A DNA stretch of 64,000 bases from Bdellovibrio sp. (GTDB lineage: Bacteria > Bdellovibrionota > Bdellovibrionia > Bdellovibrionales > Bdellovibrionaceae): assembly GCA_014376435.1 (NCBI GenBank), contig JACMRL010000035.1:1-64000 (forward strand), in the 5' to 3' direction. Under the pieces are notes generated by a model. It saw nothing but the letters and a program-made list of their open reading frames with translations, was not told where the DNA came from and did no database searches. Each line of letters begins with the position of its first letter. Position 1 is the first letter of the stretch. Positions 1 through 64,000 of this stretch are shown one piece after another. Both the position numbers and the translations under genes were made by a program.

Positions 1-3000
1 CGCGTAACGGCTTCGGTGAATTTAAATTCTGCAGATATTACGACGGCGCTTGGTTATACGCCCGGTTCGGGTGGAGGAACTGTTGGTTCAGTTACATCAG
101 CTGCGACTTCTGGAAATCCAATTACAGTTAGTGCATCGAGTACTTCACCATCGATCGATATTTCGCGCGCGACGGCATCAGTGAATGGATACTTAGCATC
201 GAGCGATTTTACGACGTTCAATAACAAAGTTTCTTCGCAATGGGTGACAAACGGCAGTGGTGATATTTCAAGATCGAGCGGTAACGTCGGTATTGGGACC
301 ACGGCTCCGGCTTACGCGCTTTCTGTCTCGGGAGACGTCAACGTAACTGGAAATTTTAAAGTCAATGGTGTTAACTTCACCGGTAGCTTCTGGAGTCTAA
401 GCGGAAACGCTGGAACAGCGGCGGGAACAAACTTCGTCGGCACAACCGATAACAATGATGTCGTACTTAAGCGAAATAATGTTCAAGCTGGTTTATTAAA
501 TGACGCACTATTGAATACATCTTGGGGAGTTAATGCACTTAATCCGGTAACGACGGGATGGAACAATACCGCGACTGGACATTCATCAATCAGATTAAAC
601 ACAAGTGGATCTAGAAATACAGCAAATGGAAATTATAGCCTTAATGTCAATACGACTGGGTCAGACAACACGGCAATCGGTTACGGAGCCATGATAGCAA
701 ATAATGGTGGAATATCTAACACAAGTTTGGGCGCCTCATCTCTTTACTCTAATATGAATGGCTCAATAAATGTGGCGATCGGAGCAAACTCGATGTCTTC
801 AAATACTAGCGGTGGTTTTAATACAGCAACTGGGTTTAGCGCACTTTACTCGAACTCGACGGGAGGGAACAATACCGCGACTGGACAGGCTGCCCTGGGC
901 GCATTGACGACCGGTTCAAATAATTCCGCACTGGGATATCAGGTCGGATTAACTAATCTTATATCCGGCAGTCATAACATTTTAATCGGAACCTCAGGTG
1001 CTGTTGATACACCCGCGGCTGCAACAAGTAATTTTCTAAATATAGGTAATACAATTTTTGCAACCGGAGTAGGTACGGGAACTTTGGCGGCACCAGCCGG
1101 AAACGTCGGTATTGGTACGACAACGCCAGCCTATAAAATGGATGTCATTGGCGACGTGAATGTCTCAGGGAATTTTAAAATAAATGGCGTTAACATTGCT
1201 TCAGGTACTGGTTCCGTAACAGGGGTTACGGCGGCCTCAACCGCGGGAAATCCAATCACGGTGAGCGCATCAAGCACTTCGCCTTCCGTTGACATTTCGC
1301 GCGCGACGGCATCGGTGAATGGATATTTAGCGTCGAGCGACTTCACAACATTCAATAATAAATTAAATGCAAATCAATCAGCTATTGAATCGGCACTTGG
1401 TTATGTGCCTGTAGCTTCAGGTTTAACCTCTAGTTATATATTTGTCGGTAACGCTTCTAACATAGCCGTTGGTGTTCAGCTTTCTGGTGATGCCACGGTT
1501 TCAAATACAGGCATATTATCTTTATCAAATACAGGCGTTGGTGCCGGTACTTTCTCTAAATTGACAGTTGATTTAAAAGGTCGTGTGACAGCATCTGGGG
1601 TTTTAAACTCAAGTGATATTACTACAGCACTAGGTTATACGCCAGGATCGGGCAGTGGAACGGTTGGTTCAGTTTCTTCAGCGGCAACTTCAGGAAACCC
1701 AATCACGGTAAGTGCTTCAAGTACTTCTCCCTCGATTGATATCTCGCGCGCGACAGCTTCAGTAAATGGATACTTAGCTTCTTCAGACTTTACTACATTC
1801 AGTAATAAATTAAATGCGAATCAAACAGCTATTGAAGCGGCACTTGGTTATGTGCCTGTAGCTTCAGGTTTAACCTCTAGTTATATATTTGTTGGTAACG
1901 CATCAAACATAGCCGTCGGTACTCAGCTTTCTGGCGATGCCACGGTGTCAAATACAGGTCTATTATCACTGGCCACTTTAGGTGTAGCTTCATCGGGAAC
2001 AAAAGTTTCTTTTGATACCAAAGGCCGCGTGACCGGTACCTCCGCCTTAGCGTCGGGCGATATTCCTGTTTTAGATACATCAAAAGTAATTACGGGAGTT
2101 TTTTCGACGGCCAGACTCGGAACAGGTTCTGCAGATACAACTAAATTTTTACGGGGTGATGGGTCTTGGCAAGCGGTTGGTGGTGGGACCGTTGGTTCAG
2201 TCACTTCAGCAGCAACTTCAGGAAATCCGATCACGGTCAGTGCATCGAGCACTTCGCCTTCGATTGATATCACAAAAGCGACAGCGTCGGTAAATGGATA
2301 CCTAGCTTCTTCAGATTTTACGATTTTCGCAGCTAAGCTTTCAAATTTTTCGACGTTGACGTCTGCTGATGTAACTACGGCATTATCTTTTATTCCTTTG
2401 CGCCCATCAAATAATTTAAGCGAAATAACGAATGCGGCGACGGCACGATCTAGTTTAGGACTGGGAACCTCTGCGGTATTAAGCGTTGCTTCATCAGGTG
2501 ATGCCGGAGTTATAGAAGTCGTTAAAGGTAGCGATTCACGTCTAACAAATTCGCGCGCGCCCTCGGGAACAGCTAGCGGTGATTTAACCGGAACATATCC
2601 GGATCCTGTTTTGAAAAACATTGTTGTCGCAGGCACAGGTTCAAAAATTACTTACGATGCAAAAGGTCGCGTCACCGCTTCAGTGAATTTAAACTCGGCG
2701 GATATTACAACGGCGCTTGGTTATACGCCTGGTACAGGTTCAAGTCAGTGGAATACAAGTGGCTCAGATATTTCGTACACTACGGGAAGTGTCGGTGTCG
2801 GAACTACAACGCCAGCAACTTCTTCACTATTAGATATTTCAAGCACGACAAAAGGTTTTTTGCCTCCGCGCATGACGGCAATACAAAGAACAGCGATTGC
2901 AACACCGGCGGCAGGTTTAATTGTTTACGATACGACAGATTCAAGTTTGTATATTTATAAAAACTCAGCTTGGGCAAAAATGTCGGACACGTCTGAAGTT

Positions 3001-5016
3001 AGCTTCAGAGCACGATTGACTGCAGACCAGGGCTTGGCGGCGGGTACGGTCACGCTGATCAACTGGGATACAAAAAATTTTGATATAGGAAATTCTTTTA
3101 ACCTAGCCACTGATCGTTTTAAACCCACCGTGGCCGGACGTTATTTTATTGTTCTTAATAATTATGCAGATGGTCTAACTGTGGCTTCAGATAGTTATCT
3201 TCAACATTATGTTTTTAAGAATGGTGTCAGTTCCAGTTTCAATTTTACACGCACAACATCAAGCAATTCTGTCGCAATCACTACTTATATGACCGAAATG
3301 AATGGAACAACCGATTACCTAGAATTCTTCGCGTATTGTTCAAATGCTTGTACACTGGCGGCGACAGCACCAATCGAAGGAAATTATGTACAAGGGTTTT
3401 TAATCGGCGGTGGTGGTGGCGGAATACCGGCATTGACTAACGGAAGTATTTTTGTGGGCAATTCTTCCAATGCGGCGGCGGCGGTAACTCTGTCCGGTGA
3501 TGCGACAATTTCTAATTTAGGAATAATTACTTTTAATAATTCAAGCACGGCTCGTTCGAATTTAGGTTTAGGCACATCTGCAGCGCTCAACGTACCTGCG
3601 GCCGGCGACGCCGGTGTAAGTGAAGTTGTTAAAGGTAGCGATTCACGCTTAACAAATTCGCGTGCACCAGCAGGAACAGCCAGCGGAGATTTAACCGGTA
3701 CATACCCATCGCCCGTGTTAGCAAATATCGTAACCGCGGGAACTGGTACAAAGATCACTTTCGATGCTAAAGGTCGCGTGACGGCCAGTACAAATATCAA
3801 TTCGAACGATGTGACAACTGCTTTGGGCTATACTCCTGCAATCAGCGGCAGCGGGGTTCTTTCGGCTCTTTCAGACGTCAGCGTTGGATCAGTTTCGACC
3901 GGCCAAGTTTTAGGGTGGAACGGAACTAGCTGGGTTCCATATCAGGTTCAAATCGCTGATATGGCAATCGCACAAAATGTTGGAACACTGATTGGTGATA
4001 TGATCTCGGGAGGCGGTTTGGCCGCGGCATTCGATGGAAATACAAATCAAGATTACCTCACCGGTGCCAGCACATCTGTCGCGGGCGGCCTCGGCGCGGT
4101 TGGTAAAGATTGGGGAAGTGGTGTAGCCAAACGCGTGACGAAACTTTTAGCCTCGGGCAGTACAGACTATGGTTTCAGTGCAGGTAGTGGTAACGTGACT
4201 TTGACCTTGCAGGGTTCAAGCAACGGAAGTTCTTGGACAACGCTTTATTCTTCGACTTTTGGAAATTTCGTAGGAACGAAAACTGTTACAAGTTCTGACG
4301 GAATTAACGTATCGACAGCGTATCGTTACCATCGGGTAACTATACAGGACGTTTCCGGAACAGGATACTATCCAAAATTCAGCGAGATTCAACTGTTTGA
4401 GCCAGGTGGAGTATCCGCAGAAGCATTATGGAGTGGAAGCGGTGGTAATACCTACAGAGCTTCTGGCAGCGTCGGCATAGGCACGACAACACCATCCAGC
4501 AAGCTAACCGTCACTGGAACAATCGAATCGACCGCGGGCGGAGTCAAATTTCCGGATGGCACGACGCAAACTTCGGCGGCTACTTCGGGGTTGGCGGCTT
4601 ATGGCATGGCTTACACGGATTCAAGTGCGGTAATTTCCGCGGCACCGACTTGGGGTGCAGTTACGATGGTCACGGGTGATGTAGGGCTTAATAATGTCAG
4701 CCACAGCACGGTAACTAATCCGCAAAGGATGACAGTTTCGGTTTCTGGAACATACATGATTACTTACAAAATGAATTGGAATAATGGGACTGGCTCGGCT
4801 ATGACGACCTACACGAAGATGACTCTGAACGGATCAACGATGATCGCGGGTAGTTATGCGCAAGTCAGTTTATCAACGGGGTTTGTAGGTACAAATACGA
4901 GTAGTACGATTGTTAACTTAGTAGCAAATGATTACGTCCAATTAGAGGCTCAACAAAATTTTGGTTCGCCAAGTTACAGTTCGGCGAATTTGATGATTCA
5001 AAGACTGGGCCCTTAA
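1..5016 (+). CDS. Giant repeat-rich fibre/adhesin-like surface protein, 5' end outside window
   Basis: The frame is open at base 1, so the gene starts upstream; about 1671 residues are visible, ending at TAA 5014-5016. The protein is a mosaic. Seven ALGYTP-type motifs (ALGYTP, ALGYVP, ALSFIP), common in phage tail fibres, punctuate Ser/Thr/Ala/Gly-rich repeats. Near bases 565-960 about eight NTAxGxxAL-like units resemble the YadA-type head beta-roll. A C1q/TNF-like jelly roll is likely at about bases 2990-3410, a discoidin (F5/8 type C)-like domain at about 3950-4410, and a second C1q-like domain ends the protein. Phrases such as VGIGTTTP are typical of tail-fibre-domain proteins of predatory and gliding bacteria. 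The architecture suggests an exported fibrous surface protein; ligand and export route are unknown. No phage structural neighbours are visible. Confidence 0.8.
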   Translation, partial: RVTASVNLNSADITTALGYTPGSGGGTVGSVTSAATSGNPITVSASSTSPSIDISRATASVNGYLASSDFTTFNNKVSSQWVTNGSGDISRSSGNVGIGTTAPAYALSVSGDVNVTGNFKVNGVNFTGSFWSLSGNAGTAAGTNFVGTTDNNDVVLKRNNVQAGLLNDALLNTSWGVNALNPVTTGWNNTATGHSSIRLNTSGSRNTANGNYSLNVNTTGSDNTAIGYGAMIANNGGISNTSLGASSLYSNMNGSINVAIGANSMSSNTSGGFNTATGFSALYSNSTGGNNTATGQAALGALTTGSNNSALGYQVGLTNLISGSHNILIGTSGAVDTPAAATSNFLNIGNTIFATGVGTGTLAAPAGNVGIGTTTPAYKMDVIGDVNVSGNFKINGVNIASGTGSVTGVTAASTAGNPITVSASSTSPSVDISRATASVNGYLASSDFTTFNNKLNANQSAIESALGYVPVASGLTSSYIFVGNASNIAVGVQLSGDATVSNTGILSLSNTGVGAGTFSKLTVDLKGRVTASGVLNSSDITTALGYTPGSGSGTVGSVSSAATSGNPITVSASSTSPSIDISRATASVNGYLASSDFTTFSNKLNANQTAIEAALGYVPVASGLTSSYIFVGNASNIAVGTQLSGDATVSNTGLLSLATLGVASSGTKVSFDTKGRVTGTSALASGDIPVLDTSKVITGVFSTARLGTGSADTTKFLRGDGSWQAVGGGTVGSVTSAATSGNPITVSASSTSPSIDITKATASVNGYLASSDFTIFAAKLSNFSTLTSADVTTALSFIPLRPSNNLSEITNAATARSSLGLGTSAVLSVASSGDAGVIEVVKGSDSRLTNSRAPSGTASGDLTGTYPDPVLKNIVVAGTGSKITYDAKGRVTASVNLNSADITTALGYTPGTGSSQWNTSGSDISYTTGSVGVGTTTPATSSLLDISSTTKGFLPPRMTAIQRTAIATPAAGLIVYDTTDSSLYIYKNSAWAKMSDTSEVSFRARLTADQGLAAGTVTLINWDTKNFDIGNSFNLATDRFKPTVAGRYFIVLNNYADGLTVASDSYLQHYVFKNGVSSSFNFTRTTSSNSVAITTYMTEMNGTTDYLEFFAYCSNACTLAATAPIEGNYVQGFLIGGGGGGIPALTNGSIFVGNSSNAAAAVTLSGDATISNLGIITFNNSSTARSNLGLGTSAALNVPAAGDAGVSEVVKGSDSRLTNSRAPAGTASGDLTGTYPSPVLANIVTAGTGTKITFDAKGRVTASTNINSNDVTTALGYTPAISGSGVLSALSDVSVGSVSTGQVLGWNGTSWVPYQVQIADMAIAQNVGTLIGDMISGGGLAAAFDGNTNQDYLTGASTSVAGGLGAVGKDWGSGVAKRVTKLLASGSTDYGFSAGSGNVTLTLQGSSNGSSWTTLYSSTFGNFVGTKTVTSSDGINVSTAYRYHRVTIQDVSGTGYYPKFSEIQLFEPGGVSAEALWSGSGGNTYRASGSVGIGTTTPSSKLTVTGTIESTAGGVKFPDGTTQTSAATSGLAAYGMAYTDSSAVISAAPTWGAVTMVTGDVGLNNVSHSTVTNPQRMTVSVSGTYMITYKMNWNNGTGSAMTTYTKMTLNGSTMIAGSYAQVSLSTGFVGTNTSSTIVNLVANDYVQLEAQQNFGSPSYSSANLMIQRLGP
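82..2337 (+). repeat. Four copies of a ~147-bp coding module in the fibre gene
   Basis: A module translating as GSVTSAATSGNPITVSASST followed by a conserved ~28-residue tail (motif ATASVNGYLASSDF) occurs at about 82-228, 1216-1362, 1663-1809 and 2191-2337. The protein sequence is almost unchanged, while codons drift moderately between copies. Copies 2 and 3 are each followed by a second shared module (LNANQ..ALGYVP..SGDATVSNTG) at about 1363-1530 and 1810-1977. This indicates duplication of a two-module block. Confidence 0.85.
2440..3840 (+). repeat. Long duplicated module pair in the fibre gene
   Basis: Bases about 2440-2733 and 3547-3840 encode two closely similar ~98-residue blocks: a RSSLGLGTSA start, then GDAGV.EVVKGSDSRLTNSR, then GTASGDLTGTYP, and finally KGRVTAS leading into an ALGYTP motif. 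The intervening ~800 bp contains the first C1q-like domain, so the duplication flanks a distinct domain. Confidence 0.8.
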
Positions 5017-5356
5017 AACGGCTCAACCGAAAGTAAGTGCTTTAAAAAAGTATTCCGAAAATCTTGATCCTTTCAACAGCATTCAACTTAGCTAAAAATT
5101 TCGTGAATATTTTTTTCCAGTAAATAGTTTCACTTTCAAGGCTGAAACATTTTTTTAATGAAAGTTAATTTGCCAACTCCGAGAGCGCCAAAAGAAAAAT
5201 CGATTTGCTATGATTGGGTCTACTAAATGCAATCCCATATGACATCATATTACGAATAAAATGCACCGTGGTTAATTTAATACCTCTGCGGCCGATATCA
5301 TTATTTAATTATATCCCTTCCCATTTACCAATGATTCTGGCAAATATCTACAAAGA
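5017..5356. other. 340-bp intergenic region between fibre gene and kamA
   Basis: No open frame of note was found. It holds one terminator-like hairpin near its start (entered separately) and otherwise A+T-rich sequence with no convincing promoter. GCCGATAT at 5291-5298 resembles the -10 box of sigma-28 promoters, but no good -35 box sits upstream. Confidence 0.5.
5127..5156 (+). terminator. Candidate intrinsic terminator after fibre gene
   Basis: GTTTCA (5127-5132) and TGAAAC (5143-5148) form a 6-bp stem with a 10-nt loop, followed by AT and six Ts. The stem is short and A+T-rich, so this is only a moderate candidate; it lies 110 bp beyond the fibre gene stop. Confidence 0.4.
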
Positions 5357-6553
5357 ATGAAACTGAAGTTTGAAAATGCCCCACGACCTAGCAACGTGAC
5401 CCAAGACCAATGGCAAGATTGGGCTTGGCAACTGCGCTCATCGTTAAAATCTCACGCAGATTACGCGGCTTTTTTTGATCTGCACCAAAGTGAAAAAAAT
5501 GCGTTCGAAAAAGGTCAGCAACTTTTTAATGTTCGCTCAACTCCGTATTACGCAAGTTTAGCTTCGCGCACGAATCATCTTGATCCCATCCGCCGTATTT
5601 TAACTCCGCATGAAAAAGAACTTTATGATCCAAAGCAAGCGCAGTTAGATCCCTTAGGAGAAAGAAAAAATTCAAATAATCCGGTACCCAGAATTATTCA
5701 CCGTTATTCCGACCGGGTCTTATTTTTAATTACCGATATTTGCAGCGTGTATTGCCGCTACTGTACCAGAAAACATTTCACCGGGGCTGATCAGGCTTTT
5801 ATAAAAAAAAGCGAATACGAACAGGCCTTGGATTATATTAAAAAAACAAAAGGTCTGCGTGAAGTTATTTTATCTGGTGGAGATCCGCTAACGATCTCTG
5901 ATGGCCAGCTTGAGCGTGTATTGACGGATTTAAGAAAAATTGAGCACGTTGAAATCATCCGCATTGGTACACGTATGCCAGTGGTGGCCCCGATGCGCAT
6001 CACGCAAAACTTAGTTGAAATAATCCGTCGGTCAAAACCTGTTTTTTTAATGACCCACTTCAATCATCCCCGTGAATTAACGGCCGAGGCCGCTGAAGCG
6101 ATCGAAAGATTAGTCGATCACGGAATTCCGGTCATGAATCAAATGGTGTTATTAAATGGAGTGAATAATCACGCTGCAATTGTTCAGGCATTATCGCGTC
6201 GTTTGCTTTATTTGCGGGCAAAACCTTACTATATGTTTCAATGCGACCCATCGATTGGAACTGACTACTTAAGAACGACGGTTGAAAATTCACTACAAAT
6301 ACAAAAAGAGCTATGGGGACACCTTTCTGGATTGGCGATGCCGCAATTATCTGTTGATATTCCGGACGGTGGGGGTAAAACCTATTACGTTCCAAATTTT
6401 GAAAAATCGGTCTCGTTAGAAAAACGAGAGTATGTCGGTTGGGATGGGGTGCATGCAGAATACATTAACCCCGAGCCTACCGAAATCGTGCAGCCAATGG
6501 ATTATGAAATGTATTTAGCTGAGTGGAATGAAATCCGTCAGTCAAAAAATTAA
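5357..6553 (+). CDS. kamA: Lysine 2,3-aminomutase (KamA family radical SAM/PLP enzyme)
   Basis: This 398-residue enzyme would interconvert L-lysine and beta-lysine using a 4Fe-4S cluster, S-adenosylmethionine and PLP. The cluster motif CxxxCxxC is Cys129, Cys133, Cys136. The SAM-binding GGDPL follows, and the PLP lysine is Lys341 in DIPDGGGK. Asp297 (CDPS) and Asp334 match the two aspartates that bind the lysine substrate in Clostridium subterminale aminomutase (Asp293, Asp330, PLP Lys337, cluster Cys125/129/132); every position is offset by exactly four. This favours a true lysine enzyme over glutamate 2,3-aminomutase. It may instead supply beta-lysine for EF-P modification, since an EpmA homologue starts at 63284. 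The ribosome site is weak (AAAGA before the ATG). Confidence 0.9.
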   Translation: MKLKFENAPRPSNVTQDQWQDWAWQLRSSLKSHADYAAFFDLHQSEKNAFEKGQQLFNVRSTPYYASLASRTNHLDPIRRILTPHEKELYDPKQAQLDPLGERKNSNNPVPRIIHRYSDRVLFLITDICSVYCRYCTRKHFTGADQAFIKKSEYEQALDYIKKTKGLREVILSGGDPLTISDGQLERVLTDLRKIEHVEIIRIGTRMPVVAPMRITQNLVEIIRRSKPVFLMTHFNHPRELTAEAAEAIERLVDHGIPVMNQMVLLNGVNNHAAIVQALSRRLLYLRAKPYYMFQCDPSIGTDYLRTTVENSLQIQKELWGHLSGLAMPQLSVDIPDGGGKTYYVPNFEKSVSLEKREYVGWDGVHAEYINPEPTEIVQPMDYEMYLAEWNEIRQSKN

Positions 6554-6570
6554 AAAACGGGAGAAAAAAA

Positions 6571-7161
6571 ATGAAACAAACAAGCCTAGCAATTTTAGTA
6601 GCTGCCACATTAACGGTAGCTTTATCAACAACGGCATTTGCGCAAACACGTAAATCACAAAAGATGACGGTACAAACAACCACGGCCACAACTTATGCGC
6701 CTTCTTACTATGCAAATAATGAAGTCACTGCATTGTTAGGTATGACCGCGGGCGCTCTAAATTTAGGTGCTGATTACGCTCGTATGAACGGTAACTGGGG
6801 CGGCGGCGGATATTTCTTTTTGCAATTATCCAAAGATAAAAATGGCGTGCCAGCGATTTCACAAATTATGTCTTTTGGTGGACTATTAAAAGTTAATCTA
6901 GTTGATGCAAATAACGTTCGCGTATTTATTGCACCGGGTGCGGGTATCACCATGGTTAAAGATGGTTCAAATAATGGTACTTCTAAATCAGATGAAACCG
7001 TCATCGGTCCAATCTGGAAAATGGGAGTTACATACAAAACAGATGCTAACTTTAATATCGGTCTAGAGACATTAGCTTTCGGAAATTTCTTTAACGATAA
7101 CTTAAATAACTACGCCGGCCCTTCACAGTATTACTCGGTAGCGATGGGTTTTGCGTTTTAA
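6571..7161 (+). CDS. Small secreted outer-membrane beta-barrel-like protein
   Basis: 196 residues with a clear Sec signal peptide (MKQTSLAIL... ending TAFAQ, cleavage near residue 24-25). The mature part alternates aromatic and polar residues with Gly-rich turns and ends in GFAF; a terminal Phe is typical of BamA-inserted barrels. Such size and pattern fit an 8-stranded barrel, but no family was recognised. A strong ribosome site (GGGAG) precedes the ATG, 17 bp after kamA, and a strong terminator follows. Co-transcription with kamA is possible; the function is unknown. Confidence 0.7.
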   Translation: MKQTSLAILVAATLTVALSTTAFAQTRKSQKMTVQTTTATTYAPSYYANNEVTALLGMTAGALNLGADYARMNGNWGGGGYFFLQLSKDKNGVPAISQIMSFGGLLKVNLVDANNVRVFIAPGAGITMVKDGSNNGTSKSDETVIGPIWKMGVTYKTDANFNIGLETLAFGNFFNDNLNNYAGPSQYYSVAMGFAF

Positions 7162-7184
7162 ATCATTCGTAAAATATTGATCTT

Positions 7185-7212
7185 AAAAACCAGCTTCATC
7201 GCTGGTTTTTTT
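7185..7212. terminator. Bidirectional intrinsic terminator between convergent genes
   Basis: AAAAACCAGC, a 6-nt loop TTCATC, and GCTGGTTTTTTT form a perfect stem with A and T tracts on both sides. It can end the plus-strand barrel gene (stop at 7161) and the minus-strand helicase gene (stop at 7224). Confidence 0.9.
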
Positions 7213-7223
7213 ATTTGTAGCAA

Positions 7224-9500
7224 TTAGATTTTTTCTAAGCGTGCGTATTTAGCGACAAATTTCTTAATCGTATTATCTTGAAATAAAACACTAATTTTTA
7301 AATGATCGCCGTCCCCTTCGGTCGCAAATATGGAGCCGGGTCCGAATGTGGGGTGACGTACGCGCTGACCTTTTTCATAGCCACTTGATTTAGTAACCTG
7401 AAAAACCGATTCGTCTTGCGAGTAATCGTCAGAATAACTGGTTTGGGCAAAATCATCGTCATTAGCTTCTTTACCGTAACTACTTGAGCCAAAACGTCCA
7501 CCCGTGGCAAAGCGGGGAGTATTACCTGAAAATACGGCCGAAGAAAACTCAGTCAGTTCTTTCGGTATTTCTTTTAAAAAACGTGAAGGTGGATTCATCT
7601 GCTCTTGGCCCCACACGCGGCGGATTTTTGTATGAGTCATCCATAATTTTTCACGGGCGCGGGTCATGCCTACGTAAGCTAATCTGCGCTCTTCTTCGAT
7701 ATCATCCGGATTTTCTTCATCACCACGTCTTGAAGGAAATAAATTTTCTTCGCAGCCGACAATAAAAACATAGGGGTATTCTAAACCTTTAGAAATATGC
7801 ATCGTCATCATGGTGACCGAGTTTGCTGTTCCATCAACCTGATCTTGATCAGAGGCTAAAGTCATTTCTTCTAAATAATTTGATAAAGTCGCTTCTTCAC
7901 CGCGTTCGTGTTCGAACTGCGCCATCGCATTATCTAACTCTTCTAAGTTTTCGATGCGGGCTTCGGCCTCAGGCGTATCTTCTTTTTTTAAGTTTTGTAC
8001 GTATTCTGTTTTTTCTAAAACGATTGAATAAAATTGTGAAAGGCTAAAAGCTTTTTGCTGCGTGATTAAATCTTCAATTAAGTCGCTGAAGCGTCTTAAT
8101 TTAGAAGTGGTTCCCGCATTAAAAGTTTTTTCGTTGATTACGATTTGAAGTGTTTCAAATAATGAAAGTCTTAACTCATTCGCTTTTTGCTCAATCGTTT
8201 CTACGGTGGTTTTACCTAAACCGCGGGCCGGTACGTTGATAATTCTTTTTAAAGCAATATCATCGCGAAAATTCATGGATAAGCGTAAGTACGCTAGTAC
8301 GTCTTTAATTTCAGCGCGTTCGTAGAAGCGTATGCCGCCGATCAGACGGTACGGCAGGGCTAATGCACGCAACTGTTCTTCCAGTACGCGTGATTGTGCA
8401 TTCGTACGATAGAAAATTGCGTAGTCGTTTAAATTACCACTGCCCGAATCAAGCATGCCTTGAATTGTTTTTGCGACGTAGCGGGCTTCATCGTATTCAT
8501 TACGTTCTTCGCGTACCTGAATCAGCGCCCCTTGAGGATTGCTGGTGAATAAAGTTTTTTCTTTTCGCTGCGTATTATTCGCGATTACTTTTGTAGCCGC
8601 CGTTACGATATTAGAACTTGAGCGGTAATTTTCTTCTAATTTTACAATAACTGCTTCGGGAAAATCTTTTTCAAAATCTAAAATGTTCGAGATATCGGCC
8701 CCGCGCCATGAATAAATCGATTGGTCTTCGTCACCCACTACGCAAAGATTGCGGTGCGCTTTAGAAAGCTGTTGCACTAATAAATACTGAATATGATTTG
8801 TATCTTGATACTCATCCACCATGATGTAGCGAAATTTATTTTGATATTGCTCTAATAAGGCCGGGTACATGCGGAAAAGTTCGTACGTTTTTACTAGTAA
8901 ATCATCGAAGTCTAAAGCATTCGCGCGCTTCATTTCTTCTTCGTAGCGCGTGTAAACTTCTAACGACTTAGGATCCATGGTGAACATGGTTGATTTACTG
9001 TTGGCCGTCAAAGCCTCGGGCAGCAAGCCTTTCATTTTAGCTCCGCCAATGCGGGATTGAAAATTTTTTGCTGGAAACATTTTATCGTTAATATTTAACG
9101 CACCCATCACCCGTTTCACCATCGCCAGCTGATCGCCGGAATCGTAAATGGTGAATGGTTTTTTATAATCTAGTAAGTCGATATGTTTTCGTAAAATGCG
9201 CACGCAGAACGAGTGGAAGGTGCTCACCCACATATCACGCGTTACGGAAACTCCCAAATCACTTAGTAGTTTGTAGATTCTGTGTTCCATTTCTTTCGCG
9301 GCTTTATTGGTGAAAGTAACGCAAAGAATTTCATCGGTTGAAGCTGCACCCGAAGCCACGATATTGGCCATTCGATGAGTCAGTACACGTGTCTTTCCCG
9401 AGCCCGCTCCGGCAAGAATTAATACAGGGCCGTCTAAAGTTTCGACGGCTTTCTTCTGGGGCGGGTTTAATTGGTGTGTAATGGTTTCATGAGAATTCAT
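7224..9500 (-). CDS. pcrA: ATP-dependent DNA helicase PcrA/UvrD
   Basis: A 758-residue superfamily 1A helicase acting in nucleotide excision/mismatch repair and removal of RecA or stalled complexes. Visible motifs: Q motif and Walker A AGAGSGKT at residues 30-37, motif II DEYQDTN, motif III QSIYSWRGAD, motif V region HISKGLEYPYVF, and motif VI VGMTRARE. The C-terminal ~60 residues (GQRVRHPTFGPGSI... to the end) form the Tudor-like RNA-polymerase-interacting domain of PcrA/UvrD. Length is normal for PcrA. There is no strong ribosome site before the ATG, and the upstream gene is divergent. Confidence 0.95.
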   Translation of the reverse strand: MNSHETITHQLNPPQKKAVETLDGPVLILAGAGSGKTRVLTHRMANIVASGAASTDEILCVTFTNKAAKEMEHRIYKLLSDLGVSVTRDMWVSTFHSFCVRILRKHIDLLDYKKPFTIYDSGDQLAMVKRVMGALNINDKMFPAKNFQSRIGGAKMKGLLPEALTANSKSTMFTMDPKSLEVYTRYEEEMKRANALDFDDLLVKTYELFRMYPALLEQYQNKFRYIMVDEYQDTNHIQYLLVQQLSKAHRNLCVVGDEDQSIYSWRGADISNILDFEKDFPEAVIVKLEENYRSSSNIVTAATKVIANNTQRKEKTLFTSNPQGALIQVREERNEYDEARYVAKTIQGMLDSGSGNLNDYAIFYRTNAQSRVLEEQLRALALPYRLIGGIRFYERAEIKDVLAYLRLSMNFRDDIALKRIINVPARGLGKTTVETIEQKANELRLSLFETLQIVINEKTFNAGTTSKLRRFSDLIEDLITQQKAFSLSQFYSIVLEKTEYVQNLKKEDTPEAEARIENLEELDNAMAQFEHERGEEATLSNYLEEMTLASDQDQVDGTANSVTMMTMHISKGLEYPYVFIVGCEENLFPSRRGDEENPDDIEEERRLAYVGMTRAREKLWMTHTKIRRVWGQEQMNPPSRFLKEIPKELTEFSSAVFSGNTPRFATGGRFGSSSYGKEANDDDFAQTSYSDDYSQDESVFQVTKSSGYEKGQRVRHPTFGPGSIFATEGDGDHLKISVLFQDNTIKKFVAKYARLEKI

Positions 9501-9587
9501 TTAGCCCACATAAATACCCATAAAAATTGAGATTTTCGATGAAATAGTCTATTTTTGACGCAGTCCATTATAGCACTCGGGGGAGTC

Positions 9588-10892
9588 ATGCTAAGGGTTT
9601 CAAAAAGTCATATTTCTGTCGTATTTTTGATGCTAATTTTAGTGGCCTGCGGACGCAAGTCAGCCTTGGAAGATGCAACGGGCGATGTGCCGGTGCAGAT
9701 CGGTATTCAAACATCTCCAACTAGTTACTCACTTCAGCAAGTTAATCTAAGTGGAATTTCAAATCTTAAAGAAGTCTCGGGCAGTTATGCACGATTTTTT
9801 TATGCTCCCGGATCTGAAGATAATCATTTGACCGGAAATGCCCCGCAAGCAAACTTCATTCGTACAAATTCTTTTTTTGTTCCTTCTGATATGGTGTCGA
9901 TGCAAATGGCGACGATTTACTACCACATGCAAAACTTAGCGGCTTTCGATAAAGTAATCGGCGCCGAAGGTATTAACCAGTGGCCGCGTTCCGTAGGGCT
10001 AGAGACACAAATTATTGAGAACAATTCAACTCGTCGTAATAATGCTTTTTATAACGGACAAACCGATTCGATGATGTTTGTGCCATTCACGGGAAATGAA
10101 TTACCCATTTCGATGAATGCGGGAATCATCGCCCACGAGCATTTTCATTCATTGTTTTATAAAATTGTAATTCGTGCCGCGATTCAGAATAAAAAAATAT
10201 TAGTTAACGCGGCTTCAATTCATAGTGATGAGACAAAACCTGCCGAAGGCTTGCAGATCAGCGATCCAACTGGTTTGAGTGAAAAAGAAAATGCGCAACT
10301 TTTTAACGAGACTTATTTGCGCGGTATTAATGAGGGCATGGCTGATTTCTGGGGTTGGATTTATACGAGCGATGCTAGTTTTATAAATTGGTCTTTACCT
10401 GAATTTGAAGATTCTCGTACACTAAATCTTGAAGATTACGCCGTCGGGTATTATGAGACTGACGCCAATATTAAAAATAAAATTCAAGTCTTAGTTAAAA
10501 ATACGAAAGACCCTCGCAGTGGCTTAGCAAATTACGCTTACACGGTGGGTACTCCGTACGCGCGCTTTTTAAAGACATTTACCACGATGCAGGTAGAAAA
10601 TAAAAAAATAGCCCTTGGCGAAGCAAAAAAATTAACGGCACAAATGATTTTTAAATACATAACGAGTATGGGTGCGCAGTTCAGCGCAATGAAAGAAACC
10701 GAAATGCTACCCACGGGTGGTTTATTTAATTTTATCGCGCAAGAAATGAAGATGACTAAAACAGCCTTGGCTTTAAACGATAAAGATTGTGAATTTTTGG
10801 CCAAGTATATTAATAAAGAATTAACGGATGATAAAAAAATTAAAGTTTGTGAAGTCGAAGCTAAAAAATTAGCCGAAAAAGCTTCTCGATGA
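9588..10892 (+). CDS. Lipoprotein with a gluzincin-type zinc metalloprotease signature
   Basis: ATG 9588 is preferred over an in-frame TTG at 9555 because GGGGGA lies just upstream and the start gives a compact lipoprotein signal ending LVAC (lipid Cys21). Of 434 residues, HEHFH at 183-187 matches HExxH, and NEGMAD (248-253, Glu249) resembles the second zinc-ligand helix of gluzincins (ExxAD). This combination suggests a membrane-anchored zinc peptidase. No named family was recognised and activity is unproven. The stop overlaps the start of the next gene (ATGA), so the two are probably translated together. Confidence 0.75.
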   Translation: MLRVSKSHISVVFLMLILVACGRKSALEDATGDVPVQIGIQTSPTSYSLQQVNLSGISNLKEVSGSYARFFYAPGSEDNHLTGNAPQANFIRTNSFFVPSDMVSMQMATIYYHMQNLAAFDKVIGAEGINQWPRSVGLETQIIENNSTRRNNAFYNGQTDSMMFVPFTGNELPISMNAGIIAHEHFHSLFYKIVIRAAIQNKKILVNAASIHSDETKPAEGLQISDPTGLSEKENAQLFNETYLRGINEGMADFWGWIYTSDASFINWSLPEFEDSRTLNLEDYAVGYYETDANIKNKIQVLVKNTKDPRSGLANYAYTVGTPYARFLKTFTTMQVENKKIALGEAKKLTAQMIFKYITSMGAQFSAMKETEMLPTGGLFNFIAQEMKMTKTALALNDKDCEFLAKYINKELTDDKKIKVCEVEAKKLAEKASR

Positions 10893-11482
10893 AAAAAATA
10901 TTTTTTAGTTTTTTATTTTTCTTGAGCGCTAAAGTTTTTGCCGTGGATCGCGCAAAAGATATGGGCCGCATTGATATGATGCCAATTCAAGTTCAACTAC
11001 GCTACGAAGACTCGGTAGAGCAAACCCGCCAATTGCAAAGCTATAAAGGGCTTTTTGGTGTGCCTTTAATAGAACTGAACTTAGCCTATCAATATAAAGA
11101 CTATCGGTTTAGTTTTGGTCGCAGTTATCAGAATGAAAAAACGGGCAATCAGACTTTAAAGATCGAAAAAAGTACGACGGAATACCTATTAGGCGCGGGT
11201 TATCGTGTTTTTCAAAAGAGTTCAGTCGATGAGGCCTTATCTATCGAACTATTCGCCAACGCTTTTTACGGCAGCGTACAAGCGGAAGTAGTCACAAATT
11301 TTTTTGGTAGTTCAAGTTTGAAGTCGGATCCTGATCAAGTTTTTGCGGTGGGTACGTCGGTGGTAGGTCGTTACCAGATACTAGTCGTCGAAGCAGATTT
11401 TAAATATTTATATTCGGTGAATATGAACCCGCAATACGTACCGGTTTTTGCGGTACGCATCGGAGCAAGTTTTTACTTCTGA
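10889..11482 (+). CDS. Predicted outer-membrane beta-barrel protein paired with the protease-like lipoprotein
   Basis: 197 residues: a short signal peptide (MKKIFFSF...KVFA), then amphipathic beta strands rich in Tyr/Phe and a C-terminal SFYF. The 4-bp ATGA overlap with the lipoprotein gene indicates one transcript and coupled translation, so the pair may work together at the outer membrane. No specific family was recognised. Its 3' end overlaps the convergent SPOR gene by 10 bp. Confidence 0.65.
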   Translation: MKKIFFSFLFFLSAKVFAVDRAKDMGRIDMMPIQVQLRYEDSVEQTRQLQSYKGLFGVPLIELNLAYQYKDYRFSFGRSYQNEKTGNQTLKIEKSTTEYLLGAGYRVFQKSSVDEALSIELFANAFYGSVQAEVVTNFFGSSSLKSDPDQVFAVGTSVVGRYQILVVEADFKYLYSVNMNPQYVPVFAVRIGASFYF

Positions 11483-12228
11483 ACTTTTTGAACAAATGCC
11501 GAAGTTAACTGAGTCTTTTCTAGGAAATCTTTTTTGTAATCTTGAGCTTCCTTAACTGAGCCAAATAAACCTACATTGACGCGAAACCACGTCTGGCCAT
11601 TCACTTGTGCAGGAATTAAAGAAGTTTTAAAGCCTTTGCCCAATAAATCTTTCGTCATTTTTTGTGCTTCGAATTCAGTCGGAAATGAACCAACTTGTAC
11701 CGTGAAATGCATAGGAAGGATTTCTTTTTTTATAGGAATGCTAGCCGGAGTACGTTGCTCTGTTTCCATTTTCTTTAACTGCTCAATCGCACTGGCCGTT
11801 AATGATTTAGGCGTCGCTTTAGCGGCTGCTGCTTTATTGACGGTAGCTGGAACAGACTTAATTTCTTTTTCAGAATGCTCCGCTACGGTAGCGATTGGTT
11901 TTTCTTCGATGCTTGTTTCGCCAGAATCATCGGAAGCAAACTCTTCCGCAATTTTTGCAACTTCAGAATCAGTTAAGGTTGTTTCCTTGGTTGGAGAGGT
12001 AGCGGTTTCTAAAGCTTTCTCGGCATCCGTAGCTGCCGCTGCACTTTCAGCACCGCTAGCAAATTCTTGATGATCCGAAGCCGGTTTACTTTGGGGTTCA
12101 AGTTGCGCAAGCTTGTGTTGGTTATCTGAAAACATTTTACCGGTGAAAATTCCAACGCAGAACGAAAGAATTGCAACCGTAAAAACCAGCGCTAACTTAA
12201 TCATCGTATTCGTTTTTTGACTCATCAT
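11473..12228 (-). CDS. SPOR-domain inner-membrane protein
   Basis: 251 residues. A short cytoplasmic N-terminus leads to one transmembrane helix (about residues 11-30), a long low-complexity Ala/Ser/Glu/Lys periplasmic linker, and a C-terminal SPOR domain (about 172-249, starting FTVQVGSFPT). SPOR domains bind denuded septal peptidoglycan, so a role at the division site, as for FtsN or DedD, is likely. It lacks recognisable FtsN-specific motifs. GAGGCC upstream of the ATG is a usable ribosome site. Confidence 0.85.
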   Translation of the reverse strand: MMSQKTNTMIKLALVFTVAILSFCVGIFTGKMFSDNQHKLAQLEPQSKPASDHQEFASGAESAAAATDAEKALETATSPTKETTLTDSEVAKIAEEFASDDSGETSIEEKPIATVAEHSEKEIKSVPATVNKAAAAKATPKSLTASAIEQLKKMETEQRTPASIPIKKEILPMHFTVQVGSFPTEFEAQKMTKDLLGKGFKTSLIPAQVNGQTWFRVNVGLFGSVKEAQDYKKDFLEKTQLTSAFVQKVQK

Positions 12229-12310
12229 GGCCTCACAAAAATAAATTTTTTACCGACTCTATTTAGTGTAGCCTAAAGATGAAAAAATGGTCAATTCGGA
12301 GTAAAAAAAT

Positions 12311-13141
12311 ATGGAAAAGTCTAGGTATCAGTCCCATTATCTTGCCGCTCTCGAAGCCGTCCAAATGGGCCGCGCCTGTTTATTGGGATATTTTGGAAAA
12401 ATTAACCGGATTGAAGTAAAAGAAAAAGCGGGTCTAGTAAGTGAAGCTGACCGTGAATGTGAGAATCTGATGAAAGCTCATTTAGCTAAGCTTCATCCCG
12501 AAGTTGATTTTTTAGGTGAGGAAACTAGTCATCTTAATCATGTTGAATCTTTTAAGTCAGTGAAAGGTGCTCGTTGGATTTTAGATCCTTTAGATGGAAC
12601 GACAAATTATATTCATCAATTTCCAATTTTCTGTATTTCGTTGGCGCTTGAAGTCGATGGGCAAATTGAAATTGGCATTATTGATATGCCAGTTTTAAAC
12701 CAAACCTGGACAACTCTTAGAGGAGAAGGCACGTTTTGTAACGGCGCCAAAGTCAGCGTTTCAAAAACCGAAAATTTTTCTGACGCTTTATTATCAACGG
12801 GATTTTTTGCCGAAGAACCTGCATTCTTAGATGAACAGTTAGATATTTTTTCAAAACTTGTGCGCATCGCTCGTGGTATTCGCAGGCCAGGTGCCGCCGC
12901 TTATGATTTAGCTTTAGTCAGCTCCGGAATTTTTGATTTATTTTGGGAGAAAAATTTGAAGCCCTGGGATACGGCTGCCGGGCAACTTTTAGTGGAAGAA
13001 GCGGGTGGAGTGGTAAAAACCTACGAAGGTACCCCGCATAGCCCATTTGAAAAAAGCATCGTGGCCGGAAATCCAATTTTAGTAGAAAAATTTTTAGCCG
13101 AAATACGACATTTACGAAAGCCATCTAAAACCGTTTTGTAA
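12311..13141 (+). CDS. suhB: Inositol-1-monophosphatase family protein (SuhB-like)
   Basis: 276 residues with all metal-binding signatures: GEE at residues 69-71, DPLDGTTNY at 92-100, and WDTAAG near residue 218 with VEEAGG after it. The family hydrolyses inositol monophosphates with Mg2+; bacterial SuhB also binds Nus factors in rRNA antitermination. Family alone does not tell which role applies. A GGAG ribosome site precedes the ATG. It is separated from the flagellar operon by 246 bp. Confidence 0.9.
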   Translation: MEKSRYQSHYLAALEAVQMGRACLLGYFGKINRIEVKEKAGLVSEADRECENLMKAHLAKLHPEVDFLGEETSHLNHVESFKSVKGARWILDPLDGTTNYIHQFPIFCISLALEVDGQIEIGIIDMPVLNQTWTTLRGEGTFCNGAKVSVSKTENFSDALLSTGFFAEEPAFLDEQLDIFSKLVRIARGIRRPGAAAYDLALVSSGIFDLFWEKNLKPWDTAAGQLLVEEAGGVVKTYEGTPHSPFEKSIVAGNPILVEKFLAEIRHLRKPSKTVL

Positions 13142-13387
13142 AACACAAACTCGACATTGTCCTAGTCGAACAACGACAAAAATCTAACAGGACCAGTCAG
13201 CTTTATAACCTATTTTTTCCTAGACCACGGCTAGTTTGCGCTGTGGAAGTTCATTTTTTTGACGATGGTGCCATTTCCACACAGGATCTCGACGTAGGTT
13301 TAGTTGGCATTTGTGTTGCTCTCTATTTTGATGGAATCAAGTCTAGAAATTTTTAGAGCCTAGCAGCAATGAATCAAGGAGGATGAA

Positions 13388-13921
13388 TTGGCTGAAGAAA
13401 AAGCATCAACAGAATCAGCACCCGCAGCCACCGCACCAGCATCTGGATCGAAGCCTTATTTACTAATCGCCCTTGTCGTTATCAACATGGCTGTTGTGGC
13501 ATTTGTTGGTTTCATGGTTTGGAAATCTCGAAAGTCAGAAGCCGCTAAACCTGGCATTGAGCAAGTGATTGATGGCGAACAAAAAACGCAACAAGAAGAA
13601 CACACAAAAACTGATGAAGTCGGAAAAGTTATTCCCTTAGAAACATTCATCGTGAATTTAGCGGGTTCAAAAGGCCGCAAAGTTCTTAAAGTGAATATGG
13701 AACTTGAAGTTAAAGGCCAAGAAATTATTCAAGAGATCGATAATCGTAAAGCGCAAATCCGAGATTTTATTATTATTATTCTTTCTAGCAAAAGCTACGA
13801 AGAGGTCTCTACGAAAGAAGGTAAAGATGCTTTACGTAACGAAATTAAAGACAATGTGAATTCTTTCTTAAGTAAGGGAAAGATCATGAACGTTTACTTT
13901 ACCGAATTAATCTACAACTAA
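13388..13921 (+). CDS. fliL: Flagellar basal-body-associated protein FliL
   Basis: 177 residues, single-pass membrane protein (helix about 23-45 after an Ala/Ser-rich cytoplasmic tail) with a periplasmic FliL domain that supports stator function. The start is TTG: AAGGAGG at 13376-13382 lies five bases upstream, and no in-frame ATG fits. First gene of a twelve-gene operon; fliM begins 15 bp downstream. The 246 bp before it probably hold the operon promoter, which I could not pin down. Confidence 0.9.
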   Translation: MAEEKASTESAPAATAPASGSKPYLLIALVVINMAVVAFVGFMVWKSRKSEAAKPGIEQVIDGEQKTQQEEHTKTDEVGKVIPLETFIVNLAGSKGRKVLKVNMELEVKGQEIIQEIDNRKAQIRDFIIIILSSKSYEEVSTKEGKDALRNEIKDNVNSFLSKGKIMNVYFTELIYN

Positions 13922-13936
13922 TTAAGGGGCCCGCAA

Positions 13937-14932
13937 GTGAATCAAATTTTGTCGCAAAGCGAAGTTGATGCTCTACTAGCCGCCGTTACTGACGGCGAAG
14001 TAAAGACGTCAGATTTAGGTTCAAACGTTAAAAGTCTTAAAGAAGACACACGAAATATTATTTCGTACGATTTAACCAGCCAAGATCGTATCATCCGCGG
14101 CCGCTTACCTCAGCTAGAAGTAATTTATGAAAAATTCATGCGTTCATTTCGCGTATCTTTATCATCTGCGTTACGTAAAATTGCATCGATCACCTTAACT
14201 TCAACTGAATTTTTAAAATTCGGCGAGTTCATTAATACGTTACCGATCCCAACTTGCATGAGCGTTCTGCGTTTTAACAATTTGCGTGGTTCAGCTTTAT
14301 TTGTGATTGAAGCAAAACTTGCCTACGCGTTAGTAGATTCTTTTTTTGGCGGGGCGGACCGTCCCTATGCAAAATTAGAAAATAAAGAGTTCACTCCAAT
14401 CGAATTACAGATTGTTAAAAAAGTTGTAGAATTAGCCATTAATGATCTAGAGCAATCTTGGTCAACCATTGAAAAAATTGGTTGTTCGTTCCAAAGAACT
14501 GAAATCAATCCACAGTTCGTGGGAATTGTTCCACCGACGGATGTGGTTATCGCTTCAACCTTCGACGTAGAATTAGAACAAGCTTCTGGAACCATTTCCA
14601 TCGTCATTCCGTATTCTACGATCGAGCCGATCAAACAGAAGTTATCAACTGGTTTTCAGGTTGAGTCAGATCAAACCGATAAAAAACTTTGGACGTCTAT
14701 CATTAAAGAACAGCTTCTAGAAACTGATGTCGATATCAAAGTTAATTTAGGTGAAACCGAAATTAAACTTAAAGATTTAATGACATTAAAAGTGGGCGAT
14801 ATCATTCCGCTGACTCAAGATTCATCTGGTGAACTTGATGTGCAAGTTGAGAATGTTAAAAAATTTAAGGGCTACTACGGAGTTCATCACGGTACTGTAG
14901 CAATGCAAATTACTAAACAAATTGAAAAATAA
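13937..14932 (+). CDS. fliM: Flagellar motor switch protein FliM
   Basis: 331 residues, GTG start behind AAGGGG. The N-terminal LSQSEVDALL is the conserved peptide that binds phosphorylated CheY. The central CheC-like domain and the C-terminal SpoA/FliN-like domain (ending in the KxKGYYGVHHG region) complete the switch protein. FliM forms the C-ring with FliG and FliN and sets rotation direction. Confidence 0.97.
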   Translation: MNQILSQSEVDALLAAVTDGEVKTSDLGSNVKSLKEDTRNIISYDLTSQDRIIRGRLPQLEVIYEKFMRSFRVSLSSALRKIASITLTSTEFLKFGEFINTLPIPTCMSVLRFNNLRGSALFVIEAKLAYALVDSFFGGADRPYAKLENKEFTPIELQIVKKVVELAINDLEQSWSTIEKIGCSFQRTEINPQFVGIVPPTDVVIASTFDVELEQASGTISIVIPYSTIEPIKQKLSTGFQVESDQTDKKLWTSIIKEQLLETDVDIKVNLGETEIKLKDLMTLKVGDIIPLTQDSSGELDVQVENVKKFKGYYGVHHGTVAMQITKQIEK

Positions 14933-14957
14933 GCAACTAGAAGCATAAGGGGATTTT

Positions 14958-15308
14958 ATGGCTAACGACGCAGCAGACAATTTCGAAGACCAAATAGAAA
15001 AAACCGCAAAAGTTGCGGAAGTTAAAACCAGTGGCGGAGGAGTTAAAGATCGTAATTTAGATTTGATTTTAGATATTCCTTTAAAACTTACGGTTGAACT
15101 TGGTCGCACTAAAATGCCGGTCAGCGAGTTATTAAACCTGACTCAAGGATCAGTGATCGAGTTAGCAAAACTTGCCGGTGAGCCGATGGAAGTTTTAGTA
15201 AATGATAAATTAATCGCCCGCGGTGAAGCCGTGGTAGTGAATGAAAAATTTGGCGTGCGTTTAACAGATATTATTTCTCCCTCAGAAAGAATTGAGCATT
15301 TGAAATGA
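14958..15308 (+). CDS. fliN: Flagellar motor switch protein FliN
   Basis: 116 residues: a charged N-terminal tail, then one SpoA domain (LDIPLKLTVELGRTKMPVSE, then GSVIELAKLAGEP and VNDKLIARGEAVVVNEKFGVR). C-ring component and docking site for the export ATPase complex. AAGGGG precedes the ATG. Its stop overlaps the fliO start. Confidence 0.97.
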   Translation: MANDAADNFEDQIEKTAKVAEVKTSGGGVKDRNLDLILDIPLKLTVELGRTKMPVSELLNLTQGSVIELAKLAGEPMEVLVNDKLIARGEAVVVNEKFGVRLTDIISPSERIEHLK

Positions 15309-15943
15309 TGAAAGCAATTTTCGGTATTTTATTATTGGTTAGTTTTTCGACTTACGCGGCTGAAGAAGCTAAGTTAGCTGTTACAACTGAGCCCGTCGTA
15401 AATGAAACCGTAAAAGAAACTACTGCGGCAACAACTGTGGACGTTAAATTAGCTGAAGATCAGATTCCCCTGAATATTGCAGCTAATAAAAAAGCGGTTG
15501 AAGCGGGCGGTTCATCAACGCGCATTATTTTTACGGGTTTTGTATTATTCACTCTACTAAGCACGGCTTATTATTTTGTCAGAAAATATAAAGGTTCTAA
15601 TAAAATTAATAAATCCAATATGGAAATCAAAGTTATTTCGCAGCATTACTTAGGTCCAAAGAAAAGCTTAGCGATCATCCGTGTTTCAGGCGAATCGATT
15701 TTAATTGGTATAACCGATGCAAATATTTCGATGATCAAATCATTATCTCTAATTGATGATGAAGTTCCGGCTGAAGCACCACAAAACTTTGCGGATACTT
15801 TGTCTAAAGAAACTAGCAGCGCCGGCAGAAATCGTGCGCAATCTCAAGCAAACATGGTTGACGAATTAGACGAAGAATTTTCGTTTTCGGGCGTTAAAGA
15901 CTCTGTTTCTAAAAAAATTAAGTCGATGAGGAGCTTTTCGTGA
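15305..15943 (+). CDS. fliO: Flagellar export protein FliO
   Basis: 212 residues. A cleavable-looking signal peptide (ending STYAAE) precedes a periplasmic spacer and one transmembrane helix near residues 75-95. A cytoplasmic FliO domain follows (IKVISQHYLGPKKSLAIIRV, GESILIGITD). FliO helps assemble the FliP/FliQ/FliR export gate. The 4-bp overlaps with fliN and fliP fit tight coupling. Confidence 0.9.
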   Translation: MMKAIFGILLLVSFSTYAAEEAKLAVTTEPVVNETVKETTAATTVDVKLAEDQIPLNIAANKKAVEAGGSSTRIIFTGFVLFTLLSTAYYFVRKYKGSNKINKSNMEIKVISQHYLGPKKSLAIIRVSGESILIGITDANISMIKSLSLIDDEVPAEAPQNFADTLSKETSSAGRNRAQSQANMVDELDEEFSFSGVKDSVSKKIKSMRSFS

Positions 15944-16683
15944 AGTGGATGAAGCTGGTTCTGCCTTTGACCATTTTGTTTTTGGGCTCGTGGGCCTTTG
16001 CGCAAGTTACATTGCCAACTTTTAATATGGGCTTCAAAACTGCCCAAAGTCCTAATGAAGTGGTCAATGCGATCAAGATGGTTTTAGTCTTAACGGTTTT
16101 AACCTTAGCACCAGCGATTTTAATTATGATGACGGGTTTTACTCGCATTCTCATCGTACTTTCTTTTTTGCGACAAGCGTTGGGCGTGCAGCAGATGCCG
16201 CCGAACCAGTTGTTAGTTGGTTTGTCTCTATTTTTAACTTTTTTTGTTATGGGTCCGGCATTCACCGAAATCAATACGAAAGCTGTCCAACCTTATATGA
16301 ACGGAACGATTAGCCAAGACGTTGCCTTAGAAAATACATTGGGTCCGTTAAGACGCTTTATGTTTAATCAAACCCGCGACCAAGATCTGGCCTTATTTGT
16401 TAAGCTCGCGCAAATTGAAAAACCAAAAACACGTGCCGATGTTCCGACATTGGTTTTAGTTCCGTCTTTTATTATTTCAGAACTTAAAACAGCATTTATG
16501 ATCGGGTTTATTATTTTCTTACCGTTTTTAATCATCGATATCTTAGCCGCCAGCGTATTGATGGCGATGGGGATGATGATGGTTCCACCAGTGGTTATTT
16601 CTTTGCCATTTAAAATTATGCTTTTTGTTTTAGTCGACGGTTGGAGTTTGTTAATTGGTTCGATGGTTAAGAGCTTCGGATAA
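15940..16683 (+). CDS. fliP: Flagellar type III export gate protein FliP
   Basis: 247 residues with a cleavable N-terminal signal (GSWAFAQ), then the FliP signature helices, including MMTGFTRILIVLSFLRQALG and FIISELKTAFMIGF. GTG at 15940 is supported by GAGGAG upstream; an in-frame ATG lies three codons later. Forms the membrane pore of the flagellar exporter with FliQ and FliR. Confidence 0.97.
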   Translation: MKWMKLVLPLTILFLGSWAFAQVTLPTFNMGFKTAQSPNEVVNAIKMVLVLTVLTLAPAILIMMTGFTRILIVLSFLRQALGVQQMPPNQLLVGLSLFLTFFVMGPAFTEINTKAVQPYMNGTISQDVALENTLGPLRRFMFNQTRDQDLALFVKLAQIEKPKTRADVPTLVLVPSFIISELKTAFMIGFIIFLPFLIIDILAASVLMAMGMMMVPPVVISLPFKIMLFVLVDGWSLLIGSMVKSFG

Positions 16684-16694
16684 AGGAGACTTAG

Positions 16695-16970
16695 ATGAGT
16701 GAAGATGTCGTAATACAACTAGGTCAAGATGCTTTAAAAACTTTAGCGATGCTTTCGGCGCCGTTATTGTTAAGCACTTTAGTGATCGGTCTGATCATCA
16801 GTATTTTTCAAGCTTTAACGCAAATTAATGAAAACACATTAACTTTTGTTCCAAAGATGGCCGTGATCGGCATCGTATTAGTTTTAGCTGGGCCATGGAT
16901 GCTAGATACCATGAGCAATTACACGGTTAACTTGTTTGATAGTATTGCCACGATTGTTAGAGGGCCTTAA
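16695..16970 (+). CDS. fliQ: Flagellar export gate protein FliQ
   Basis: 91 residues, two transmembrane helices, standard length for the family. AAGGAGA seven bases upstream of ATG is one of the strongest ribosome sites in the operon. Its stop shares a base with the fliR start. Confidence 0.97.
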   Translation: MSEDVVIQLGQDALKTLAMLSAPLLLSTLVIGLIISIFQALTQINENTLTFVPKMAVIGIVLVLAGPWMLDTMSNYTVNLFDSIATIVRGP

Positions 16971-17755
16971 TGATTAATTTTTCCGAGTTGAATGAAATTC
17001 AAATTTTAATGTTTGGACTTATTCTTCTTAGAATGACGGCGTTTATTGTTTCGTCGGCCGTTTTTAGCTCGCCGTCGATTTCGGTGGCGTTGAAAGTTTT
17101 ATTTTCAGTGGTACTTACATTAACGGTATTTAAATCAGTGGCTACAAGCGATGCGCTGGTTAGATTACATGATTTAGAAAATAATTTATTGATGCTGGCG
17201 GCCCGCGAATTAGCGATTGGTTTATGTTTAGGTTTCGTAACCCGACTTTATTTTTTCGGGCTATCGATGGCCGGAGAACTAGTTTCAGTTTCTTTAGGTT
17301 TGGGCCAAGCACAGATGTTCAATCCAATGATGGGTTCCATGGGTAACGCCATGGAACAATTTTACGTTTTAATCGGCACTTTAATTTATTTAATTTTAAA
17401 TGGCCATCACATGTTGATCCAAGGTTTAGTACAAAGTTTTTCGGTTACGCCCGTGGCACTTCTGCAATTTCATTTTGAATCTTTTGCCGAAATGACTTTA
17501 AAAGCCCAAAGCTTTTTTATCGTTGGGATCAAGATCGCAGCTCCGGTGTTAATTGCGATGATTATCATCCAGGTGGGAATTGCTTTAGTCAGTCGTGCCG
17601 TTCCGCAAATTAACGTATTAGTTACCTCCGCTTCAATCACCTCATTAATTGGATTTGTGGTTATTTTTATTAGTTTACCGCTTTTGGTAATGCAGATGAC
17701 CGGTTTAATGGATTTGACTCACGTTGAATTTTTTAAATTTTTGAAAACGCTTTAA
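16970..17755 (+). CDS. fliR: Flagellar export gate protein FliR
   Basis: 261 residues with about six hydrophobic segments and FliR features such as LGQAQMFNPMMG and the conserved tail MTGLMDLTHVEFF. Completes the FliP5-Q4-R1 gate. TAATG overlap with fliQ; flhB follows after 9 bp. Confidence 0.95.
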   Translation: MINFSELNEIQILMFGLILLRMTAFIVSSAVFSSPSISVALKVLFSVVLTLTVFKSVATSDALVRLHDLENNLLMLAARELAIGLCLGFVTRLYFFGLSMAGELVSVSLGLGQAQMFNPMMGSMGNAMEQFYVLIGTLIYLILNGHHMLIQGLVQSFSVTPVALLQFHFESFAEMTLKAQSFFIVGIKIAAPVLIAMIIIQVGIALVSRAVPQINVLVTSASITSLIGFVVIFISLPLLVMQMTGLMDLTHVEFFKFLKTL

Positions 17756-17764
17756 AGGGAATAA

Positions 17765-18865
17765 ATGTCAGAAGATCAGGGCGAAAAAACAGAAGAAGCA
17801 TCGGACGCAAGGCGGGAAGAATTCCGTAAGCGTGGCCAAGTTGCAATGACACGTGAATTAAGCACGGCGCTGTTTTTTTTGGTCGGCGCAGGCATGATGT
17901 ATGTATTGGGACGTTATTTTTTACAAAATATTTTTGATGTTTTTAATCGCGCGATGGGTGGCGAGCTGATCGCTGAAGTTCGCGAAGGCCACATTCCTAA
18001 AGTTTTAGGTTACCTTGGTTATAAACTCGTTTTATTAACGGGCCCCTTGTTTTTTATTTCACTCATCATCGGTGTGGCCTCACAATTGTTGCAAACGGGC
18101 TTTTTACAAATTGAAGACGCGCTAACGCCCAACTTTAACAAATTAAATCCACTAAATGCATTAGGTCGTATTTTTTCAATGAAAGGTGTTGCTGAACTGG
18201 TTAAGTCCATTTTAAAAATGTCGGCCGTTGGAATTATCATGTACATACTGTTAAAATCTGAAATTACAAAAATTCCATATTTATCGGGATTAAGCATCGA
18301 ACAAATGATGACTTACTTGGGTGGAATTTTATTTAAGCTATTAACCGGCACGGGCATGTTTATGCTGGTTTTAGCTATTGGAGATTATTTCTTTCAAAGG
18401 TGGCAGTTAGAAAAAGAAATGATGATGACCAAAGAAGAGATCAAGCAAGAACAAAAATCTCAGAATGGTGATCCCATGATTAAGGCGCGTATGCGTAAAG
18501 CGCAACGTGAATTAGCAACTCGTAAAATGATGAGTGAAGTTCCTAAAGCCGATGTGATTATTACAAACCCCACGCACATTGCCGTTTGCATTCGCTATTC
18601 AGATAAATTACCAGCTCCACAGTTGATTGCTAAGGGCGCAGACTACATGGCCGAAAGAATCAAACAAATCGCCCGCGATAATAATATTCCGATTATAGAA
18701 AATAAACCTTTAGCTCGTACTATCTTCAAAACCATGAAGGTCGGCCAAGTGATTCCGCGTGATCTATTCGTAGCGGTCGCGGAAGTGCTGTCTTATGTTT
18801 ACCGTTTACGTCGTAAAAAGAAGAAAACGACAACTTCTAATGTTCAAGCGGAGAGAGGTTTATAG
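17765..18865 (+). CDS. flhB: Flagellar export switch protein FlhB
   Basis: 366 residues: charged cytoplasmic N-terminus with the EKTEEASDARREEFRKRGQV signature, four transmembrane helices, and a cytoplasmic domain with the autocleavage motif NPTH (Asn268-His271). Self-cleavage between Asn and Pro switches export from rod/hook to filament substrates. A basic KKKKT-rich tail ends the protein. Overlaps the flhA start by one base. Confidence 0.97.
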   Translation: MSEDQGEKTEEASDARREEFRKRGQVAMTRELSTALFFLVGAGMMYVLGRYFLQNIFDVFNRAMGGELIAEVREGHIPKVLGYLGYKLVLLTGPLFFISLIIGVASQLLQTGFLQIEDALTPNFNKLNPLNALGRIFSMKGVAELVKSILKMSAVGIIMYILLKSEITKIPYLSGLSIEQMMTYLGGILFKLLTGTGMFMLVLAIGDYFFQRWQLEKEMMMTKEEIKQEQKSQNGDPMIKARMRKAQRELATRKMMSEVPKADVIITNPTHIAVCIRYSDKLPAPQLIAKGADYMAERIKQIARDNNIPIIENKPLARTIFKTMKVGQVIPRDLFVAVAEVLSYVYRLRRKKKKTTTSNVQAERGL

Positions 18866-20952
18866 TGGATCAAATTTTTCAATTCGTAAAAAAATTCGAT
18901 AAGTTTACAAAAAATACGGATTTATTTATCGCGTTTGCATTATTAGCGATTATTGCCGTAATGATTATTCCGTTGCCGCCAATTTTATTAGATTTAGCGT
19001 TAACGATTTCATTAACGTTAAGTATTTTAATTATGTTAACGGCTTTATATATTACTAAAACCTTAGACTTCTCTTCTTTCCCGTCGTTACTTTTAATGAC
19101 GACTTTATTTCGACTGGCTCTCAATGTGGCGACTACGCGTTTAATTCTGACTCATGGTCACGAAGGCCCCGAAGCGGCTGGTACCGTTATTAAAGCCTTC
19201 GGTAATTTCGTGGTTGGAAATAACTACGTAATTGGTTTTATCGTTTTCGCAATTTTAGTGGTCATCAATTTTGTGGTAATCACGAAAGGTTCGGGCCGCG
19301 TGGCCGAGGTTGCAGCCCGTTTCACTTTAGATGCAATGCCCGGTAAGCAAATGTCGATCGACGCCGAATTAAATGCCGGTATCATCAACGAACACGAAGC
19401 TAAACGTCGCCGTAAAGAGATCGAACAAGAGGCCGATTTTTACGGATCGATGGATGGTGCTAGTAAGTTCGTCCGCGGAGATGCGATTGCGGGTATTATT
19501 ATTACCGTGATCAATATTGTCGGTGGTTTATTAGTGGGCGTGATGCAAAAAAATTTAGATTTAGCCACAGCCGCTAAATACTACACGATGCTAACGATTG
19601 GTGATGGCCTTTTAGCACAAATTCCGGCACTTATTATTTCAATCGCGGCGGGTATGATTGTTACCCGTAGTAGCTCGGGCGAAAATATGGGTACCGAAGT
19701 GACTAGCCAATTATTTATGAATCCGCGCGCAATTTATATCACGGCGGGTGTATTAGCGGTTTTAGGTTTAGTTCCCGGATTACCAACAATTCCATTTTTA
19801 GTGATCGCGATTATTTTAGGTTCGGTTTCTTGGACAATTACTCAATATAAAAAAGAAGCTGTTACTAATGAAAAGAAAAAAGTTGATGCTGAGTTAGCCG
19901 CGCCTAAAAAAGAAAATGTCGAAACAATGTTGCCGCTGGATATGGTCGAGCTTGAAGTCGGTTACGGTTTAATCAATGTAGTTGATTCTAGTAAATCGGG
20001 CGATTTACTAGAGCGTATTGCTTCGATCCGTAAGCAATTTGCTCTAGATCTAGGAATTGTCGTACCGAGCGTGCATATTCGCGATAATTTACAGTTAGCG
20101 GCGGGTGAATACCGCTTTTTAGTAAAAGGAAATAAAATCGGCGGCGGAGTTTTACGTCCTGATTCATTGCTAGCCATGGATCCTGGACAAGTCAGTGGAA
20201 AAGTTGACGGTATTCCAACGAAGGAACCCGCTTTCGGTTTAGATGCTTTATGGATTTCACAAGTGAACCGTGAAAAAGCTGAATTAGCTGGTTACACGGT
20301 AGTTGATTTACCAACCGTGATGGCGACGCATATTACCGAAATGATTCGTACCCATGCGCATGAATTATTAGGTCGCCAAGAAGCTTCACAGTTAGTGGAT
20401 AATTTTAAGAAAACTCATCCCAAAGTTGTGGAAGATCTTATTCCAGACGCACTTTCATTAGGTGGAGTGGTTCGGGTATTACAAAATTTATTAAAAGAAC
20501 AAGTTTCTATTCGTGATTTATTAACGATTTTTGAAACTTTGGCGGACGAAGCGGCACGTACAAAAGATTTAGACTTATTAACTGAATCAGTACGTAAGCA
20601 ATTGTCTCGTTCAATCACGGCTAAATACACGGGCGAAGATGGCAACGTAAATGTGATGACTTTTGATTCAAAATTAGAAGAAACGGTTTCAAATTCATTG
20701 CTACAAACTGAACAAGGCGTGCAGTTAGTGATGGACCCACAATCCGCTTCTAAAATGATTTCAAATATTGCTATGCAAATTGAATCGCACCCAGAAATTG
20801 CGGGTCAGCCAATTCTGTTAACCAGTCCGACGGTACGTCGGCATATATTTAAATTGGTATCGCGGTTTATTCCGCAGCTGATCGTTCTGTCACATAATGA
20901 AATAACGACTGATGCAAAAGTGCAATCGGTAGCAACAGTCGAATTGGCATAA
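18865..20952 (+). CDS. flhA: Flagellar export protein FlhA
   Basis: 695 residues: about eight N-terminal transmembrane helices, the FHIPEP-type cytoplasmic loop with MPGKQMSIDAELNAG, and the large C-terminal chaperone-docking domain. GTG start behind GAGAGAGG. FlhA is the export-gate subunit that uses the proton gradient and recruits substrate-chaperone complexes. Confidence 0.97.
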   Translation: MDQIFQFVKKFDKFTKNTDLFIAFALLAIIAVMIIPLPPILLDLALTISLTLSILIMLTALYITKTLDFSSFPSLLLMTTLFRLALNVATTRLILTHGHEGPEAAGTVIKAFGNFVVGNNYVIGFIVFAILVVINFVVITKGSGRVAEVAARFTLDAMPGKQMSIDAELNAGIINEHEAKRRRKEIEQEADFYGSMDGASKFVRGDAIAGIIITVINIVGGLLVGVMQKNLDLATAAKYYTMLTIGDGLLAQIPALIISIAAGMIVTRSSSGENMGTEVTSQLFMNPRAIYITAGVLAVLGLVPGLPTIPFLVIAIILGSVSWTITQYKKEAVTNEKKKVDAELAAPKKENVETMLPLDMVELEVGYGLINVVDSSKSGDLLERIASIRKQFALDLGIVVPSVHIRDNLQLAAGEYRFLVKGNKIGGGVLRPDSLLAMDPGQVSGKVDGIPTKEPAFGLDALWISQVNREKAELAGYTVVDLPTVMATHITEMIRTHAHELLGRQEASQLVDNFKKTHPKVVEDLIPDALSLGGVVRVLQNLLKEQVSIRDLLTIFETLADEAARTKDLDLLTESVRKQLSRSITAKYTGEDGNVNVMTFDSKLEETVSNSLLQTEQGVQLVMDPQSASKMISNIAMQIESHPEIAGQPILLTSPTVRRHIFKLVSRFIPQLIVLSHNEITTDAKVQSVATVELA

Positions 20953-20965
20953 GTAGGGATAGCAT

Positions 20966-22393
20966 ATGCAAATAAAAAAGTTTGAAGCCAGATCAATGAA
21001 GGACGCACTCGAAATGATTAAGACCCAACTGGGTCCTGATGCAATTATTCTTTCGGCTAAAGAAACCACCAAAGGTTTTGGTTTAGGCGGAGAAAAAAGT
21101 ATCGAAGTGACAGCGGCTTATTCAGAAAATATTTTGAACAACAAAAAATTTGTTGAATCAAAATTTTCTGATAAAAATAAAGAAAAATTTCAAAAAAGTC
21201 CGGCAAAAAATCAAAAAGAAGTGATGCAAAAAATGATTGAGAATCAAGTTGCCAAGCTTAACTCTCAAGTCTCAAAGCCAACGGGTAGTTCGGTTGCAGC
21301 GATAGCGGCGCGTTCGCAAGCTGCGGTTTCGGCCACTCCGTATAAAATGACCGAGCGCCGTTACATTGATATTGATAATGAGCAAAACGTAAGTGCATCG
21401 TCTCCCACAACGACCGTGATTCCATCCGTTACGCAAGTCGCGCAAAAAGTATGGAATGATATGGAAGTTACATCTTTAAAACGCGAAATCGAAACTTTAA
21501 AACAAGTAATGACCCAGTTTAGATCTGTACCCCAAAGTTTTGTACAAGCTCATCCCGGCGCAGACATGGGCGTGCATTACCAAATGAGTACTTCTTATCA
21601 GCGTTTAGTTCAGCGTGGCCTTCTACCAGAAATCGCGGCTGATATTGTGGTTCAAGCGCAAAAACAAATCCCGGCTGAGCAGCAGCAGAATAAAAATACG
21701 GTTGATGGTTGGATGGCAAAGTACATTTTAGATTCAACGCCAGTTGTAGAAATGGCGCATGAGCAATTTCACTTATTTGTCGGACCCTCGGGCGCAGGTA
21801 AAACCAGTTCTTTAATTAAATTAGCCAGCGACATGATCTTAAATCATCGTAAGCGCGTAGCGATTATTACAACCGATACTTCTAAAGTAGGCGCATCTGA
21901 GCAAATGAAGATTTTTTCACAAATTCTAAATGTTCCGTATTTGTGTTTACGCTCGCAGCAAGATTGGGCTCATGTCATTCCCCACCTTGAGCAGTTAGAT
22001 CATGTATTAGTTGATTACGCTGGCTTAAATATGCGTACCCAAGACGAGTTAAATTATTTAAAACGCATGTCTCCTCCCGTTTATAAGTCTTTACGAACGC
22101 ATTTAGTATTAAGTAGTCTTTCAAAAGATTCAGATTTGATTGAATGTGCAAAGCGCTACGACAGTTTCGGTTTTAACGATGTGATTTTTACCAGCCTTGA
22201 TGAAGCCAACGTGCACGGAAATATCTATAACTTTATCCGTAAAATTCCGACCGAGCTTTTTGCATTCGGCATTGGCCAAAAAGTTCCGGAAGATTTTGAA
22301 AAAGCGACTCCCGAACGAGTGGTCGATCTTATTTTACAAATTACCCAGTCTACTCAAGCTCAACATTCTCACCAGCAGGAAGCCTCAATATGA
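20966..22393 (+). CDS. flhF: SRP-type GTPase-like polar flagellation protein FlhF
   Basis: 475 residues. The N-terminal B domain (MQIKKFEARSMKDALEMIK) is typical of FlhF, followed by a variable Gln/Ser-rich linker and an NG domain with P-loop GPSGAGKT at 273-280. FlhF places the flagellum at the pole with FlhG. Other GTPase motifs depart from consensus: DTSK instead of DTxR, DYAGL (350-354) instead of DTAGR, and TSLD (409-412) instead of TKxD. GTP binding or hydrolysis may therefore be altered. Overlaps flhG by 4 bp. Confidence 0.93.
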   Translation: MQIKKFEARSMKDALEMIKTQLGPDAIILSAKETTKGFGLGGEKSIEVTAAYSENILNNKKFVESKFSDKNKEKFQKSPAKNQKEVMQKMIENQVAKLNSQVSKPTGSSVAAIAARSQAAVSATPYKMTERRYIDIDNEQNVSASSPTTTVIPSVTQVAQKVWNDMEVTSLKREIETLKQVMTQFRSVPQSFVQAHPGADMGVHYQMSTSYQRLVQRGLLPEIAADIVVQAQKQIPAEQQQNKNTVDGWMAKYILDSTPVVEMAHEQFHLFVGPSGAGKTSSLIKLASDMILNHRKRVAIITTDTSKVGASEQMKIFSQILNVPYLCLRSQQDWAHVIPHLEQLDHVLVDYAGLNMRTQDELNYLKRMSPPVYKSLRTHLVLSSLSKDSDLIECAKRYDSFGFNDVIFTSLDEANVHGNIYNFIRKIPTELFAFGIGQKVPEDFEKATPERVVDLILQITQSTQAQHSHQQEASI

Positions 22394-23196
22394 AAATTGT
22401 AAGTATCACATCGGGCAAGGGTGGCGTTGGCAAGACGTCGTTAGTTTGCAATATGGCATTAGGCCTTTCGCAGCTAGGGAAAAAGGTTTTAATTTTTGAT
22501 GGTGATTTGGGAATGGCGAACGTAGATATTTTTTTTGGAGTTCATCCAAAAAATAACTTACAAGATCTAGTCGACGGTATGCCATTAAAAGAATGCCTTA
22601 CTTCAGCGGCCCATAACGTGGATTTACTGGCGGGTGGTAATGGCCTTTATAGTTTATGTCACTTAAACGCATTTCAACGCCGGGAAGTAATTTCACGCTT
22701 ATCAGATATGAATTTTGCGTACGATTATTTGTTAATTGATACCTCCCCAGGTTTGCACGATCACGTACTCCATTTAAATTCAGTGGCCGATGACTGCTGC
22801 GTGATTTTGACGCCAGATCCATCTAGCTTCACAGATTCTTATGCTTTAATTAAAGTTCTTTACCAAAAATATAAAACACAAAAGTTTTCAGTGATTTGTA
22901 ACCAAGTTGGAAATGAAAAATTAGGCGAACAATTATTTCTAAGATTTGCGGAAGTGGTTCAACAGTTTTTACCAGTTCGTCTTTCTTACAAGCGCAGTAT
23001 TCCTTTTGATAGCCAGTTAAAGCTGTCAAACCAATTACAGCGTCTCATTTTAAGACAGGACCCTAAATCAATTTCATCGGTGGCTGTAAAGGCAATCTGC
23101 ATGGATTTGGTCTCTCAGCAGCAACTGACTCCATCAATAAGTAATGGTGTTAATGGTCTAGACAGTTTATTTAGACCAGTCTCTGGTCATGCTTAA
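22390..23196 (+). CDS. flhG: MinD-like ATPase FlhG/FleN, flagellar number regulator
   Basis: 268 residues. Deviant Walker A GKGGVGKTSLVCNMA near residue 9, then DGDLGMANVDIFFG and LLIDTSPGLHDHV (switch regions of the MinD/ParA class). FlhG limits flagellar number and acts against FlhF at the pole. The neighbouring flhF and fliA are the usual context. Translation is coupled to flhF by an ATGA-type overlap. Confidence 0.95.
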   Translation: MKIVSITSGKGGVGKTSLVCNMALGLSQLGKKVLIFDGDLGMANVDIFFGVHPKNNLQDLVDGMPLKECLTSAAHNVDLLAGGNGLYSLCHLNAFQRREVISRLSDMNFAYDYLLIDTSPGLHDHVLHLNSVADDCCVILTPDPSSFTDSYALIKVLYQKYKTQKFSVICNQVGNEKLGEQLFLRFAEVVQQFLPVRLSYKRSIPFDSQLKLSNQLQRLILRQDPKSISSVAVKAICMDLVSQQQLTPSISNGVNGLDSLFRPVSGHA

Positions 23197-23257
23197 GCAG
23201 ATTAGTCTTTGTTGAATGGTATGAATCAGATAAAGTTAAGTATAGAGGGGTCCATCG

Positions 23258-24043
23258 ATGTCAAAAGCTAATCTTCTGAAAAAATATAAAGAAGAACCCA
23301 AAAAGAATATTAAGCGTAATCAAAAAGAAGAACTTATTAAAGAGTATTCTTCTTTGATTAAATTCGTTGCGCAAAAAATTGCCATTCGTTTACCCCCAAA
23401 TATTGAATTAGACGATCTGATCTCAGCCGGCTCTATTGGTTTGATGGATGCGATCGATAAATGGGATCCAACACGCGATAACAAATTTAAAACCTATGCT
23501 GAGTTCCGTATTCGTGGAGCCATTCTAGATGAATTGCGTTCGCAAGATTGGGTTCCACGTTCAGTGCGTGATAAATCAAAAGCTTTAGATCGTACGATCG
23601 CGGCTTTAGAAAATGAACTAGGTCGTTATCCAACGGAAGAAGAAATTTCTAGCCGTTTAAACATGCCAATGACTGAATTTCATGATTTGGTTAATCAAGT
23701 TCGTCCGGTAAGTTTATTATCGATTGACGACCAACCAACTTTTAGCGATTCAGATAAAAAATCAATTGCGAATCTTTTAGAAGGTGCAAAATCTGGAAAT
23801 CCATTTAATCAACTGAATGTAAAAGTAGTTAAAGACGTGGTAGCTAAAGCCATCGAAGAATTACCAGAACGTCAGCGTTTAGTTTTATCTTTATACTACT
23901 TTGAAGATTTGAATTTAAAAGAGATTGGCCAAGTATTACGCGTGACCGAGTCACGCGTCTCGCAACTTCATGCTCAAGCCGTAACCCGTTTACGCGCTAA
24001 ACTAGCGGCGACAATCGCCGCTGGTGAATTAGAAGCTATCTAA
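23258..24043 (+). CDS. fliA: Flagellar sigma factor FliA (sigma-28)
   Basis: 261 residues with sigma region 2 (DDLISAGSIGLMDAIDKWDP, FKTYAEFRIRGAILDELRSQ, DWVPRSVR) and region 4 (LPERQRLVLSLYYFEDLNLK and a helix-turn-helix near VTESRVSQLHAQAV). Directs late flagellar and chemotaxis transcription. Last gene of the flagellar operon, 61 bp after flhG with its own AGAGGGG ribosome site. Its stop overlaps the convergent lipoprotein gene by 4 bp, with no terminator visible between. Confidence 0.97.
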   Translation: MSKANLLKKYKEEPKKNIKRNQKEELIKEYSSLIKFVAQKIAIRLPPNIELDDLISAGSIGLMDAIDKWDPTRDNKFKTYAEFRIRGAILDELRSQDWVPRSVRDKSKALDRTIAALENELGRYPTEEEISSRLNMPMTEFHDLVNQVRPVSLLSIDDQPTFSDSDKKSIANLLEGAKSGNPFNQLNVKVVKDVVAKAIEELPERQRLVLSLYYFEDLNLKEIGQVLRVTESRVSQLHAQAVTRLRAKLAATIAAGELEAI

Positions 24044-24510
24044 TTATCGCAGACCGAATCTGGCAACAGAACTGGTCTGTTCATGTAATCCCGAGTTACT
24101 GATAGAGTTCTATTTTTCACCTGCAGTTGAATTTTTTCAGTGCGATCATAAATTGGTGCCGTTATTTCAACGTAGGCAATCAGCTTCGAATTAAAAACCA
24201 AAGATTTTTTCACTAAAAATTTATCATTTTTTCCAAAAAATAAAGCAAATATTTTACGATTAACTAATGAAGCAGCTCTTTTTGTATAAGATTCGTTCAT
24301 TTCAGGTTCGCACAAAAACCCTAATTTTAAAAAGTACGTCGAAGGGATAGCTTCCGTACGGATTAAACCGATTTTATCATTTTCAGCAAAAGAATTCTCT
24401 TTAGTCTGAATCGAGCCATCTTGAATTTCTTCCACGGGCGATAACTGGCACGAAGCCAAAGTTAAGATTAAAAATGTTAATAATAAAAATGATTTAAGTA
24501 GAAGTTGCAA
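24040..24510 (-). CDS. Small lipoprotein of unknown function
   Basis: 156 residues. The start is TTG, supported by GGGAGG six bases upstream. The signal peptide ends LASC with lipid Cys21. The mature part has a mixed beta-rich pattern and one internal Cys plus one near the C-terminus (SVCDN), which could form a disulfide. No family recognised. It overlaps the sigma-factor gene upstream by 17 bp and is probably co-transcribed with it. Confidence 0.7.
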   Translation of the reverse strand: MQLLLKSFLLLTFLILTLASCQLSPVEEIQDGSIQTKENSFAENDKIGLIRTEAIPSTYFLKLGFLCEPEMNESYTKRAASLVNRKIFALFFGKNDKFLVKKSLVFNSKLIAYVEITAPIYDRTEKIQLQVKNRTLSVTRDYMNRPVLLPDSVCDN

Positions 24511-25555
24511 TCATAGCCTCCCGTATTTTTTTCATCAGACGTGCTTCAGTTTGGCGTACGGCTTCCCTTGATATTCCGTACTTATCGCCAATTTCTTGTA
24601 AAGTTAAAGGTTCATCACTCAAGATACGCTCTTCTAATAAGATTTTTTCACGCTCATTCAAACTTTTACGTAAAGAATCAATGGCCGACATGAGTAATGA
24701 AAGTTGTTCTTCCAAAGCTAACTGCTCATCTAAGGGTAGGCTGCCATCTTCTTTGCGAAGTAGTGCAGAAAGTGGAGTCGCGCTCTCGTCGCTGCCGCCA
24801 GCGGGCTTATCTAAGCTTACATCGCGTGAGCTCAGACGCTTTGCCATTTCGGTTACTTCGTCTTGTGGAATTCCTAATTTATGAGAAATTAGCGCAATAT
24901 TTTCTGAAGAAGACATTTTTTCTAATTCTTGTTTTTGTCTTTGCAGTTGATAAAAAAGTTTTCTTTGGTTAGCCGTCGTGCCGATTCTAACCATTGAAAA
25001 TTGGCGCATCAGATACTCTTGAATATAGCCACGAATCCACCACACTGCATAGGTGATCAGTCGATTTCCTTTATAAGGGTTAAACTCTTTCACGGCATGC
25101 ATCAGGCCAACGTTGCCTTCTTGAATCACATCGATTAATTTATTTGAAAATTTGGCATACTCGGCCGCAATTTTAACGACGAAACGTAGATTAGATTTCA
25201 CCAGGGTTTGGGCAATCGCGGGATCTTTGCTTTCGTAATATTTTTTTGCAAACTCAAGTTCTTGTTCACGACTTAAAACTGGATATTTACGAACTTCGCT
25301 TAAATAAAGTGAAAGTGGATCGCGGGTGGTAGTTAAGCTAGTTTCCGTTGTTTTTTTCGAAGTAATTTCTACGACGTCGCGGCCATCAAAGTCAGATTCA
25401 TTAGATTCTTCATCAGTTGGTTTAAGTACTAAAGGTTCATCGTCTGAAACAACCTCGGCCTGAACCGCACGATGTTCATCGTCGGCCACAGGTTTTTTAG
25501 TTACCTTGGCTTTTGTAGGTTTGATCTTACGAACAACTTTTTTCTTAACTGCCAT
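24494..25555 (-). CDS. rpoH: RpoH-like (sigma-32 family) RNA polymerase sigma factor with N-terminal extension
   Basis: 353 residues. Core sigma regions start near residue 78 (DPLSLYLSEVRKYPVLSREQ). Region 2 includes NLRFVVKIAAEYAKF and LITYAVWWIRGYIQEYLMR; the RpoH-box-like QRKLFYQLQRQK follows, and region 4 ends in ISREAVRQTEARLMKKIRE. The first ~77 residues are unusual: a Lys/Arg/Val-rich stretch (1-23) and then an acidic stretch. E. coli RpoH has 284 residues and no such extension. It likely controls heat-shock or another alternative regulon; the RpoH name rests on the box and overall similarity. Confidence 0.85.
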   Translation of the reverse strand: MAVKKKVVRKIKPTKAKVTKKPVADDEHRAVQAEVVSDDEPLVLKPTDEESNESDFDGRDVVEITSKKTTETSLTTTRDPLSLYLSEVRKYPVLSREQELEFAKKYYESKDPAIAQTLVKSNLRFVVKIAAEYAKFSNKLIDVIQEGNVGLMHAVKEFNPYKGNRLITYAVWWIRGYIQEYLMRQFSMVRIGTTANQRKLFYQLQRQKQELEKMSSSENIALISHKLGIPQDEVTEMAKRLSSRDVSLDKPAGGSDESATPLSALLRKEDGSLPLDEQLALEEQLSLLMSAIDSLRKSLNEREKILLEERILSDEPLTLQEIGDKYGISREAVRQTEARLMKKIREAMIATST

Positions 25556-25557
25556 TT

Positions 25558-25866
25558 TTACGCGAGGATTTTCTTGAGATTTTTCTCTAAAGCTTCACGG
25601 ATTTTACCTTTAAAAAGACTCAGTGCGAAAGGCAGATCAACTTCAACCATAATATTGCTAGAGTCTGAGCCTTTGTCTTGAACCTGTAATTCGGCCTTAA
25701 ACTGGCTACCGGTCACGCGGCAAATTCTCGCCGACTCGTCAAAAGTACTGGATACTTTAGGATCAAATTTTTTAAAATCATTTTCACCGCTCAGTAAATC
25801 TTTAATTTTCTTAAATGCAGTTGCTGAATCTGTTGGCGCTGGTAGTTCAAATTTAAATTTTGGCAT
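25558..25866 (-). CDS. Small protein resembling the polyhydroxyalkanoate granule-region family
   Basis: 102 residues from ATG 25866; an in-frame TTG lies two codons upstream. The C-terminal pattern DLPFALSLFKGKIREALEKN and the predicted beta-rich middle resemble the PHA_gran_rgn family (about 90 residues), but the match is by eye and weak. The stop is 2 bp from the start of the sigma-factor gene on the same strand, suggesting one transcript. The role is unknown. Confidence 0.55.
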   Translation of the reverse strand: MPKFKFELPAPTDSATAFKKIKDLLSGENDFKKFDPKVSSTFDESARICRVTGSQFKAELQVQDKGSDSSNIMVEVDLPFALSLFKGKIREALEKNLKKILA

Positions 25867-25993
25867 GCACAAATGGTAAGACTTTGTCAGGTTTTCGTCT
25901 ATGAAAACTATGTGTCTAACCCCGTCAAACTTATGGACCCCATTAAAAGTTCAGTTTTGACTGCGCTTTCATTTCCATGAGAGCATAAATGTT

Positions 25994-27808
25994 ATGAAAT
26001 TTGTAAGAGAACTAAAAAGAACAGATTATGCAGGAAGTTTAACGGCCAAACACGTAGGTCAAAAAGTAGTTTTGATGGGTTGGGTCAACTCAAGACGAGA
26101 TCACGGCAGTCTTGTATTTATTGACTTAAGAGATCGCGAAGGATTAGTGCAAATCGTTCTTGACCCTAACAAGGCCGAAACATCAGCCGCAAAAGATTTC
26201 CGCGGAGAATACGTGGTTGCTTTAGAAGGTATCGTGCGGGCCCGTCCCGATGGAATGAAAAATACAAAACTTAAAACGGGCGAAGTTGAGGTTGAAGCTA
26301 TACGTTGCGAGATTTTAAATACGGCAGTCACCGTGCCATTTCAAATCGACGATGAAAACGTAAACGAAACTTTAAGATTAAAATATCGTTATTTAGATCT
26401 ACGTTCACCTCGCTTACAAAATAATATAATAATGCGTCATCAAGTCGCGCGTTTAGTGCGTGAATTTTTATCTGATAATGGATTCATTGAAGTTGAAACT
26501 CCGATTTTATTCAAATCAACTCCCGAAGGCGCGCGCGATTATTTAGTTCCGTCGCGTGTAAATCCAGGAAATTTTTATGCTCTTCCACAGTCTCCACAGA
26601 TTTTAAAGCAATTATTGATGGTGGGCGGTTACGACCGTTATTTCCAAATTGCCCGTTGCTTCCGCGATGAAGACCTGCGTGCAGATCGTCAGCCTGAGTT
26701 CTCACAAATTGATATGGAAATGTCTTTCATCGACACCGAAGATATTATTGAAATGAACGAGCGCATGCTTCGTCATATCTGGAAAAATATTAAAGGAATT
26801 GATGTACCTAAAATACAACGTATGAGCTACTTCGAAGCAATGGATCGTTACGGTTCTGATAAACCAGACACACGCTTTGGCTTAGAAATTCAAGACTTAG
26901 CTTCGGTATTGGCCAATTCAGGCTTCAAAGTTTTTGACGATGCATTATCTCGGGGCGGAATTGTGCGCGGAATAAACATCCCAGGCGGCGGAATATTCAC
27001 GCGTGGCCAATTCGATAAGCTAACTGAATTGGCGAAGAAAAATGGAGCTAAAGGTTTAGTTTGGATGAAGCAAGAAGTGGACGGCAGCATTAATTCGCCC
27101 ATCGCAAAATTCTTCACGCCAGAAAAGCTAAAAGAAATTTTTACTAAAGTCGGTTGCACGCAAAAAGATTGCGCATTAATCGTCGCCGATGACTACGATC
27201 AAGCATGTTCAGCCTTATCATCTTTACGTGTGCAACTGGGCCGCGAATTAAAATTAATTGATTTTACAAAATACAATTTCTTGTGGGTTGTTGATTTCCC
27301 ATTACTAGAGTATTCGCCAGACGATAAGCGTTGGGTATCAAGACATCATCCTTTTACATCACCGGCGGATGAATTTTTTGACGACATGATCAATGCAAAT
27401 GAAAAAGCTTATCCAAGAATGCTAGCCAAAGCTTACGATTTAGTTTGTAACGGTTATGAAATGGGTGGCGGATCAATTCGTATTTACCGTAACGAAATTC
27501 AGCAAGCTATTTTTAAGCTATTAGGTATGTCCAAAGAAGAGACCGAAATGAAATTCGGATTTTTCTTAGATGCACTCAAATATGGAACTCCACCACATGG
27601 CGGTATTGCATGGGGTATGGACCGTTTAGTCATGTTATTAACCCAAACTGAAGCTATTCGTGACGTTATCGCATTTCCGAAAACGGCCAAGGCATCGTGT
27701 TTGATGAGCGATGCACCAAGCGGAGTTAGTCGCGATCAATTAGTTGAGGTAGGTATTCGCTTAAGTGCGCAAGCTGAGAAAGCTGTCGAAGAAGTTAAAC
27801 CCAATTAA
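25994..27808 (+). CDS. aspS: Aspartyl-tRNA synthetase
   Basis: 604 residues, bacterial type: N-terminal OB-fold anticodon domain ([20 protein letters not shown]), class II motif 2 [18 protein letters not shown], a GAD insertion in the middle, and motif 3 [13 protein letters not shown] near the C-terminus. Charges tRNA-Asp; whether it also charges tRNA-Asn cannot be told here. It ends 3 bp from the convergent cpaF gene. Confidence 0.98.
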
Positions 27809-27811
27809 TTG

Positions 27812-28927
27812 CTAAAAAGATTCACCCTGATCAATCTGATTCAGGGTGAATCCAGTTTCTTCTAGCGAAGAAATTTCATAAATTCCCTGAAGCTTTCTAA
27901 AGCCATCTTTTTTCTCTAGAACAATAATATTTTGAATTGTCATCGCAATTAATTTACGAATCGATTGTAAACTCCACTGCGGGGCACCCATTTGAATTAG
28001 CATCTCTAGTCGTAGTAAGGCTTCCAAAGCGGTGCGCGCATGTAGCGAACCAAAACTACCGTCATGTCCTGTAGCCATCGCCATCATTAATGATTTTGCC
28101 TCGGGCCCGCGTATCTCACCGATAACTAAGCGGTCAGGGCGTAAACGTAACGCTCGCTTTAATAAATCATCCATCCCGACATCACCGACCGAGCGACTAG
28201 GATCTTGTCGTGTTAGTAAAGATACACTGGCTGAATCGGGTAGCTGCAACTCTTGAGTATCTTCAATAATAACGGCGCGTTCTTCCTTGTTTAACATTTG
28301 CAGTAAAGACTGTAAAAAACTAGTTTTGCCAGATCCCGTGCCACCGACGACTAAAAAATTTTTCTTCTGCTGAAAAATGTCTTTAATCTGGTTGATCTGA
28401 CTTTCGTTGCACCATTTTTTTTCTAAAAAAGATTCTAATGTCCATTTGCTTTTAGGCTGCACACGGATTGAAAGCAAACTGCTACCTCGTGAAAGCTCGC
28501 CAAAGATAATTGTAATCCGCAAGCGGCCAGACTGTGATTCTACAAAAGGCTTTTCGCGGTTTAAGTAGCTTCCGCACTTTTGAGAAAGTCGGTCTAAAAC
28601 TGCAACGTAAGAATTTTCTGAATAGAAGTGATCCGTGTAACGTGATAATTTCCCATTTTTTTCATAGAATATTTCTTGATAATTATTAACCAAAATCTCG
28701 GTGATATCCGCATCGCTTAATAGATCATCTAATGGTCCTAAACCTGATATTTCATTAATAATCCGGTTTTTTACCAAAAAAGGTTCGCTGGCAACTTCTA
28801 CATCGATTAAATTTTGGAAACGTTCCGTCAGTGACATATCTGATTCGTTAGAATCCCAATCGACGTCGATACGACTCTTTTGTTTTGAAAAAATAGATTC
28901 TATTTTTTTGTAAACATCGTTATTCAT
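27812..28927 (-). CDS. cpaF: Flp/Tad pilus assembly ATPase CpaF/TadA
   Basis: 371 residues, type II/IV secretion ATPase. Walker A GGTGSGKT at 195-202, an aspartate-box-like IIEDTQELQ, Walker B RLVIGEIRG, and a His box GSFGSLHA are all visible. CpaF/TadA powers polymerisation of Flp pili at the inner membrane. It overlaps the cpaC gene by 8 bp. The usual tadB/tadC platform genes do not follow; the next gene is convergent aspS. The last codons lie inside an intrinsic terminator. Confidence 0.93.
   Translation of the reverse strand: MNNDVYKKIESIFSKQKSRIDVDWDSNESDMSLTERFQNLIDVEVASEPFLVKNRIINEISGLGPLDDLLSDADITEILVNNYQEIFYEKNGKLSRYTDHFYSENSYVAVLDRLSQKCGSYLNREKPFVESQSGRLRITIIFGELSRGSSLLSIRVQPKSKWTLESFLEKKWCNESQINQIKDIFQQKKNFLVVGGTGSGKTSFLQSLLQMLNKEERAVIIEDTQELQLPDSASVSLLTRQDPSRSVGDVGMDDLLKRALRLRPDRLVIGEIRGPEAKSLMMAMATGHDGSFGSLHARTALEALLRLEMLIQMGAPQWSLQSIRKLIAMTIQNIIVLEKKDGFRKLQGIYEISSLEETGFTLNQIDQGESF
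27814..27852 (-). terminator. Intrinsic terminator embedded in the 3' end of cpaF
   Basis: 27819-27830 and 27841-27852 form a perfect 12-bp stem (GATTCACCCTGA and its complement) with a 10-nt loop. On the minus strand it is followed by TTTTT, which encodes the final Ser-Phe and leads into the TAG stop (27812-27814). The whole terminator is therefore coding sequence. On the plus strand it could also stall read-through from aspS, but there it lacks a T tract. Confidence 0.85.
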
Positions 28928-30185
28928 TAGTGACCACCGTTTCTTGCTTCATTAATTCCGGAGTTACAAAAATAACCAGTTCCGTGCGGCTTTCGCGGTA
29001 ATCTTTGCTAGAGAATAAAGTTCCTAAAATAGGAATTTGGCTCAAGAATGGTAAGCCTTCACTGCTTTCGCCAGTTTCGTTTTTTAATAAGCCCGATAAA
29101 GCAATCGTTTGGCTTTTGATCAAATCAAAATGGCTAACCACGCGATGGGTATGAATGCCCGGGATGCCGTCGACCGTTGTGCTTTTATCTAAGCTAGAAA
29201 CTTCAGACTCAATTTGAATACTCATTTGTCCGATGGAATCAATCACAGGTTTAATTTTCATCCCAATCCCGTATTTTTTCCAAACGACATCATTTACTTT
29301 GAAATTAAGGATACGAATCGGAAATTCACCACCAGCAAAAAATTCTGCTTCTTTGCCGCTACGACAGATTAAAGTGGGTGAAGCTAAAACTTTAATGTTA
29401 CCTTGATTTTCACTGGCGACCGCCGCCATATCAATTGGTAAAACTTGGGCCGCGCCATCGATGATTTGTGCCGAGTAAGTTCCGGGATACTTAATACCAA
29501 GAGAGCGGCCAAATTCTTTTTTAATCTCTGTAATCTGTACGGCCACGCGAATATTATCAGCGATTTCAATTTTTTGTTTATTCTCGATGGCCAAAATCCC
29601 CATTTGCTGCAAAGTATTTTTATAATCTGTGGCGTAGTCTTTAGCACTAAATTGAATTTTCCAAGGTTCGCCAAACATGATTTTCAAAGGGGTTAAGCCT
29701 TTTTCGCGCAAATACTTTTCAATATGAACTGAAACCTTATGCTTTAACTTTTCGTCAAGCTGAACTGCCCAAAATAAAGATGATCCGTTTGTTCTGATCA
29801 AATCAATTACTTTTTCATAGTCGGCAAAGCGATAAAGTTTTCCTTTTAAACAAACAACTTCTTCACAGAAGTCGACTTGTAGACCCAAAAATTTTTTTGC
29901 AAGCTTGGTCCAATCATTAAAAGTTTTAAGTGAACCAATCGGTGTGCTGACCACGGTATAAGATTCATTATCTAACCGGATCTGTGTGCTGCCAATGCCC
30001 AGAGTTTTTAAATAAATCTGCGAACCACGGGTCTGCACGCCAATTAATTTAGGATTTTCAACCCATACTTTAGAAGCACGCTGCTTAACTAAGTGATCTT
30101 GACCCAGCTCAATCGTAATAATTTCTTTAGAGAAAACCAAGGTTTGGAAAACGAATAAAATAGTGAAGACGGCTGTATTTTTCAT
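28920..30185 (-). CDS. cpaC: Flp/Tad pilus secretin CpaC/RcpA
   Basis: 421 residues with a signal peptide (ending LVFSKE). The N-terminal pilus-formation domain spans about 20-95 (VWVENPKLIGVQT...). The C-terminal secretin domain runs from about residue 205 (VQITEIKKEFGRSLG) to the end, with the signature TELVIFVTPELM. It would form the outer-membrane channel for the Flp pilus. It sits between the kinase gene (62 bp upstream) and cpaF (8-bp overlap). Confidence 0.92.
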   Translation of the reverse strand: MKNTAVFTILFVFQTLVFSKEIITIELGQDHLVKQRASKVWVENPKLIGVQTRGSQIYLKTLGIGSTQIRLDNESYTVVSTPIGSLKTFNDWTKLAKKFLGLQVDFCEEVVCLKGKLYRFADYEKVIDLIRTNGSSLFWAVQLDEKLKHKVSVHIEKYLREKGLTPLKIMFGEPWKIQFSAKDYATDYKNTLQQMGILAIENKQKIEIADNIRVAVQITEIKKEFGRSLGIKYPGTYSAQIIDGAAQVLPIDMAAVASENQGNIKVLASPTLICRSGKEAEFFAGGEFPIRILNFKVNDVVWKKYGIGMKIKPVIDSIGQMSIQIESEVSSLDKSTTVDGIPGIHTHRVVSHFDLIKSQTIALSGLLKNETGESSEGLPFLSQIPILGTLFSSKDYRESRTELVIFVTPELMKQETVVTNE

Positions 30186-30247
30186 ACAGAGCGCTATTTC
30201 AAAAGCGAGCTCTAGCTTAGTGACTCATTAGGCTTATAAAGATTCGG

Positions 30248-31348
30248 CTAGCGGAATAAAAGTTCGACCAGAACTCCGCCGTCGTGATTAGTTACTTTAA
30301 GCTCGCCATTTTGAATTTTCATCAAGGTATGGCAGATTGTAAGTCCCAAGCCCATGCCGATCGAATGATTCATGATATTTTCATCAAGCTGAAAAGGTTT
30401 CATGATTTTTTCAATCGTTTGCGCAGAAATCTGCGGGCCTTTATTTTCAATCGCGATAATGATGCGGTAAGGGACATTTTGATAAACACGCACCGAGATT
30501 TCGCTATTGGCCACACCAAATTTGGTCGCATTGTGTAAAGCGCGGAAAAACGCGGTTTTAGATAACTGCGGATCAAGTTCGATTGTTTCTAATTCACTTT
30601 TCATGCGTAAAGTTTGAGTTTTAGAATTTAATAACTTACTAATGTCCGCCGGCATATCTTTTAAAAGTGATTCTACGTTAATCACATCTTTACGAGTCGG
30701 AATCAAACCAACTTCACCTTTTACGATCAATAATACGTCATCAATAATGCTTTTCAATTTCTCTGAAGAGCGCATGATCCGGTCCGTAAAAAGCTTTTGC
30801 TCGTCAGATAAAAGCGTTTCTTTCATCAAACTAGTAAAACTTAAAATCGTTGTCAGCGGAGTCTTTAATTCATGATTAATCAAAATCATAAACTGATTCT
30901 TTGCTTTATCTAAACTGCGTAAATCATCTAAAGCTTTTTCTAAAGCCTTATTTTTTTCTTTCAGTTCATTTTTTAAATTATATTTTTCGTAACCTTGATC
31001 AACCGTATTTAAAAGATCAACCGGGTCCCAAGGTTTAGTTAGATAGCGATAAATCTGGCCTTTGTTTACGGCACCAATGACCGATTCAATATCTGTGTAG
31101 CCCGTTAATAAAATTCGTACACTGTCTGGATGTGAGACAATCGACTTTTCTAAAAATTCGACCCCAGTAATCAAAGGCATGCGTTGATCCGAAATGATAA
31201 CGGCTAGGTCTGGCTGATTGTCTAGGATGTTGAATGCTTCTTCGGGTGTTGAGGCCTTCAAGACGTTGTAAGAACGTCTAAAAATACGCTCTAAAGCGTC
31301 TAGGTTGTCGGTCTCGTCATCTAAACAAAGCAGATAAGGTTTTTCCAT
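30248..31348 (-). CDS. Receiver-histidine kinase hybrid protein
   Basis: 366 residues, no membrane segment. The N-terminal receiver domain (1-120) has Asp10/Asp11, phospho-acceptor Asp54 (ISDQRMP), Thr82 and Lys105. A coiled-coil linker leads to a HisKA domain with His159 (NHELKTPLTTILS). A HATPase domain ends with GMGLGLTICHTLM. This order (receiver first) fits a soluble kinase driven by an upstream phosphodonor rather than by its own sensor. It lies directly upstream of cpaC-cpaF on the same strand and could control pilus assembly, which is inference from position only. Confidence 0.9.
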   Translation of the reverse strand: MEKPYLLCLDDETDNLDALERIFRRSYNVLKASTPEEAFNILDNQPDLAVIISDQRMPLITGVEFLEKSIVSHPDSVRILLTGYTDIESVIGAVNKGQIYRYLTKPWDPVDLLNTVDQGYEKYNLKNELKEKNKALEKALDDLRSLDKAKNQFMILINHELKTPLTTILSFTSLMKETLLSDEQKLFTDRIMRSSEKLKSIIDDVLLIVKGEVGLIPTRKDVINVESLLKDMPADISKLLNSKTQTLRMKSELETIELDPQLSKTAFFRALHNATKFGVANSEISVRVYQNVPYRIIIAIENKGPQISAQTIEKIMKPFQLDENIMNHSIGMGLGLTICHTLMKIQNGELKVTNHDGGVLVELLFR

Positions 31349-31375
31349 TGAGCTTACTTTATCGAGAGATTTTGT

Positions 31376-31411
31376 CTTAGGTCTAGATTTAAGTGCAATT
31401 TCTGACCTAAG
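31376..31411. repeat. 8-bp inverted repeat in the divergent kinase/secreted-protein interval
   Basis: CTTAGGTC (31376-31383) and GACCTAAG (31404-31411) form a perfect inverted repeat with 20 bp between. It lies in the 134-bp interval between the kinase gene and the Gly/Gln-rich gene. It could be a regulator site, but no protein is implied. Confidence 0.4.
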
Positions 31412-31482
31412 GCTATTTTTGATTATAGAAAACCAGTCAAAGTGTCGAAGAGTGATACGATCATCAATATTAGGAGACAGCT

Positions 31483-33618
31483 ATGTCGCTAAAAAATCTA
31501 GTGAATTTCGTTTTTGCAACCTCTGCAATTTTGTCGGGACTTGTGTTTACAAACCAAGCTCACGCGCAGTTTCAGGGTTCCGTTCAAGGATCTGCCGGCT
31601 TGTACGGTTCAGGTTATTACGGTGGAACTCAAGCATGTCCTTACAACGTGAAAACGGGTAGCGGCGCAGTCGACATGAGTGATAAAGAAAAATCCGAACG
31701 CGCAACTTTAAAGAAATTAAAATCAGATTTAGTTTCTAAAGAAGCCGCCGTCGAAAAAGCCACCGATAAATTAGATGTATTAAGAGAAAAACTTTCTAAG
31801 CACTTAGTTTCTGACGTACTTGAATTTTTACTTTCAGTTCACATTGAAAATGGGAAAGAATGTTCTCAATACGTAACTCATCCAACTAATCGTTCTTGCT
31901 TACCTAACACCCCCCCTCCTCCTGCAGCTCCAGCGGCGGCAGTCACTGCAGAATCAGCGGCAAAAGGTAAAGCAGAAGGCGGCGGTCCGTCACAGCAATC
32001 TGAATTAACAAAAAATAATGATCAAGCTCAATCTAAAAATACAGATTGTGGCAAATTAGCCGATGGAATTCCGAAATCAATCCGTAACTCTTGGATTACG
32101 CAAGATTCAAAAGGAAACGTTGGCGGATATTGTATTGGCGATTCTACTTCGAATTCAGGTTCGGTCGATTTATCTATTTGTGATGATGCTAATTTAAAAC
32201 CAGCAAAAGATTCAGGAAATAAATATAAAGCTTCGGCATCTACTGTAGAATGTAAAAAGTCTTTAGCTGATTATCGCAAAGTTCGTATGGAACAAGGTAA
32301 TGCGGCTGATCGCGTTGCTTATCTAGAAGCGAAAATCGAAGAGCAAGAAGAAAAAATTGAAACAACTCGTGAAAGATATAAATCAAGAAAATCAGTTGAA
32401 GCTAATTGTCCTCAGTGTGAGGAAGAGGCTCGTGGTTACGCTTACGAAGCTCCAAAAAAAGATTGGACTTCGGTTTTAGTTAACGGTGCTTTAGCAGTTG
32501 GTGCTTACGCGTACGGAAGAAGTTACGATAAAGCAGCGATGGAATACGATGCTCAAATGGGTTACCAAGTTAGACAAGGTAACGGAACCGGTATTGGTTT
32601 AGCCGCACCATTTATTTTAGCAGGAGTTTACGGTGCTACGCAAAGCGGAGTTGGCCAAGGTTCATTTGGTTGCGCAGCTGGCGTTAATGGAACCGGCAAT
32701 GTATACGGAGCTAACGGTGGCTTAAACGGTGTTGGTAACAATGCTTACGGTCCGTTTGCAAACGGGGCGGCCGGTCTTGGTGGAGCATTTGGTTATCCAA
32801 ATAATATGTACGGTAACGTTCTAGGCGGCGGCGCATACAATCCTGGTTTTAATGGTAACGGAACATTTAATGGTCCTGGATCGCTAAATGGCAGTTCAGG
32901 ATTAGCGTTATGTTTTACTTGGCCATGTCCACAACAAGGTGGATTGGGTGCAGGCTTAGGCGGTCAGATGGGCGGACAATTTAGTGTCGGTCCATTCGGT
33001 GGACAAAATGGATTAGGCGGACAATTAGGTGCAAACGGCCTTTACGGTAACGGCGGCCCGTTCGGAAATCCATATGGAAATTCAGGCGGTCAACTTGGTG
33101 GCAACTTAGGTGGACAATTCGGCGGCCCATTTGGACAAGCCGGTTTAGGTGGTCAAGCAGGATTAGGTGGTCCCTTCGGAGGACAAAATGGATTAGGCGG
33201 ACAGTTCGGCCTTGGAAATTCACAATACCAAATGCAGTTGATGCAGCAACAGCAACAAATGTTACAGCAGCAACAAATGCAACAGCAGCAGTTAGCGCAA
33301 TATTATCAAGCGCAAGCGCAAGCTCAGCAGCAGCAATTAGTCAGACAACAACAAGTTCAGCAGCAGGCTCAGCAAGTGCAGCAAGAGATCTCTTCCTTAC
33401 AGATGCGCTTACAGATGCTTTACTCAAGCGCGTACTCTGGCGGTGGCGGTGGTGGTGGATCTCTTTACGGTGGTACAGGCTTAGTCAATGGAAATGGCGG
33501 CTATGCGGGTGGAATCAATGGCTCGTTTAACTTTGGCGCGGGTGCAGGTTACAACACGGGCACGGGTTACACACCAATCGGTACAACAATTAATAATACG
33601 ACGAATCGAAGCCGTTAA
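31483..33618 (+). CDS. Secreted coiled-coil protein with Gly-rich and poly-Gln regions
   Basis: 711 residues, good ribosome site (AGGAGA). Signal peptide ends ...QAHAQ (about residue 29). The mature protein has Lys/Glu coiled-coil segments (about 65-110 and 270-305), several cysteines including a CPQC motif near residue 308, and a hydrophobic stretch near 330-345. A Gly/Asn/Phe-rich repeat region follows (about 385-575; units like GLGGQFG), then a Gln-rich stretch (about 580-640) and a Gly-rich tail. No family recognised. The composition suggests a flexible or self-associating cell-surface or periplasmic protein. A strong terminator follows. Confidence 0.75.
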   Translation: MSLKNLVNFVFATSAILSGLVFTNQAHAQFQGSVQGSAGLYGSGYYGGTQACPYNVKTGSGAVDMSDKEKSERATLKKLKSDLVSKEAAVEKATDKLDVLREKLSKHLVSDVLEFLLSVHIENGKECSQYVTHPTNRSCLPNTPPPPAAPAAAVTAESAAKGKAEGGGPSQQSELTKNNDQAQSKNTDCGKLADGIPKSIRNSWITQDSKGNVGGYCIGDSTSNSGSVDLSICDDANLKPAKDSGNKYKASASTVECKKSLADYRKVRMEQGNAADRVAYLEAKIEEQEEKIETTRERYKSRKSVEANCPQCEEEARGYAYEAPKKDWTSVLVNGALAVGAYAYGRSYDKAAMEYDAQMGYQVRQGNGTGIGLAAPFILAGVYGATQSGVGQGSFGCAAGVNGTGNVYGANGGLNGVGNNAYGPFANGAAGLGGAFGYPNNMYGNVLGGGAYNPGFNGNGTFNGPGSLNGSSGLALCFTWPCPQQGGLGAGLGGQMGGQFSVGPFGGQNGLGGQLGANGLYGNGGPFGNPYGNSGGQLGGNLGGQFGGPFGQAGLGGQAGLGGPFGGQNGLGGQFGLGNSQYQMQLMQQQQQMLQQQQMQQQQLAQYYQAQAQAQQQQLVRQQQVQQQAQQVQQEISSLQMRLQMLYSSAYSGGGGGGGSLYGGTGLVNGNGGYAGGINGSFNFGAGAGYNTGTGYTPIGTTINNTTNRSR

Positions 33619-33640
33619 ATTAAATTTTTAGAAAAAAATC

Positions 33641-33677
33641 AAAAAAGAGACTAGTTAAAGCTAGTCTCTTTTTTTTT
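33641..33677 (+). terminator. Strong intrinsic terminator after the Gly/Gln-rich gene
   Basis: AAAAAAGAGACTAG, a 6-nt loop (TTAAAG), and CTAGTCTC followed by nine or more Ts. The perfect stem extends into A/T pairing, so it can work in both directions. It lies 22 bp after the stop at 33618 and just before the amidohydrolase start. Confidence 0.93.
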
Positions 33678-33685
33678 ATTCGTTT

Positions 33686-35014
33686 ATGAATAGGAATATG
33701 ATTCAGACAATTAAAAATTGTTACGACAGCCACATTCATTTTTTAGCGATTGGCCAAGTGGCTGCCGGATTACAATTACAATCCTTAGCTTCTGAATTAG
33801 AAATTCAAAATATACAAATTAAACCACAGTACTACCGTGAAAGTTGGATCCAAGGATTTGGATGGGATCAAAACAAGTGGAGTTCAAAAAAATTTCCGCA
33901 TAAAAAAACGCTCGATCAAATTTTTCCTGACACACCCGTTTTTTTATCACGCGTTGATGGCCATGCCTCATGGATTAATTCAAAGGCCGTCGATGCTCTA
34001 ACAAAAAAAGGCTACGACTTTTCCAAAAATCCCGTTGGTGGAACGATTGCGCGTGATGAACAGGGTGAAGTAACCGGCGTATTATTTGATCAAGCCCATA
34101 TCAACGCTTTATTGATGATGCCGCATTTTACCGATGCGCAAACAAAAGCTCATTTTGAAATATCACAGAAGCTACTAAATCAAGGTGGCTTCACGCACGC
34201 CCGCGATTTATCAATGAATTTAAATTCGTGGCAAATTCTATCGCAAATGTCGGATGATAAAAAAATTAGTGTTTGTGTAGATAGTTTTGTGACTGCAGAA
34301 AACCTTGGGGATTTACCGCGAGTCTTAAACGAAATCAGTGCGATGAAAAAAAATCCCAGCCCGTTTTTAAAAATTCACGGGGTTAAATTATTCGTCGATG
34401 GATCACTAGGTTCAAAGACCGCTTTTTTATCGCAAAACTATTTGCAGAGCGAAACTCATGGAATGATGAGCTGGGCAACTGACGAAATCAAACAAGCTTT
34501 AAAAATGATCTGGCAAAGTAAATTAGAAGTAGCGATTCATACAATCGGCGATCAAGCCGTGCACGAAGTTGTATTGGCGGCCCGCCAGGTTTCGGCGGAA
34601 GGAATTTTAGGCCGTTTACATTTGGAGCACGTACAAATCGTGCGACCTGAAACAATTCAACTGATGAAGCCCTTACATATCACTTGTCATATGCAGCCTT
34701 GTCATTGGCTCAGTGATCATTCTTGGTTACCAGAAGTTTTACCTGTAGATTTACTTAAAAATTTATTTCCATGGGAAGCTTTAAGAAAAAATAAAATCGC
34801 TTTCGACTTCGGTAGCGATGCTCCGATTGAACCTTCTTTGCTTTTAAGAAACCTTCAGGCTTTACAATTAAGTGCACAAAAATCGATTCCAGCTTTAGCA
34901 GATGACTGGAAAAAATATCATGCTCATTGCGATTTAAAATGGACAAATAGTTGGACTGAATTCGATGAAAGCTCAATCCGCCAAGTGTACTTTGACGGAC
35001 AGCCTTTGTTATAA
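33686..35014 (+). CDS. YtcJ-like amidohydrolase (amidohydrolase family 3), N-terminally trimmed
   Basis: 442 residues. Metal-site motifs: DSHIH at 14-18, then AIHTIGDQAVHEV, HLEHVQ and FDFGSDAPIE, giving the expected His/His/His/His/Asp set. Members of this family are normally about 530-550 residues, with an N-terminal beta-sandwich segment before DSHIH and its partner at the C-terminus. Here only 13 residues precede the motif, and an in-frame stop lies upstream. It may be a streamlined enzyme; the substrate is unknown. ATG 33698 is an alternative start. Confidence 0.8.
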   Translation: MNRNMIQTIKNCYDSHIHFLAIGQVAAGLQLQSLASELEIQNIQIKPQYYRESWIQGFGWDQNKWSSKKFPHKKTLDQIFPDTPVFLSRVDGHASWINSKAVDALTKKGYDFSKNPVGGTIARDEQGEVTGVLFDQAHINALLMMPHFTDAQTKAHFEISQKLLNQGGFTHARDLSMNLNSWQILSQMSDDKKISVCVDSFVTAENLGDLPRVLNEISAMKKNPSPFLKIHGVKLFVDGSLGSKTAFLSQNYLQSETHGMMSWATDEIKQALKMIWQSKLEVAIHTIGDQAVHEVVLAARQVSAEGILGRLHLEHVQIVRPETIQLMKPLHITCHMQPCHWLSDHSWLPEVLPVDLLKNLFPWEALRKNKIAFDFGSDAPIEPSLLLRNLQALQLSAQKSIPALADDWKKYHAHCDLKWTNSWTEFDESSIRQVYFDGQPLL

Positions 35015-35827
35015 TTAAAACTGAAATTGAACTTCGTAATGGTTTAGTAGCAATACGGCGCCCAGAACGACGGCTCCGGTAACAATCCATTTTTTATTAT
35101 TACTTAAGGTTTGCGTAACTGATTTTGAAGCGGCCGAAACACCTTCCGAAAAAGAACAATGCCCGACGGCCAAAGGCTGCCAGCCCACGATATTAAGATC
35201 TTTAGTTAGTTGGGCGCTTTCACAAGCTCCCGTCAGTAGCGAAACTTGCGAATCGGTTATTTTTGAGCGGGTTGAAATTTCTTCGGGAAGCGAAGCATAT
35301 TTAATAAATACGCCCGGAACTTTTAACAAGCTTGATTTAAAATTTTTAAAATCATCTTGCGTCATTTTTTTCTTAAAAAAGATCACAAAACTTTCAACGG
35401 CAACAGGGTTAGGAATTTTCGTTAAAAAATCTTTAATTTTTTTTAACTCGGTTTCAAGCATTGTTAATTGGTTTTTATTTGCAATAAGTTCTTTTACTTG
35501 AGTAGTTAGCTTTAAAGCCATTTCAAGCTGCTCTTCCGAAAGCATTTCGTTTTGTAAAACGGTCGTTAGCGATTTTGCGTAATTTTGAATATAAACATTC
35601 GCAGAAAGGTCAATTGAGTTTACCAACTCATCGAACTGTGGTGTTTCTTTTGCGACATAGCGGTCAAAAAAAAATTTATCTGTGCAAACGTAAGAATTTT
35701 TTTCGCAAGACTCGCGGTAAGTTAAAAATGGAACATTAGCTTCGGGCACTAATAAGGTATCCGCAAAGCAAACTTGATTAACTAGCATTAAAAAAAATGA
35801 CATCATTAAAATAATTAGAAAATTCAT
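35015..35827 (-). CDS. Secreted protein of unknown function, last gene of the pilin block
   Basis: 270 residues from ATG 35827, chosen because AAAGGAGGA lies directly upstream; a longer frame exists. Signal peptide (MNFLIILMMS...CFAD), then an alpha-helical, partly coiled periplasmic domain with Cys pairs. A C-terminal membrane helix (about 245-262) is followed by a short aromatic tail. It starts one base after the CpaB-like gene stop, so it belongs to the Tad operon by position, though no Tad family was recognised. Confidence 0.65.
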   Translation of the reverse strand: MNFLIILMMSFFLMLVNQVCFADTLLVPEANVPFLTYRESCEKNSYVCTDKFFFDRYVAKETPQFDELVNSIDLSANVYIQNYAKSLTTVLQNEMLSEEQLEMALKLTTQVKELIANKNQLTMLETELKKIKDFLTKIPNPVAVESFVIFFKKKMTQDDFKNFKSSLLKVPGVFIKYASLPEEISTRSKITDSQVSLLTGACESAQLTKDLNIVGWQPLAVGHCSFSEGVSAASKSVTQTLSNNKKWIVTGAVVLGAVLLLNHYEVQFQF

Positions 35828-35828
35828 C

Positions 35829-36305
35829 TTATCCTCCTTTGTAATATTCAATAGCGATTGGCTTTGCTAAAACTTCTTCTTTTTGTTCTACATCCGTTTT
35901 GCGGTTTTGAACCACCGCCCAGAACGGGCCGGCCACTTTCATAATATCTTTTGATAAATATTCTGGAACTAAAACCGCATACTGTTGTGGATTCAGCGGA
36001 GCGCGCAAAATTTTAATTTTACCCGCAATCCGGCGTGAGCCTCGTTCACTCGGTGAGCCTGCGTACAAATCAATAACTCCGTACTGGTCAATTAAGGCTG
36101 AAATGGTATCGATGTTAGAAAGTTCGATCGGCACCAGTACGAAGCCTTTAGGAATCAACGTATCGGCATAAACTTTTTCAATCGACGGAGCCTTCACATC
36201 GTCAGATTTTTTATTAAGTAAAATAAATGCCGCAATAAAAATAAAGAATGCGATGAACAAGGGTCTATTCTTTTGCGTTAAAGTTTTGATATTTATTTTT
36301 TTCAT
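35829..36305 (-). CDS. CpaB/RcpC-like Flp pilus assembly protein
   Basis: 158 residues from ATG 36305, supported by AGGATTTACAGG upstream. One N-terminal transmembrane helix (about 14-32) is followed by a periplasmic region with the pattern IPKGFVLVPIELSNID...YGVIDLYAG. This resembles the RcpC/CpaB domain (G..lvpi.l...G..vDv). It is shorter than typical CpaB, so assignment is tentative. It overlaps the small TadE-like gene by 41 bp. Confidence 0.6.
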   Translation of the reverse strand: MKKINIKTLTQKNRPLFIAFFIFIAAFILLNKKSDDVKAPSIEKVYADTLIPKGFVLVPIELSNIDTISALIDQYGVIDLYAGSPSERGSRRIAGKIKILRAPLNPQQYAVLVPEYLSKDIMKVAGPFWAVVQNRKTDVEQKEEVLAKPIAIEYYKGG

Positions 36306-36462
36306 CCTGTAAATCCTTTCTATATTTGGAAAGCCGGTATTGGCTGGATTGGTTTTTCTGGTGATCAATCATGATCTGAAAGCCGATCAAGATTGAGGTG
36401 ATTATTAAAAGCAAAAAGACAGATTCAATTAGAACTTGCCCGCGTTGATTTCGACCGACCAT
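36265..36462 (-). CDS. Small TadE-like pseudopilin
   Basis: 65 residues from ATG 36462, behind AAGGAAACC. An N-terminal GQVLIESVFLLLIITSILIG has the Gly-x-x-x-x-Glu pattern of TadE-type and pilin-like leaders, followed by a short charged tail. It overlaps its neighbours at both ends (34 and 41 bp), typical of this compact pilus cluster. Confidence 0.65.
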   Translation of the reverse strand: MVGRNQRGQVLIESVFLLLIITSILIGFQIMIDHQKNQSSQYRLSKYRKDLQDEKNKYQNFNAKE

Positions 36463-37148
36463 TGGTTTCCTTTCTTGTTTGGACCCGCACCGCATGTAAA
36501 TTCAAACTGGTTGGCCGAGTCTATTATTCGCTGCGGAGCTTGTTTTGTTCGATACGAGTGTTGCCAAGTTAAGACCAATTTTTGCGCCGTCTTGTAATCA
36601 GAAGTAAGTCCGTAGTTGGGAGCTAAATCTTCGAAATCCGGTTCCACTGCCACCTGCGCTGCATGGCTTACGTACATCGCGCTAAAGCTAGTCAGGTAGA
36701 ATTGCCAGATTGAACCCATTTCTTGAAGATGCATTTGAATTTTTAAAAGCATCGCCGCCGTTGCTAGTTGAGATTTGAAATGAGCGGTCTTTATAATTGT
36801 TTTTTGAATTCCATCTAAAACTTGCTGTTGTTCACGAATTGAAGCAATTTGCGCCAGGGCAGCCGCGATAGCGACCGGATTACCCGCCGAAGTAAGCAAT
36901 TGAGCTTCGGCCGCTATTAGACGTAGACGAAGTGTAGTCGATAGTGGATTTAATTGAAAAAGTTTTTTTTCAAAGCCAATCATTTCTTTCTGTAGCTCAA
37001 TACTTTGTAGAATGCAGGTACTGCGCACGCGACTTTTTATCTGAATTAAATATCCAGTTAGCGCAAATGTACCGTAGATTAAAAATAATAATGGAAGAAT
37101 CGTCAAAGCTAAGACAGCACCCGAGCCCCGATTATTATTAAGGAACAT
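36429..37148 (-). CDS. TadG/TadE-like pilus-associated membrane protein
   Basis: 239 residues from ATG 37148 (a TTG three codons earlier is possible). An N-terminal NNNRGSGAVLALTILPLLFLIYG forms one membrane helix like the leader of Tad minor proteins. A long helical periplasmic part and a C-terminal region with one Cys follow. No strict family signature; called by position between TadE-like genes. It overlaps the preceding TadE-like gene by 11 bp. Confidence 0.6.
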   Translation of the reverse strand: MFLNNNRGSGAVLALTILPLLFLIYGTFALTGYLIQIKSRVRSTCILQSIELQKEMIGFEKKLFQLNPLSTTLRLRLIAAEAQLLTSAGNPVAIAAALAQIASIREQQQVLDGIQKTIIKTAHFKSQLATAAMLLKIQMHLQEMGSIWQFYLTSFSAMYVSHAAQVAVEPDFEDLAPNYGLTSDYKTAQKLVLTWQHSYRTKQAPQRIIDSANQFEFTCGAGPNKKGNQWSVEINAGKF

Positions 37149-37470
37149 CAAGTTCAAGCGCTAGCTCGCTTTCTTTTTGAAAAATTTTTCCTAAGTCGGT
37201 GTTTGCGTAAAGTTGAATGTAAGAATAATCATTGGTAGTTCTAAAAACTAAATTCACATTTTTTAGATTAAAATCGTTCAAGCTAGCTTGAAGCTTATGA
37301 CGGCACGAAGGCCTTCGCTGAAGTTCGCAAAGGTGAGCCGACTCGATCAGTTCGCCAATTACAATATTCATTTGAATCGCCAGGCCAATGCGAACGGTGA
37401 AAAGTATCGTCGTCATTAAAAATAGGCCAAAAATACTTAGCTCGACCGCCGCCTGGCCTTTTTGGTTCAT
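37138..37470 (-). CDS. TadE-like pseudopilin
   Basis: 110 residues. The leader MNQKGQAAVELSIFGLFLMT has the TadE pattern, with Gly-Gln at the likely prepilin-peptidase site and Glu five residues into the mature protein. Two cysteines (CELQRRPSC) may form a disulfide. The start overlaps the pilin stop (TAATG), so it is translated with the pilin. Confidence 0.85.
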   Translation of the reverse strand: MNQKGQAAVELSIFGLFLMTTILFTVRIGLAIQMNIVIGELIESAHLCELQRRPSCRHKLQASLNDFNLKNVNLVFRTTNDYSYIQLYANTDLGKIFQKESELALELDVP

Positions 37471-37733
37471 TATCTGGCGCCGTCCATAAAATTTGAAAGA
37501 TCTTTGCGATTGGTATTGCTGACATTATCAAGATCTAGCTTCTCAGTTTTTTTAGCTCCCATGGCCCGGTTGATGTTTTCGTATTGCTTCGTTACGTTTT
37601 GACCAACGACTTTAACGACGCCGATGGTACCCACGGCAATCAAGGCGACCAGAATCATATATTCGATCATGCCTTGGCCCTTGTTATTAAGCTTGCGGGG
37701 TAATTGAACTTTGGTTGTTTTGATTTTAGACAT
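37470..37733 (-). CDS. flp: Flp/Fap-type pilin
   Basis: 87 residues: a basic leader, the processing site KGQGMIEYMIL (cleavage expected after a Gly, mature Glu near +5, Tyr after it), one hydrophobic helix (LVALIAVGTIGVVKVVG) and a polar tail. This is the structural subunit of the Flp pilus made by the Tad machinery. The ribosome site GGAGG is the 3' arm of a hairpin immediately upstream. First gene of the pilin block. Confidence 0.93.
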   Translation of the reverse strand: MSKIKTTKVQLPRKLNNKGQGMIEYMILVALIAVGTIGVVKVVGQNVTKQYENINRAMGAKKTEKLDLDNVSNTNRKDLSNFMDGAR

Positions 37734-37758
37734 AAAAAAAGCCTCCTGAGTGGAGGCT
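37734..37758 (-). terminator. Terminator/attenuator hairpin overlapping the flp ribosome site
   Basis: The stem AGCCTCC-loop-GGAGGCT is followed by TTTTTTT and then the pilin ATG. It fits an intrinsic terminator for the upstream Lys/Ala-rich gene (stop at 37818). GGAGG is also the only good ribosome site for flp, so full termination or full folding would both silence the pilin. Confidence 0.75.
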
Positions 37759-37817
37759 ATGCAAGCTAGCTGCGCTGATTGGGTTAGCTAGCTGCGGGAT
37801 TAAATCCGCAGTTCGAA
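37734..37817 (-). promoter_or_regulatory. Structured RNA leader of the flp pilin gene
   Basis: Read on the minus strand, three elements precede the pilin ATG. First, CTGCGG/CCGCAG (37792-37811) makes a hairpin. Second, two copies of AGCTAGCT lie within the repeat AGCTAGCTGCG (37764-37774 and 37786-37796) and can pair with each other. Third, AGCCTCC/GGAGGCT (about 37740-37758) forms a stem followed by seven Ts that run into ATG. The last hairpin is both terminator-like and covers the GGAGG ribosome site. Confidence 0.75.
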
Positions 37818-38255
37818 TTACTTCTTTTTACCGGCTACCTTTTTTTTAGCAGGCGGGGCCGCTTTTATAGGAGCGGTCTTTTTTGTCGGGGCCGCTTTAG
37901 CTATCGGTTTTACGGCAGCTGGTTTAGGGGGTATCACAGCTTTTTTAATTTGAACGGTGATATCTTTTTTTACTGGCGCAGCTACTTTAGCGGCTTCAAC
38001 TTTTTTTGCGGCCGCTTCTAATTTCTTAGCGGGCTGAGCATCTTGTTTTTCTTTTAACTTCTTAGCTTTGCGAACGCCTACGATGCGCTCCATGATTTCG
38101 TAAGCTTCTTTTTGTAAGTCATTTTCAAAAATGAAGCGGTAAAAGCCTTCAATTTCAGGACTTTGGCGGAATTTTTTTACGGAAGTCGGCATGCTTTCGG
38201 ATTGAACAAAATCAATCGAGTTTCCGTCTTTTGAAAGTTTCACTTTATCTGCCAC
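37818..38255 (-). CDS. Small protein with a histone-H1-like Lys/Ala/Pro-rich tail
   Basis: 145 residues. The start is GTG at 38255, chosen because GGGAGGG lies five bases upstream. Residues 1-75 form a short folded region (FRQSPEIEGFYRFIFENDLQ). The rest is a basic tail of Lys, Ala and Pro with KKT/AKK repeats, like eukaryotic histone H1 tails and bacterial nucleoid proteins. DNA or RNA binding is plausible but inferred from composition only. It lies just upstream of flp on the same strand. Confidence 0.7.
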   Translation of the reverse strand: MADKVKLSKDGNSIDFVQSESMPTSVKKFRQSPEIEGFYRFIFENDLQKEAYEIMERIVGVRKAKKLKEKQDAQPAKKLEAAAKKVEAAKVAAPVKKDITVQIKKAVIPPKPAAVKPIAKAAPTKKTAPIKAAPPAKKKVAGKKK

Positions 38256-38387
38256 AAGAACCCTCCCTTTGAGAATGAGAATAAAATGCAATCTAATCTA
38301 ATGACGTAGACGGGTCAAGCATCAAGCTAGTATATAAGTCGTTGATTTTCTTTAAGTTTCAGATCATTTTAAAGTCGGGTGGTGCGT

Positions 38388-39242
38388 ATGATTGAATTGA
38401 AGGGTAAGCCCGTCGCGGATTTCATTTACCAACAAATTACGAGCGAGCTACAGAGCTGGAAATCTTCGGGTTGGAGCCTTCCGCATTTAGCCGTAATCTT
38501 AGTGGGCGCAGACCCGGCCAGCCAAGTCTACGTTCAGCATAAACAAAAAGCCTGTGAAAAATTGGGTTTTAAATCTAGCCTGGTTCAACTCGCTGAAAAT
38601 ATCACTGAAAAAGATCTAACTGAAAAAATAAAACAATTAAACTCTGACTCTTCAATCGATGGCATTTTGATGCAGCTACCTTTACCAACACATTTAGATG
38701 CAAAAAAATTTTCTGATCTGATTGCAAAAGAAAAAGATGCGGACGCATTAACTAGTTCCTCTTTGGGATTATTAGTTACGGGTCAACAAATTATCGCGTC
38801 TTGCACTCCGTTTGGAATTATCGAGATGTTAGACTTCTATAAACTGAATGTGGCGAAAAAAAATGTTTTGGTGATTGGCCGTAGCTTAATCGTGGGACTC
38901 CCACTATTTCATTTATTAACTCAAAAAAATGCCACGGTTACTTTGGCGCATTCCCAAACGGTAGATTTAAAAAGTCGTCTGAAAGAATTTGATTTTGTTT
39001 TTGTAGCGATTGGTAAGCCTGAATATTTTAAACCTACTGATTTTAAAAAAGATGCGGTTGTTATTGACGTGGGTATTCACCGACTAGAAAACGGGCTCGT
39101 CGGAGACGTGAGTAGTGCGGGTGCGGCTGAACATTTATCGGCTTTCACTCCCGTACCGGGCGGTGTAGGGCCTACAACGATCGCATTATTAATGCGAAAT
39201 ACTTTTAAATTAGCCGAAAAAAATAGAAAGTTCGCAACATGA
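38388..39242 (+). CDS. folD: Bifunctional methylenetetrahydrofolate dehydrogenase/cyclohydrolase FolD
   Basis: 284 residues from ATG 38388 (GTG codons just upstream are in frame but poorer). Catalytic region YVQHKQKACEKLGF (Tyr48, Lys52), DGILMQLPLP, the NADP site VIGRSLIVGLPL and TPVPGGVGPTTIALL are present. It interconverts 5,10-methylene- and 10-formyl-tetrahydrofolate and would use one-carbon units produced by the glycine cleavage system also encoded in this window. Overlaps the next gene by 4 bp. Confidence 0.95.
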   Translation: MIELKGKPVADFIYQQITSELQSWKSSGWSLPHLAVILVGADPASQVYVQHKQKACEKLGFKSSLVQLAENITEKDLTEKIKQLNSDSSIDGILMQLPLPTHLDAKKFSDLIAKEKDADALTSSSLGLLVTGQQIIASCTPFGIIEMLDFYKLNVAKKNVLVIGRSLIVGLPLFHLLTQKNATVTLAHSQTVDLKSRLKEFDFVFVAIGKPEYFKPTDFKKDAVVIDVGIHRLENGLVGDVSSAGAAEHLSAFTPVPGGVGPTTIALLMRNTFKLAEKNRKFAT

Positions 39243-40276
39243 ACGAACTTTTAAAAAACCACTGGTACCTAGCCGTACCTTCGGCAAAATTAGCAAAAAC
39301 TAAAATGTTATCTTTAGAAATTATGGGCGAGCCTATTTTATTCTTTAGAAAATCCACGGGTGAAGTCAGCGCAATTCGTGATATTTGCCCACACCGCGGA
39401 ATTCCCCTTAAGTTTGGTCGCGTGGTTGAGGATAAAGTTGAATGCCCTTATCATGGTTGGAAGTTTGATGGCGGCGGCGTCTGCCGCGAAATCCCCTCGT
39501 TAACTAGTGAGCAAAAATTAGACTGTACTAAAATTAAAATTAAATCTTATTCGTTGATCGAACAATACGGGGGGATTTGGATTTTTATGGGCGATGCTGA
39601 TTTTGATGAGACTTTAGCTCCACGACCACCTGTCTTTAGTGATATCGATCCATTTTCTACGCCAAACCTTTGTGACATTGTACTTTTCCCGTGTCATATC
39701 GATCATGCGGTGATCGGTCTCATGGACCCTGCGCACGGTCCTTATGTACACCAAAGTTGGTTTTGGAGAACTTCAAAATCTGCTTACGAAAAACGTAAAA
39801 ACTTTGGCCCAGTTGATTATGGTTTTCAAATGAAGCGGCACAAGCCTTCAAAAAATTCTAAAGCATATAAAATTTTGGGTGGCGAGCCCACGACAGAAAT
39901 TACTTTTCGTATTCCTGGCACCCGCGTTGAACACGTACAAGTTGGTAAACGCAGTTTCTATTCGCTAACGGCTTTAATGCCTTTATCCGAAAACAAAACT
40001 CAAGTGGTGCAAATGGTTTTTTGGAATATCCCTTGGCTATCTTTAGCCAAACCACTGGTTAAACGATTTGGTAAAACCTTCCTGGGGCAAGATTTAGATG
40101 CCGTTACGAAACAGCAAGAGGGTTTAAAATACGATCCTTCTCTAATGTTAATCAATGATTCTGATACGCAAGCTAAATGGTATTTCGCTTTGAAAAAAGA
40201 GTGGAATGAAAGTTTAGAACAAAAAAGAAGTTTCCAGAATCCGGTTAAAGACGTCACTTTATCTTGGAAAAGTTAA
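39239..40276 (+). CDS. Rieske 2Fe-2S oxygenase (aromatic-ring-hydroxylating/PaO-like)
   Basis: 345 residues. The Rieske motif is Cys50-Pro-His52 and Cys69-x-x-His72 (CPHRGIP... CPYHGWKF). The catalytic domain has GLMDPAHGPYVHQSW, which fits the Asp/His/His mononuclear iron site. It would need a reductase, not seen nearby. The ATGA overlap with folD and the 4-bp gap to the methyltransferase gene indicate one operon. The substrate is not evident. Confidence 0.85.
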   Translation: MNELLKNHWYLAVPSAKLAKTKMLSLEIMGEPILFFRKSTGEVSAIRDICPHRGIPLKFGRVVEDKVECPYHGWKFDGGGVCREIPSLTSEQKLDCTKIKIKSYSLIEQYGGIWIFMGDADFDETLAPRPPVFSDIDPFSTPNLCDIVLFPCHIDHAVIGLMDPAHGPYVHQSWFWRTSKSAYEKRKNFGPVDYGFQMKRHKPSKNSKAYKILGGEPTTEITFRIPGTRVEHVQVGKRSFYSLTALMPLSENKTQVVQMVFWNIPWLSLAKPLVKRFGKTFLGQDLDAVTKQQEGLKYDPSLMLINDSDTQAKWYFALKKEWNESLEQKRSFQNPVKDVTLSWKS

Positions 40277-40280
40277 TCTT

Positions 40281-41591
40281 ATGAAAATTTGGAAATTAAA
40301 AAAAGGTCATGATGCTAGATTACGTTCCAGACACCCTTGGGTTTTTTCGAATGAGCTTTTAGACAGCCCAAAAAGTATCAAACCCGGAGAGCCCGTAGAG
40401 ATTCAAGATATTCAAGGTAACTTTATGGCTAGGGGTTACGGCAATCCCCACTCTTTAATTTCTTTTCGTGCGATTAGTTTTTTAGCAAAAGATGAAAACC
40501 CAACGGCGCCAGAATTTTTAACTGAGCGCTTGGTGCAAGCCTGGATCTACCGCCAAAAATGTGGATTTCATAAAAGCTTTAGGCTTTGTTACTCTGAAGT
40601 AGATCAAATGCCTGGATTAGTTTTAGACCGTTACATCATACTTAAAGGTGAAGTTGAATACCAAGTTTTTTCTTTTCAACTTTTAACTTCGGGTATGGAC
40701 TTAGCCTTTCAGAGCAATCAAAACTGGGAAACAATTCTTAAAAAATTAGTCGAACAAAGTCTTAAGTTCGAATTAAGTAAAATTGATTGGGATCATACTT
40801 TAATTTTGCAGCGGAACGATGTGAATATCCGCAAGCTTGAAGGCATTCCCGTAGAAGAAGCCAAGATTTTAAAAACGGTGGGTGACGAAGACTTAACCAA
40901 CGTTGAGATTCTAGTGCAAAACGTTTTAGATAGTCACAAAACAATTTCTTTTAGCGTTAATTTGATTGATGGCCAAAAAACTGGTTTTTTCTTGGATCAA
41001 ACTTTTAACATGAAGCTTCTGCTTGAACATTTGTCGCAGCAAAAAGATTTTTTACGTACGAAAAAAATTCGTATACTAGATCTGTGCTGCTATATGGGTC
41101 AGTGGTCAGCACAAATCGTGGCCAATTTAAAATCTTGGGGAGTTGACTGCGAAGTTCACTTAGTCGATGTATCTGAAATGGCTTTAGCGAAAGCTAAGCA
41201 GAATGTTGAGAAATACCAAGTTCATGTTTTTACGCATAAAAAAGACGTTTTAAACTTAGCCGATATGACTGAGACAAATTTTGATATTATTATTTCTGAT
41301 CCACCCGCGTTTGTGAAAAACAAAAAAGATATTCACCAAGGTTTGCACGCCTATTTCAAACTGAATGCTCAAGCATTTAAGATGTGTGCTCCAGGCGCCG
41401 TCGTCGTTTCTTGTACCTGCTCGGGATTAGTTCAGTTAGAGGATTTTAAAGATTCACTTCGTAAATCAATTTTAAGATCTGGAAAAAATGCTAGATGCGT
41501 GGTCTTCGGAGGGCAGGGCTGGGATCACCCAACCCTGATGAATTTTCCCGAAGGATTCTATCTAAAAATGGTCATGCACCAAGTGGATTAG
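40281..41591 (+). CDS. rlmI: RlmI-like class I rRNA (cytosine-C5) methyltransferase
   Basis: 436 residues. N-terminal PUA-type region (RLRSRHPWVFSNEL), then a Rossmann methyltransferase fold with motif I DLCCYMGQWS, motif IV SDPPAFVKNK and a Cys motif SCTCSG (VSCTCSGLV). This matches the RlmI family that methylates 23S rRNA. The middle region is somewhat longer than usual for the family. Third gene of the folD operon. Its end overlaps the convergent coiled-coil gene by 20 bp. Confidence 0.88.
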   Translation: MKIWKLKKGHDARLRSRHPWVFSNELLDSPKSIKPGEPVEIQDIQGNFMARGYGNPHSLISFRAISFLAKDENPTAPEFLTERLVQAWIYRQKCGFHKSFRLCYSEVDQMPGLVLDRYIILKGEVEYQVFSFQLLTSGMDLAFQSNQNWETILKKLVEQSLKFELSKIDWDHTLILQRNDVNIRKLEGIPVEEAKILKTVGDEDLTNVEILVQNVLDSHKTISFSVNLIDGQKTGFFLDQTFNMKLLLEHLSQQKDFLRTKKIRILDLCCYMGQWSAQIVANLKSWGVDCEVHLVDVSEMALAKAKQNVEKYQVHVFTHKKDVLNLADMTETNFDIIISDPPAFVKNKKDIHQGLHAYFKLNAQAFKMCAPGAVVVSCTCSGLVQLEDFKDSLRKSILRSGKNARCVVFGGQGWDHPTLMNFPEGFYLKMVMHQVD

Positions 41592-42402
41592 CTCCTAAAG
41601 CCTGTGCCTGCTGAGCTAACATCTGTTTTTGGTATTGAGTCATCTTGTTAATATAATCTTTTAAAGAGTAGTTTTCTTGTTTGTAAAGATCGACCTGAGT
41701 TTTCACTTGGGTCAATTCGCCGTTCACATTTAACAAATCATTTTGCGAACGATCAAAAGAAAGTTTTAACTCTACGATTTTGTTTTCGGCGACCGACATT
41801 AAGTGCTGAATCGTTTCACCTTGCTCGATGGTCGTTTTGTCTAATTCACCCATGCCGACTTCTAATTCGTTAATTTTTTGATTAAGTTCATCAACCTGGG
41901 CTTCTTTAGTCTTAATTTCCGTCATCAACACTTCATTGGTGTTCAGCAGCTCATTTTTTTCTTTAGTCATCTGCCGCTTCATTGATTCATAATTTTCTTG
42001 GTGAATTTTGCGATCTTCTAGTTGAGCTTGCAGTGCACGTGTCTTAATTTCTTGAATTTCTAACTGCAATTTTAACGAAAGATCTAGTGATCTAGCTAAA
42101 TCAGTAGAAAGTTTTGAATTGTGTCCGCGCTCTTGATTTAGTAGTTCAGTTAATTCTTGCACGCGCATACTTAAATCTGAATTTGAAGTTGTCATCTGTT
42201 GTAGCGTGTGAATTTTAAGTTGCATATCTTCGTGCGTAGCTAACAAATCGTATTGAAAGTTTTTAACTTGATTGTGCATCTTTTCTAATTGAGCCACGCG
42301 GTCTTTTGAAGACTTTGTTTCTTCAACCTGCGAAAGTTCATTCAACTTTGTGCAGATCTCGTTAAATATTTTTTCATGTTCTGGCATTTGAGTTAATTCC
42401 AT
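41572..42402 (-). CDS. Cytoplasmic coiled-coil protein
   Basis: 276 residues from ATG 42402, with AGGGAAG upstream. Almost the entire protein is heptad-like Leu/Glu/Gln/Lys sequence (about 15-255) without signal or membrane segment, and it ends in a short Gln/Ala tail. A scaffold or filament-like role is possible; no family recognised. Confidence 0.65.
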   Translation of the reverse strand: MELTQMPEHEKIFNEICTKLNELSQVEETKSSKDRVAQLEKMHNQVKNFQYDLLATHEDMQLKIHTLQQMTTSNSDLSMRVQELTELLNQERGHNSKLSTDLARSLDLSLKLQLEIQEIKTRALQAQLEDRKIHQENYESMKRQMTKEKNELLNTNEVLMTEIKTKEAQVDELNQKINELEVGMGELDKTTIEQGETIQHLMSVAENKIVELKLSFDRSQNDLLNVNGELTQVKTQVDLYKQENYSLKDYINKMTQYQKQMLAQQAQALGANPLGA

Positions 42403-42500
42403 AGACTTCCCTGTCATTTTGTTTACTTAAGTCTAGTGGAGTTGCCTAAAAATGACTAGAGCTTCGCCCAGCTAAAAGCAAAACTCGCTATTGGTCTAGA

Positions 42501-42528
42501 TTGACCCTGGAAACCTAGAAGTCATAAT
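42501..42528 (+). promoter_or_regulatory. Sigma-70-like promoter before the polysaccharide genes
   Basis: TTGACC (42501-42506) and CATAAT (42523-42528) are separated by 16 bp and lie just upstream of the SLBB gene ATG at 42546. TCTAGA overlaps the -35 region. Five-of-six matches to each consensus box make this the clearest promoter I found. Confidence 0.55.
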
Positions 42529-42545
42529 AAAGAACAGAGGTTGAT

Positions 42546-43046
42546 ATGTATCAAAAAATGATCCGCGTTGGAATGGGCATTCTATTTTTATTGCAAACAC
42601 AAATTGCGCACGCAGAAGGAAACTATTTTGAAGTTAAAGAACCGCAGCGGGCTTCCGAATATATTTATCGCTCTTCTCCAAAAGAAAGCTTGATTGGAGT
42701 ACAGTTAATTGGAGCGGTACAGAAACCAGGCCTATACTACATTCCGACAAATACCGACATTCTAAAGTTAATTACACTAGCGGGTGGAACTGAAGATGCA
42801 GATTTAAGTAATATTTTAGTTCGAAAAATTGATCCGACTCAATCGGGTGTTTTTGAATTAGATGTTAAAAAGCTGATGAAATCTTCGGCGGACGCCAAGC
42901 CATTTCGTTTAGCTCAAGATGATTTTGTTTACATTCCTAAAAAAGAACCTTGGATTTCAAATGAAGTTTCCCGCACAATTACCATTGTATCTCTATTAAC
43001 CAGCATCGTATTAACTTCTATTTTAATTGAAAAATACGCCAAATAA
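42546..43046 (+). CDS. SLBB-domain protein, polysaccharide export-like
   Basis: 166 residues: a signal peptide (ending AHAE), an SLBB beta-grasp domain (VQLIGAVQKPGLYYIPTNTD, LAGGTEDAD), and one C-terminal membrane helix (about 143-161). Wza-type exporters are longer and have a separate N-terminal export domain, which is missing here. AGAGG precedes the ATG. The O-antigen-ligase-like gene follows after 3 bp. Confidence 0.8.
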   Translation: MYQKMIRVGMGILFLLQTQIAHAEGNYFEVKEPQRASEYIYRSSPKESLIGVQLIGAVQKPGLYYIPTNTDILKLITLAGGTEDADLSNILVRKIDPTQSGVFELDVKKLMKSSADAKPFRLAQDDFVYIPKKEPWISNEVSRTITIVSLLTSIVLTSILIEKYAK

Positions 43047-43049
43047 ACG

Positions 43050-44312
43050 GTGATATTTTTTTTATTAGTTCTTATTTTTATTTCAAAAATTTCTTTGGCA
43101 TTTTTGCCTGGCATGCCCCGCGAATTGGGGCCGATCATTTTTCAAAGTGGCTTACATCCCTACGTTAACATAGCGCTAAATATGATATTTGGCGGATTGT
43201 TCTGTCTTCATTGGCTGTGGAAGGCAAATCCCTTATACAGCCAAGCCAGATTTTACCGTTTTTTTATTTTTGTAACTAGTATCTATTTGCTATCAATTAC
43301 TCTTTTACAGGCCTTATTTGTTAATGGCGATAATTCTTTGGTGCTACAAATGGCTTCGGCGATTATGGCAGTATTTACTATTTTTTTATATGGGCGGGTT
43401 ATTCCAACATCTTTAACTCCGCAAAAATTTGTCGAGATTGTTAAAAAGATTACGGTGGCCTGTTGTTGGATTAGTTTGGTGTTGTTAATTATCTCGCCGG
43501 ATACAAGCTTTAAAGGCAGTCGATTTATCGGAGTTTTTAAGCACATTCCACATATGGTTAGTTGTGCGACGATTGCCTGTTTTACATTGTTCTATTTTAT
43601 CTTTTCAAAAAAATTGAAACGTACTCATCACATCTTACAGTGGCTACATTTTTTAGTAGCGTTGTTTCTACTAATTCTGACAGGAACACGCTCTTCTTTA
43701 GCCGCGGTTTTTTTAGGAATGTTTTTGTGTATGATCTTTTTCGGCGCTAAAACAGCTGGTAATCGGATGTTAAAATCTTCAATCGCGATCAGTGGCTTAT
43801 TGATTGTCATATTTTTTGGTATCAATATTTCTAACTATGCGGTCGGATTAGCTCGAGGCGAAGAATCAATCGGGCAACGGGCAGCCCAAGATGGTTTAGA
43901 ATCCCGCTGGCAAGAGGTCGAACGTGGATTTGAAATTTTTCAAAAAAATCAGTGGCTAGGACAAGGTTTATTATCCAAGTTTTCTACGGCAAACGATGCA
44001 GATATTGCGGGCTATAATGCGAACAAAGACCCACATAATATTATTATTTCGGCCGGAGTACTGGGCGGCTGGGGTTTGATTTTTTTGTGTGTATACGGAT
44101 TTTCGGCCTTGGGAGTTGCAAGCTTTAAAACTTTATTTTCAAAAAGCGATGCCTTAAAAATAATTTCGATCTATGTTCTAACCCACTTGCCTATTTTATT
44201 CATTTATCATATTCATTTGTCTATTGGGGGAATCGCAGATCGAATTTACTGGATTGCTTTCGGGTACATGGCACTTAAAGAAAGCGATGTTTTAGCAGAT
44301 GATCAAAAATAA
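43050..44312 (+). CDS. O-antigen ligase/polymerase-like membrane protein
   Basis: 420 residues, about 11-12 hydrophobic segments. A GTGTRSSL-like LTGTRSSLAAVFLG, a large periplasmic loop, and DPHNIIISAG are the typical Wzy_C/WaaL signatures. It would join or polymerise lipid-linked glycans at the periplasmic face. GTG 43050 keeps the first membrane helix; the next ATG would remove it. The 3' end overlaps the transporter gene by 14 bp. Confidence 0.85.
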   Translation: MIFFLLVLIFISKISLAFLPGMPRELGPIIFQSGLHPYVNIALNMIFGGLFCLHWLWKANPLYSQARFYRFFIFVTSIYLLSITLLQALFVNGDNSLVLQMASAIMAVFTIFLYGRVIPTSLTPQKFVEIVKKITVACCWISLVLLIISPDTSFKGSRFIGVFKHIPHMVSCATIACFTLFYFIFSKKLKRTHHILQWLHFLVALFLLILTGTRSSLAAVFLGMFLCMIFFGAKTAGNRMLKSSIAISGLLIVIFFGINISNYAVGLARGEESIGQRAAQDGLESRWQEVERGFEIFQKNQWLGQGLLSKFSTANDADIAGYNANKDPHNIIISAGVLGGWGLIFLCVYGFSALGVASFKTLFSKSDALKIISIYVLTHLPILFIYHIHLSIGGIADRIYWIAFGYMALKESDVLADDQK

Positions 44313-45573
44313 ATTACGTCCGATCTTTTATGGACTCGGCGAGCTCGGTCCTGCTAGCATTGATATCTTTTTAAAAGTTTACCTACTTATTTATTTCAAC
44401 AGTGTTTTAGGCTTATCCGCTTCTTGGACTAGCCTGGCAATTGGCGCAAGCGTGATGTGGGATGCCGTGGTTGATCCCTGGATTGGCATTTACAGCGATT
44501 CTTATTATCGTAAAAATGGAAATCGCAAAAGTATACTATACGTCGCAACCTTTTTCATTTGTTTGTTTTTTATTATGCTGTGGAGGTTAAATACAAGCCA
44601 TGAATGGTTGACCTTGGTGTTACTGTTTTTTATCTCTTCTTTTCTTAATTCTGCGATTTCTCTTTTTTCAGTGCCATTTTATGCGATTGCGAATGATCTA
44701 GAGCATGATAATGAAAAAAGAAAAATTTGGATTGGCAGTCGGCTTGTTAATTTCAACGTTGGTTCATTTATAGGTTTGGCGGTACCCGCATTATTTTTAA
44801 CGAAAACGCAAGAGGCCACTCAGTCTCAACCGTATTTAAATTCGGTTTATGTTTTAGCACTGATTACTTTTATCACGTGCATATTTGCGACTTACACGGT
44901 TTACAACTCAAAAGAAGTTAAGGCGATCGAACCTGAGTATACATCGAAGTCGCAATCGTTAGCGTTTTTACTAAAAGACAAAAAATTTTTTCAAATTATT
45001 TCAGCCTTCTTTGTTGTGAATTGTGGGTTAGGGCTGAATTCGACTTTGGCTTTATATTATTACAAGCTGTATTTAGAATTTACGGAAAAGCAGACCCAGA
45101 CAATCTTGGTAGGATTTTTGTTAGTATTTACAGTCTCAATTCCACTATGGGTAGTTTTAACAAAGTTTTACAATAAGCAAAAATTAATTGTGGCTTCGGC
45201 AACAATGTTAGGTGTGTCGACGATCGCCACTTTTCCGCATTTTAAAAATGTAGATTTTTGGATTGTTTTTTCGGTTGCGAGCATTTTTTGCGGAATTTTA
45301 ATTGGTGTAGCGGTCGTATTAGAAATTTTTCTTTCTGATTTTTTGAAAGAAAAAGAAGATAATTTAAAACAAATTGTTTCTGGTCAATATTTAGGGTTAT
45401 GGAAAATGTCGTCAAAGGTTTCGCGCGCGGTGGCGATTGCTTTAGCGGGACCCATTATTGATGCTTCCGTTGGAAATCCACAGCTTCTGGCAAATTATTT
45501 TGGTGGAGTCGTGGGATTCTTTTTCTTAATATCAGCAGTTATCATGGTATTTCCGATTAGGCAGAAAAATTAA
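44299..45573 (+). CDS. MFS_2/GPH-family sugar:cation symporter-like transporter
   Basis: 424 residues, about 12 transmembrane helices. N-terminal YGLGELGPASIDIFLKVYLL and the motif WDAVVDPWIGIYSD match the glycoside-pentoside-hexuronide (MFS_2) type. The substrate is unknown. Its overlap with the ligase gene suggests a carrier or flippase-like role in the same glycan pathway. A small unknown gene converges, overlapping its end by 4 bp. Confidence 0.82.
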   Translation: MIKNKLRPIFYGLGELGPASIDIFLKVYLLIYFNSVLGLSASWTSLAIGASVMWDAVVDPWIGIYSDSYYRKNGNRKSILYVATFFICLFFIMLWRLNTSHEWLTLVLLFFISSFLNSAISLFSVPFYAIANDLEHDNEKRKIWIGSRLVNFNVGSFIGLAVPALFLTKTQEATQSQPYLNSVYVLALITFITCIFATYTVYNSKEVKAIEPEYTSKSQSLAFLLKDKKFFQIISAFFVVNCGLGLNSTLALYYYKLYLEFTEKQTQTILVGFLLVFTVSIPLWVVLTKFYNKQKLIVASATMLGVSTIATFPHFKNVDFWIVFSVASIFCGILIGVAVVLEIFLSDFLKEKEDNLKQIVSGQYLGLWKMSSKVSRAVAIALAGPIIDASVGNPQLLANYFGGVVGFFFLISAVIMVFPIRQKN

Positions 45574-46082
45574 TTGTCTTTATCGCCGTAATTGCGAAAA
45601 GCGAAAAATAAAAGTGAAGTGGTTGATAAACTAAAAAAGAACCAAACCCAAACACCGCTTACTCGGTCGGGATGTTGTGTCGATTCAAGCCCGAAAAAAT
45701 AAACGGCTGTTTTAATAATAATCATTGATTGAAAAAAGGCCCAAATATACTTAAAAAGTTGCCAGAAAATTTTTTGTTCTTCGGTACGTTTCGCTTTAGG
45801 CTTTTTCATCACCATGGGATGACCCCAAGAATTATTCTCTACAAAATCACGTATAACGTTGGCCCAAACGGTCTGGCGTGGGTGAATGGCTAAACTTTGC
45901 CCTAACAAGTGCGCGGCTTTTTGCGTGATTGCTAAGCGCCGATCGTATTCAAAGTAGCCCTGCAGATGAGTGGTTAAATCACTCCAGTAAGTTTTAGAAA
46001 TTTGCACTACATAATCTTCATCTGCCGCGTTATGCGAGCAGTGCGATGTAAAATAGTCAGAAAATTCTTTTTCAGTTTTCAC
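45570..46082 (-). CDS. Two-helix membrane protein of unknown function
   Basis: 170 residues from GTG 46082 with no clear ribosome site. A soluble N-terminal ~115 residues (with HPRQTVWANVIRDFVENNSW) leads to two transmembrane helices at about 115-131 and 143-163 and a short cytoplasmic tail. No family recognised. Divergent from the CLC gene. Confidence 0.6.
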   Translation of the reverse strand: MKTEKEFSDYFTSHCSHNAADEDYVVQISKTYWSDLTTHLQGYFEYDRRLAITQKAAHLLGQSLAIHPRQTVWANVIRDFVENNSWGHPMVMKKPKAKRTEEQKIFWQLFKYIWAFFQSMIIIKTAVYFFGLESTQHPDRVSGVWVWFFFSLSTTSLLFFAFRNYGDKDN

Positions 46083-46111
46083 TGCAAATTGTGTATCATC
46101 ATTTTTATATT

Positions 46112-47281
46112 ATGCAAAGTTCTAACCGAAAAATGATCGATCAGACGCCGAAGGAAATTACCGTCACCTTAATTTTGGGGCTTTTGATTGGATTATTGAT
46201 TTTTTTATTCTTTAAAACACTACGTTGGATTGAGCTTCAGCATTTGATTTGGAACGAAATGCAAATTCCTTATCACTTAATTGCTTTGCCAGCCGTTCTT
46301 TTTCTTTTGTTCGAAATAAAAAAACGCACCTTATACTTTCCGTCTAAGGTTTCTGAAGTGACGAAATCACACATTGAGTTAGTTCAGCATTGGAGTCCAG
46401 CAATGAGTTTTTTTCATTTTATTGGAACTTCGCTAAGCCACTTAGTTGGCGCTAGCGTGGGGCGAGAAGGCACCGTAATTCTGATGTCGGCAGGTTTAGT
46501 CAGATTATTCAAATTATCATGGAATTTTTGGGGACCCATCGCTTTGACGATTGGATTTAGTGCGGTTGTAGGGCAGCCCCTTGTATCCGTGATATTTATC
46601 ATGGAAGTTTTTAGTACGTCGATAAAACAAAAAATTTACGCCTTCATTGGAGCGATGACGGCGTCTTTACTTATGCAAACCCTAAAAACGCCTCATTTAT
46701 TCGAAAGTTTTCAAATTCAGTCAAATTTTTCGTTTTTTCAAAAATTCTTCTTCGTTCTATTTACGGGTGTTTTAGCTGGGTACATGATGCGTGTTTATAA
46801 AAAAGGGTATTTTTATTTATCGGATTATTTTCAGCGTCATTCAGTTTTGGTAAAGATATCGACGGCCAGTGCGCTGGCTATTTTCTTAGGTTTACCCGGA
46901 ATTAGAAAATTTCAAGGTTTAGGAATATTACAACTTGAAAATATACAAAACTTGGCGGCCCAGCCTAGTGATGTCGTTATTAAACTATTCGTTACTTTAT
47001 TATCAGTTACCTTAGGTTTCTGGGGTGGCGAGTTTATTCCACTGGTGTATGCCGGCTTGCATTTTGGAAACGTGATCTCGCAATTTTTTCAATTTGATTT
47101 AATTTTAGGTTCAATGTTATGTGCTTATTTATTTTTTGCCGGAGCAACACGCTTAAAATGGACAACATTAGTGTTAACTATTTTGTTAGTGGGCTGGGGT
47201 TGGTGGTTTTGGGCATACGTATTAGTTTTTAGTTGTGTGCACTTCTCAGGCCCAGAAAGTATTTATAAAAGTCACAATTAA
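46112..47281 (+). CDS. CLC-family anion channel/antiporter, fluoride-type-like
   Basis: 389 residues from ATG 46112 (a TTG at 46091 is in frame). The CLC gate motif is GREGT with Glu119 (SHLVGASVGREGT), and the second signature is GGEFIPLVYAG. GREGT with a preceding LSHLVG, and GGExxPL, resemble fluoride-exporting CLC proteins more than chloride ones (GSGIP and GREGP). The GSGIP segment is absent. The asparagine motif usual in fluoride CLCs is also not obvious, so ion specificity stays open. Confidence 0.8.
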   Translation: MQSSNRKMIDQTPKEITVTLILGLLIGLLIFLFFKTLRWIELQHLIWNEMQIPYHLIALPAVLFLLFEIKKRTLYFPSKVSEVTKSHIELVQHWSPAMSFFHFIGTSLSHLVGASVGREGTVILMSAGLVRLFKLSWNFWGPIALTIGFSAVVGQPLVSVIFIMEVFSTSIKQKIYAFIGAMTASLLMQTLKTPHLFESFQIQSNFSFFQKFFFVLFTGVLAGYMMRVYKKGYFYLSDYFQRHSVLVKISTASALAIFLGLPGIRKFQGLGILQLENIQNLAAQPSDVVIKLFVTLLSVTLGFWGGEFIPLVYAGLHFGNVISQFFQFDLILGSMLCAYLFFAGATRLKWTTLVLTILLVGWGWWFWAYVLVFSCVHFSGPESIYKSHN

Positions 47282-47300
47282 TTAATAAGCCTTTCCGCTT

Positions 47301-47471
47301 TCAATATTTTTCAATGGCTTCATTCTGTAAAGAAAATTGTGTCGGTTCTTCATTGTTAAGCAAAATAAAATATCCTTTAGCGCCAGTAGAAAAATCTTGA
47401 TTGCGGTAATCGAAGCCATCAACGGCTAAAAATAACTGCGTGTGACCCATTGTTAACACGATGGTCGACAT
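47301..47471 (-). CDS. Possible 56-residue small protein or 3' remnant
   Basis: ATG 47471 to TGA 47301. The product MSTIVLTMGHTQLFLAVDGF continues with DYRNQDFSTG and ends in EAIEKY; codon use looks like real coding sequence. It may be the C-terminal end of the decayed gene above or a small exported protein. No ribosome site was seen before the ATG. Confidence 0.35.
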   Translation of the reverse strand: MSTIVLTMGHTQLFLAVDGFDYRNQDFSTGAKGYFILLNNEEPTQFSLQNEAIEKY

Positions 47472-47926
47472 AATTGAAATTACTACGAAATACGACCAGC
47501 GATAAAATATAGACCAATCATTTTAGTGCAACAGATATAAATACATAAAAATATATACATAGCTAAGCACATTTAAAAAGTAGCGAGCCCAAATAAATGA
47601 AATACGATCAAAAAACGAACAAATAAATATAAAAAAAGAAAAATTCTAATCAAATTGCGACCTAAAAACCAATCTATGTTCGTAGGAGCAACGCTAGACA
47701 TAAAATAATAAAATAGAAAACTACTAATTAGCGAAAAGATAGAAAAAATTCTTAACTTAAAAACACTTTCGTTATTCTGAATTTTTTCAAAACTATTTGT
47801 CGTAAAGTTACGTTGCTTGAAAATTTCGCTGAAGTAATTGGGTAAAATTGACCGTTTATTTGTCAGCGCGTAACCGCTTAAGATTTCAGTACTCTTTTGA
47901 TAAAAAGTTGATAAGGTATGAGCCAA
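47301..47926 (-). pseudogene. Decayed membrane protein gene, frameshifted and with an in-frame stop
   Basis: From TTG 47926 a 117-residue frame with three hydrophobic segments ends at 47573 (GLATF stop). Adding one base in the CTTTTTAAA run there would continue the protein for about 19 residues (LNVLSYVYIF...). A TAA then interrupts, and the same frame goes on as WSIFYRWSYFVVISIM to a stop at 47301. The last part also has its own ATG at 47471 (56 residues, entered separately). Nothing identifies the ancestor. It is A+T-rich and starts on the same bases as the receiver gene. Confidence 0.5.
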
Positions 47927-48318
47927 TGAAATTTGACTGGTCGCAAGTAGATATTTTAATTGTAGACGATGACTTTGACCTTCGTGAAACTTTGTACGAT
48001 ATCTTTCAGCGCTTAGGCGCTAAAACGTATACGGCTACAAACGGTGAAGATGCGTTACTCAAATTACAGAGTAATAAAATAAATTTGATTCTTTGTGATT
48101 TGCAAATGCCGCGCATGGATGGTGCGGCTTTATTAAAAGTTTTAAACGAAAAACTTTCTATCATTCCGTTTATTTTTATAACCGGACAAATTCAATTTAC
48201 CGAAGCAAAAGCATTAGCGTTGGGTGCAACCAGTTTAGTTTACAAACCCTATACCTTAAAAGAGCTTGTTGAAAAAATTCAAAGCGTTTTTGAAAAAACA
48301 ACGACACCTAAAATTTAA
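47926..48318 (+). CDS. Stand-alone response-regulator receiver domain
   Basis: 130 residues from ATG 47926 (AAGG upstream); longer starts exist but would add a poor N-terminus. Acid pocket Asp14-16, phospho-acceptor Asp58 (CDLQMPRMDG), Thr86 and Lys107 (YKPYT) are intact. There is no output domain, so it would act like CheY or as a relay protein. It ends 1 bp from the convergent DUF4105 gene. Confidence 0.9.
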   Translation: MKFDWSQVDILIVDDDFDLRETLYDIFQRLGAKTYTATNGEDALLKLQSNKINLILCDLQMPRMDGAALLKVLNEKLSIIPFIFITGQIQFTEAKALALGATSLVYKPYTLKELVEKIQSVFEKTTTPKI

Positions 48319-48319
48319 T

Positions 48320-50227
48320 TTAAAATAAAAAGTTTTTCAAGATTCGAAATTGTACATCAACTTGCTTATTCAGTAAGTTTTCAGCCTCAAGTTGTAAGTC
48401 GTAATTTTGTTTTACGTTGTAATTAATTTTTGATTTAACTCGAAAGAAAGCCTCGTTTTTTAAAATTCCGAAGTAAGTTAGGCTTGTAGAAAATCCAATT
48501 GTTTTTGTTGGGCGGGTGATAAAAAGTATCTCAGGGCCGCCAGCTAAATAGTCTTTTTCATCTTGATGCCAGTACCGTCCCACTAAAAAATATGACATTC
48601 TAGTCGCCTCGCCGATGTTATAATCAAAACTCATCCCCCCGCCGCCTTCTGCATCTGGTGACCATTGATCGACGATTTCAGCGCGGATTTTCCAGGAAAT
48701 ATTTTTATCTAGTTGGGTTACTGGATTGGTATTAATTAAATTCAGCAACGTAAATTTATGTAAAGAAAATTTCTTCAGTTCATCGTAATAACGTAAATTA
48801 ATTCCGCCTAATTCAGTTTGGCTCATGTGTACCGCGCCGAAGTCAGGCTGTTCTAAATCATGAAAGGCACTACGAAATTTAAGTGAATAGTATTTTTGCT
48901 GGGGGATATTATTTTCCGTTGATTCAGTTAATATGCCGGCACCGGCATACAGAGCTGACGAATCATGGCTTTCATCGGGCGGCTGAGTTGTATGAATTTC
49001 TGAATCAGCCGTGATCGGTCCTAATAAAGATCGGGCGGAGGAAAGTTTATAGACATCATTATCTAAGTCTTTACCCGTGCGGTAAGCTTTAATGGCTGTA
49101 TACTTCATCGCCGTTTCGTAAACTTCGGCTTTTTCTTTCGGGGTTAATTGATAAGTTGCAGAGATTGTTAATTTATCAACAGCTTCATCTAATGCTTTTT
49201 TCTGCAAAAGATCTAAGTGCGTGTAGCTTTCAAGATAGTCAGTTTTTAGAGATTTTTTGAATATGCGATCTTTAATCAGGCCGGATCTGCGCTGCACAAC
49301 TTTTACGGTATCGATTGGAATAACAAAACTTGTAAATGCTGAAGCTAAATCAAGTTTGGGTCTAATAACTTCCAGTGTTCGTAAAATATGATATGAACAA
49401 TTGCCGGTGAAAAAATAGTAAGGTGCTGAGGTATTTTCCATCTCGAGTAAGTGATCAACTAAGAAGTCGACTTCATCCGTGTTGAAGCTAAGCGGGTATT
49501 CCCAAATATCACGGCCTTCGATATTAATATATTCACGAATTTTTTGATGATACGGAAGCATGGTAAAGACTCCACCGTACATTCCTAGTAAGCCTTTCAT
49601 GGCGTAGAATAAACCTTCGGATTGATCGGCATTAGCGGCGTAATTGACTCCATAGTCGATTAAATCTTTATTGCGGGCATTTTGTGGATTTACTAATTTT
49701 AAAAAAGTATGCCCAAAGCTAGAGGCCGGGTTACTTAAGTCAGACGCGGCAAATACGATAGATACTGATTTAACGTTCAGACTAGCTTTCCAGTCGCGGC
49801 GTTCTTCACAAACCATATAGTCAGTCGGCTCGAAGCCTAACCGGGCCCCTAGCCAGCGTCTGCGCGCTAAAAACTGACATTGGGGGTGACGTTTATACTT
49901 TGCTGATAGTTCTTTTGATTCAGAGAAGAATGCTTCAATCGTCTTAAGTAATTCGTCTTTTGGAGATTTAAAACCGAATTCATCAATAAATAAAGGTCCG
50001 CGAAAACTAGATTCATAACCAGATATTTTATTTTCGTAATGACCCAGGCGGATCCATTGCGGGTCTTTCCATAATTCAAGTTTAGTTGCTTTTTTTAGAT
50101 AAATTTCTTTATCGGCGATTGTCTGTGCAGAAAATGAAAAACCCCGCGCGAGCGGGGTTTGAAACTGATAACTCAGTATAAAAACAGATAATAAAACTAG
50201 ATTACGAACCGTGGCATGCATCTGCAA
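48320..50227 (-). CDS. Secreted DUF4105-family protein with C-terminal barrel-like domain
   Basis: 635 residues. The signal peptide covers roughly residues 1-33, followed by LELWKDPQWIRLGHYENK (start of the conserved region). The DUF4105 core includes SSFGHTFLKLV and YYFFTGNCSYHILRTLEV, with conserved His and Cys-His residues suggesting a papain-like/NlpC-type hydrolase fold. The C-terminal ~200 residues alternate like an outer-membrane barrel. It overlaps the DUF3015 gene by 26 bp. A terminator hairpin lies within its signal-peptide codons. Confidence 0.85.
   Translation of the reverse strand: MQMHATVRNLVLLSVFILSYQFQTPLARGFSFSAQTIADKEIYLKKATKLELWKDPQWIRLGHYENKISGYESSFRGPLFIDEFGFKSPKDELLKTIEAFFSESKELSAKYKRHPQCQFLARRRWLGARLGFEPTDYMVCEERRDWKASLNVKSVSIVFAASDLSNPASSFGHTFLKLVNPQNARNKDLIDYGVNYAANADQSEGLFYAMKGLLGMYGGVFTMLPYHQKIREYINIEGRDIWEYPLSFNTDEVDFLVDHLLEMENTSAPYYFFTGNCSYHILRTLEVIRPKLDLASAFTSFVIPIDTVKVVQRRSGLIKDRIFKKSLKTDYLESYTHLDLLQKKALDEAVDKLTISATYQLTPKEKAEVYETAMKYTAIKAYRTGKDLDNDVYKLSSARSLLGPITADSEIHTTQPPDESHDSSALYAGAGILTESTENNIPQQKYYSLKFRSAFHDLEQPDFGAVHMSQTELGGINLRYYDELKKFSLHKFTLLNLINTNPVTQLDKNISWKIRAEIVDQWSPDAEGGGGMSFDYNIGEATRMSYFLVGRYWHQDEKDYLAGGPEILFITRPTKTIGFSTSLTYFGILKNEAFFRVKSKINYNVKQNYDLQLEAENLLNKQVDVQFRILKNFLF
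50137..50160 (-). terminator. Intrinsic terminator inside the DUF4105 signal-peptide codons
   Basis: 50139-50147 and 50152-50160 form a perfect 9-bp stem (AAACCCCGC and its complement) with loop GCGA. On the minus strand it ends in TTTTT. It lies 42-65 bp after the DUF3015 stop but within codons for QTPLARGFSF of the next gene. It would uncouple high expression of DUF3015 from low expression of DUF4105. Confidence 0.8.
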
Positions 50228-50663
50228 CAGATGATGATTTCATGTTGCTAACAAAGTCAACCGCAGATGTTTTTGCAGAAGGGATGATTGTTTTGAAAGA
50301 TGATTGAGCTTTAACGTTGAATGCAGAGATTTGCTCAGCTGTATCGCAACCGTTTAATGCTGCTAAAGTAGTTAATTTTTCGCCGTGACCTTGAGCGATC
50401 TCACGAGTTAATTCAGCTTGGTTAACTTCTACGAAATACTGAATTTGTTTGTCGTTCTGAACGATACCGTTTGCAGAACAACCAGAAGTACCGAAAGTGA
50501 TACCGAAAGTTTGAGATCCAAAAGTACCATTTAGTGTAGTAGCTATGATCTGCATTAATTTTGTGTTCGATTTAATTAACATACCACCAAGACCGCAACC
50601 TGCGTCGTTAGCCATAGCAAAAGATCCAACAAATAGACAAAGCGTTACTAGTAATGATTTCAT
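50202..50663 (-). CDS. DUF3015-family small secreted protein
   Basis: 153 residues: signal peptide (ending SFAMAND), then GCGLGGMLIKSNTKLMQIIA, typical of DUF3015, and three further cysteines (SGC, NGCD, DACHGS) that likely form disulfides. AGGAGGAAAA is a strong ribosome site. Function unknown. It shares a transcript with DUF4105 unless the hairpin downstream stops transcription. Confidence 0.85.
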   Translation of the reverse strand: MKSLLVTLCLFVGSFAMANDAGCGLGGMLIKSNTKLMQIIATTLNGTFGSQTFGITFGTSGCSANGIVQNDKQIQYFVEVNQAELTREIAQGHGEKLTTLAALNGCDTAEQISAFNVKAQSSFKTIIPSAKTSAVDFVSNMKSSSVADACHGS

Positions 50664-50720
50664 TTTTCCTCCTCAGGAATGGTTTGAGTAAGTTTGAACT
50701 GAGAATTTCGCAAATGCAAA

Positions 50721-50734
50721 GTCAGACCTAGACC
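50721..50734. promoter_or_regulatory. Palindromic-looking GGTCTAGGTCTGAC element upstream of DUF3015
   Basis: GTCAGACCTAGACC lies 58-71 bp upstream of the DUF3015 ATG. A close relative (TCTAGGTCTGATTGC) is at 52371-52385, and shorter forms are found in other intergenic gaps. It may be part of a promoter or a regulator site. No experiment or known consensus is invoked. Confidence 0.3.
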
Positions 50735-50883
50735 TTGGTTCAGGTTGCGGGAAAAGTTAATATTTTACTGGGTGATCGTGTGGGCTTTTCTGTAAATTCG
50801 CTTAATAAAAGATCAAATAATTTTTCAAATTTTTATTGTATTTGATAAAGCCACTTTTTGAAAATTTTCGTTAACGTGTAGTC

Positions 50884-50914
50884 AAAAAAAAACCCACTTT
50901 TCAGTGGGTTTTTT
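50884..50914. terminator. Bidirectional intrinsic terminator after the barrel gene
   Basis: AAAAAAAAACCCAC, loop TTTTCA, then GTGGGTTTTTT form a clean stem with A and T tracts. It follows the minus-strand gene ending at 50946 and lies upstream of the DUF3015 gene. Confidence 0.93.
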
Positions 50915-50945
50915 AAATTCAAATTTTAACTAACTAAAGTTGAAA

Positions 50946-51878
50946 TTATAAATTGATGTTAGCTGCGAAACCAACAGTCGTTTGGTCAGCAGTTAAGCGA
51001 GACCATTTCCATTGCATGTTCGGGTACAAGTAGATATCACGTGTAGCCGCGAAACCAACACCCATAGACTGAGTTTGGCCAGCTAAAGTACCGCGTTCTT
51101 TGTCAGCATTAGATACTGACCAAGTTAACCAACGAGAAACAGTTCTGAAAGAAACTGCATCGCTGATTGCATATTCAAATACTGGATTTAAACCGAATTG
51201 GTAAACAGTGTTGTCACCAGCTTGCTCAGAATAAATTTCTTGAGAGAAAAAGCTGTAAAGTCCGACTTCAGCTTTAGATGTTCCTAAAGAAACCATCATC
51301 GTGTGAGATACTGAAGCATTATAATTTAAGTGAGATTCGTTAACGTCAGCGTCAGCAGTATATTTACTGATCGTAGCATCAAGAACGTTTTGCACATCGC
51401 CAGCTTTGAAAACGCGACCATAGCTTAAGTATGGAGTAGAAGCGTTTGATTTAGCAGATACTTTTTCGCCAGTTACTTTATTAGCTGTATGTTCAGGAGT
51501 ATATTCTACGCCGAAACCTACGTTTAAATTATCATGATCAGTTAAACGATACTTAACAGACAACTGACCCGTTAATTTAGTTGGATCAATAGACACTTGA
51601 CCATCATTTAATTGAGGGCGTTCAGTACTTGTAGGATCTTTAATTGATCCACCAGCGTAAGAGAAAGAAGAACCGAAAGACCATAACTTTTTCGAACCAG
51701 TTTCAGCACGTAATTTTGCATTCGTGATTTCTTCGTCTATGTTCTTACGATTTTCAGCGTTGTTACCAACTTCAGTCATTTTAACTGTAGAAGTTGTTTC
51801 TGTTGTCGTTGTTGTTTCAGCATAAGCTGCTGAACCTAACAATAAAGCAGCTACTGCTACTAGTGTTTTTGAATTCAT
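50946..51878 (-). CDS. Outer-membrane beta-barrel-like protein
   Basis: 310 residues with a clean signal peptide (ending SAAYAE). A short Thr/Glu-rich segment is followed by about 12-14 predicted amphipathic strands rich in Ser/Thr/Tyr (SVKYRLTDHDNLNVGFGVEY, SYGRVFKAGD) and a C-terminal AANINL. This resembles a porin-like or OmpA-less barrel; no named family. GGGGAAAAT precedes the ATG, and the strong terminator follows. Confidence 0.7.
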   Translation of the reverse strand: MNSKTLVAVAALLLGSAAYAETTTTTETTSTVKMTEVGNNAENRKNIDEEITNAKLRAETGSKKLWSFGSSFSYAGGSIKDPTSTERPQLNDGQVSIDPTKLTGQLSVKYRLTDHDNLNVGFGVEYTPEHTANKVTGEKVSAKSNASTPYLSYGRVFKAGDVQNVLDATISKYTADADVNESHLNYNASVSHTMMVSLGTSKAEVGLYSFFSQEIYSEQAGDNTVYQFGLNPVFEYAISDAVSFRTVSRWLTWSVSNADKERGTLAGQTQSMGVGFAATRDIYLYPNMQWKWSRLTADQTTVGFAANINL

Positions 51879-51919
51879 ATTTTCCCCTTGCCCGTAGGCT
51901 TTTTGTTTTTAAAAAGTGG

Positions 51920-52030
51920 TTACCTTTTGGCGCCAATACCGGGCGCGTCTACAAACTTTGCAACGAAGGTGCCACAAATCGTCAGGCCGATCAAACAAAT
52001 GCGCACGAATGATTGTTTTTTTAAACTCAT
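51920..52030 (-). CDS. Possible 36-residue membrane or leader peptide
   Basis: ATG 52030 to TAA 51920, product MSLKKQSFVRICLIGLTICG then a short basic tail ending GIGAKR. Positive N-terminus plus hydrophobic core suggests a small membrane or secreted peptide. AAGGAC lies 12 bases before the ATG (long spacing). It precedes the barrel gene by 41 bp on the same strand. Confidence 0.35.
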   Translation of the reverse strand: MSLKKQSFVRICLIGLTICGTFVAKFVDAPGIGAKR

Positions 52031-52445
52031 AATCCCATAAGTCCTTGTAACCTATGGAGCGCTCTTTGGTAGAACTGCACGAGGCATGTAATAAATTCTT
52101 AAACTATCTGAAATTGGAATGTGCCAGATGAGAAATAAGGATCTAGAAGCTGGTGGCAATTTGCATGGTTTAACCCAATTCAATTACTAAGAATGCAATT
52201 TAAAACTGCTCTAGTTTTGAAGCAACACAATAGAAGTATTAGTGAAGCTCTTTTACAAGCTCTGGTAAATTTTTAGAATTTGCAAGCGGTAGCGGAGTTA
52301 CATTTTTTTTATTACTTTAATTTGTGTTGGAGCAAGAATTGCTGTCAATCCTCGTTCAAAGACTAATGAATCTAGGTCTGATTGCTATTTACTAAGTAGA
52401 AGCATTTTAATGCTACCGAGATCAGAGTTCGAGTACTTTAATATT
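52031..52445. other. 415-bp intergenic region between the small peptide and tRNA genes
   Basis: No gene that I trust. A plus-strand ATG-TAG frame at 52193-52276 encodes 27 residues (KTALVLKQHNRSISEALLQA) with no ribosome site. It also holds the TCTAGGTCTGATTGC element at 52371-52385 and a GTAG..AGCATT/AATGCTAC hairpin at about 52397-52417, which could end the minus-strand tRNA transcript. Confidence 0.45.
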
Positions 52446-52530
52446 TGGTGCGCGAGAGGGGACTTGAACCCCTACACCTTTCGGCTCTGGCTTCTGAGAC
52501 CAGCGTGTCTACCAATTCCACCACCCGCGC
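52446..52530 (-). tRNA. tRNA-Leu (anticodon CAG)
   Basis: The minus strand reads GCGCGGGTGGTGGAATTGGT as acceptor and D arm. The anticodon stem-loop CTGGT-CTCAGAA-GCCAG (anticodon CAG, codon CUG) is followed by a long variable arm as in leucine tRNAs, and a T arm with GGTTCAAGTCC. The acceptor 3' side CTCGCGC pairs with GCGCGGG, and ACCA is encoded. Confidence 0.95.
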
Positions 52531-52542
52531 ATTTTGAGGCAT

Positions 52543-52577
52543 AAAAAAAGCCGACTTTATCAGCCAGCTTTTTAATG
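52543..52577 (-). terminator. Hairpin between the two tRNA-Leu genes
   Basis: On the minus strand GCTGGC-TGATAAA-GTCGGC (with two G-U pairs) is followed by seven Ts. It could be a weak terminator after tRNA-Leu(UAG) or a processing signal between the two tRNAs. Confidence 0.4.
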
Positions 52578-52590
52578 CGATTCTTAAATT

Positions 52591-52675
52591 TGGTGCCCAG
52601 TGAGGGAGTCGAACCCCCATGCCTTGCGGCGCTAGGTTCTAAGCCTAGTGTGTCTGCCAATTCCACCAACTGGGC
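52591..52675 (-). tRNA. tRNA-Leu (anticodon UAG)
   Basis: The acceptor GCCCAGT pairs with ACTGGGC. The anticodon loop is CTTAGAA (anticodon TAG, codon CUA), with a leucine-type long variable arm. The T arm has GGTTCGACTCC, and ACCA is encoded. It lies 54 bp after the gcvH stop with no terminator between, so it may be processed from the gcv transcript. Confidence 0.95.
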
Positions 52676-52728
52676 ACAGACGAAAACAGATAAATAGTCT
52701 TAACTAACTAAAACTGGAAAAGCAAAAA

Positions 52729-53118
52729 CTACTTTTCAGCCGTTAACTTTTTGTACTCTGGAGAGCGCATTAAGTTAGCAAGTTCTTTTTCAGAGTCCAT
52801 CTCGATACGAACTAACCAACCTTGATTGTTTGGATCGTCGTTTAAAGATGAAGGATCGTCCATTAAAGAAGTATTCACTTCGATAACGGTTCCAGAAACT
52901 GGAGCATAAAGATCTGAAACGGCTTTCACCGATTCAACTACACCGAATGTTTGGTTCTGGGTAACTTTTTGACCTTCTTCAGGAAGATCTACATAAACCA
53001 CTTCGCCTAATTGATCTTGGGCAAATTCAGTGATTCCAACGGTAACGATATTCTCGTCAACTTGAGCCCATTCGTGATCTTTCGAGTAATAGTATTCTTC
53101 TGGAACGATAAAAGCCAT
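52729..53118 (-). CDS. gcvH: Glycine cleavage system H protein
   Basis: 129 residues, lipoyl carrier. The lipoylated Lys65 lies in VVESVKAVSDLYAP, the conserved motif. It shuttles the aminomethyl group between GcvP and GcvT. AGGAGAATCCC precedes the ATG. It follows gcvT by 51 bp on the same strand. Confidence 0.97.
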   Translation of the reverse strand: MAFIVPEEYYYSKDHEWAQVDENIVTVGITEFAQDQLGEVVYVDLPEEGQKVTQNQTFGVVESVKAVSDLYAPVSGTVIEVNTSLMDDPSSLNDDPNNQGWLVRIEMDSEKELANLMRSPEYKKLTAEK

Positions 53119-53169
53119 TGGGATTCTCCTGTTAAAAAAATATTAAATATTAGCTAAAAATAAAAATTG

Positions 53170-54279
53170 TTACCCTTTGTTTACAAAAGGAGTTTTCACG
53201 ACACAAGCTTTAACTAATTTTCCGCGAATATCGACAAAAAAATTAGAACCCTCGGTTGAAAACGAAGTCTCAACATAGGCGATTCCAATCGGTTCATCAA
53301 GCGTTGGCGAGTGAGTTCCGCTAGTTACTACGCCTATTTTTTCGCCATTCTCTTTTTTGATCTCATAACCTTGCCGGGGAATGCCACGCTCAAGCATTTT
53401 GAAGCCAACAAGCTTACGCTTTAAGCCGCCTTCTTTACCTTTAAGAATTACGTCTTTGCCTAAAAAGTCTTTTGCGTTTGGTTTGATGGCCCAACCTAAA
53501 GTGGCTTCGTAAGGATTCGTTGTGTCATCAATTTCGTGCCCATAAAGTGAGAACTTCATTTCGGTACGTAAAGAATCGCGAGCTCCAAGGCCAATCGCTT
53601 TTGCTTTTACGCTTGGGTTAGCCAGAAGAGCCTGCCATAGGGCGGGAGTTCCTTCGGTGTCGATGAATACTTCACAACCTTTTTCGCCAGTGTAGCCCGT
53701 CGTGGCGATCATGATCGTGTGATTTTTAAATTTTCCAACTTTGATTTGATTGCGTCCCATTTCCGAAACTTTGATCGGCGAGGGGCCGTCGGCAAAAACG
53801 GCATCACAGAGTTCTAAAGCTTTTGGACCCTGAATTGCGATCTGTCCCCAAATATTGGATTCATCCGTAATGTCGGCGCCTTTATTATTTTCAGTCATCC
53901 ATTTAAAATCTTTATCTTTATTCGATGCATTTACGCAAACCAAGTAGTCTGCATTTTTCTCGATACAATAAACGAAAATATCGTCAACTAATCCGCCTTG
54001 GGCATTCGGTAGCAATGAATAGTGAGCCTGGCCCTTTTCTAAAGTTGTTACATCATTCGTTGTTAACCACTGTAGGCTTTCAACTGCCTTGGGTCCATTA
54101 ACGCGAATTTCTCCCATGTGAGAAACGTCGAATAAACCAACTTCGTTTCGCGTGTGCGCATGTTCTTCTTTTAGGCCTTCATACTGTACCGGCATCATCC
54201 AGCCAGCGAAGTCGACAATGCGCGCTCCAAGTTTTACGTGTTCGTCGAAAAGCGGAGTTTTTTGTGATGTATTTGACAT
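53170..54279 (-). CDS. gcvT: Glycine cleavage system T protein (aminomethyltransferase)
   Basis: 369 residues with the GcvT folate-binding and OB-like domains: MMPVQYEGLKEEHAHTR, VGLFDVSHMGEI, GYTGEKGCEVFI, GLGARDSLRTEMKFSLYGHE. Transfers the methylene unit from H protein to tetrahydrofolate and releases ammonia. Length is standard. First of the gcvT-gcvH pair; gcvP lies about 2.7 kb upstream on the same strand. Confidence 0.97.
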   Translation of the reverse strand: MSNTSQKTPLFDEHVKLGARIVDFAGWMMPVQYEGLKEEHAHTRNEVGLFDVSHMGEIRVNGPKAVESLQWLTTNDVTTLEKGQAHYSLLPNAQGGLVDDIFVYCIEKNADYLVCVNASNKDKDFKWMTENNKGADITDESNIWGQIAIQGPKALELCDAVFADGPSPIKVSEMGRNQIKVGKFKNHTIMIATTGYTGEKGCEVFIDTEGTPALWQALLANPSVKAKAIGLGARDSLRTEMKFSLYGHEIDDTTNPYEATLGWAIKPNAKDFLGKDVILKGKEGGLKRKLVGFKMLERGIPRQGYEIKKENGEKIGVVTSGTHSPTLDEPIGIAYVETSFSTEGSNFFVDIRGKLVKACVVKTPFVNKG

Positions 54280-54411
54280 GGGAAATATTTAGCATTGGGC
54301 CCAAGGTGGCGTCATCAAAAATGCAGTGAGTGATTAAAAAAATCAGCAAAAAAGATGATTAGAATAAAATTAATTTTAAGTTTTGCGTTTCAGAATTTCA
54401 CGCTTGTGGAG

Positions 54412-54437
54412 GGTAAAACAATGAGTCTGATTTTACC
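54412..54437. repeat. Small inverted repeat upstream of gcvT
   Basis: GGTAAAA (54412-54418) and TTTTACC (54431-54437) flank 12 bp, 133-158 bp before the gcvT start. It may be a regulator site or the terminator stem of the NHL remnant; evidence is weak. Confidence 0.3.
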
Positions 54438-54464
54438 GCCTGACTTGTATCATTGAGATGTAAG

Positions 54465-54755
54465 CTAATGCATCTCAGATCCATCGACGGATGAAACTTT
54501 TCGTAAAGTGTAGCCATTGTTGTACTCGTTCACGATGTAGTTACCATCCGGCATGATGCCCGAAACCGATGCTCCCCAATAGGGGTAAAGTGCCGAGGTT
54601 CCTGAAAAAGTAATCGAAGAAAGAAATGTTCCATCAAGTTCGTATTTATGAACTTTAAAATTACCTGAGTCTGATACAACTAATTTATTCTGCGCATTGA
54701 TCGTCACCGTTCGTGGCATCGCTAAGCCGGTCCCGTTAGTTGTTTTCCTATCAGT
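54465..54755 (-). pseudogene. Remnant of an NHL-repeat (beta-propeller) gene
   Basis: A frame open from an upstream stop reads TDRKTTNGTGLAMPRTVTIN, then NKLVVSDSGNFKVHKYELDG, one NHL-like blade, and part of another (GIMPDGNYIVNEYNN), ending at 54465. It begins mid-blade with no signal peptide or ribosome site, so it looks like the 3' scrap of a longer secreted propeller protein. An ATG at 54719 could start an 84-residue product. Confidence 0.55.
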
Positions 54756-54834
54756 CTAATCGAGATTTTTACGAACTAGTTAACACCTACATTAAGACAT
54801 CTTAATTTTAAACACTAAGTTAAAAATTTTGTTT

Positions 54835-55827
54835 TTAAATCTTACTCAAAATTTTACACGGGTTTCTGACGCGAATCTCGTTTGATTTTAATTCGTTATT
54901 TTCATTTATTTCGATCATTTCACCTCGAGGAAATGTTTGCGGCTCGATTTGTTTGTGCATCCAAGTTAAGAATTCACGTTGGTCATTTCTGCAAACCATT
55001 TGTCGTGTTTTACCTTTTTCTTCGCGTGAATCGCCAGTTAAGCGCGCTGCATTTTTCGGAAGCACCGGAGCAGGCTTTTTGCGAGCTAATAAATAACTTG
55101 TGGTAATCGTTTTATTCTTCATTGGCAGAAGTTGATCCACTTTCCAAAACCATTCGGGTGCATCAACCACAAAGCGATCGTGACACCAATCAGTTTCAGA
55201 TTTTGTTAGCAGCGGGCAATCTAAGTGATGTGTACACGGCGCCCAAATAGAATAACCTTTTTCAATCAACTTCTGGCGAAGTTGTAAAAGCTTTCGACTA
55301 TCTTGACGAGTTGAGGGTTCTAAAATCATTAAAGCTTCAGCTTGATCCCAACCCGTAGGAAGTTTTGCAATTTCAGTCATCGAATATGAAAATACTAAAC
55401 ACGTTCTATTTTTTTGATCTAAAAAAGGTTCAAATTCTAAGCGCGTTGAAAGTTCAGGATTAATTAAGTCTTTATGTAAATCCGCAAACGTACGGTGTGG
55501 CCCGCTTGAAATATCGATCAAAAATTGTTTTCTGATTTGTGATTTAAGTTGATCATTCGCGGCTAAGGCAAAGCTTGCGGTCCCTGGGCCAGATCCCCAA
55601 TCCACAAAGTGAGTTAGATCCCGGAAAAAGTTAACGACTTGCCCGCGCTCGATCACTTTTGCGCAACGAAGTTGGTTGAGCGGTAAAAAATAATTTCGGT
55701 ACGCAATTTGGCAGAAAGTTTCATTCCACGGAGTTTCGCGGTCAGGATATTTAATATAAAAATCAGAAAGTTGTAGAACAGAATTGGCGATCACTTGCAT
55801 TGAATGTTGCGGGGTAGATGGAAACAT
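54835..55827 (-). CDS. Rsm22-family methyltransferase-like protein
   Basis: 330 residues. The SAM-binding motif DWGSGPGTASFALAAN lies near residue 75. The C-terminal half has the Rsm22 cysteine pattern APCTHHLDCPLL... DWCHDRF, proposed to bind a metal or Fe-S cluster. Relatives act in small ribosomal subunit assembly of mitochondria and bacteria. The last ~60 residues are basic and variable. It stands alone between the NHL remnant and the GT9 gene. Confidence 0.82.
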   Translation of the reverse strand: MFPSTPQHSMQVIANSVLQLSDFYIKYPDRETPWNETFCQIAYRNYFLPLNQLRCAKVIERGQVVNFFRDLTHFVDWGSGPGTASFALAANDQLKSQIRKQFLIDISSGPHRTFADLHKDLINPELSTRLEFEPFLDQKNRTCLVFSYSMTEIAKLPTGWDQAEALMILEPSTRQDSRKLLQLRQKLIEKGYSIWAPCTHHLDCPLLTKSETDWCHDRFVVDAPEWFWKVDQLLPMKNKTITTSYLLARKKPAPVLPKNAARLTGDSREEKGKTRQMVCRNDQREFLTWMHKQIEPQTFPRGEMIEINENNELKSNEIRVRNPCKILSKI

Positions 55828-56036
55828 AAAATATTTGTAACAGCTAAGCCCGAAAAATGCAAAAGGCGAAGTAGCCTGCTCTGGGGCCGCCTAGAAAAAC
55901 TCGAATTATTTTATTATTTCTTAAAGTAATCAGGGCTTTTCTCGATCTGGTTTGAGGTTCTTTCAACGTTTACACCGTTTTAGTACTCAAAGCTGAGTCG
56001 GGCTTTTTGTTTTCTAGCGAATTGTCGTTGGGCCTT

Positions 56037-57017
56037 TTAGATTTTCAACTTATCCATGCAATAAAAATACTTACAGGCAGCACCCAGGCAAGAATGAATA
56101 CCGGGGCAATCAACGATCGGCACATGAATTTCTACATTAGGTCCGCGCGCGGCCCAGCGACGCGGGTGATGGACGCGAACGGGTGAATAAATACCATGAA
56201 CTTTAACACCCAAGCTTGCGGCGATATGCGCGACACCAGTTGACGGAGCGACTACAAATTCAGCTTGAGATAAAACCTGCACCAGTTCATTTGTATTTAA
56301 TTTTGACTGTAACCAAATCACATTTGGATTTGCAGAAACGGCTTCACGTATTTCATTTAGATAAGGTTCATCGGTTGGGGTTCCTGTGATAACAACGTTT
56401 TTATTTTGCGAAGTTTGCTCTAAAATATATTCGATGTATTGTTTCTGTGACCAGTTGAGTGCAGAGCCAGTCATACCAGGATGAACAACTATATATTTTT
56501 TTGCGATTAATGAGTGCTTTGCTAAAACCGATAAATCCTTCGGTGTGTTAATTTCAAAATGTAAAAACTGCTTTGTAGATTTTAAATTAAAAGCTTTTTC
56601 AACTAATTCAACATTGTAATCAAGTTCGTGCTTTTTCGCGAGCGAGCGTTTTTGGCGAATGGCTTTGTTCAAAAACATAAAACTATGCCACTGGCTTTTG
56701 ACTCCCGCCCGAATAGGCACGCGGGCCTTGAATAATTCAAAATTTACCCACCATGGAGCTTGAAAGCTAATCGCTACGTCAGGTTTAATTTGGTTTAAAA
56801 GCTCTCGTAATTTTTTTGCAGATTTTTCGGGGTCAGCTTTATCTAATTCAAAGTAAGTTCTTTTTTTTGTACCTAGATCAGCAATACCACCCATGCCTTT
56901 TTGCAAAGCCCAGATAATATCATACTGATTTGCATCGATGATTTGGTCTGTAGGTAAAGTGCAGATCAAATCACCAATTTTATCTAGTCTGATAAGTAAA
57001 ACTTTTTTCTGGACCAT
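56037..57017 (-). CDS. Glycosyltransferase family 9 (heptosyltransferase-like)
   Basis: 326 residues. N-terminal KKVLLIRLDKIGDLICTLP, middle VHPGMTGSALNWSQKQYIEY and C-terminal VAPSTGVAHIAASLG are the GT9/WaaC-WaaF signatures. It would transfer heptose or a similar sugar to lipopolysaccharide core at the inner membrane. It starts only 2 bp after the gcvP stop with AGGA inside the gcvP end, so it is co-expressed with gcvP. Confidence 0.9.
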   Translation of the reverse strand: MVQKKVLLIRLDKIGDLICTLPTDQIIDANQYDIIWALQKGMGGIADLGTKKRTYFELDKADPEKSAKKLRELLNQIKPDVAISFQAPWWVNFELFKARVPIRAGVKSQWHSFMFLNKAIRQKRSLAKKHELDYNVELVEKAFNLKSTKQFLHFEINTPKDLSVLAKHSLIAKKYIVVHPGMTGSALNWSQKQYIEYILEQTSQNKNVVITGTPTDEPYLNEIREAVSANPNVIWLQSKLNTNELVQVLSQAEFVVAPSTGVAHIAASLGVKVHGIYSPVRVHHPRRWAARGPNVEIHVPIVDCPGIHSCLGAACKYFYCMDKLKI

Positions 57018-57019
57018 TC

Positions 57020-59875
57020 CTACTTATAATCTTCTAACGGTGGGCACGAACAAACAATATTTTTATCGCCGTAAGCATTATCAACCCGACCCACTGGCGG
57101 CCAATATTTATTAGCTTTAATCCATTTCGCCGGATACGCCGCTTTTTCACGGGTGTAAGGCTTCGTCCATTCAGTTGCGAGTAAAATCTCAGCCGTATGA
57201 GGAGCATTACGAAGTAAATCTGGGCAAGAGTCGGCTTCTTTACGAATCTCAATCATCGCTTCACAAAAACGATCAAGCTCTGCTTTGCTTTCAGACTCAG
57301 TGGGCTCAATCATCAATGTGCCGGCCACCGGCCAAGACATTGTTGGAGCGTGAAAACCAAAATCCATTAAACGTTTTGCGATATCAACCACATCAATATT
57401 ATGAGATTTTTTCAAGGGTCGAATATCGATAATGCATTCGTGCGCCACTAAACCTTCTTTACCTTTATAAACGATCGGGTAGTGCGGAGCTAATTTTTTT
57501 GCGATGTAATTTGCATTTAAAATACTTGTCACGGTTGAATCACGTAAACCTACATCACCCATCATGGTGATGTATGACCAACTGATTGGTAAAATACTGG
57601 CACTGCCCCATGGGGCCGAAGTCGTGCTGTTGCATCCAGTTGCGGGACCCGCTTCTTTAACCAAAGAATGTTTTGGTAAATAAGGAGCTAAATGCGCACC
57701 AACGCCGATGGGGCCAACGCCCGGTCCGCCGCCGCCGTGTGGAATTGAAAATGTTTTGTGAAGATTCATGTGCGAAACATCAGGACCAAATTTTCCGGGA
57801 CGAGCTACGCCAACCAGCGCATTTAAATTTGCGCCGTCCATATATACTTGCCCGCCGAATTTGTGAATAGTTTCACAAATATCCGTAATTGTTTCTTCGA
57901 ATACTCCGTGCGTGGAAGGATAAGTAACCATTAATGCAGCTAAATTATCTTTATGTAATTCAGCTTTCGCAGTTAAATCTGCAACATCAACGTTTCCGTT
58001 TTCATCCGTAGCTGTCACAACAACTTTGAAACCGGCCATCACGGCTGAAGCTGGATTTGTTCCGTGTGCTGAAGAAGGAATTAAACAAATATTTCTGTGT
58101 AATTGATTTTTCGCTTTAAAAAATTCACGAATCGCTAACAGGCCCGCGTATTCACCTTGCGCGCCCGAATTTGGTTGCAAAGAAACCGCCGCAAACCCCG
58201 TGATCGCGCAAAGTTTTGCTTCTAAATCTTTAATTAAAGTTAAGTAACCTTTCGTTTGCTCAGACGGAGCAAACGGATGCATTTTATTAATCTCGGGCCA
58301 AGAAACTGGAATTAATTCTGTCGCCGCGTTTAACTTCATTGTACAAGAACCCAGTGGAATCATCGAGTGAGTCAAAGTGATGTCTTTATTCTGCAAACTG
58401 TGAATATAGCGCATCAATTCAGTTTCAGAATGGTGAGAATTAAATACGGGGTGAGTTAAGTATTTAGATTTGCGAGCTAATGCCGCCGGTATCGCAACCA
58501 ATAAGTTTTCTTCAAGATCAGCCGCTTTGAAGCCAGCGGCTTGGCCTTTATTAAAGATCATCAACAATAAGTCTAAAGTTTGTAAGTTATTCGTTTCGTT
58601 TAAAGAAAAGCCAACTCCATCATCATAAATTCTAAGATTAATTTCGTTTTTCTCTGCGATCGTTTTTAACGCTAAGATATCAGAAGTTTTTACTTTAACC
58701 GTATCGAAGTAATTTTTTGATTCAAGTTTGAAACCCAATTTCATTAAACCAGTCGCTACAATTTGAGTCATACGATGAATACGCTTGGCAATTTTCTCTA
58801 AACCTTGTGGTCCATGATAAACGGCGTACATAGCGGCCATATTAGCAAGTAGTGCTTGCGCGGTACAAATATTCGAAGTCGCTTTGTCACGGCGAATATG
58901 CTGCTCTCGTGTTTGTAAAGCCAAACGCAAAGCTTGATTTCCATGAACATCAACGGAAACACCCACTAATCGACCCGGTAGTGAGCGCTTATAAACATCT
59001 TTTGTCGCTAAAAAAGCCGCATGAGGGCCACCAAAACCGAGCGGTACGCCAAAACGTTGTGAGTTACCGACAACAATGTCAGCACCCCATTCACCCGGAG
59101 GAGTTAATAAAGTCATCGCTAATAAATCAACCGATGCGACAACTAATGCGCCGTGGTCGTGAAGTTTTTGTGTAATCAGTCTGTAATCTTCAATTGTTCC
59201 GGAAGATGTTGGGTATTGAAATAGAGCTGCAAAAATTTCTTTTTTAAAATCATATTGCGTCGGATCTTGAATAATCATTTCTAAACCTAAAGGCTCAGCG
59301 CGAGTTCTTAAGACTTCAATTACGTGCGGGTGTACGTCGGGATGAACTACGAATGCATTGATGTCTTGTTTTTTGGATACAGCATGCGCCATCGTTATTG
59401 CTTCTGCAGCCGCTGTCCCTTCATCAAGTAATGAAGCGTTAGAAATCTCCATTCCAGTTAAGTCTGAAATCATCGTTTGGAAATTTAAAAGACTTTGTAA
59501 GCGCCCTTGAGCAATTTCTGGTTGATAAGGAGTGTAGGCCGTATACCAGACAGGATTTTCGAAAACATTTCGTAAAATTACTGACGGCGTAACGGTGTCG
59601 TGAAAACCCATGCCGATCAAAGTTTGAAAAACTTTGTTCTGGCTCATGGTCTCTTTTAATTGCGCCAAAATTTCGTATTCAGAAATTCCGTCGCCGATAT
59701 CCATTTTATCTTTTGTGAAAATTGTTTTTGGCACTACCTTCGACATCATTTCGTCGGTATGTAGAAAACCTAATTCTTTTAGCATCGCTTGTTTGTCAGT
59801 TTCAGAAGGGCCGACGTGACGACGTTGAAAATCGTTTTGTGATGAAAGTTGGGTAAGCGTTGGATTAGTTTCCAT
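57020..59875 (-). CDS. gcvP: Glycine dehydrogenase (decarboxylating) GcvP
   Basis: 951 residues, single-chain P protein. The N-terminal half begins with a typical [10 protein letters not shown] motif, and the PLP lysine is Lys707 in [16 protein letters not shown]. Decarboxylates glycine and loads the aminomethyl group onto GcvH. AAGGGGCT four bases before ATG is the ribosome site; it is complementary to part of an upstream hairpin. Confidence 0.98.
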
Positions 59876-60000
59876 AATAGCCCCTTAGATTTGTTTGGAT
59901 AAAACTAACATAAAAGATCGCCCCTGGCATTGGGGCTGTTAAATGACAAACGGCCCCAAACCTAAGCTTGGAGCCGTTTTTTGAGATCTTTTTAAGCAAA
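59876..60000 (-). promoter_or_regulatory. Structured leader of gcvP with two competing pairings
   Basis: On the minus strand, AAACGGC.CCAA/TTGG.GCCGTTT forms a 12-bp hairpin (about 59948-59981). AGCCCC-AATGCCA-GGGGC (about 59918-59937) follows, ahead of GATCTTTTATG. The ribosome site of gcvP (AAGGGGCT, 59879-59886) is also complementary to AGCCCC, so AGCCCC can pair either with its near neighbour or with the ribosome site. No match to the glycine riboswitch was seen. Confidence 0.5.
59948..59989. terminator. Strong hairpin terminator downstream of the basic protein gene
   Basis: AAACGGCCCCAA... TTGGAGCCGTTTTTT has a 12-bp stem. The T tract is longer on the plus strand, but no plus-strand gene ends here. 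It more likely terminates the minus-strand basic protein gene (stop at 60016), where its T tract is only three. Confidence 0.6.
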
Positions 60001-60015
60001 TGTTTGTTTGGTTAA

Positions 60016-60438
60016 CTACGCTTTACGAGTAGTGCGTTTAGGAGCTGCTTTTTTAGCAGTTTTCTTAACGGTTTTCTTTGCATTGGAAGCCGCTTTTGGA
60101 GCCGCTGCTTTTGCTGAAGTTTTACCTTTAAACATTTTCTCGATTTTAGCTTTTTGTTCTAAAGCTTTCTTTTTGTAAACCATTAAATTTTTCTCAGCTT
60201 CAGAAGCTGATTTTTTAAATTTAACCGTCATTTTTTTGACTTCTTTTTCTAATTCCGCTTCACGCTTAGAAACTTTTTTCATAATTTCTTTATATTTTTT
60301 TACTGCGTCGTCTGTGTTCACTTGCTTCACAACTTTTTGTACATCGGTTGAAAGAGTTTGAAGGTCAGCGATCACTTTCTTTACGTTTTGAGATTCAGAG
60401 ATTTTTTTTACGAAAGATTGGAATTTGGTAAGAGCCAT
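60016..60438 (-). CDS. Basic coiled-coil protein with histone-H1-like tail
   Basis: 140 residues. A helical, Lys/Glu-rich first part (about 1-100, likely coiled coil) leads to a C-terminal Ala/Lys/Thr/Arg tail (TVKKTAKKAAPKRTTRKA). This is similar in composition to the 37818-38255 protein but not an obvious duplicate. Possible nucleoid protein. GGAG precedes the ATG. It lies between tldE and gcvP, all on the minus strand. Confidence 0.7.
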   Translation of the reverse strand: MALTKFQSFVKKISESQNVKKVIADLQTLSTDVQKVVKQVNTDDAVKKYKEIMKKVSKREAELEKEVKKMTVKFKKSASEAEKNLMVYKKKALEQKAKIEKMFKGKTSAKAAAPKAASNAKKTVKKTAKKAAPKRTTRKA

Positions 60439-60487
60439 GGTTTCTCCTTTAAGAAGTTGCCTTACTTATAGGGCATTCTTTCCTGAA

Positions 60488-61807
60488 TCACAATGTAAAA
60501 TTAAAACTGTTGATTATTACCCCAGGGACTTTCATTCCACCCATGGAACGACGTAAATAAGTCGACGTGCTGGTGAAGATTTCTTGATGCTTTGTAAAAG
60601 CACCGAAATTGTCACCGAACAAATTATAAATCGTATCGTCGAAGCGCAAATCTTGAATCGGACCAACAATCTCGCCACCCTCGACCCAAAAGCATGCAAA
60701 ACGTGTCATACCCGTTATACGTGCTGCCTGCACGTCGCTCCAGTTGATATAATGTAAATTCGATAGGTAAAGCCCTTTGCCTAAATTATTAAGTACTTCG
60801 CTTTTCTCTAGAGTTCCTGCTCTAACTTCGAACGAACGCAAAGCTTCCGTTGGATCGGCTTGATTCGACTGAAGTTTGTATTCTTTTGCCGTGGCAGTAC
60901 TAGTAAGAAAATTTTTCAATTCCCCGTTCTCAATGAGCGGTAATTTATCAGGAACAATCTCACCGATCGAATTGAAGTGGGTATCAAAACTTAGGGTATT
61001 ATCTTCGATTAAAGAAAACTGTTTTGATAATAGTTTTTCTTTTTCGTTTAATTTTTTTAAAGGTGCATATCCTTGCTCATAAGAATTTCGACTTAAAGCT
61101 CCCCCGCTGAACATTCCCATGATTTCGGCCAGTGCCATTGGTTCAAGGTAGGATTTGTAGGCACCGGGGCTTACTTTAACTTGCGGTCGGCTTAGCAAAG
61201 ATAATGTATTTTTACTTTCGTGAGCTTTTGCTAAAAAAGCTTTTTCATTCCACTGCGCACTAGAGTAAAAACCCTTAGCCGCGCGTGGCCCGTTGTATAG
61301 CGAGTAATCAAAAAAGAATGAATCAGTCTCGAAATAATGGAACTGACCTTTCGAATTGATCGAAGCTTGACGAATCGGGCCCGACGTCCAGAAACCCGCC
61401 AAATCCGAATCTTTAAAAGTATCTGAAATTAATGCCATCAGCTGAGTTGTATCGGGACGATCGTTTTTTTTATAAACTTCAGAAGTGCCGTTGTTTTCCA
61501 TTGCAAAAAACTGAGGGTTCTCATCGGTGTTATTTAATTGTTCGCGAAGTAATTTAATTTTTGCTAAGGCAAATTTCAAATCTACTTCTAAATCGAGTGT
61601 CAGGCTGAATTTTGTTTTATAAAGACGTTGATTGGATTGATAAGTCAGCATCAGATCGTGCTGATTTACCGAAGTATTTTGACGAATCTTAGACTGATTA
61701 AAGCGGATAAAATCACTTTCTTCTGACGAAACAGCCAACGAAACCTCTTCATTGATTTTTAAATCAGCAAAAAGTCTTTGCGAGAATGATTCTAAATATT
61801 TTTTCAT
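60488..61807 (-). CDS. tldE: TldE/PmbA-like subunit of the TldD/E protease
   Basis: 439 residues from ATG 61807, one base after the tldD stop (longer frame rejected). It has the TldD/PmbA fold features (GVIINSFNFTL ending, FACFWVEGGEIVGPI) but no HExxxH motif, as expected of the non-catalytic partner. TldD/E degrades unfolded peptides and matures some modified peptides. Confidence 0.88.
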   Translation of the reverse strand: MKKYLESFSQRLFADLKINEEVSLAVSSEESDFIRFNQSKIRQNTSVNQHDLMLTYQSNQRLYKTKFSLTLDLEVDLKFALAKIKLLREQLNNTDENPQFFAMENNGTSEVYKKNDRPDTTQLMALISDTFKDSDLAGFWTSGPIRQASINSKGQFHYFETDSFFFDYSLYNGPRAAKGFYSSAQWNEKAFLAKAHESKNTLSLLSRPQVKVSPGAYKSYLEPMALAEIMGMFSGGALSRNSYEQGYAPLKKLNEKEKLLSKQFSLIEDNTLSFDTHFNSIGEIVPDKLPLIENGELKNFLTSTATAKEYKLQSNQADPTEALRSFEVRAGTLEKSEVLNNLGKGLYLSNLHYINWSDVQAARITGMTRFACFWVEGGEIVGPIQDLRFDDTIYNLFGDNFGAFTKHQEIFTSTSTYLRRSMGGMKVPGVIINSFNFTL

Positions 61808-61808
61808 A

Positions 61809-63254
61809 TTAACCACCGCCGAATACTTCAATATTTTTAAATAGGGCATACGGCGATGCATGCCCCACGCGAATCACTTGGCTAGGTTCACCTTTACCAC
61901 AATACGGCGACCCGTAAGTTTCGGTTGTATTCGATAGAGCCGAAAGCGAGTTCCAAAAAGGAACGGTCACACCGCGGTAATTAGGATTTTTTAGAATTTT
62001 TGTTAGCTTACCATTTTCAATCAGTCGACCATACTCACAACCAAATTGAAATTTGCGTCGGTAATCATCAATCGACCAAGATTTATTAGAAAACATGATC
62101 ACCCCACGTTCGACCGACGCGATCATTTGTTCTAAGGTTTTATCTCCGCTTTCAAGATTTATATTCGCCATGCGGTCGATCGGGGCGCGATTCCATGAAC
62201 TTGATCTTGAGTTCGCGACGCCCGAAAGATTCGAACGCATTTGGCTTTCTAAGCTACCTAGACCTGCTTGAAGAATTCCGTCTTTAATCAAATATTTTTT
62301 GTGAGCGGGGTTACCGGCCTCGTCAAATTTGTAGCTAGCCAATTCATGAGCAACGGTCGGATCAAAAACAACGTTCATCATTTTACTTCCGTACTGTAGC
62401 TTTCCGAAGTCAGCAGCTTCGACAAAGCTCCAGCCGGCAAAATTTCTTTCGTCACCTAAAATTCGGTCTAATTCCAGAGGGTGCCCGATCGATTCGTGAA
62501 TTTGTAACAACATTTGATCAGGAGCTAAAATAACATCGCAAGTTTCAGATGGGCAGTTATCGGCGGTGAGTAATTCAAGAACTTCTCTAGATATTTGTTC
62601 ACATTCTTGCAAAGCTTTATCTAAATTAAAGTATTCAGCGCCCGCTTGCAGACAATTACCACGGCCGCCGTGCAAAGAGCGAGTTTGAGTTTCGGCGCCA
62701 TCGCGTGCGGTTGCTTGCATTGAATTAACAATAATGTCGAAATCTTGTGTGAATTCAGCACCCGCAGAAGAAAGATAGTTCTGGGTAGTTTCGATCAGCA
62801 TCACATCAGATGTAGCCGATATAATTTTATCGTTGGTTTTTAAAGCCAACGAAGTTTTTTTCAAAAAATCGTAGACTTCGCCCAATGAAAGTTGATCTAG
62901 CTTGCGTGAGCGTAATGTTTCATAGCTGCCTTTTGAAGGCGGGCGAATCGCTTCGGTAAATTTAAAGACCGAATTTTTTTCAGCTGCGGTTGTCATCGCC
63001 ATTGCTTTTTTAAAAGCGTGGTTAATGCCTTCAGAAGTAAATTCGCTGGTAGCTCCGTAACCGATGTGGCCATTTTTCATTACTTCAATTAATAAACCAG
63101 AATCATTTGATTCATAAAATTGATCAGGCTTGCCGTTACGAACTGTATAATCACGACTTTTTTCGCTGACCGTTTTAAAGGCGACAAAATCGGCTTCAGA
63201 TTTATATTTTTTGAATTCTGCGACAAATAGGTTTTGATTATTTTCAGTTTGCAT
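61809..63254 (-). CDS. tldD: TldD-like zinc metalloprotease subunit
   Basis: 481 residues. The catalytic HExxxH motif is HESIGH (His253, Glu254, His258), and the end has the characteristic ENGKLTKILKNPNYRGVTVP. Forms a heterodimer with TldE. Its start lies 29 bp from the divergent EpmA-like gene, so promoters must overlap the coding starts or lie within them. Confidence 0.93.
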   Translation of the reverse strand: MQTENNQNLFVAEFKKYKSEADFVAFKTVSEKSRDYTVRNGKPDQFYESNDSGLLIEVMKNGHIGYGATSEFTSEGINHAFKKAMAMTTAAEKNSVFKFTEAIRPPSKGSYETLRSRKLDQLSLGEVYDFLKKTSLALKTNDKIISATSDVMLIETTQNYLSSAGAEFTQDFDIIVNSMQATARDGAETQTRSLHGGRGNCLQAGAEYFNLDKALQECEQISREVLELLTADNCPSETCDVILAPDQMLLQIHESIGHPLELDRILGDERNFAGWSFVEAADFGKLQYGSKMMNVVFDPTVAHELASYKFDEAGNPAHKKYLIKDGILQAGLGSLESQMRSNLSGVANSRSSSWNRAPIDRMANINLESGDKTLEQMIASVERGVIMFSNKSWSIDDYRRKFQFGCEYGRLIENGKLTKILKNPNYRGVTVPFWNSLSALSNTTETYGSPYCGKGEPSQVIRVGHASPYALFKNIEVFGGG

Positions 63255-63283
63255 AGACTTCGTTTATAAGCGATCTTTTTCAG

Positions 63284-64000
63284 ATGAGCAAAACAAGAGA
63301 TCAGTATTTACAAAACGATTGGACGCAATATCCTGAAATGCCGCGCGGAGCCTTGAGATGGGGCCGTGTCGAGCAAACTCGACTGGGTGTACAAAATCTG
63401 ACGGAGTGGAAATTTAAAGATCACCAGACAACAAAGGCCGGCGATGTTTTAATCGACGGCGACTTGGTGGCGATTATGGGTGGTAGCCAGCTGATTTTGT
63501 TAGCTCCGAATCTAACCTCTCGGGGGGTACGTAGTGAGGCTTGGCCCGAGCAAAAAAAATGGTTCGAATTTTTAACGAATTTAAGAAAATTTTTTGGTGA
63601 AAAGCGTTTTCAAGAAGTAAAAACTCCAACACTTGTAACCTGCCCAGGCACCGAGCCTAGCCTAGATGTATTTGAAACAATGTGTGAAATTGGTTCTGCT
63701 AAGCAAAAGTTTTACTTGCCCACTTCGCCTGAGTTAAATCTTAAAAAGATTTTAGTTGAAGGCGCCGAAAGAATTTTTGAAATTGCGGCCGTGTTTAGGA
63801 ATGGTGAAAAAACCGAAAGACACGAGCCTGAATTTACCATGCTAGAATGGTATCGTGCATTCGCTAATTTATCGGCAATCAAGATGGACATAATTGAATT
63901 AATCGAACAAATGGCCGATCAAATGAAAGTTGACCGACCCTTAGAGGTTCTTACTTTCACCATGCCCGATTTATTTAAAAAATACTGTAACTTTGATTTT
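63284..64000 (+). CDS. epmA: EpmA/GenX-like lysyl-tRNA-synthetase paralogue, 3' end outside window
   Basis: 239 residues are visible, open to the window edge. From about residue 88 it matches the class II core of EpmA: KTPTLVTCPGTEPSLDVFET, YLPTSPELNLKKILVEG, and motif 2 FRNGEKTERHEPEFTMLEWY. E. coli EpmA attaches beta-lysine to EF-P and starts its core almost at once; here ~87 extra N-terminal residues (with LGVQNLTEWKF and GDLVAIMGGSQLILLAPN) look like a small beta domain. The partner aminomutase may be the KamA at 5357. ATG 63284 lacks a strong ribosome site. Confidence 0.88.
   Translation, partial: MSKTRDQYLQNDWTQYPEMPRGALRWGRVEQTRLGVQNLTEWKFKDHQTTKAGDVLIDGDLVAIMGGSQLILLAPNLTSRGVRSEAWPEQKKWFEFLTNLRKFFGEKRFQEVKTPTLVTCPGTEPSLDVFETMCEIGSAKQKFYLPTSPELNLKKILVEGAERIFEIAAVFRNGEKTERHEPEFTMLEWYRAFANLSAIKMDIIELIEQMADQMKVDRPLEVLTFTMPDLFKKYCNFDF

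Follow-up and report, generated by a model that had tools for sequence, protein, structure and literature searches.

The Shine-Dalgarno sequence (SD) of the pilin gene flp is buried in a hairpin in the 64,000 nt stretch of Bdellovibrio sp. DNA analysed here (the window), and this hairpin is real and conserved. We consider it probable that it acts as a start-site-dependent translational insulator of flp. RNA reading through from the small Lys/Ala-rich gene upstream would carry both arms of the hairpin, locking the flp SD. RNA from flp's own sigma54-type promoter would start in the loop, without the 5' arm, and leave the SD free, and pilin would be produced only when this dedicated, activator-dependent promoter fires. 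In the window copy, the stem and the U-run behind it might also terminate leaking RNA. If the proposal is correct, flp3, a predator pilin reported to be silent, gains a concrete and testable form of regulation.

The flp locus and its start-site hairpin

The product of flp (Table 1) matches the Flp_Fap family (PF04964) with an E value of 1.3e-6; the score, 28.6 bits, falls slightly short of the curated cut-off (32.2). Homologues are present in 56 of 59 relatives. The gene for the FliA sigma factor lies 13 kb from flp in the window, and the two genes are within about 28 kb of each other in 10 of 10 genomes checked. In the available text of Avidan et al. 2017 (PMC5430801), flp3 is bd3297 and fliA is bd3318, with flp1/flp2 (bd0119/bd0118) and flp4 (bd2719-bd2720 region) located elsewhere. 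Because of these bd numbers and the closeness of flp to fliA, the window gene is most likely, by synteny, the orthologue of flp3 (bd3297). The same text reports that flp3 is silent in all phases tested, that its promoter is unresponsive to FliA, and that its deletion has no effect on predation; for what is the same gene by synteny, it mentions neither a hairpin nor a sigma54 promoter. FliA control of flp was rejected here, given that unresponsive flp3 promoter and the absence from the window of any match to the FliA (sigma28) site TTAAG-N16-CCGATA at spacings of 15–17.

The protein encoded by the co-directional upstream gene has no Pfam match. A promoter-like site precedes this gene at 38318–38290, although the promoter scan as a whole performed at chance level. 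An upstream gene with a Lys-rich tail is found in 79 of 121 loci of f1–f10, and is thus a conserved neighbour of flp3. Genes for a TadA-type ATPase and a secretin lie on the same strand at 27812–30185 (minus), ~7–10 kb from flp; parted from flp by plus-strand genes, they form a split tad-like cluster around flp3.

Table 1. Features at the flp locus, in window coordinates.
Feature	Positions	Strand	Basis or remark
flp pilin gene (flp3 type), GQGMIEY motif	37470..37733	-	Flp_Fap PF04964, homologues
Six T behind the stem; may act as intrinsic terminator on read-through RNA, local feature	37734..37739	-	Sequence, terminator scan
3' arm GGAGGCT, including Shine-Dalgarno GGAGG (37746–37742)	37740..37746	-	Sequence, fold, opening cost 11.4 kcal/mol
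Loop ACTCA, holds predicted transcription start	37747..37751	-	Sequence, fold; +1 predicted from -12 box
Predicted +1 of flp RNA	37749..37749	-	Inferred; 12 nt after the -12 C (37761)
5' arm and anti-SD, AGCCTCC; about -9 to -3 of the predicted promoter, in read-through RNA only	37752..37758	-	Sequence, fold, swap test
TTGCA, sigma54-type -12 box	37760..37764	-	TTGC[AT] enrichment over flp loci
Degenerate -24 position, GCGCAG (consensus TGGCAC)	37770..37775	-	Weak; p=0.32 in the window's genus
CGGA half-site, remnant of upstream TCCG...CGGA inverted repeat	37805..37808	-	Only the half-site in the window
Co-directional upstream gene, small Lys/Ala-rich protein	37818..38255	-	Likely source of read-through RNA

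Positions 37758–37740 of the minus strand read AGCCTCC-ACTCA-GGAGGCT, and a T-run leads from there into the ATG at 37733. An earlier reading of this DNA, made from the sequence only, had placed the good SD of flp, GGAGG, in the 3' arm of an AGCCTCC/GGAGGCT stem. That stem is present: the arms (37758–37752 and 37746–37740) form seven pairs in the computed fold and bury the SD, at an opening cost of 11.4 kcal/mol. Seven T had been counted after the stem. The run does extend into the ATG, although its first T is the last base of the stem and only six follow. Shuffled sequences have a mean opening cost of 5.5 kcal/mol and none of 40 reaches 11.4; the 15 other window genes with an SD of at least five bases have a median of 2.4 and a maximum of 5.7 kcal/mol.

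The 84 nt leader folds at -29.0 kcal/mol compared to -18.6 (sd 2.8) for its dinucleotide shuffles (z -3.7), none of 200 being as stable. The other elements that the sequence-only reading had described, a CTGCGG (37811–37806)/CCGCAG (37797–37792) hairpin and two AGCTAGCT blocks (37793–37786 and 37771–37764), are all present, and the two blocks pair with each other in the minimum-energy fold. That reading recognised no known riboswitch class and neither did Rfam, a search of which returned only two weak matches (24.1 bits against a cut-off of 55, and 20.9 against 37) and no riboswitch or RNA thermometer family at its cut-off. The flp hairpin in the window has the GC-rich stem and following U-run of an intrinsic terminator, and it is one of two found in a simple terminator scan of the region, a yield at chance level (shuffle mean 1.7).

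Conservation of the stem

A set of 143 flp loci of Bdellovibrionota was hand-picked from homologue searches, best-scoring first. At the weak end of this set G028 (E 1.1e-7) is included, whereas the slightly better G275, G171, G271 and G320, as well as weaker ones, are not. Locus L071, in which no pilin motif was found, was dropped before all counts, leaving 142 usable loci. The script that assigned start codons gives preference to a good SD and may thereby favour stems containing one, although the SD is left unchanged in the shuffle and swap controls. In the swap test, the cost of opening the SD with its native 5' region is compared to the cost with 5' regions taken from other loci.

Across the 142 loci, the SD is more costly to open with its native 5' region than with swapped ones (7.32 vs 5.57 kcal/mol, p=5.5e-7), and this also holds when each genus contributes a single locus (n=60; 7.36 vs 5.63 kcal/mol, p at most 0.0024 in 10 draws). 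The effect is seen in the groups of f1–f10 (p between 0.00014 and 0.023), whereas families f11 and beyond show no stem effect in this test (p=0.98). Median SD opening costs are 10.7 kcal/mol in the window's genus, 9.7 in genus g6 (which includes 3.8-Mb Bdellovibrio-like genomes), and 8.2 and 8.3 in the other groups of f1–f10, with shuffle means of 4.7–5.9; in families f11 and beyond the cost is 4.3 kcal/mol compared to 3.1 in shuffles. For the 61 loci with a strict 4-nt core, pairing continues outward for 2.20 pairs on average, and the largest value in 2000 permutations is 1.64. All six standard pair types are used at the second outward pair, with 24 of the 61 loci unpaired there. The result is closer with one locus per genus (n=33), at 1.88 observed and 1.91 for the largest permuted value. 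At the level of sequence comparison, the swap and strict-core results bear the signature of an RNA stem under selection in Bdellovibrionales flp loci.

The remainder of the leader behaves differently. While the start-site stem is kept with compensating changes, the CTGCGG/CCGCAG hairpin and the AGCTAGCT blocks occur in none of 141 relatives. A conserved three-hairpin switch was rejected for this reason, and a conformational switch operating through these upstream elements is not supported. A run of at least five T before the start codon is present in 8 of 141 relatives, and thus in only 9 of 142 loci counting the window. We accordingly rejected termination as a conserved function, although silencing by termination, as the sequence-only reading had it, may survive in the window copy, where the stem and U-run could end read-through transcripts.

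A promoter-like box and the predicted transcript start

The computed stem overlaps what appears to be a promoter. Of the 142 loci, 90 have TTGC[AT] at a distance of 16–40 nt ahead of the start codon and 52 lack it in this range; among windows of equal size lying further upstream, 29 of 715 contain it. Where more than one TTGCW was present (3 loci), the box nearest the start was used. The distance from the C of the box to the start codon clusters at 24–28 nt. At sigma54 promoters, transcription starts 12 nt after the -12 C. The use of sigma54 and the exact +1 of flp are both inferred.

The -24 element is less uniform. G is present at -24 in 44 of the 90 box loci (4 of 11 in the window's genus). 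Compared to control TTGCW sites, the element is overrepresented in the whole set (p=9.6e-9) and in four of the five groups. It is not above control in the window's genus (p=0.32), so that sigma54 here rests on the -12 box and on homology. The window copy has TTGC[AT] at -12, and its genome encodes rpoN (PF04552, 221 bits), but it lacks the GG (TGGCA) expected at -24, 10 bases upstream of the -12 GC; as this position reads GCGCAG and the genus gives p=0.32, we do not file the window copy as a proven sigma54 promoter. Families f13–f16 have canonical forms at flp, such as TGGCAC-N5-TTGC or TGGCAT-N5-TCGC. The presence of rpoN does not discriminate between genomes with and without the box, since it was found in 312 of 324 genomes. 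The 12 in which it was not found include G008, G190 and G049, which have flp with TTGCW; these assemblies are 86–94% complete.

Several other features of these upstream regions were observed. T/A residues are enriched at about -43 to -40 of the predicted +1 (T at -43 in 67% of the 90 loci), which may reflect terminator tails or an upstream promoter element. About 80–120 nt before the flp start a TCCG...CGGA inverted repeat is strongly enriched: CCGGAC/GTCCGG is present in 47 of 142 loci, where shuffles predict 4.2. A sigma54 activator could bind at this repeat. Among g6 loci it often reads GTCCGGA-CC-TCCGGAC followed by a T-run, and is terminator-like. The strict palindrome TGTCCGA-N-TCGGACA was found genome-wide in 13 of 59 genomes, about as frequently as its reversed control. 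The sigma54-type pattern has three matches in the window with 1.2 expected. Canonical sites are seen at 13305–13320 (plus strand; TGGCATTTGTGTTGCT), upstream of an ORF at 13388 in a flagellar gene cluster, and at 51959–51974 (minus strand; TGGCACCTTCGTTGCA), upstream of an ORF at 51878.

In the window, opening the SD is computed to cost 11.4 kcal/mol when the RNA is long and 2.2 when it begins at the predicted +1, and the medians for the window's genus are 10.7 and 1.4. The cost is at most 3.2 kcal/mol wherever between -5 and +2 of 37749 the RNA begins, compared to 11.5 with the full 5' arm. The SD pairs mostly upstream of the predicted +1 in 73 of the 90 box loci and downstream in five, and 7 of 9 TTGCW loci in families f11 and beyond also pair mostly upstream. 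The 79 loci that have a Lys-rich co-directional gene upstream show a stronger stem (median 8.98) than the other 42 (p=0.011), and loci with any detected co-directional upstream frame exceed those with none (p=0.043), although in a cruder test upstream-gene orientation is not significantly associated with the stem (p=0.19; 0.28 within f1–f10). The read-through RNA and the effect on protein are parts of the insulator model that we infer. An added protein factor may also take part, CsrA being encoded in the genome.

Alternative readings, known systems and wider occurrence

The sequence-only reading had proposed an RNA switch. In the form considered here, a longer leader refolds via the CTGCGG hairpin and the AGCTAGCT blocks, and the SD is freed or covered in response to a ligand, a protein or temperature. 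The unusual stability of the leader, its sequestered SD and the csrA gene would all suit such a device, but we think it improbable: its upstream elements are missing from every relative, no Rfam match exceeds the cut-off, the interval from the upstream gene to the stem yielded no sigma70-like promoter, and the start predicted from the conserved TTGCW box falls inside the stem. Transcripts of flp starting after 37758 had been named as evidence against the switch, and such transcripts, with +1 at 37749, are what the promoter evidence predicts. The switch is thus not supported as the best reading of the hairpin, and the choice between on and off would lie in the promoter used and not in the refolding of one leader. 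It is more improbable still that the hairpin is a mere terminator of the Lys/Ala-rich gene, lying over the SD by chance. Its seven-pair stem and T-run would serve an intrinsic terminator well, yet the T-run is confined to those 9 of 142 loci, whereas stems that bury the SD are common and vary in step with the SD side, and many relatives appear by eye to have a separate terminator further upstream.

A variant that keeps the insulator, but has the promoter in the stem used by another sigma factor or formed by a divergent -12-only element, is unlikely, albeit less so than the two readings above. It would account for the lack of -24 enrichment in the window's genus, in an order whose other genes have many canonical TGGC-N7-TTGCW promoters. 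Sigma54 is favoured by TTGC[AT] at the homologous place, by G enrichment at -24 in other groups and by the canonical sites at flp of the deep families, and FliA in particular is disfavoured by the missing consensus site in the window and by the FliA-unresponsive flp3 promoter described in the available text of PMC5430801.

The start-site-dependent insulator that we prefer has precedents. Start-dependent SD hairpins are described for phage T4 genes e (lysozyme), soc, 49 and I-TevI in the available text of PMC3014915 and PMC2988022; long RNA initiated upstream hides the SD, whereas RNA from the near promoter lacks the 5' strand and is translated. A large hairpin against spoIIG read-through is likewise described for sigG of Bacillus subtilis (PMC5942855, available text), a chromosomal case in which it is proposed to block translation of read-through RNA and cannot form in transcripts that start at the promoter of sigG itself. 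Two characteristics of this type are found at flp: the SD is base-paired in long RNA, and the stem is kept via compensating changes (native compared to swapped arms). A third, an own promoter with its +1 within the stem-loop, is predicted from the conserved -12-like box. There are also differences, as far as the available texts of these sources go. The T4 cases depend on a phage late sigma factor and T4 late promoters, while flp is a bacterial pilin gene with a sigma54-type box, spread over many genera and with a predicted function; the sigG hairpin has at least 20 pairs and a sigmaF/sigmaG promoter, whereas flp has seven pairs in the window and a 5' arm within -11 to -1 of the predicted promoter. 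By analogy, then, the logic would be that of T4 and sigG, and the differing parts would be the sigma54-type box, the order-wide pilin gene and the 5' arm in the -11 to -1 DNA. The literature searched, with partial coverage, gave no earlier description of such a design for Bdellovibrio flp. Of 140 attack-phase promoters, Karunker et al. 2013 (PMC3627812, available text) report that 92 have FliA sites and that the others show no strong motif.

We suggest, more tentatively, that start-site hairpins may be a general device of the Bdellovibrionales that seals sigma54-type genes against read-through, with the -11 to -1 DNA doubling as anti-SD and flp3 as an extreme case. TGGC-N7-TTGCW...GGAG...ATG is matched in 115 of 126 genomes of the order, with control counts near zero. 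When each of 99 other sigma54-type promoters is ranked together with its own 40 shuffles, 17 take one of the top three of the 41 places, with ~7 expected. Their SDs are nonetheless far less buried than at flp (3.76 vs 7.15 kcal/mol, p=5e-11), and the anti-SD is therefore not part of the promoter consensus. TTGCW combined with CCTCC/GGAGG occurs in 33 of 59 relatives, at many places away from flp; 5 of 20 inspected loci were flp. TGGC-N7-TTGCW combined with CTCC/GGAG occurs in 72 of 324 genomes and is absent from the window's own, but this pattern is not relied on since its reversed control (8 matches) differs in CpG content. If the device is general, it would help to explain the silence of flp3 in HD100. 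A second candidate was seen at L162 (G024:C7:2844-2871), a lipoprotein-like gene with TGGCAC-N5-TTGCT and, behind it, an SD hairpin. Should the insulator proposed for flp be correct, the gene e trick of T4 would be an old and conserved design on bacterial chromosomes, joined to activator-dependent promoters. It would also carry a warning, that hairpins beside a start codon can pass for riboswitches or misplaced terminators.
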